Source: a virus. From it: a stretch of 22,011 nucleotides of DNA. Positions 1 through 22,011 of this stretch are shown here, piece by piece. Both the position numbers and the translations under genes were made by a program. The stretch's first letter is position 1, and every line of letters starts with the position of its first letter. Where the stretch lies: positions 1 to 22,011 of IMG/VR virus record IMGVR_UViG_3300018057_000045. One strand, given 5' to 3'. Under the pieces are notes generated by a model. That model searched no databases, was not told the origin of the DNA, and was given only the letters and a program-made list of their open reading frames with translations.

Positions 1-420
1 TGGGCACCTTGGTGGTGGTTCGGGTTTCCGACGAAGGACTCTATCGAGTTAGTGCGGCGTCCTGTGCAGTCGAGCCTGAGTCCGGCGGTCGCGCCCGAAG
101 TGACGTACAACGACGCGAACGGCGACAAGCAGACGCTCGACCCGTCCACTTACACGGTGAGTTGCGACAAGATTACGCTGAACGTCGGTGCAACATGGCC
201 GCTGACCGACCGCAAGCAGGACTGCATTCAGATAACGTATCCGGCGGGCTACGGTGACACGGCTGACACAGTTCCTTCGCAGTTGAAGCTGGCCGTGATG
301 TTTCTCGCGGCGCACTTCTACGAGAACCGCGCCATCGCAACCATCGAGCCGACATCAGAGACGTACATGACGCTGATGTCGCTGCTACAAAGTTTTCGCA
401 GCTACAGAATACCGAGATAA
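1..420 (+). CDS. Head-tail connector protein (phiE125 gp8 / HK97 gp6-like), 5'-truncated
   Basis: The frame is open from the first base, so the start lies to the left; the GTG at 52 is internal to the frame. The 139 visible residues show the pattern of the phiE125 gp8 / HK97 gp6-like connectors: VTYNDANG and TLDPSTY in a strand-rich section, then YPAGYG, and a C-terminal helix with LAAHFYENR. In characterised siphoviruses this protein forms the ring below the portal that links the head to the tail. It ends two bases before the head-closure gene and is part of a tightly spaced plus-strand series. The family call rests on remembered motif similarity; the N-terminus cannot be judged. Confidence 0.82.
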   Translation, partial: WAPWWWFGFPTKDSIELVRRPVQSSLSPAVAPEVTYNDANGDKQTLDPSTYTVSCDKITLNVGATWPLTDRKQDCIQITYPAGYGDTADTVPSQLKLAVMFLAAHFYENRAIATIEPTSETYMTLMSLLQSFRSYRIPR

Positions 421-422
421 CC

Positions 423-800
423 ATGAGCATTCCTAAGAGACTATCGACCGGCGTGCGCTACGTCAGCGCCGGTGAGTTCAACTGCCAAGTGACCTTCACA
501 CAGCCGAACGCAGGCGCGGAAGGCGACGGCACGCCGCACGACGAGACGGTTGTCAAGGCAAACGTCTGGGCGAAGGTGTCGCAGTGGCGCGGCAAAGAGA
601 GCGACAAGGCGCAAGAACGCACTGCCGTGTCGAGTTACAAGATGTCGCTTCGCTATCCGAAGACGTTTTCTGTGGACACGGGAATGAACATCCTGCTACG
701 CGGTCAGCGTCATAACATCGAGTCTTTTGCGGACCCGGACGGGCAGCGCGTTCAGCTAGACATTTGGACGTGGGTTGAGAACGACGCAGTGAGCAACTAA
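423..800 (+). CDS. Phage head closure / head-tail adaptor protein
   Basis: This 125-residue protein matches the SPP1 gp16 / HK97 gp7-like head-tail adaptor family in length and layout: an N-terminal beta segment with FNCQVTFTQPNAG, a VWAKVSQWRGKE section in the middle, and a C-terminal barrel with ILLRGQRHNIESFADPDGQR. Such proteins cap the connector and are the docking site for the tail. It starts with ATG two bases after the connector stop, so translation is probably coupled; the upstream Shine-Dalgarno is weak. The order connector, closure, DUF3168, gp10-like is close to standard for HK97-type phages and supports the call. Confidence 0.82.
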   Translation: MSIPKRLSTGVRYVSAGEFNCQVTFTQPNAGAEGDGTPHDETVVKANVWAKVSQWRGKESDKAQERTAVSSYKMSLRYPKTFSVDTGMNILLRGQRHNIESFADPDGQRVQLDIWTWVENDAVSN

Positions 801-810
801 GGGAGCGAGC

Positions 811-1212
811 ATGTTAGAGAAAGGCTTGTACGCACTCATCACGACCGACGCTGGAGTCTCAGCGCTCATTGGAACGCGAGCGTATTGGGTGCTCGCGCCT
901 AAAGGTTCCGCTCTGCCGCAGGTTGTTCTAGCGCGCGTGACCACAGAGGATACCTACGACACGCAAGGCGCAACTGGTCTTCGAGATGCGGTCGTGCAGG
1001 TGGACTGTTACGCGGCGGACTTCTACGGAAGCCGCGCCATCTCGCTTGCTGTTCGCAAACTGCTGGAGAGCTACAAAGGGACGCTTGCTGATGGCACGCG
1101 CGTCTCGGCAGTCATAACGCGGAAAGACTGGGACATGCCTTACGAAGAAGGCGGTAAGGGCTTCGTGTACCGAGCGCTGCTTGAGTTCAGCATTCACCAT
1201 TACGACGTGTAG
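811..1212 (+). CDS. DUF3168 tail completion / tail terminator-like protein
   Basis: The 133 residues fit DUF3168: an N-terminal helix LEKGLYALITTDAGVSALIG, then YWVLAPKGSALPQVVLARV, a central VVQVDCYAADFYGSRAISLA and a C-terminal strand ending FVYRALLEFSIHHYDV. In known siphoviruses proteins of this family terminate tail-tube polymerisation or join the tail to the head. It has a good GGGAG Shine-Dalgarno before the ATG and follows the head-closure gene by 10 bases. Nothing in the sequence is odd. The function is family knowledge; only the family resemblance is seen here. Confidence 0.82.
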   Translation: MLEKGLYALITTDAGVSALIGTRAYWVLAPKGSALPQVVLARVTTEDTYDTQGATGLRDAVVQVDCYAADFYGSRAISLAVRKLLESYKGTLADGTRVSAVITRKDWDMPYEEGGKGFVYRALLEFSIHHYDV

Positions 1213-1223
1213 GACGGAGTCGA

Positions 1224-1676
1224 GTGCCAATCAAAATAGACGGGCTGTCAGAGTTGTCGGAAAAACTCACGCACGAGAGCGCTCGCACCGCGAAGCGCTG
1301 GCTGTTGCGTTGCGCGGAGCCAGCCGCCGACGTTGTCGTCGCCGCCGGTGAGCAGTCGGCACCTGTTGCGACGGTCGGCACAAAAGAGCACCCGATAGGA
1401 CTGTTGAAAGCGAGTCTTGATTACCAGACGCGCTTCTCCAAGCCTGTCGCTGGCGAAGACACGCAACTCGTCGTGAAAATCGGCATCAAGCAGTTGCTCG
1501 ACAAGGACGGGAAGAACCTGATGTGGTACGGCTCGTTGCAGGAGTTCGGAACGCGCTTTCAGCCCGCTTTGCACTGGTTCGGTCGCGCGTGGGAGTCATG
1601 CCAAGACAAGGTGCTGTCCGTGTTCGCAACCGAAGCGCTGGCGCGTCTCGCGGACATGGAAGAGAAGGGCAAATAA
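1224..1676 (+). CDS. HK97 gp10-like neck / tail-joining protein
   Basis: A 150-residue protein starting at a GTG with GGAG upstream. It resembles the HK97 gp10 family: N-terminal IDGLSELSEKL, a segment predicted to be helical with AADVVVAAGEQSAPV, then GLLKASLDYQTRF, and a C-terminal half with YGSLQEFGT followed by FGRAWESCQDKVLSVF. The 'E[F/Y]GT' motif followed by a conserved Phe/Trp-containing helix is typical of the family. It probably acts at the head-tail interface. It occupies the expected slot next to the DUF3168 gene. The order of these two genes varies between phages and carries no special meaning here. Confidence 0.8.
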   Translation: MPIKIDGLSELSEKLTHESARTAKRWLLRCAEPAADVVVAAGEQSAPVATVGTKEHPIGLLKASLDYQTRFSKPVAGEDTQLVVKIGIKQLLDKDGKNLMWYGSLQEFGTRFQPALHWFGRAWESCQDKVLSVFATEALARLADMEEKGK

Positions 1677-1874
1677 GTGCAGATACTAACTCCTGATGTG
1701 CTGTGCGAAATGATAAACCGCTATGTCACTGCGGACGAGCCCGTGCCGGAACCCGAACCCGCGCCGCAAGTCAGTCCTGTTGACCAAGTGCTTATCGCGT
1801 TCGGCGAGTTGGACGAAGAGCAGCGACGCCAGTTTCTGCTCAAGCTGAACGGCTTCCTTACACAGCGCAGATGA
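1677..1874 (+). CDS. Small hypothetical protein in the head-tail operon
   Basis: A 65-residue protein that starts with GTG immediately after the stop codon of the gp10-like gene, with AGAAGGG at a suitable distance upstream. It has a proline/glutamate-rich linker (PVPEPEPAPQ) between an N-terminal helix and a C-terminal helix with DEEQRRQFLLKLNGF. It has no recognised family, transmembrane segment or cysteine. The zero-base spacing and good ribosome binding site make it likely to be translated. Its position before the glycosyltransferase suggests a minor accessory role in morphogenesis, but that is inference only. Confidence 0.6.
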   Translation: MQILTPDVLCEMINRYVTADEPVPEPEPAPQVSPVDQVLIAFGELDEEQRRQFLLKLNGFLTQRR

Positions 1875-1889
1875 TGAGTTGAGCGCCGT

Positions 1890-1909
1890 CACACTTTTCG
1901 GAAAATGTG
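1890..1909 (+). promoter_or_regulatory. Hairpin over the glycosyltransferase start codon
   Basis: CACA-C-TTTT and AAAATGTG can pair around a CGG loop with one bulged C, placing the GTG start at 1907 inside the stem. No T-run follows, so it is not a good terminator. It may limit translation of the downstream gene; this is a structural suggestion only. Confidence 0.3.
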
Positions 1910-2593
1910 ATGCTACTTCCGAGTGTGAGCGTTGTAATGCCGGTGGGCGCGGGCGACAGGTTCTTTCGGTTGGCGCTGGACTGTTTCCGGTACCAGACCT
2001 ACGAAGGCCCGCTTGAAATCGTCATTCTTGACAACAGCGTAGAGCCAATTGAGCACCTTCTGCCGTGTGATCCGCACATCAAGTATGCCCGCAGCGACCG
2101 CCTGACCATCGGCGCGCTAAGGAACAGGGGCAACTCGCTGGCGACCGGCGACGTGATCGTTCACTTCGACGAAGACGACTGGTATTCGGACGACCGCATC
2201 GCGGCGCAGGTTGAACGACTTCAGGTGACCGGCAAGGCCGCCACGGGCTGGCACAGCCTTCTGTTCTTTGACACGTCAGACGGACGCTGCTACCGCTACG
2301 TTTACGCGGGAGCCGGTCCTTACGGCACAGGCACGAGCCTTTGTTACACGCGTGCGTGGTGGGCGAAGCATTCATTTAACGCCGCGATAAAGAAGGGCGA
2401 AGATTACTGGTTTCAGCTTGACGCCGCGCAAGCTGGGCAACTCGATTCGACCGACGCAAGACAGCTTTGCGTTATGCGCGCTCACATGGATTCTACTTGC
2501 CCGCCGACGTTCTGTAGTAGTCAGTTTCCGACGGTAGCGCCCGAAGCGCTGCCTGATGAGTTCTGGCGGGCCGTTGCCCCAGCCGCCCCATAA
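1907..2593 (+). CDS. Family 2 (GT-A fold) glycosyltransferase
   Basis: The 228-residue protein begins with the GT2 strand-loop SVSVVMPVGAG, followed by RFFRLALDCFRYQTYEGP and EIVILDNS, then GALRNRGNSLATGDVIVHFDEDD with the metal-binding DxD-type acidic cluster at about residues 88-92. This is a complete nucleotide-sugar-binding half; the acceptor half is short. The start is GTG at 1907, with an ATG next to it at 1910. It sits alone between the head-tail joining genes and the tail tube gene, with a 177-base spacer after it, and looks like an insertion into an otherwise standard order. Some phage glycosyltransferases decorate capsid or tail proteins, so modification of the tail tube or another virion protein is plausible. 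Host surface modification is an alternative. Confidence 0.8.
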   Translation: MMLLPSVSVVMPVGAGDRFFRLALDCFRYQTYEGPLEIVILDNSVEPIEHLLPCDPHIKYARSDRLTIGALRNRGNSLATGDVIVHFDEDDWYSDDRIAAQVERLQVTGKAATGWHSLLFFDTSDGRCYRYVYAGAGPYGTGTSLCYTRAWWAKHSFNAAIKKGEDYWFQLDAAQAGQLDSTDARQLCVMRAHMDSTCPPTFCSSQFPTVAPEALPDEFWRAVAPAAP

Positions 2594-2653
2594 GTGCCCG
2601 CTGAAGCCGCCTGTGCGCCGACGTTCCGGCAGGAAACCGGCCCGGCTTACCCG
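2589..2653 (+). repeat. Interspersed intergenic repeat, copy A
   Basis: Positions 2589-2620 match 9128-9160 in 27 positions with one indel, including the perfect 15-mer GCCGCCTGTGCGCCG. Similarity continues weakly (CGTT, AGGAAA, GGCCC, TACCCG) to about 2653. The copy starts over the stop codon of the glycosyltransferase. The spacer continues to 2770 and holds CCCGTAACA (2650-2658) and a CCCC/GGGG hairpin; no gene is seen in it. Confidence 0.55.
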
Positions 2654-2770
2654 TAACAGAACCCCCGGCACACTGAGCGGGGCAACCCGCGAATTTTCTG
2701 CCTGTAAGTAAGGCGAAGACAGCAAGACAAATCGCATCACCGCCCAACTTGGGCAGAAGGATACATCACC

Positions 2771-3190
2771 ATGAGCGCACCTATCGTTGGACTAGGAACG
2801 ACCGCCGAGTTCGCGTCCGTTCTATCACCTGCAACCTTTACCACGCTGACGGGCGTCCAGTCCGTCGCATTCTCGGGCGACAAAGTTTCGACCGAGAAAA
2901 CCACCAACATGCTGACCGCGAACGGCGTGGACACCTACATCTCGGGGACCCAAGAGCCGGGCACCTGCGACATCAAGTGTCAGTATGAGCCGGGCGACGC
3001 TTCTCAGGTGGCTCTCGAAGCTATCCGTCTCGCGGGTCAGGCTGTGCCGTTCAAAATTGTGTACCCGCTGTCTCTGGGCAGCGCGGCCTTCTCGGGCATC
3101 GTCGAGTCGATGACCAAGAACTTCCCGCTGGACAAGGTCTGCACCTTGGATGTGAAGGTGAAGATTTCCGGCCCGGTCACAATCGCGTAA
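2771..3190 (+). CDS. Major tail tube protein
   Basis: A 139-residue protein with AGAAGGAT upstream of its ATG. The sequence is strand-rich and low in charge: GLGTTAEFA and TTLTGVQSVAFSGDKVS near the N-terminus, then TYISGTQEPGTCDIKCQYEPGD, a helix with QVALEAIRLAGQ, and FKIVYPLSLGSAAFSGIVES leading to VKVKISGPVTI at the end. This is the layout of short siphovirus tail tube proteins, which form the hexameric rings of the tail tube. The gene is followed by a strong terminator hairpin and then by the G/GT chaperone pair. That arrangement is typical for the major tail gene, whose transcript must be more abundant than those downstream. Confidence 0.8.
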   Translation: MSAPIVGLGTTAEFASVLSPATFTTLTGVQSVAFSGDKVSTEKTTNMLTANGVDTYISGTQEPGTCDIKCQYEPGDASQVALEAIRLAGQAVPFKIVYPLSLGSAAFSGIVESMTKNFPLDKVCTLDVKVKISGPVTIA

Positions 3191-3218
3191 CAAGAAGACC
3201 GCATCTAGTGTGCTCCAG

Positions 3219-3251
3219 AGCGGAGCAGCACGCTCGTGTTGCTCCGCTTTT
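3219..3251 (+). terminator. Intrinsic terminator / attenuator after the tail tube gene
   Basis: AGCGGAGCAGCAC pairs with GTGTTGCTCCGCT (one G-T pair) around a short loop, followed by TTTT at 3248-3251. The short T-run suggests partial termination, which would reduce expression of the chaperone and tape measure genes relative to the tail tube. Confidence 0.8.
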
Positions 3252-3292
3252 GTAAGACGAAGACGAACACAGCAAGTGAACACAGGGAGAGT

Positions 3293-3706
3293 ATGTCCAA
3301 AGAAACGATTGTTCAGTCAGCCGCCACACCCACTATCTCTATCGTCATTCACGGCGAAGACGCCGCAGGCAACGAGACCACGAAGACGTGGAAACTCTGC
3401 CTTGACTATCGCGCTCTCGCGAGCATCGAAGACACGACCAAGCGCGACCTGAAAAACATCGAGAGCTGGAGAGACATTTCCAGCGGCAAAGAGTTCCCGC
3501 AAATCATCCACTGCTGCCTGCATCGGTATTCACCCGACGTGACGCTGGACGACGTGCTTGAGAGCCTGAACCCGCAGGCGCAGCGCCAACTGAGCGATGC
3601 GCTGTTCGACATTACGTTCCCCGGCGTCGTCGCCGCGTGGAAGAAGCATCAAGAAACAGGTGCAACCGCCGTCCCAAACGCGGCGACGGCGACTCCGACC
3701 GTTTAG
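3293..3706 (+). CDS. Tail assembly chaperone, gpG-like
   Basis: A 137-residue protein. The ATG at 3293 was chosen because GGGAG lies just upstream and because an in-frame start at 3236 would lie inside the terminator. It begins with a strand-rich segment (TISIVIHGED, TKTWKLCLDYRALASIED), followed by helices and LDDVLESLNPQAQRQLSDALFD near the end. Its size, position between tail tube and tape measure, and overlap with a second open frame match the lambda G / HK97 gp14-type chaperones that coat the tape measure during tail assembly. The last 33 bases overlap the frame used by the GT extension after the CCCAAAC heptamer at 3673. Confidence 0.8.
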   Translation: MSKETIVQSAATPTISIVIHGEDAAGNETTKTWKLCLDYRALASIEDTTKRDLKNIESWRDISSGKEFPQIIHCCLHRYSPDVTLDDVLESLNPQAQRQLSDALFDITFPGVVAAWKKHQETGATAVPNAATATPTV

Positions 3707-4146
3707 AGCCGCCGATAACAACGTGGGTCGAGTTGTGGGCTGTCGCTCGCTACGACCTGTCGCTGAGTTGGGAAGAGTTCGAAGAGTTGACGCCGTCGAT
3801 GTTCTACGCGCTCTGTGCTCGGCGGAACATTCATTTTAAGTACGACCGCTTCGCAGCGGGCATGGTTTGCAGCGCGGTCTATAACGTCAACCGCGCGAGT
3901 TCAGACAGTCCGATGCTCACCGCCTTCGACTTTGTCAGAGAGCCGAAAGACGCGGCGGCGAAAGCGGAGACGGACAAGATCAAAGCCGTCATAAAGCAGG
4001 TCATCGGGCAACTTCCGAGTGACACGCCGAAGGACAGGCTGCACGGCATCAGAAGCAGGACTATCGCTTCGTTGAAATCGCAGGGGCGCGAAGACGCCGA
4101 GCAGTTGTTCGATAGCTGCTGGCCGTCTCTCAAACCGAAGGAGTAA
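3637..4146 (+). CDS. Tail assembly chaperone T extension (gpGT made by -1 frameshift)
   Basis: This frame is most likely expressed only as the C-terminal part of a fusion: positions 3293-3679 followed by 3679-4146, giving 284 residues. The GTG at 3637 is only the first possible start in the frame; no convincing Shine-Dalgarno is seen there. The part after the slip has WVELWAVARYDLSLSWEEFEE and MFYALCARRNIHFKYDRFAAG, followed by a charged helical C-terminus with a KPKE end. In lambda and relatives, GT recruits tail tube subunits while G coats the tape measure. The tape measure gene follows after 6 bases, as expected. Confidence 0.78.
   Translation: MEEASRNRCNRRPKRGDGDSDRLEPPITTWVELWAVARYDLSLSWEEFEELTPSMFYALCARRNIHFKYDRFAAGMVCSAVYNVNRASSDSPMLTAFDFVREPKDAAAKAETDKIKAVIKQVIGQLPSDTPKDRLHGIRSRTIASLKSQGREDAEQLFDSCWPSLKPKE
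3673..3679 (+). other. Programmed -1 ribosomal frameshift site CCCAAAC
   Basis: In the frame of the upstream gene the codons read GTC CCA AAC, which is exactly an X XXY YYZ heptamer (C CCA AAC). Slipping back by one base gives CCC AAA and enters the open frame that runs to 4146. The site lies nine codons before the zero-frame stop at 3704. GCGGC (from 3680) can pair with GCCGC near 3708, enclosing ACGG/CCGT, as a possible weak stimulatory structure. Confidence 0.85.
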
Positions 4147-4152
4147 TTCACC

Positions 4153-6108
4153 ATGCCCGTCGTAGGAACGCTCACAGTTGACCTTGTCGCGAACACAGCT
4201 ACCTTCACGGCAGATTTGGGCAAGGCCGGAAACAGTCTCGACGGCTTCGGTAAGCAGGCACAAGGCGCTGGCGACGCGATGGACTTCTCGATGCGCGAAG
4301 CGCGCGGCTCGCTGATGTTAGTCGAGCACGAGATTGGCGTGCGCCTTCCCCGCGAGATGAACACGCTAATTGCTCAGATACCCGGCATCGGTGCGGCGAT
4401 GCAAGCACTGCTGCCTATCATGGGCGCGGTGTTCGCCGCGAAGATGATTTATGACTTCGTGGAAAAGAGCAAAGCAGCACAGGAAGCGCTCACTGAAGGC
4501 TGGGCTAAGTCTGCGGAGTCTATCGCAACGCACAGCGACGAACTCGGCGTGTCCATCGCGCAGTCCAAACTGAAGATTGACGAACTGCTTGGCAAACCGA
4601 CGAGCGGCGACGAGCTGGCGTTAGAGATAGCGAAGGCGAAAGTCGAAGCAGACAAACTCGCTGCGAGCCTGAAGAAGGACCTTGACGGCGTAATCGCGTT
4701 ACTCGACAAGTCGGCGCACGGCGGCATTATGACCGCCATCTTGGGAACGTCCGGCACTGGTCAGGCCGAAGACGTTGCGAAGGGCCTGCGCGACGCGCTC
4801 GCTAAGATTCCGCGTGATGCGAAGGACTACAACGAGCAGGCAGCAGCAGCAACCGTGGCAGCGTGGCAGCGCGCGCAGAGCGAGATAGCAAAGAACAACG
4901 CCGCCGCGAAGTCGCAACAAGCACAGTTAGAAGACAACCCAGAAGCGGGCGGCGCATACGTCACCGATTACACCGCTGCTAACACCGCTCTGCAAGAGTT
5001 TCAGCAGCACCTGTCTGATGTGCACAACGAGCTAGACCTTGTTGGGAAAGACGATGCGTTCAAGAAACAAGCCAAGGACGTAGGCGACGCCGTCGCCGCC
5101 GAAGACGCAGCGTTCGATGCTACGAACCGTCATCAACTAGAAATGGACGGTTGGAAGCTGAAGAAGATCAAAGACCAACAGGACATCGCCAAGGCAGTTG
5201 AAGAGAACGAAAGGGGCGAAGCTGCTATCCGCGAAGAGTGCGCGAAGGCTGGCGTCAGGTCTATCGACGCGCTCATTGCCGAGAAACAAAAGGAAGTAGA
5301 CGAGTGGGTGAAGTTCTCCGAGAAGATGATTGAAGAAGACAAGCGCCACGCTCTCGTCATGGCAGAGTTGAGAGCCAAGGACTCACCGGAGCATTCAAAA
5401 AACGCCGAGAACAGGCGCTACCACGAGCAGGTTGCGGCTTACGAGAAGGAGCGCGCCCTTCTTATTACTACCGGCCAGCAGCGCATTGCCGACGAGCAGA
5501 AAATCGACCACAAAGAAGAAGAAGAAAAACAAAAACACGAAAACGCTCTGAACAGGATTACGCAGCAGGGCGAGCAAAAACGCGCCGATTTGGTCAAGCA
5601 GTTCGCGAGCATGACGCTCTTCGAGAACAAGAGTGTGGCCGCTGCAATCGAGCAGATAGGCAAGCAGATGCTGCAAACGATGATTGACCAGACTCTCCAA
5701 GCGCTGATGGTGAAGGAAGACGCGAACGCGAGAGAAAAACTCGGCGACGCGAAGACCGCCGCTGCCAACACGTGGAACGCTGTCTCTGCCATACCTGTTG
5801 TCGGGCCTTTCCTAGCACCGCCGATGGCAGCCGCTGCCTTCGCCGGAGTCATGGCGTTCGAGACGGGCGGCGAGATCCCCGGCTCCGGTCCTGTACCGAT
5901 CATAGGTCACGGCGGTGAGACCGTCGTAACAAAACAACTGACGGACCAAGTTAAGAACAACACGGGCAGTGGCGGTAAGCACAACATCACGTACTCACCA
6001 ACGATCCATGCTCTCGATGCGGACGGCGTCAAGCGAACGCTGGACAAGCACAGCGCTCTCTTCACGCAGCACTTTACGAACACACTTCGAAAGATGAACA
6101 GGATTTAA
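4153..6108 (+). CDS. Tail tape measure protein
   Basis: The 651-residue protein has a strong GGAG Shine-Dalgarno. It starts VGTLTVDLVANTATFTADLGKAGNSLDGF, typical of phage tape measures. A hydrophobic segment lies at about residues 75-100 (IPGIGAAMQALLPIMGAVFA), followed by a long charged coiled-coil region rich in E, K, A and Q. A second hydrophobic stretch near residues 545-570 (AIPVVGPFLAPPMAAAAF) precedes a glycine-rich end (GGEIPGSGPVPIIGHGGE). The protein sets tail length and is ejected with the DNA. By the usual rule of about 0.15 nm per residue the tail would be roughly 100 nm long. No peptidase domain is seen. Confidence 0.92.
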   Translation: MPVVGTLTVDLVANTATFTADLGKAGNSLDGFGKQAQGAGDAMDFSMREARGSLMLVEHEIGVRLPREMNTLIAQIPGIGAAMQALLPIMGAVFAAKMIYDFVEKSKAAQEALTEGWAKSAESIATHSDELGVSIAQSKLKIDELLGKPTSGDELALEIAKAKVEADKLAASLKKDLDGVIALLDKSAHGGIMTAILGTSGTGQAEDVAKGLRDALAKIPRDAKDYNEQAAAATVAAWQRAQSEIAKNNAAAKSQQAQLEDNPEAGGAYVTDYTAANTALQEFQQHLSDVHNELDLVGKDDAFKKQAKDVGDAVAAEDAAFDATNRHQLEMDGWKLKKIKDQQDIAKAVEENERGEAAIREECAKAGVRSIDALIAEKQKEVDEWVKFSEKMIEEDKRHALVMAELRAKDSPEHSKNAENRRYHEQVAAYEKERALLITTGQQRIADEQKIDHKEEEEKQKHENALNRITQQGEQKRADLVKQFASMTLFENKSVAAAIEQIGKQMLQTMIDQTLQALMVKEDANAREKLGDAKTAAANTWNAVSAIPVVGPFLAPPMAAAAFAGVMAFETGGEIPGSGPVPIIGHGGETVVTKQLTDQVKNNTGSGGKHNITYSPTIHALDADGVKRTLDKHSALFTQHFTNTLRKMNRI

Positions 6109-6110
6109 CC

Positions 6111-6782
6111 ATGTCCACTCCCATCATGCCAGCTTTGCCTCTTTCCCTTGCGAAAGGTTTGAAAAAGGCTCCCGTGTTTAACACTATCTTTCACGAGACT
6201 GCGGCGCGGCGCGGTAACTGCTCTGTTAGCTTGCAGCCCTATGCAACGTGGGCATTCGAGTTCGATCTTGACGCCGTTCAGGGCAATGAGTCCGCCGTCT
6301 CATCCGTAATCGCGCAGTTCCTTGGACTTTTTATGGTGTGCAACGGGCGCAACGGGCTCTGGCTGTTCACTGACCCGCAAGACCACGCCGTGACTTCTGC
6401 TACCGGCGGAATGCTAAACGTCACTCCGGGTGCTGCTGCTCCGATGTCGAGCGTAGGCGACGGCTTCAGCACACAGTTTCAGCTCGCCCGCTCCATTGGT
6501 GGGTTGGCTTGGGACATCATTCAGAACCTGAACGGCACGCCGACGCTCTACGTGAACGGCGTAGCGAATTACGACTGGGGCATCGACGACACTGGCATTG
6601 TGTCGTTCAATCCGTCACTCTACGTTCCTTCGCCGACCGACGTGCTCACTTGGTCGGGCAGCTTCCGGTATTTATGCAGGTTCGACGAAGACACGGTTAA
6701 CGCCCTGAGATGTTTCACCACTAACTCAGGGACTGATCTTTGGAATGTAGATTCAGTGAAATTTTCGTCGGAGTTCGTGTAG
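6111..6782 (+). CDS. DUF2460 distal tail protein
   Basis: A 223-residue protein following the tape measure by 2 bases. It has the DUF2460 (TIGR02217-like) pattern: a proline-rich start, KAPVFNTIFHETAARRGNCSV, then YATWAFEFDLDAVQ, a LGLFMVCNGRNGLWLFTDPQDH core, GDGFSTQFQLARSIGG, TLYVNGV, and a C-terminal FRYLCRFDEDTVNALRC and VDSVKFSSEF. In gene transfer agents and related siphoviruses this protein forms part of the distal tail baseplate and is followed by DUF2163, a NlpC/P60 peptidase and a large hub protein. None of these follows here. The next gene is on the opposite strand and converges on this one after 10 bases. Confidence 0.85.
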   Translation: MSTPIMPALPLSLAKGLKKAPVFNTIFHETAARRGNCSVSLQPYATWAFEFDLDAVQGNESAVSSVIAQFLGLFMVCNGRNGLWLFTDPQDHAVTSATGGMLNVTPGAAAPMSSVGDGFSTQFQLARSIGGLAWDIIQNLNGTPTLYVNGVANYDWGIDDTGIVSFNPSLYVPSPTDVLTWSGSFRYLCRFDEDTVNALRCFTTNSGTDLWNVDSVKFSSEFV

Positions 6783-6792
6783 CCCCTTGCGG

Positions 6793-7863
6793 TTACTGAA
6801 GCTCGTGTACGTGCTCGATGAGCGCGTCGGCGAGTGCGCGCTCTGCTCGCCAGCGTGCCCACCACGCCGTCTTCGCGGCCTTCGACGCCGCCGACCGGCG
6901 AGCCCGCGCTTCAGGCATTGCGGCTGTTGCCTTCAGCGACGCTGACCGCTTTTCTTGCACGTCTGGTCTGTTTTGCGAAACCTTTGAGCGTGCGGACTGT
7001 GCCGCTCGCGCTTCAGGTGTTGAGAACGCCGCCTTCATCGCCGCCGACCGCCGTTCACGCACCCCAGAGCCCGCCCAAGCCGCCTTCATCGCCGCCGACC
7101 GGCGAGCACGCGCTTCAGGTGTTGAGAATGCTGCCTTAAGCGACGCTATCCTGCGAGCGCGCTTCTCTGGGTCCGCCCACACAGCCTTCTGCGCCGACTG
7201 TCGGGTCTGCCGAGTCTTCCTGATGTGAACGCGCTTTGCGGGCTTCACAGGCGTCGGTTTGCGTTGGCGGTCCTTTCCCGATTGCATCTGTTGCCAAAGT
7301 TTGACAAGCTCAGACGCTATTTTGCGGATACTGCCGGGTGCAACTACGTTCCGCATTGCGACGGCGCACTCCTGCGACGACAGCCCGACGCGAAAATACC
7401 AGTGGACGATTCCACAAAGAATGACAGCGGCGTTTTTTGATATTGCCAACTCACCGTTGTATGTCTTGAGTCGCCGCTCAAGCGCGCTACAGCGCTCGGG
7501 AGAGCCGCCATTCATCTGGGCAGCAACACTGTTCCGCAGTGTGACGAGCGCGGGCCGGTCCTTATGAAGTTTCCTTTGCGCGAACCTGATGCGTTTTTCT
7601 GGGCTGTCGTTTCGTGGGCTGTAGATGCGTGCTCTTAATTCCATCGCGCGGGCGAGTAACAGCTTCAGTTCCGACACGTTCCCCGCGAACGACGGTGGCG
7701 TTTTGCGACCGTGGAACAGCTTATGGGTGTGGGTCTGCATCGCCGCTGCATCTTGAAAAGATAGTCCTGTGGTTTCAAAACCATCAGCGGTTGCATGTCC
7801 ATCAACGATGTGAGGTCGGTGACCAGCGAATTGGAACTCGTCAAAACTGGGTAGGGTTTGCAT
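6793..7863 (-). CDS. HTH-like segment plus six 17-residue NUMOD3-like repeats
   Basis: The product has 356 residues from the ATG at 7863 (a GTG at 7866 directly precedes it); no Shine-Dalgarno is visible at either. The N-terminal ~140 residues are not recognised. Residues ~145-195 look like a helix-turn-helix (IVHWYFRVGLSSQECAVAM, then a second helix) and resemble the C-terminal part of the protein encoded at 15462-16037. A basic linker with KRVHIRKTRQTRQ follows. From about residue 229 there are six consecutive 17-residue units of the type W-A-D-P-E-x-R-A-R-R-x-A-S-x-K-A-A or F-S-T-P-E-A-R-A-R-R-S-A-A-M-K-A-A. These resemble the NUMOD3-type DNA-binding motifs found in homing endonucleases, but no GIY-YIG, HNH or LAGLIDADG motif is visible. 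Sequence-specific DNA binding is the likely activity. The gene sits where tail-tip genes would be expected. Confidence 0.6.
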   Translation of the reverse strand: MQTLPSFDEFQFAGHRPHIVDGHATADGFETTGLSFQDAAAMQTHTHKLFHGRKTPPSFAGNVSELKLLLARAMELRARIYSPRNDSPEKRIRFAQRKLHKDRPALVTLRNSVAAQMNGGSPERCSALERRLKTYNGELAISKNAAVILCGIVHWYFRVGLSSQECAVAMRNVVAPGSIRKIASELVKLWQQMQSGKDRQRKPTPVKPAKRVHIRKTRQTRQSAQKAVWADPEKRARRIASLKAAFSTPEARARRSAAMKAAWAGSGVRERRSAAMKAAFSTPEARAAQSARSKVSQNRPDVQEKRSASLKATAAMPEARARRSAASKAAKTAWWARWRAERALADALIEHVHELQ

Positions 7864-7897
7864 CACAGTATCAGAAGAATGTGACGGGATACGATGA

Positions 7898-8119
7898 TTG
7901 CGATTCGCCTACGACGAGAGCACAGATTCCGTTCGCACTATTGAAGTGAGCGGTGCCCGCGCGGATGCTGACTTGCAGGCTTGGCTGGACGGACGACACG
8001 CCCACGTGCAGGAACTACACGGCAAGCGCGAAGCGGCCAAGGCGTGCTTCGAGAACCTGAAGGCGAAGGCGGGAAGTGATCGGCAGATGAACTCGACCCA
8101 CGCCCCGAGTTCGGTGTGA
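7898..8119 (+). CDS. Possible small hypothetical protein (TTG start)
   Basis: A 73-residue frame begins with TTG at 7898 directly after a stop codon; GGGA lies upstream at an acceptable distance. The translation has a plausible soluble composition (DADLQAWLDGRHAHVQELHGKREAAKACF) with a helical middle. It has no recognised family. It is divergent from the 17-residue-repeat gene, and the 5' ends are only about 35 bases apart. It may be a remnant of a longer phage gene. Without it, the stretch 7867-8218 holds no gene. Confidence 0.3.
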   Translation: MRFAYDESTDSVRTIEVSGARADADLQAWLDGRHAHVQELHGKREAAKACFENLKAKAGSDRQMNSTHAPSSV

Positions 8120-8218
8120 CGAAAGAGGGCATTCGATGTCCGCAGGCTGGTAAAGGCAGCGAGGAACCATCCGCTGTTCTGACAGCAAAGCGGCGGGGTT
8201 AGTTATGTTCTCCCTTTT

Positions 8219-8419
8219 TCAACGTCCACAACAGGGGCATCGCCCTCCTAGAGGGCCAGTCTCCATTTTCGTCGCTGATTTCCTCAGTGACTCGCGTATT
8301 TCGGTTTTACGTGAGTCGGTCGCATCAATGAAATCACGAATAGCATTTTGAAAGTCGCGCCGTTCTTCAGATGTTAGCCCCAACCATCCGTTAAAGACCT
8401 TTCCTGTTTTGTCGTTCAT
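8219..8419 (-). CDS. Small hypothetical protein with C-terminal CPCCGR
   Basis: A 66-residue protein with a strong GGGGGAAAGAAAAG leader before its ATG. It has an acidic and basic helical body (LTSEERRDFQNAIRDFIDA, then SLRKSATK) and ends GGRCPCCGR, a short Cys motif that may bind metal with a partner or as a dimer. No function is recognised. It is downstream of the CxxC membrane protein on the same strand with 27 bases between them, so the two may be co-transcribed. No terminator is obvious after it. Confidence 0.65.
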   Translation of the reverse strand: MNDKTGKVFNGWLGLTSEERRDFQNAIRDFIDATDSRKTEIRESLRKSATKMETGPLGGRCPCCGR

Positions 8420-8446
8420 CTTTTCTTTCCCCCTAAGAAATCCAAA

Positions 8447-9034
8447 TTAGCTAAACATGTCAAAGTGACCACACACATTGCAATTGGACGAATCCATCGA
8501 AATCGGAATCTGCTTGCATCCTTCACATGAACACTGGAATCGCCGCAGGCCCGCCCGGTGCCCATATCTCATCTCTTTTTCTGTTGGGCTGTGTTCTGCA
8601 TCTTGCGCTCGTCTGGCCTCATCCCTGCTTCGCAGCGCTGTGAATTTCAGTTCAAGATCAGAAGGAGGATTTTCACACTGTTGCCCGAGTTCTCTAAAAT
8701 CTGAGGAAAGGGCCAGATTCTCTGTAGTTGATGTCCGCGAATAGCTGAGATTATCGGCCCAATTCGCAACAAGGGACCACAAGCTTACCAGAGCCTCAGC
8801 CAAGCTGACGATTCCAACCACGAGCAGAAACTTAGGCAAATAACTCGGTGCGATACCGTGGATCACCATCACGCCGATCACTACTGGCCCTCCAATACCG
8901 ATGAAAGCCAACCAGCGCAGATTCCTCCTGTATCTGCGGCTTCGCTTCAGAAAAATCTGCGCCGTGCCGAAAGCATACAGAGCACGATCCCAAGACTCTT
9001 TGCAAATCCGGTCTGTTTCGGCTGTTCTCGGCAT
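8447..9034 (-). CDS. Two-TM membrane protein with CxxCx(11)CxxC signature (mobilome CxxC family)
   Basis: The 195-residue form starting at 9034 is preferred over an extension to 9172, because the extension reads into low-quality sequence over the repeat and because TATAAT lies just upstream on this strand. After an N-terminal amphipathic part (ICKESWDRALYAFGTAQIF, then a basic RSRRYRRNLR), two membrane segments lie at about residues 41-60 and 66-92. A charged region follows, then C170-EG-C173, eleven residues, and C185-NV-C188. Length and spacing match the NCBIfam family called mobilome CxxCx(11)CxxC protein. The two-helix membrane part recalls SLATT-type domains found in conflict systems. 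The biochemical function is unknown; an accessory defence or membrane effector role is inference from context. Confidence 0.72.
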   Translation of the reverse strand: MPRTAETDRICKESWDRALYAFGTAQIFLKRSRRYRRNLRWLAFIGIGGPVVIGVMVIHGIAPSYLPKFLLVVGIVSLAEALVSLWSLVANWADNLSYSRTSTTENLALSSDFRELGQQCENPPSDLELKFTALRSRDEARRAQDAEHSPTEKEMRYGHRAGLRRFQCSCEGCKQIPISMDSSNCNVCGHFDMFS

Positions 9035-9127
9035 CGGGTGTTCGGACCGGATTATACATTGCCACGGAACGTGATTGCTGTGAGCAACCCCGGTGCTGGA
9101 AAGGCGGGGTAATCCGGTCACCGGGCG

Positions 9128-9190
9128 CATAAGTATCGCGCTGGAGCCGCCTGTGCGCCGCGTTGTGGGCAAGGAAAAGGCCCTACCCGA
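9128..9190 (+). repeat. Interspersed intergenic repeat, copy D
   Basis: This is the partner of the copy at 2589-2653. CATAAGT, then CTGGAGCCGCCTGTGCGCCG and CGTT are shared with one or two gaps, and AGGAAA, GGCCC and TACCCG follow in the same order. Here it lies between two minus-strand genes and runs into a terminator hairpin. Confidence 0.55.
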
Positions 9191-9200
9191 AGGCAGGGCC
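9175..9200 (-). terminator. Intrinsic terminator of the 84-residue protein gene
   Basis: On the minus strand GGCCCT-G-CC, a TTCG tetraloop, GG-T-AGGGCC and then TTTT form a compact hairpin with a U-run. It lies 18 bases after the stop codon of the gene at 9218-9472. Confidence 0.75.
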
Positions 9201-9217
9201 GGGGTAACCGGCAGGGG

Positions 9218-9472
9218 TTAAGCGGTTTGGCCCAAGGCAACCGGCGCTGGCGTGACCTTCCTGTGGCGGATCACGGTCGGCCTTTTGTGTGACTTCTTCT
9301 TCGCGGCCTGACGCTTGACCCACGCCGCGCTGTTCTTGGCATTCTGTTCCGTGTGATACGGGCAGTATGACCGTCGCTTTCCATCCGGCCCTTTCTTCGG
9401 CGTGATTTTGCAACCGGCCCTGACGCACTTTCCTTCCGCTTTCCGCTGCTGATATTCGCTCTTCTTTGGCAT
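9218..9472 (-). CDS. Small basic Cys/His protein, possible zinc-binding DNA-binding protein
   Basis: An 84-residue protein with GGGAGG well placed before the ATG. It is very basic (QQRKAEGKC, KKGPDGKRR, RQAAKKKSHKRP) and carries C16, C21, C37 and H40 in a CVRAGC…CPYH arrangement that could bind one zinc ion. Similar small proteins with 'RKAEG(R/K)C…C…C..H' are common in phage and plasmid genomes and are often thought to bind nucleic acid. No specific family is claimed. It has its own terminator and sits among other single minus-strand genes, the layout of a phage moron. Confidence 0.65.
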   Translation of the reverse strand: MPKKSEYQQRKAEGKCVRAGCKITPKKGPDGKRRSYCPYHTEQNAKNSAAWVKRQAAKKKSHKRPTVIRHRKVTPAPVALGQTA

Positions 9473-9530
9473 GTTTGTTTCCCTCCCGTTTTGAACATCG
9501 CTCTAGTGGCCCCACTTAGCAAGCGAGAAG

Positions 9531-9548
9531 TTCCCGCCCCGGATGACG
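9531..9548. repeat. 18-bp repeat, copy 1
   Basis: TTCCCGCCCCGGATGACG occurs identically at 13450-13467. Here it lies in the 121-bp spacer upstream of the 84-residue protein gene; GTTCCC and GGGAAC form an inverted repeat around it. It could be a promoter-proximal control site on the minus strand. Confidence 0.5.
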
Positions 9549-9574
9549 GGGAACCAAGGCGCAGTGAAGATGTG

Positions 9575-9604
9575 AAAAACACGCCTGACCCTATTAAGGC
9601 AGGC
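9575..9604 (-). terminator. Intrinsic terminator of the small membrane protein gene
   Basis: On the minus strand GCCTG-CCT, a TAAT loop, AGG and CAGGC form a stem overlapping the stop codon, followed by GTGTTTTT. The gene at 9594-9884 thus appears to have its own terminator. Confidence 0.65.
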
Positions 9605-9884
9605 CCTTCTTGCGCCAGCGTTTCACCGTGGCGGCTGCGTTACGCCTATCTTCAGCATTGCGCTCTGAAAGGGAAAGCTCAGAGTAGTGTCTCCGCTGGC
9701 TCTCGCGCCACTCTTCGTGAAGGTTTTCGTCCGATAAGCGGGGATCGGGTATGACTTGATCTGCTGGACCCCATAAGCGTCGGAAGTAAATCCAGAGACC
9801 AGCGATGAAAACCAGCGCAGATGGAAGTGCAACCGCGATGGACTTGAACACCACAAAAAGCAGATTGCACTCCGATACGGACAC
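9594..9884 (-). CDS. Small single-pass membrane protein
   Basis: The frame gives up to 96 residues from a GTG at 9884. A GTG GTG pair about eight codons in, with GGAG upstream, is an alternative start. The N-terminal third is a hydrophobic segment (LFVVFKSIAVALPSALVFIAGLWIYF); the rest is a charged soluble tail with HEEWRESQRRHYSELSLSERNAEDRR and a basic KRWRKKG end. The topology (short N-terminus, one TM helix, long helical tail) would fit an inner-membrane spanin-like or moron protein, but no family is recognised. A terminator hairpin overlaps its stop codon. Confidence 0.55.
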   Translation of the reverse strand: MSVSECNLLFVVFKSIAVALPSALVFIAGLWIYFRRLWGPADQVIPDPRLSDENLHEEWRESQRRHYSELSLSERNAEDRRNAAATVKRWRKKGLP

Positions 9885-9967
9885 TCCGCAAGGTCGTCCG
9901 TCACACGTTAAATGTTCATTTACGCGCGGACGCGAAAAGCACGTTAAAATGGTCTCGCAAGCATGGG

Positions 9968-10219
9968 ATGAAAATGCCGACCTACAATCGTGGCGACTAC
10001 GTGAAGGTTGAGTTTCCCGACAAGGCCACTGGCATTAGTGAGTGGATGTGGCTGCGTGTCCACCACTGCGACGACGAGAAGAAGTTGGTGTTCGGGACTC
10101 TCGACAACGAACCTGTCAATGATTACGACGACAAGCTGAAGTTGGGGTCAGAACTCGCCGTGAGCTATTCGCAGATTCGTGAGCACAAAACGGCTACGGC
10201 CTTTCTGTCCAAGAACTAA
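9968..10219 (+). CDS. DUF2314-like small protein
   Basis: The frame gives 83 residues from the ATG at 9968; a second ATG at 9974 is also possible, with GGGATG upstream. The sequence has the pattern of DUF2314: GDYVKVEFPDKATG, EWMWLRVHHCDD, then VFGTLDNEPVNDYD, and LKLGSELAVSYSQIREHK. Members are small beta-rich proteins of unknown role, found in chromosomes and mobile elements. A candidate promoter upstream has TTTACG and GTTAAAAT with long spacing, and the 9-mer CACGTTAAA occurs twice there (about 9905 and 9941). It precedes the restriction-modification operon by 110 bases and is separate from it. Confidence 0.68.
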   Translation: MKMPTYNRGDYVKVEFPDKATGISEWMWLRVHHCDDEKKLVFGTLDNEPVNDYDDKLKLGSELAVSYSQIREHKTATAFLSKN

Positions 10220-10273
10220 TCCAGCCATCACGTTGTACACTCCCACACCTGTGGAAAAATAAAATCCTCACCG

Positions 10274-10315
10274 CTGGGAAAAATTGCTATCATTCGTGCT
10301 ATCAAAACTTCCCAG
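10274..10315. promoter_or_regulatory. Operator-like repeats upstream of the methyltransferase
   Basis: CTGGGAA (10274-10280) and TTCCCAG (10309-10315) form a 7-bp inverted repeat. It encloses two direct copies of TGCTATCA (10285-10292 and 10297-10304, 12 bp apart). The start codon is 15 bases further on. The layout suits autoregulation by the ribbon-helix-helix domain of the methyltransferase, since such domains usually bind short tandem or inverted repeats. The binding partner is inferred. Confidence 0.5.
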
Positions 10316-10329
10316 AGGTTCAAGCACAC

Positions 10330-11514
10330 ATGAGCAGCAATCACGTGCTGGTCCGGAACGTTCCTCAAGACATTCGGCAATGGATTAGGAGAGAGAGACA
10401 ACGGGGTCAGATGTCGCAGCAGGAATTTATGCTATCGCTGCTGCAACAGGCGGTTCGCACGGAGTCCACACCACTCCTCCCGTTCAGCGACGAGCCGAGG
10501 GTAGAAGTCAATCCGGATGCGCTGCCTTTCAAGTTCATCGACCTGTTCGCGGGTATAGGGGGCTTTAGGACAGCTCTCACCAAGCTCGGCGGCCACTGCG
10601 TGTTCTCATCCGAGTGGGACCGATACTCACAAAAGACATATAAGGCGTGGTATGGCGAAACACCACATGGGGACATCACAAAAATCAGCCCCTCTGACAT
10701 TCCCGACCACGATGTACTCGCTGCGGGTTTTCCATGTCAGCCGTTCTCAATAGCGGGCGTCTCGAAGAAAAAGAGTTTGGGTCAGGCGCACGGCTTCAAG
10801 TGTGCAACGCAGGGCACTCTGTTCTTCAACGTAGCATCAATAATGGAGGTCAAGCGCCCGCCCATCGTTCTCCTTGAGAACGTCAAGAACCTTCAGTCGC
10901 ACGACAAAGGCCGCACGTGGAAGACAATCACCGAAGCACTAACGGAACTCAAATACGCCCTATTCAGTAAGGTTATTGACGCTGCCGCGTGGGTCCCCCA
11001 GCACCGGGAGCGCGTCTACATTGTATGCTTAGACAAGGGGGTCTTCGGCGACGACCCGCCCTTCTCGTTCCCGACTCCTCCAAGCAGCACGCCCAAGTTC
11101 AAGGACATCATGGATAAAAATCCCGAGCCGAAGTACACGTTGTCCAACCACCTTTGGAAGTATCTTCAGGAATATGCGGAGCACCACCGGGCGAAGGGGA
11201 ACGGCTTTGGGTTTGGGCTAGTTGACCTGAACGGAGTGTCGCGGACGCTGAGCGCTCGGTACTACAAAGATGGCTCCGAGATCCTGATACCCCAGCCGGG
11301 CAAGAACCCCCGACGCCTCACGCCGAAGGAGTGCCTCAGGCTCATGGGCTTCGATGAAAAGACTATCGTCGTGTCGGACACTCAGGCGTATCGCCAATTC
11401 GGAAACGCCGTAGTTCCAAAGGTCGCATACGCAGTCGGGCGACAACTCTTGGGCGTACTCCGCTGGCAGCTCACGCGAAAGGCGAATGGCTGTTTGGTGA
11501 AAGCAGTCGTGTGA
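10330..11514 (+). CDS. C5-cytosine DNA methyltransferase (EcoRII/Dcm type) with N-terminal ribbon-helix-helix domain
   Basis: A 394-residue methyltransferase. Residues ~5-43 (VLVRNVPQDIRQWIRRERQ, then MSQQEFMLSLLQQAV) look like a ribbon-helix-helix DNA-binding domain. The catalytic domain follows: motif I DLFAGIGGF at 71-79, motif IV PCQPFS at 135-140 with catalytic Cys136, motif VI ENV at 183-185, motif VIII QHRERV at 224-229, and motif X QFGNAVV at about 356-362. The target-recognition region lies between VIII and IX. It methylates cytosine at the 5 position, and the partner nuclease suggests CCWGG as the site. It leads an operon with the nuclease (6-base gap) and vsr. Repeats in the leader suggest autoregulation, as known for M.EcoRII and M.SsoII, although those use other N-terminal regions. 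Confidence 0.93.
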   Translation: MSSNHVLVRNVPQDIRQWIRRERQRGQMSQQEFMLSLLQQAVRTESTPLLPFSDEPRVEVNPDALPFKFIDLFAGIGGFRTALTKLGGHCVFSSEWDRYSQKTYKAWYGETPHGDITKISPSDIPDHDVLAAGFPCQPFSIAGVSKKKSLGQAHGFKCATQGTLFFNVASIMEVKRPPIVLLENVKNLQSHDKGRTWKTITEALTELKYALFSKVIDAAAWVPQHRERVYIVCLDKGVFGDDPPFSFPTPPSSTPKFKDIMDKNPEPKYTLSNHLWKYLQEYAEHHRAKGNGFGFGLVDLNGVSRTLSARYYKDGSEILIPQPGKNPRRLTPKECLRLMGFDEKTIVVSDTQAYRQFGNAVVPKVAYAVGRQLLGVLRWQLTRKANGCLVKAVV

Positions 11515-11520
11515 GCCGAG

Positions 11521-12690
11521 ATGGCGACACCTACTGGAGAGCGCGCAATCTCGGATGCGTTGCGAGTCGGCAACGCCATCTTGAAGTTCATTTCGGCAAA
11601 TGACGTCGGCAGAACAGGCGGTCATCAGTGCGGCTACTATTTACCAAAGCCTGTCTGGGAGATGTTCACCGAACACCCGCCAACAAGAGGCCGGAACGAC
11701 GAGACTGAAGTTGAAGTGCAGTGGCAAGACGGACGCATAACGCAGTCACGGGTGAAATGGTATGGCAAGGCCAAGACCGAATACAGGTTGACGCGGTTCG
11801 GCAGGGATTTTCCATTCCTGACCCACGATAACGTAGGTGACCTGCTCGTCCTCATCCCGGTAGACCACAGGCATTTCATTGCATACGTGCTTGACCTCGA
11901 AGACGACATTGAGGACATCGAGGCTGCGCTCGGTGTCGAGATCATCGCTTCGTGGGCTGCGTTCAGGAACGGATCTCCCCAGCTTCCCCCTGAAGACGAG
12001 GAGGAATGTATTGACCGCAGGTTCAGGCACTTCGCCGAGACGCTGCGGCAGTTTCCAAGCGGTGCTGCGTTTTCCGAAGAGGCTCGTGCCACGCTGGAAG
12101 CATGTGTGCAGGCCTTCGCTAACATGCGGTCGGACGACGCCCTGATACGGTGTATGGACGCGGAGTACAGGCTGTTTCGCGTTGCCGAGCGTCAGGTGTG
12201 CGGTCCAGAGATTTCCCGCTTGTTCCGAGACGTAGATGACTTCCTCACTACGGCGTCCAGCATAATGAACAGGCGCAAGGCGCGCGCGGGAAGGTCACTG
12301 GAAAACCACGTCGAGTATGTTCTCAATAAAGCGCAGATACCCCATGTGATGCGTCCCAATGTTGACGGAAGACCTGACGTTCTGATCCCGAGCGTCGAGG
12401 CTTACAGGGATGCGGCGTACCCGGTGGATAGACTGATCGTGGTCGGCATTAAGACGACGTGCAAGGACAGATGGCGGCAAATTCTCAACGAAGCGCAGCG
12501 AGTGCCACACAAGCACATATTGACCATTCAACAGGGAATCTCTTCGAACCAACTTGGAGAGATGCACCGTGCGAACGTCACGCTCGTCGTTCCAAGGAGC
12601 ATCCAGCGCCAATACCCGAGCGGAAGCGGGATAACAATGTGGGACGTGGAAGAGTTCATCGGCAAGGTTCGAAGGATGCTTGAAGCATGA
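11521..12690 (+). CDS. EcoRII-type restriction endonuclease (predicted CCWGG)
   Basis: The 389-residue length is close to that of R.EcoRII. The N-terminal domain carries FISANDVGRTGGHQCGYYLPK at residues ~23-43, the EcoRII N-domain signature, which serves as an effector-site DNA-binding barrel. The C-terminal domain (from about residue 250) has RAGRSLENHVEYVL, GRPDVLIPS at 283-291 (PD at 285-286) and VVGIKTTCKDRWRQ with the catalytic Lys311. It then has HKHILTIQQGIS and a closing VTLVVP, matching EcoRII-C throughout. EcoRII is a type IIE enzyme that needs two copies of CCWGG. Upstream is the methyltransferase, and vsr overlaps the end by 4 bases. The Shine-Dalgarno is weak, so translational coupling is likely. 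Confidence 0.93.
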   Translation: MATPTGERAISDALRVGNAILKFISANDVGRTGGHQCGYYLPKPVWEMFTEHPPTRGRNDETEVEVQWQDGRITQSRVKWYGKAKTEYRLTRFGRDFPFLTHDNVGDLLVLIPVDHRHFIAYVLDLEDDIEDIEAALGVEIIASWAAFRNGSPQLPPEDEEECIDRRFRHFAETLRQFPSGAAFSEEARATLEACVQAFANMRSDDALIRCMDAEYRLFRVAERQVCGPEISRLFRDVDDFLTTASSIMNRRKARAGRSLENHVEYVLNKAQIPHVMRPNVDGRPDVLIPSVEAYRDAAYPVDRLIVVGIKTTCKDRWRQILNEAQRVPHKHILTIQQGISSNQLGEMHRANVTLVVPRSIQRQYPSGSGITMWDVEEFIGKVRRMLEA

Positions 12691-13103
12691 CCGACGTTCT
12701 CACGCGCGAGCAGCGTCGCTTCAACATGGCGCAAATAAAGAGCAAGAACACGCGCCCTGAGATGATGGTCAGGACTCTGCTCCATGCGCTTGGGTACAGA
12801 TTCAGGTTGCACGTTCAAAAAATGGCGGGACGCCCTGATGTGGTACTTCCAAAGTTCAAAGCCGTCATTTTCGTTCACGGTTGCTTCTGGCACATGCATC
12901 ACTGCAAGTTTGGGAAGGTCGTGCCAAAGACAAACGCCCAGTTCTGGCAAATCAAGAGGATGGCCAACGTTGAACGCGACAAGCGACAGCGCAAAGCTCT
13001 GCGTAAAGACTGGTCAGTCCTTACGGTTTGGGAGTGTGAAACGCGGAACCCTGATAGTCTTGGCCGGAAGCTCCGGCACTTTCTCGAAGGTCGGAAAAAG
13101 TGA
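12687..13103 (+). CDS. vsr: Vsr very short patch repair endonuclease
   Basis: The 138-residue protein shows every Vsr hallmark: RRFNMAQIKSKNTRPE, AGRPDVVLPKFKAVIFVHGCFWHMHHC, FWQIKRMANVERD and LTVWECE. Its numbering coincides with E. coli Vsr for Asp51, His64 and His69; Cys66, His71, Cys73 and the Cys of WECE would hold the structural zinc. Vsr nicks 5' of the T in T:G mismatches made by deamination of 5-methylcytosine in CCWGG contexts, so it protects the sites its methyltransferase modifies. The start overlaps the endonuclease stop (ATGA). Its presence supports a CCWGG-type specificity for the system. Confidence 0.97.
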   Translation: MTDVLTREQRRFNMAQIKSKNTRPEMMVRTLLHALGYRFRLHVQKMAGRPDVVLPKFKAVIFVHGCFWHMHHCKFGKVVPKTNAQFWQIKRMANVERDKRQRKALRKDWSVLTVWECETRNPDSLGRKLRHFLEGRKK

Positions 13104-13116
13104 ATTTCGTGCGCCC

Positions 13117-13314
13117 CTAATGCTTTTTGTTGTGCCCGCTCTTATTGTGAGCACGCTCAGCAATCTCGTATTTCATTCCCGCCTTTGGCGTCGGCGGAAG
13201 TTCTTCTCCCCTAGCAACCGTTCGCTCCTTTCCAGTGTGCCCGCCTCTTGGTCCTATCAATTCGTAAAGCCCGGAAACGGGCGCTTTCTTTCCGGGGTTG
13301 TATTGCTTAGCCAT
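13117..13314 (-). CDS. YjzC-like small protein
   Basis: The 65-residue product starts at the ATG at 13314, chosen for its GGAGG Shine-Dalgarno; longer in-frame starts have none. The sequence MAKQYNPGKKAPVSGLYEL, then GPRGGHTGKERTV and GEELPPTPKAGMKYEI follows the YjzC-like family of short proteins of unknown function. It converges on vsr with 13 bases between the stops and no clear hairpin. Its role in the phage is unknown. The spacer on its 5' side carries an 18-bp repeat and one copy of the 37-bp repeat. Confidence 0.78.
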   Translation of the reverse strand: MAKQYNPGKKAPVSGLYELIGPRGGHTGKERTVARGEELPPTPKAGMKYEIAERAHNKSGHNKKH

Positions 13315-13392
13315 GATTTTCGCCTCCATGTTTATTATCTCTTGCGTGTCAAACCGGGAGAGGCCAAATTCCTTCGGCGCTGGGCAAGTGCA

Positions 13393-13429
13393 AAGCGCGC
13401 GGGCGGAAGTGTTCACGCCCGCATCCGGC
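13393..13429. repeat. 37-bp direct repeat, left copy
   Basis: A perfect 37-bp match to 14346-14382, starting AAGCGCGC and ending GCATCCGGC. It contains a strong hairpin: GCGGGCG-GAA, a GTG loop, TTC-A-CGCCCGC (one bulged A). The two copies bracket the second 17-residue-repeat gene. Confidence 0.9.
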
Positions 13430-13449
13430 ACTGCGTGGTCACCACTCTG

Positions 13450-13467
13450 TTCCCGCCCCGGATGACG
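13450..13467. repeat. 18-bp repeat, copy 2
   Basis: Identical to 9531-9548 (TTCCCGCCCCGGATGACG). It lies in the spacer upstream of the YjzC-like gene and of the plus-strand repeat-protein gene. As at 9531, it sits in the leader of a small minus-strand accessory gene. Confidence 0.5.
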
Positions 13468-13533
13468 CGAACCCTTGGTAACTTTCGGGCCAACATCCGT
13501 GCGGAGTAGAAGGGAGAAGGAGGACAAGACCCG

Positions 13534-14346
13534 ATGGCGCGGGAGACACCAGCAGAGATTGAGCTTCGAAAGGCGATGTCCGCTATCGGCCATAGAACGT
13601 GGTCGAAAAAGGAACTTAGAGAGCTATTCTCGGTGGTTTTATCGGTTGCCTTCACGAACGCTTCAGACCTATCTGAAGTGATGCTGGCAGCGTGGGCTGT
13701 TCCTGAGTTCAGGAACATGTTCATCGCAGAAATAAGAGCGGCATGGGCCGACCCTACCCTCAGAGCGCGGTTCGCAACTGCAATGAAGGCAATGTGGGCC
13801 GACCCTGAATATCGTGCCCGACAGTCGGCGGGGATGAAGAAGCCTGAAACTCGGGCACGACTGTCGGAAGGGCAGAAAAAGACATGGGCCGATCCTGAAT
13901 ATCGTGCCAGACAGTCGGCAGCGCAGACAGAGGCGTGGGCACGCCCTGAGCACAGAGAACAAGCGGTGAAAGCAATGGCGGCGGTTTGGGCCGACCCAAT
14001 AATAAGAAGCAAAATAATAGCAGCCATGAACACAGCCGAGGCGAAGGTTAAAAGGGTGGCGGCGTGCAAAGAGGCGTGGGCACGACGGTCGGAGGAGGCC
14101 AAAGCAAAGTCTCGTACCAGACTGACGGCTCTGTCGAGAAGGAATGCCGCTGACCCTGAACAGTGCGCCCGACGGTCGGCGTCGGCGAAGGAGCGGTTAG
14201 CTGACCCTGAACAGCGTGCCCGACTGTCGGACTCGGTGCGCAAGAAATGGGCCGACCCTGAATATCGTGCCCGACACGCGGCGGGGTGCAAAGAGGCGGC
14301 GCGCCGGAAGGTAGAGAAGGCAATGGCCGCGAAGGCAGGGAAGTGA
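13534..14346 (+). CDS. Tandem 17-residue (WADPE) repeat protein, NUMOD3-like
   Basis: The 270-residue protein has GGAGGA 10 bases before its ATG. After ~53 unrecognised N-terminal residues, almost all of it is an array of about eleven units with the consensus W-A-D-P-E-x-R-A-R-x-S-A-A-x-K-x-x. Most are 17 residues long; a few are shortened (for example PETRARLSEGQKKT) or interrupted near residues 170-205. The units are close to those of the product at 6793-7863 and resemble NUMOD3-type helices of homing endonucleases. No nuclease motif is present. The product is strongly basic, so binding to DNA along a groove is likely. It lies exactly between the 37-bp direct repeats, the right copy starting at the last base of its stop codon. 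The antisense frame is open only because of the repeats. Confidence 0.65.
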   Translation: MARETPAEIELRKAMSAIGHRTWSKKELRELFSVVLSVAFTNASDLSEVMLAAWAVPEFRNMFIAEIRAAWADPTLRARFATAMKAMWADPEYRARQSAGMKKPETRARLSEGQKKTWADPEYRARQSAAQTEAWARPEHREQAVKAMAAVWADPIIRSKIIAAMNTAEAKVKRVAACKEAWARRSEEAKAKSRTRLTALSRRNAADPEQCARRSASAKERLADPEQRARLSDSVRKKWADPEYRARHAAGCKEAARRKVEKAMAAKAGK

Positions 14347-14382
14347 AGCGCGCGGGCGGAAGTGTTCACGCCCGCATCCGGC
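14346..14382. repeat. 37-bp direct repeat, right copy
   Basis: Identical to 13393-13429, beginning at the last base of the stop codon of the repeat-protein gene. The distance between the copies is 953 bp. The hairpin in it could also act at the 3' end of the transcript, although no T-run follows. Confidence 0.9.
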
Positions 14383-14525
14383 TTCGCGCGTGGGGGAAGC
14401 CCCTCGTCCCGTTTGACCCCGTGCTAGGCGGCCTATCTCGCTGAAAACTATCGTAGCCGGGTGAAGGCTGCTCACTCTGAAGTCTTGGCATGGTTCGATG
14501 GTACCGGCGCGCCAGTGAAGAAACC

Positions 14526-14583
14526 CCGGCGGCGGTAAAAAGCCCGTAACATTCCCCGGCTACCGTGGGACGCAACCGCGTCC
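14526..14583. repeat. Leader element with CCCGTAACA and hairpin
   Basis: CCCGTAACA (14543-14551) followed by CCCCGGC resembles the spacer at 2650-2670, and CCCGTAACA recurs at 14984-14992. GGACGC/GCGTCC (14568-14583) forms a 6-bp stem with an AACC loop directly before the GGGGAG Shine-Dalgarno of the next gene. The rest of 14383-14594 holds GC-rich sequence with no gene seen. Confidence 0.4.
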
Positions 14584-14594
14584 GGGGAGTAATC

Positions 14595-14894
14595 ATGTAC
14601 CAGTTTCTTGCTGGAGCCACTGTCGTGGCCGTGGTCGCCGTTGCGTCTTACTTTGAGCGCAAGGTGCTGCGGGCCGATGTCGTGAAAATCAAAACTGACT
14701 TTGAAGGCGCGGGTGAGAAGTTCCTGCTGACGCTGCGCTCGAAAGAGTCTCAGATTCGTGCGAAGATCGCCAACGACGTGGCGAAGGTCTTTGCCGAAGT
14801 GAGTTCTGCCGTTTCTCAGGGCGACGCCACATCGAAGGCGGACGTTCTCCGCATCGTTGAGAAGCTGGAATCTGATCTGCGAAAGGTTATCTAA
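14595..14894 (+). CDS. Small single-pass membrane protein with helical tail
   Basis: The ATG at 14595 was chosen because GGGGAG lies just upstream; a start at 14565 would be inside the leader hairpin. The 99-residue protein has an N-terminal membrane segment (FLAGATVVAVVAVASYF) and a long amphipathic, probably coiled-coil tail (RSKESQIRAKIANDVAKVF, LRIVEKLESDLRKVI). It has no recognised family. It is followed by two further small membrane proteins on the same strand, so it may belong to a lysis or membrane-associated group, but no endolysin is present nearby. Confidence 0.65.
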   Translation: MYQFLAGATVVAVVAVASYFERKVLRADVVKIKTDFEGAGEKFLLTLRSKESQIRAKIANDVAKVFAEVSSAVSQGDATSKADVLRIVEKLESDLRKVI

Positions 14895-15047
14895 GAGCGG
14901 GCTCCCCGCCCGGCCCGTGCCCACGGCGCAATTGAGAGTCGGACGCAAACCTTCATTTTCCGAACAGTGCGTCGTGGGCTCCACCCGTAACACCTAGCCG
15001 CCAGTATGCAAGTATTGCTATCTTCCTCTAACTAGGAAAGTCCCCCA

Positions 15048-15380
15048 ATGTCCACCGATCAGTTCACACAATTTATGGCCGCACAGTCTGCCATAAATCT
15101 GACCATGACAGCCGGGCTGTCACGCATCGAGCAGTCGCAGAAAGATATGAGCATCAGGTTATTCGGCGGCGACGGGCAGCCGGGATTGTTGACGAACTGC
15201 AAGGAATGCAAGTCGGGACTAGACGCACGGCTCGGAGCGCTGGAAGGCGCGAGGATCAGCACGCGCGCTTGGGTGGCCGGGGCGCTGGCGGTTTTCACGT
15301 TGGAAGGCTCGGCACTGGGCTTGTACTTTTCGAAGGTGGCCGGGCACCTTTCGGACCTTCAGCACGTACTAAAACACTAA
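15048..15380 (+). CDS. Holin-like / XhlA-like membrane protein
   Basis: A 110-residue protein with AGGAAAG before its ATG. Residues 1-60 form a soluble helical region with SRIEQSQKDMSIRLFGGDGQPGLL, a pattern common in phage coiled-coil membrane proteins. A single membrane helix lies at ~74-94 (AWVAGALAVFTLEGSALGLYF), with a short tail. CKEC at 51-54 may pair across subunits. The layout recalls XhlA-type haemolysin/holin accessory proteins. The spacer before it (14895-15047) carries CCCGTAACA but no gene. The holin role is inference; a structural accessory role is also possible. Confidence 0.6.
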   Translation: MSTDQFTQFMAAQSAINLTMTAGLSRIEQSQKDMSIRLFGGDGQPGLLTNCKECKSGLDARLGALEGARISTRAWVAGALAVFTLEGSALGLYFSKVAGHLSDLQHVLKH

Positions 15381-15395
15381 ACGGACGGCGCTGTC

Positions 15396-15491
15396 ATGCT
15401 CGAAAAGATTCGGACAATTTGCAGCGTCGCCACGTTGATCGTCTCGCTCGCCGGGCTGCTCCTATTGCTGCACTTCCACGGCTTGCTCTGA
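15396..15491 (+). CDS. 31-residue single-TM peptide
   Basis: ATG at 15396 opens a 31-residue frame, MLEKIRTICSVATLIVSLAG plus eleven more residues rich in Leu, ending at TGA 15489-15491. It is one membrane helix with a short charged start. It begins 15 bases after the holin-like stop, with ACGGACGG as a weak binding site, and its 3' end overlaps the end of the minus-strand HTH-like gene by 30 bases. Small membrane peptides are common in lysis modules. Coding status rests on position and composition only. Confidence 0.45.
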   Translation: MLEKIRTICSVATLIVSLAGLLLLLHFHGLL

Positions 15492-16037
15492 GTCCCGCCG
15501 GTTGTAGTTGTCATCTCCGAAGCTGTGGTGACGCCGCCCACACTCGTATCCCAGCCCAGCGGCAATCGCGCGCAGCCGCCGCAAGGCTTGTCTCACCATC
15601 CAAGGACTGACGCACAAGCTGAAGGCAACTTCCGTAGACGGCATTCCAAGTCTCCACGACCGCCATGCGATGCTCGATTGTAAGGCCATGTATGAACCGG
15701 CACGCTTGACAGCAGCAATGTGCTTATCCTGAAGGGCATGCTGTTGATCCGGACCGACGATCTCGTGGCCACGGAGTGCTTTTTTAGTCGCAGCAAGATT
15801 GATGGCCGCGTAGTCCCATGACGCGGGGATCGGCGTGTTACTGTGGACGTAGCGCCACGCCCGATGTCGGAGCACCGCCTTTAATTGCTCGTCCTGAAAG
15901 GCGAAGGGCGGGATGAAGGCGAAATTGTGGGCCGCGCGCCTGTTACTCATCTCAAGATTGTCAACAAATTTCCATCCCGTGGTACTGCTTGCCAACAACC
16001 CCTCTCGTTGGTGCTGCTTATAGAAATTACTTTTCAT
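15462..16037 (-). CDS. HTH-like phage protein of the minus-strand operon
   Basis: A 191-residue protein with GGGAGA before the ATG. The N-terminal 110 residues are not recognised. Residues ~122-163 contain IAWRSWRLGMPSTEVAFSL and VSPWMVRQALRRLRAIAAGLG, which read as a helix-turn-helix with a recognition helix. The segment resembles the one in the protein at 6793-7863, in the order hydrophobic helix, W/Y-x-R-x-G-x-x-S-x-E, then VxP-x-x-(V/I)R. It probably binds DNA. It is the second gene of a minus-strand pair running away from the palindrome-rich control region, so a repressor or maintenance regulator is possible. It is not a recognisable CI-type repressor. Confidence 0.6.
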   Translation of the reverse strand: MKSNFYKQHQREGLLASSTTGWKFVDNLEMSNRRAAHNFAFIPPFAFQDEQLKAVLRHRAWRYVHSNTPIPASWDYAAINLAATKKALRGHEIVGPDQQHALQDKHIAAVKRAGSYMALQSSIAWRSWRLGMPSTEVAFSLCVSPWMVRQALRRLRAIAAGLGYECGRRHHSFGDDNYNRRDSEQAVEVQQ

Positions 16038-16323
16038 TTGAGTCTCCCATCTTCACGTGCCTCTTTTTGTATTCAGTGCCGCACTCTGCGCATTCGGCGC
16101 GTCCAGCGCGCTTTGTTTCTATCCAGACCTGACTTCCGCAGCGTGGGCAAGCATCTCCGCTTCCCTTTCCATTGGCCCACAGGCGTTCTGGTCCGGCACC
16201 GATGCCGGTGACCGGCAGAATTACTTCGCGCGTTTTCTTGGGACCGCCCGGAGTGCAAAACGAGCAATACAGAGCGCGCCGTTCACCCTTCCCGATGTAG
16301 ACCCCGTGCTCGCATCGCCGCAT
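16027..16323 (-). CDS. Zinc-ribbon protein
   Basis: The 98-residue form from the ATG at 16323 is preferred, because GGAGA lies 8 bases upstream; an ATG at 16365 has no good binding site. It has two Cys groups: RRCEHGVYIG with ALYCSFC (C4, H6, C20, C23), and CPRCG (59-63) with CAECG (78-82), the latter a classic zinc ribbon. Such ribbons bind nucleic acid or proteins. Its 3' end overlaps the start of the HTH-like gene by 11 bases, so the two form one operon on the minus side of the control region. The specific role is unknown. Confidence 0.68.
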   Translation of the reverse strand: MRRCEHGVYIGKGERRALYCSFCTPGGPKKTREVILPVTGIGAGPERLWANGKGSGDACPRCGSQVWIETKRAGRAECAECGTEYKKRHVKMGDSNEK

Positions 16324-16580
16324 TGAGTTCGTTCTCCGGACTCTCAGCGGAGTGTGACGTGACATTTTCGTTGAAGGTAGGGGGACACCAGAGTTACACT
16401 GACGGCATGCTTCTGCTTCTCGTGTTAGTCGTGACCATGCTTGACGCCGCCCGGCGGGTGAGCAAGTGGTTACAAGTGGTAGCAGTTGATACACTCCGCG
16501 CCGCCCGGCGCAGCCTGCTCGCCGTAGCCCAGACCCCGCTTCCGTAAGTTCGAGCCTTCCCGATCAGAAACAGGCAAAAA

Positions 16581-16598
16581 CGTTAACCACATGATTAA
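16581..16598. promoter_or_regulatory. Inverted repeat GTTAA/TTAAC
   Basis: GTTAA and TTAAC are separated by 8 bases in an AT-rich patch. It is close to the candidate minus-strand -10 element and could be part of an operator; the arms are short, so chance occurrence is possible. Confidence 0.3.
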
Positions 16599-16615
16599 CA
16601 AGAACGCCCTGAACC

Positions 16616-16661
16616 CCACGCCAACGAAAATATTTATTTTCGTTTGTGCCAATTGGCGTGG
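16616..16661. promoter_or_regulatory. Nested operator-like palindromes
   Basis: CCACGCCAA (16616-16624) and TTGGCGTGG (16653-16661) are a perfect 9-bp inverted repeat. Inside it, 16623-16644 is a perfect palindrome with 10-bp arms (AACGAAAATA) around TT. GCCAATTGGC (16648-16657) is a further 10-bp palindrome. A third TTGGCGTGG copy lies at 16721-16729. Such nesting is typical of binding sites for dimeric regulators. Confidence 0.7.
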
Positions 16662-16755
16662 ACTTGCGGCGCTTTGGCCTTTTTATGCCTTGTTACTACA
16701 GGGTTAATACATTTCTTCGATTGGCGTGGGTTTGGCCGTTTTGCCAGTGACGGGA

Positions 16756-16810
16756 ACCCTAACAGCGCTCTGGGAGTATGTCCGGAAGCAAACGGGCTGG
16801 TGGTTAGGGT
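16756..16810. promoter_or_regulatory. Inverted repeat ACCCTAAC/GTTAGGGT
   Basis: Perfect 8-bp arms at 16756-16763 and 16803-16810 with about 39 bases between them. They may be paired binding sites or a stem in a leader RNA of the early transcript. Confidence 0.4.
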
Positions 16811-16986
16811 AACGGGGTAATGAATGGCCGATTCATGGGGCACCCCGATACCGCGAGAGCCAGCGACCGGGGCAGGGCGTCGTGATCCGCCACTGAGAGC
16901 GGCACCGTGGGCACCTTCGCGCAGCGTTCAATCCTGTGGCGGGGCAAGCGCGCGGGATACCTTACCACCCAAAAAGGAGCAACACA

Positions 16987-17166
16987 ATGAAGAAAATTGA
17001 GCACGTAATGTCAGACTTGGAAATGGATTTAGTGGTGGAAAATGACCGAAAATTTCGCCACCAACACCCGCAAACTACCGAGGAAACTCACGCAGCTTTC
17101 AGACAACTTCTAGACCTCATGGAGGAGAAGGGTATTTTGGGACCCGCCCCGAGCACTATTAACTAA
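16987..17166 (+). CDS. Small hypothetical early protein
   Basis: The ATG at 16987 has AAAAAGGAG upstream, an unusually good binding site that overrides an in-frame ATG at 16936. The 59-residue product (MKKIEHVMSDLEMDLVVEND, then TTEETHAAFRQLLDLMEEKG) is acidic and probably helical. It has no recognised family. It is the first gene on the plus side of the control region and so likely the first early product. A Cro-like role cannot be supported, since no HTH is evident. Confidence 0.6.
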   Translation: MKKIEHVMSDLEMDLVVENDRKFRHQHPQTTEETHAAFRQLLDLMEEKGILGPAPSTIN

Positions 17167-17214
17167 CCACTAAAACCAGCCGGGGAGTTGGACGGCAAAA
17201 CAAGGAGAAATACG

Positions 17215-17451
17215 ATGCAAATACAGGGAGACGGCTACGTGTATGGCAGACGGATGGAGGCAGACGGTCACATGTTTGACCTTGGCTTTGGAATAACAAT
17301 CACAGTAACCAGCGAGCGAAAGGTGTTGCTGGAAATACTCAACTTCGAAGAAAGCCCTTACCCCAAGGAAGACGACATAACAGAGACTGCGACGGGCCGC
17401 GTGTTTTTGAACGCGGTGTTCAGCGCAGAGAAAGAGGAGGCGAAACAATGA
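17215..17451 (+). CDS. Small hypothetical early protein
   Basis: The ATG at 17215 is preceded by AAGGAG. The 78-residue product starts MQIQGDGYVYGRRMEADGHM and is strand-rich in the middle (DLGFGITITVTSERKVLLEIL), ending in a short acidic and basic helix. It has no known family. Its stop overlaps the next start by 4 bases (ATGA), so the two are translationally coupled members of the early operon. Confidence 0.6.
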   Translation: MQIQGDGYVYGRRMEADGHMFDLGFGITITVTSERKVLLEILNFEESPYPKEDDITETATGRVFLNAVFSAEKEEAKQ

Positions 17452-17693
17452 CAATTGACCTCACTCCGGAACAGGTGCGCTGGCTCGGCGGTCTTCTGCG
17501 GGGCTTTTGCAGTGACCCCATCTACGACATGGAAGACGAGCAAGAACTCACATACAGATTCATGCTCCTTCTCCAACTCGAAATGAGTCGTGGTCGTGAT
17601 GGCATGGACGTCTCGCCGCGTCAGGAACTTCAGATGTGGAATGAACTTTTCGAGCAACGGGCAGCGGAGAAGGAAGCAGACAACAACTACTAG
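17448..17693 (+). CDS. Small hypothetical early protein
   Basis: The 81-residue product overlaps the previous gene by 4 bases. It has a start with LTPEQVRWLGGLLRGF, a central acidic stretch (DMEDEQELTYRFMLLLQLEMS) and an acidic helical end (ELFEQRAAEKEADNNY). It looks like a small helical protein; no family, Cys motif or membrane segment is present. Early phage genes of this kind often encode host-takeover peptides, but nothing specific can be said. Confidence 0.6.
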   Translation: MTIDLTPEQVRWLGGLLRGFCSDPIYDMEDEQELTYRFMLLLQLEMSRGRDGMDVSPRQELQMWNELFEQRAAEKEADNNY

Positions 17694-17746
17694 CAAGCCG
17701 GGCGTAAGCCGGGTGCAACACAACTAGGTAACAAAGGAGAATAGTT

Positions 17747-18202
17747 ATGGACGCAGCACGCTACACAATCACGCCCGCTGACAGACCCTTTCTTTTGCAC
17801 GCACTGTCGGCATGGAAAACCCTCCACCATTGCGAACTTGACAAGTCACAACTTCTGACTTGGTTAGAGCGCTACCCGAAACCAGATATTTTGCACGCGT
17901 TTGAGATAGTGCAGGTATGGGCTGACGAGCGGAAGCCTTCAGAGACGTGCTATCTGCTGCGAGCCAAGTATGCAAACGGCGTACTGCGCGCTCGCGCACA
18001 ACATCTCAATAAATGGAATGAGCTTTTTGCGTCGAAGGATGCTCCGACAATCTCGTTGACCCTTGAACAAGCGGAAATCGTTTTGCAGGAGCTTTCCGTT
18101 TCCGCGCCGATTTTCGGTGATGGTCACGACGCAAAAAAACACGCCGCACTTCTCATGCCGATTCGAGAGGCACTTATTCAGCAGATTGAAGAGGTGCAGT
18201 GA
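17747..18202 (+). CDS. Hypothetical early protein, 151 residues
   Basis: AAAGGAG precedes the ATG. The product has an aromatic, helical N-terminal part (RPFLLHALSAWKTLHHCE, LLTWLERYPKPDILHAFEIV), a middle with CYLLRAKYANGVLRARAQHLNKWNELF, and a C-terminal LTLEQAEIVLQEL helix. It has no recognised family. Its stop overlaps the start of the replication-initiator-like gene by one base (TGATG), so it may work with it. The spacer before it holds two imperfect AGCCGGG repeats. Confidence 0.6.
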   Translation: MDAARYTITPADRPFLLHALSAWKTLHHCELDKSQLLTWLERYPKPDILHAFEIVQVWADERKPSETCYLLRAKYANGVLRARAQHLNKWNELFASKDAPTISLTLEQAEIVLQELSVSAPIFGDGHDAKKHAALLMPIREALIQQIEEVQ

Positions 18203-19176
18203 TGACTGAAGAACTTGAGCAACTTGCACCCGACGGCTTTGTGATGATTCGGAATGGAATCCGCGAGCACATAGAGGGTGGAAGATTGACGGGCTACGCG
18301 CTCGGCGTTTACTTCTACTTGCACTTGACCTGTACATGGAAGACTGGCATCTGCTACACGAACGCGGTCGCTATCGGAAATGTGCTGAATATTCCAACAC
18401 GAAGCGTCAATGACGCGCTCCTTAGACTGCGGGAGCAGGGTTACATCAGCTATCCAGCAGGTCACGGGCAGCGTGGGAGTTACGCCGTACTCATTCACAA
18501 ATATCGCTGTACGGTCGGCGCGTTGAGGGGTTATGAGCTAAACGCTTTTGCTGATAACAACTTCGAGACGGTGACCTATGACCACCCGGACGGTGGCCGC
18601 GTGGTGGCCGCGTGGAAGCCGCGTGCTGACCGCGCGGAGACCGCGTTGATGGTGCGTGGTGGCCGCGTGCTGACCGCGTGTATTCAAGACAGTAAAGACT
18701 GTTACAAGCCCGCTGCAAGCGTAGAAGAAAGGCCAGACGGTCAAGCCAGCCAAGCCAGCCAGCCAAGAGAACCGCGTTCGGAAAACGAAAACGGCGGGCC
18801 GGCGGGCGGGAGCTTGTCTTTGAATCTTGGGGTTAGCACCCCAAGCCCGCTTAGAGCAACACCAACACCCGCTGGCCATGAGAAGGACAAGGGCAACACC
18901 GATGAAGAGCGCTGGAAGCACTTCATCGCTGACACCAAGGGCGGACTGCCAGATTCAATGAAGTACTCCATACCAAAGCTAGAAACAATTCCCTTGGTAT
19001 TGGCGAGAGCGAATGCTCAGAAGAGCAGTAGGTACAACACAAAAGCGGAATCCTTAGCGATGGGCATCAGTGATTGGGCAGAAGGCAGAAGTCCGTCGCT
19101 GGATGGATTGAAATGCTTTCGATGGGAAGCGTGGCTAAAAGAAACAGAAACGGAGTTCACAAAATTAACCAACTAA
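18202..19176 (+). CDS. Winged-helix replication initiator-like protein
   Basis: The 324-residue product starts at an ATG overlapping the preceding stop; a GTG at 18199 is the only alternative nearby. Residues ~25-95 form a winged helix: TGYALGVYFYLHLTCTWKTG, IGNVLNIPTRSVNDALLRLREQGYI, then the wing GHGQRGSYAVLIHKY. A low-complexity, probably disordered linker follows (residues ~130-235, rich in R, G, S, P, A, with QASQASQPREPRSENENGG). A conserved-looking C-terminal helical domain contains GDxxDWAEG-like ISDWAEGRSPSLDG and FRWEAWLKETE. This plan matches lambda O / RepO-type initiators, including eight 11-bp repeats inside the coding sequence. No helicase or loader gene is recognised after it. 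Confidence 0.68.
   Translation: MTEELEQLAPDGFVMIRNGIREHIEGGRLTGYALGVYFYLHLTCTWKTGICYTNAVAIGNVLNIPTRSVNDALLRLREQGYISYPAGHGQRGSYAVLIHKYRCTVGALRGYELNAFADNNFETVTYDHPDGGRVVAAWKPRADRAETALMVRGGRVLTACIQDSKDCYKPAASVEERPDGQASQASQPREPRSENENGGPAGGSLSLNLGVSTPSPLRATPTPAGHEKDKGNTDEERWKHFIADTKGGLPDSMKYSIPKLETIPLVLARANAQKSSRYNTKAESLAMGISDWAEGRSPSLDGLKCFRWEAWLKETETEFTKLTN
18593..18680 (+). repeat. Eight tandem 11-bp units, candidate origin iterons
   Basis: Units of exactly 11 bp run without gaps: GTGGCCGCGTG (units 1, 2, 7), GAAGCCGCGTG, CTGACCGCGCG, GAGACCGCGTT, GATGGTGCGTG and CTGACCGCGTG. The consensus is close to GTGRCCGCGTG. The period is not a multiple of three, so the encoded peptide is not repetitive and the constraint must be on the DNA; 11 bp is about one helical turn. 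A patch with ACAGT-AAAG-ACTGT follows. The position inside the initiator gene parallels lambda ori in O. Confidence 0.8.
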
Positions 19177-19180
19177 TCGC

Positions 19181-19195
19181 GCTCGCTTTGCGAGC
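19181..19195 (+). other. Hairpin between two early genes
   Basis: GCTCGC-TTT-GCGAGC is a perfect 6-bp stem just after the initiator-like stop and before the AAAAAGGAG binding site of the next gene. No T-run follows, so it may be an mRNA processing or stability element. Confidence 0.45.
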
Positions 19196-19213
19196 AGAAA
19201 AAGGAGCAATGAA

Positions 19214-19645
19214 ATGAGCACACCCTATCAACAAACAGAAGAGAACCTAATCCGGATGGTTGCAGACCCCAACTTCCGCGCCGTCCGCGTGGAGGAATAT
19301 CGGGGCCACGACATCATTCCGGCGGAAGCGGTTGCGGCACCGACAGATGAGCCCTACACCGGACTCGTAATCATGGATGAAAACAACTACGTCGTTTCCG
19401 ACGGGCTCGACACCGTCGAAAATGCAAAGAAGTTCATCGACCGCTGGCTTGATGAAGGCTGGCGGAACGTCGCGGAGAATGCGGTAGAGAAAGCAGCCGA
19501 CGAAGGCGAGCAGGAACGGACACGTCTCATCGTCGCTGAAATTCGTCGGCGGTGGGGCCATTTTAAAGGAGTTCAGGGTGCAGACTACATCGAAAGTCTT
19601 AGGCAGGAAGGGGTGAATGAAAATGAGTCCGCAGCCAGAGCTTAA
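19214..19645 (+). CDS. Hypothetical early protein, 143 residues
   Basis: AAAAAGGAG precedes the ATG. The product has an N-terminal helix (NLIRMVADPNFRAVRVEEY), a strand-rich middle with GLVIMDENNYVVSDGLDTVENAKKFIDRWLDEGW that reads like a small alpha-beta domain, and an acidic helical C-terminus with RTRLIVAEIRRRWGHF. No family is recognised. It overlaps the downstream wHTH gene by 29 bases in another frame, so both are in one operon. Confidence 0.6.
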   Translation: MSTPYQQTEENLIRMVADPNFRAVRVEEYRGHDIIPAEAVAAPTDEPYTGLVIMDENNYVVSDGLDTVENAKKFIDRWLDEGWRNVAENAVEKAADEGEQERTRLIVAEIRRRWGHFKGVQGADYIESLRQEGVNENESAARA

Positions 19646-19904
19646 CTTCTTCCAAGGCGAAACCTTCGAGCCCGCTCGTGACGGAGCGCGGCTCAACCGG
19701 CAGCTCGACGCTGTCCGGAAACTGATGAGCGACGGCAAGTGGCGGACGTTGGAGCAGATATCCGAAGCGACCGGCGCACCACAAGCCAGCGTCAGCGCGC
19801 GGCTACGGGATAGTCGGACCGTCCGGGGTGGCAGCTTCATCGTTGAGCGGCGTTATGTATCTCGTGGATTGCACGAGTACAGGTTCGCTGGCCACCAGAA
19901 TTGA
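19617..19904 (+). CDS. Winged-helix DNA-binding protein
   Basis: A 95-residue product from the ATG at 19617 with GGAAGGGG upstream (ATG at 19623 is possible). Residues ~30-92 are a complete small winged helix: LDAVRKLMSDGKWRTLEQISEATGAPQASVSARLRD, then the wing with GGSFIVERRYVSRGLHEYRF. Similar small proteins are common in phage early regions. It precedes the integrase by 226 bases and could serve as a directionality factor or a regulator; neither is proven. The same frame stays open after its TGA to 20120, without a good start. Confidence 0.72.
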   Translation: MKMSPQPELNFFQGETFEPARDGARLNRQLDAVRKLMSDGKWRTLEQISEATGAPQASVSARLRDSRTVRGGSFIVERRYVSRGLHEYRFAGHQN

Positions 19905-20130
19905 ACACAGGGCGTCAGAAACCGCGCTCGGCTGCATAGCAAGGCCGAGCATGGTAGCGGAAGCCAAGAACAGAAAAAGCAAGGGTTCGCCGGTCCCGCG
20001 TGGAAGACCCCACGCCCTACCGTCAAAGACATGGCGAACGTGACACTCGGCGCTTCACGGGGACCGCAACTGCGCGGTCGAATCCACTGCCGCTTACTAC
20101 CAGACGGCTCCAAACCATAAGGAGTCGTGC

Positions 20131-21402
20131 GTGCCCGCATTATCCGAACCTTTGACCACCGAGTTGCTGCCCTGCCCGCCCAACGGTACCATTGCGACCG
20201 CGACGACGATACGGCGGAAAAGGGGACCATCCTTGAGCCGTCGTACAGGACAAAGTGGTAGCGTGTTCCAACAGAATCAAAACTCGTGGAATCCAGCAGC
20301 ACCCGCTTATGGTCGCTTCTGGGTTGACTCTCCGGAGGGCCGAAAGCGCCGGGTAATTTCGCTGGGCGTGTGCACCACGCGCACCGTTGCCAAGCGAAAA
20401 CTCCGCGAGCACATCGAATCCGAGGGCGTCAATTCCGCAGCGACCCTCATTTCAACCACAACACCGGGTACGACTTTCCGCGAACAGGCAAAGCGGTGGA
20501 TTGCTTCGCTTGCCACGCGCCGTCGTCGTCCGGTCAAACCCGCCACGATTTTTGGCTGGCAGCACGCACTGGACAAATGGATTCTCCCGACCCTCGGTGA
20601 TAAGCCAGTGGCCGATGTTTCCAATGCCGCGCTCAAGCTGCTACTCGAAACGATGGCGGCTGGCGGGCTGTCCGCAAAGACAATCGTGAACTACGCGCAG
20701 GTTCCAAAGATGGTGGTCGCGTCGGTAGTCACCGCCGAGGGGGAGCAAGTTTACCCGCGAACATGGAACCACGATTTCATGGGGCTGCCCATCATTGATC
20801 CAAACAAACAGCACCGGCCTACCGTGACCGAGACGGAAGTTGGTGCTCTTACAACCAGTGCCGCGTATCGTTTCGCGGTCCTGTTCGCCTTGCTTGCAGG
20901 TGCCGGATTGCGGGCGGGTGAGGCCCTTGCGGTTAAGGCGACCGACTTCTCGTCAGATTTTCGCGTGCTTCATGTGACGCGTTCCATCTGGCACGGTCTG
21001 GAGCAGGACCCCAAGACACCGGCGGCAATCCGCGAAGTGGACATCGCGGAGCCGCTGGCCGCATTGCTGCGGGTGTACGCGGAAGGCAGGACCGGATACT
21101 TGTTCGCCACGCGGAGCGGGCGACCGGTTGCTCAGCGGAACGTACACCGGGCAGCCGGTGTTGGCCTTCACGCGTTTCGGCGATTCCGTACCGAGACTCT
21201 TCGCCGGGCGCGCGTGCCGGAGGACCTCATCGCATTGTGGCTTGGGCACGCGCCCAAGTCGGTGACTGACCTCTACGCGGGCGGGTTGCAGCATGACCTA
21301 GCTTGGCGGCGTGAATGGTGCGACCGCGTCGGGCTTGGTTTTTCAGTTGGGCTAATTGGGGCTAGAAACAACGCGCCACTTGCGTTGCAGAAAGCCGCGT
21401 AA
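20131..21402 (+). CDS. int: Tyrosine-recombinase integrase
   Basis: The 423-residue protein starts at a GTG with AAGGAG upstream. The N-terminal half has a short arm-binding-like segment (WNPAAPAYGRFWVDSPEGRK, RVISLGVCTTRTVAKRKLRE) and a SAM-like core-binding domain (TTFREQAKRWIASL…WILPTLGDKPVADVS). The catalytic domain holds Arg261 in GAGLRAGEAL, Lys295 in the DPKT hairpin, HAFR with His347 and Arg350, LGH with His373, and Tyr382 in VTDLYAGG, so all catalytic residues are present. It ends 25 bases from the tRNA-Asn 3' end. It would integrate and excise the prophage there. The spacer 19905-20130 has no recognisable gene. Confidence 0.93.
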   Translation: MPALSEPLTTELLPCPPNGTIATATTIRRKRGPSLSRRTGQSGSVFQQNQNSWNPAAPAYGRFWVDSPEGRKRRVISLGVCTTRTVAKRKLREHIESEGVNSAATLISTTTPGTTFREQAKRWIASLATRRRRPVKPATIFGWQHALDKWILPTLGDKPVADVSNAALKLLLETMAAGGLSAKTIVNYAQVPKMVVASVVTAEGEQVYPRTWNHDFMGLPIIDPNKQHRPTVTETEVGALTTSAAYRFAVLFALLAGAGLRAGEALAVKATDFSSDFRVLHVTRSIWHGLEQDPKTPAAIREVDIAEPLAALLRVYAEGRTGYLFATRSGRPVAQRNVHRAAGVGLHAFRRFRTETLRRARVPEDLIALWLGHAPKSVTDLYAGGLQHDLAWRREWCDRVGLGFSVGLIGARNNAPLALQKAA

Positions 21403-21427
21403 CCCGATGACAGGGCGGGAAATAAAA

Positions 21428-21502
<75 letters not shown>

Positions 21503-21790
21503 GTGGGAGCAACACGCTTGCCTGCGTGCTGAATTGTCAACGAAATCATATCAGAGGCTGCAGCCGATTGGAAACTCGCGAGTCCGAGGTGCGTTGAACG
21601 ATCAGCAGGCGGCTGTTTCATCGCATCAGCTCACCACCGGTTCTCTCCCGAGAGAGCCAAGATTATTCTTTCGAATCGTGGGCCGCAGGATCATCGTGGG
21701 GCATCGCCGCCGCCAGTAGGGCGCGCCCGTGGGCCACTGTTCTGCTAACCTAATCCTCGGCGTCTCGTCCACAACAGGAGTGAGGTGTTC

Positions 21791-22011
21791 ATGCTGGGAG
21801 GTTCGCGTTTGCTGACTTTTTTCCTGATTTTTCTCATCGGTGTGGTTGCCCTGGTCTGCGCGGAGGATTCCCGGGCTGGGGATTCCACCGCTCCTTCTAG
21901 TCCGAGCGGTCCTCCGAAAGCCAAAGTTGTTCCGGTCGAGGACACCGTCCAGGGGCACAAAATCGTCGATCGCTACCGCTACCTCGAAGATCCGAACGAT
22001 CCCGACACCCA
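21791..22011 (+). CDS. Secreted prolyl oligopeptidase-like protein, 3'-truncated (host gene)
   Basis: ATG at 21791 follows AGGAGTGAGG. The first ~27 residues form a signal peptide or membrane anchor (SRLLTFFLIFLIGVVALVC), then a Ser/Pro-rich linker (SPSGPPKAK) and VEDTVQGHKIVDRYRYLED with PNDPDT at the window edge. The 'DxYRYLED' start of the propeller domain is typical of prolyl oligopeptidases (family S9A), which cleave after proline in short peptides. The catalytic domain is outside the window. Both CCWGG sites of the window lie in this gene. The 288 bases between it and the tRNA hold no recognisable gene. Confidence 0.85.
   Translation, partial: MLGGSRLLTFFLIFLIGVVALVCAEDSRAGDSTAPSSPSGPPKAKVVPVEDTVQGHKIVDRYRYLEDPNDPDT

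Follow-up and report, generated by a model that had tools for sequence, protein, structure and literature searches.

The virus record IMGVR_UViG_3300018057_000045 comprises 22,011 bases (the whole stretch analysed, referred to here as the window), with tail genes on its left and an integrase gene and a tRNA on its right. The features that bear on the proposed origin and its setting are:

18199..19176, + strand: replication-initiator-like gene, 325 aa (weak PHROG matches, a homolog in the related phage contig G003, family profile matches)
18199..18579, + strand: part coding the DNA-binding domain, predicted to be a winged helix (block conserved across the eight homologs)
18593..18680, + strand: eight abutting 11-bp iterons with core CCGCGTG, the proposed initiator-binding array of a phage origin
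18681..18720, + strand: stretch of modest AT enrichment following the array on its 3' side, a weak candidate for an unwinding element
20131..21402, + strand: tyrosine integrase gene, prophage context (Pfam Phage_integrase above cut-off; phrog_1, 4e-28)
21428-21502: tRNA-Asn, directly after the integrase gene

As the tyrosine integrase gene adjoins the tRNA-Asn gene, this side of the record is likely an integrated prophage end. The tRNA-Asn is likely the attachment site of the prophage, and the final 500 bases of the record are therefore probably host DNA. Pfam and PHROGs scans recognised no helicase loader among the neighbour genes scanned. The phage also carries a restriction-modification cassette (10330-13103) made up of a C5 cytosine methylase, an EcoRII-like endonuclease with N and C domains and a Vsr mismatch endonuclease, all above Pfam cut-offs, and a family 2 glycosyltransferase gene (1907-2593) lies inside the tail/head module. 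Two similar proteins (6793-7866, - strand; 13534-14346, + strand) consist of short 'ADPEYRARQSA'-like repeats and have no Pfam match above cut-off; the first of these genes contains a 51-bp tandem repeat at 7007-7137.

The 325-aa protein matched no Pfam family at cut-off, and the RepA_N domain (PF06970) gave no match up to E 1. A PDB sequence search returned nothing useful, and AlphaFold models (pLDDT 35-36) were too poor for use. Weak matches were obtained to PHROG 270/186/678/2880 (E 0.004-0.02), mostly replication initiation or loader families. The replication initiation family phrog_270 is matched by the N-terminal domains of seven of the eight family members, at E 0.0045 for the window protein, 1.7e-4 for G003 and 2.9e-7 for the best relative. 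The preliminary description of this DNA had called the gene initiator-like, and these family-wide matches bear this out, with the window protein alone at about 0.004. Alignments divide the protein into a conserved N-terminal domain (approximately aa 1-127), which we infer to fold as a winged helix, a linker (approximately aa 130-230) and a C-terminal domain (approximately aa 230-325). They also place the array in the unconserved linker after the N-terminal block, where a linker-coding position had been thought probable.

The eight gapless 11-bp units and their period, as first described, were confirmed, and Tandem Repeats Finder returned the same array (period 11, 8.1 copies). The units begin at 18593, 18604, 18615, 18626, 18637, 18648, 18659 and 18670 and read, in order, GTGGCCGCGTG, GTGGCCGCGTG, GAAGCCGCGTG, CTGACCGCGCG, GAGACCGCGTT, GATGGTGCGTG, GTGGCCGCGTG and CTGACCGCGTG. 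Five of the eight carry the CCGCGTG core unchanged; units 4 and 5 each depart from it at one base and unit 6 at two. The array matches its consensus at 74 of 88 bases, and no other 11-bp window of the 22 kb exceeds 57%. Dinucleotide shuffles of the gene (n=300) gave a maximum match of 51 against the observed 74, whereas synonymous-codon shuffles that keep the protein (n=1000) gave a mean of 56 and a maximum of 66, which indicates that codon choice adds something beyond the protein. The repeat array is a real, non-random feature. The selection at the DNA level that had been proposed is thus upheld by the synonymous shuffles, but the accompanying statement that the peptide is not repetitive needs correction, since identity at a lag of 33 bp (11 aa) is 73% and the peptide is partly repetitive. 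Similarly, the spacing is close to one helical turn, but 11 bp slightly exceeds the 10.5 bp of a turn, so that the cores drift by approximately 120 degrees around the helix over eight units and do not all lie on exactly one face, as had been claimed.

The 40 bp 3' of the array contain 55% AT compared with 46% for the gene, which places them at the 92nd percentile of the gene but is modest in absolute terms; in stability, it ranks within the lowest 3% of 50-bp windows. GC skew, which had been put forward as a check, shows no turn at the array site and is uninformative here.

Direct searches with the window protein yielded no homolog among viral contigs, genome contigs or annotated phages, and the gene upstream of it likewise led to none. 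Relatives were instead reached via a tail protein, which led to related phage contigs and to G003, followed by profile searches. The G003 homolog has 38% identity to the window protein. A two-sequence profile (window and G003) recovered two Acidobacteriota homologs (1.3e-20 and 8.5e-18), and a four-sequence profile recovered further ones. We compared the arrays of eight homologs (G003, L125, L126, L218, L219, L220, L221 and L222), most of which come from genome contigs and may not all represent intact prophages. The C-terminal part is common to the window and G003 only and is different in L125 and L126, and the linker peptide under the array is not conserved between homologs. In all eight, an iteron array lies at the same place, just after the conserved N-terminal block, each with a different unit. 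The period is 11 bp in five, 12 bp in two and 31/32 bp in one:

G003: 11-bp period, unit TTGAAGTGANG, five copies
L125: 11-bp period, unit GACCGTGCTGA, five copies
L126: 11-bp period, unit CAGCGACACCT, three copies plus inverted copies
L219: 11-bp period, unit CCGTCTTGAAG, nine units, gene broken
L220: 11-bp period, unit GGTGAAGGAAC
L218 and L222: 12-bp period
L221: 20-bp unit present three times, at spacings of 31 and 32 bp, recognised by eye

ACCG-type cores are common to the window and L125 units; otherwise the unit sequences differ between homologs. Relatives with the same gene and no repeat at this position would have spoken against an origin here; the homologs examined all have an array, mostly of the same period. 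In a related phage (G002; L025, 4129-4250) the corresponding place is taken by 23-bp iterons (CGCARATTGCGAG) within another initiator gene, and initiator and array therefore seem to be exchanged as a module between related phages.

Matches to the CCGCGTG pattern in other genomes were considered as relatives and rejected except for L063; they are mostly slippage-like arrays in high-GC genomes. One match in a tape-measure gene (L006) looks like chance, and another (L003) is close to an unrelated gene. Two Bacteroidales genomes (L051, L075 and L114; L065, L071 and L090) each contain several separate CCGCGTGATTW-like arrays with 11-bp spacing, mostly outside long ORFs. A phage contig (L005, 9080-9200) has a longer, irregular 11-bp array of TAGTCCGCGTG over a short ORF.

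Array periods were surveyed in 84 initiator-type ORFs drawn from family profiles and in 226 control phage ORFs. The window was left out, as was L063, which had been found through its array. The longest ORF over a profile match was taken as the gene, and phrog_270 may also have drawn in some helix-turn-helix proteins of a general kind. Arrays with z>4 were found in 13 of the 84 genes at period 11, 12 at period 12, 10 at period 22, seven at period 23 and eight at period 24, where a gene may be counted both at a period and at twice that period, and periods 12, 15 and 18 partly reflect protein low complexity. Neighbouring periods such as 13, 17, 19, 20, 25 and 26 occur in one or two of the 84, and at each of the periods 11, 12, 22, 23 and 24 between none and two of the 226 control ORFs have an array. 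A simpler count of best periods, confined to those not divisible by three, also separates initiator-type from control ORFs (Fisher 3e-13). The in-gene arrays of initiator-type genes prefer one-turn (11-12 bp) and two-turn (22-24 bp) periods. PF09681 proteins of Bacilli have no clean 11-bp array by the survey score, with GTAACG motifs at 10-12 bp steps visible by eye.

With hand-picked units, dyad symmetry at or near the 5% level was present in none of 13 one-turn arrays versus six of nine two-turn arrays (L140, L180, L137, L164, L144 and L134, five of them below 0.05); the seventh-ranked, G002 (0.08), was left out of the clear cases. The arrays may thus fall into two classes, asymmetric at one-turn spacing and palindromic at two-turn spacing, which is a lead rather than a proof. 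The 40 bp that follow the array on its 3' side are AT-rich at or above the 80th percentile of the gene in nine of 11 array-bearing genes, and this flank is absent in L126 and Tuc2009.

Several replication systems also carry repeats inside the initiator gene. The closest precedents of the window array are Tuc2009 rep/ori2009 and r1t orf11. In Tuc2009, the annotation of rep reads 'contains origin of replication', and the gene has four units of 11 bp (nnnnCAACCAA) that abut each other at aa 112; r1t orf11 likewise has four abutting units of this length (nnnnnGGAACC), at aa 104. The organizers of Tuc2009 and TP901-1 bind direct repeats in their own genes, and these repeats serve as ori (PMC8965321); by the survey score TP901-1 has no clear 11-bp array. 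As in the window gene, the abutting direct repeats of Tuc2009 and r1t follow right after the part coding the N-terminal domain, and their 11-bp units are putative bound sites. These lactococcal phages differ in that neither protein nor unit has detected homology to those of the window, their hosts are low-GC, and they have four units compared with eight; Tuc2009 also has AGGATAG-type repeats 3' of its array.

The resemblance to the lambda origin within O that had been proposed holds for the mid-gene layout, with iterons between the N- and C-terminal parts and an AT-rich region on one side (PMC7466680). However, lambda is not the nearest parallel, because its origin is of the two-turn kind: its 18-bp iterons are annotated 20, 24 and 23 bp apart, approximately two turns, whereas the window units are abutting 11-bp repeats without dyad symmetry, nearer to those of Tuc2009 and r1t. 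In plasmid pSK41, whose Rep protein is of the RepA_N family, the origin contains four Rep boxes and lies in the middle of rep, in a part coding a dispensable linker; the N-terminal winged helix of Rep binds and its C-terminal domain recruits host factors (PMC5703833). The linker-coding position is alike, but the window protein has no RepA_N match, and RepA_N iterons are described as semi-palindromic (PMC7145576). The SPP1 gene 38 initiator binds direct repeats within its own gene beside an AT-rich element, with oriL in gene 38 (PMC6316719); the likeness of these repeats to the window array is drawn from the published description.

Taken with the homologs, eight of eight of which have an array, the best-supported reading is the one put forward in the preliminary description, a candidate phage origin in the initiator gene. 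We consider it very probable that the array serves a theta-type phage origin as its initiator-binding part, acting through binding, melting and helicase recruitment. Each of these steps, and origin activity itself, is inferred from the sequence. The predicted winged-helix N-terminal domain would bind as monomers arranged head to tail, with one monomer on each 11-bp unit and so on each helical turn, placed such that the bound monomers sit on roughly one face of the DNA. This nucleoprotein array would strain and open the AT-richer DNA on its 3' side, and the C-terminal domain would then recruit a helicase, from host or phage. Because the coded part is only a flexible linker, the DNA under the array would be free to evolve as a binding array, in which the spacing is held and the unit sequence co-drifts with the protein. 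The further suggestion that this is a compact type of origin is apt for the one-turn kind, but this kind is not new, as Tuc2009 and r1t already represent it.

Other origins of the repeat were weighed. A functionless minisatellite produced by slippage would fit the many slippage-like CCGCGTG 11-bp arrays found in high-GC bacterial genomes outside initiator genes. Those arrays are, however, mostly near-identical copies, while the window units are diverged; homologs have other unit sequences at the same place and with the same period, and control ORFs almost never contain such arrays. We therefore regard this explanation as improbable. Selection on a peptide repeat could account for the faint 11-aa period seen in the 73% identity at lag 33, but the signal is lost in synonymous shuffles (mean 56, maximum 66 against 74), the peptide is not conserved between homologs, and the period in many cases is 11 or 22 bp, which is not a multiple of three; this seems extremely unlikely. 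A fixed place and helical spacing with changing unit sequence argue against slippage and peptide selection alike.

Autoregulation by an initiator bound to its own iterons is common, and the data point to selection for binding geometry without indicating its use. The array might thus be a regulatory site for the initiator or another phage regulator rather than the origin itself, which we hold to be unlikely. It lies approximately 400 bp inside the gene rather than at a promoter. Tandem repeats of 10-11 bp are also the targets of ParR-type proteins, and direct repeats at one-turn spacing are therefore not confined to origins. A partition site, or centromere, built of 11-bp repeats and occupied by a ParR-like protein with a ribbon-helix-helix fold can thus be envisaged. 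There is scarcely any likelihood of this: all homologs have the array within the initiator gene, the element, with its integrase gene beside a tRNA gene, is a prophage, and the neighbour genes scanned with Pfam and PHROGs gave no ParM/ParR match, a negative scan of weak weight. Against the regulatory reading, arrays of this embedded sort act as origins in Tuc2009, TP901-1, SPP1, lambda and pSK41 (PMC8965321, PMC6316719, PMC7466680, PMC5703833).

The origin reading provides a concrete candidate in a group of phages that has been little studied and has homologs in Acidobacteriota. In-gene origin arrays would be recognisable by one- or two-turn spacing at a linker-coding position even where protein and unit sequences have diverged far. 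A wider rule, which we judge equally likely to hold or to fail, is that one-turn in-gene origins are asymmetric and bound by head-to-tail monomers, two-turn origins are palindromic and bound by dimers, three turns occur rarely, and a family retains its spacing while the unit turns over. No statement of the one-turn/two-turn pattern was found in the literature searched, which did not include Weigel and Seitz 2006 (the FEMS review where it would most be expected), and the generality of the spacing rule may be new. If the rule is true, spacing and not sequence would be the conserved mark of in-gene origins and could be used to find them, and the oligomeric state of an initiator would be predictable from DNA alone, with one turn implying a monomer and two turns a dimer.
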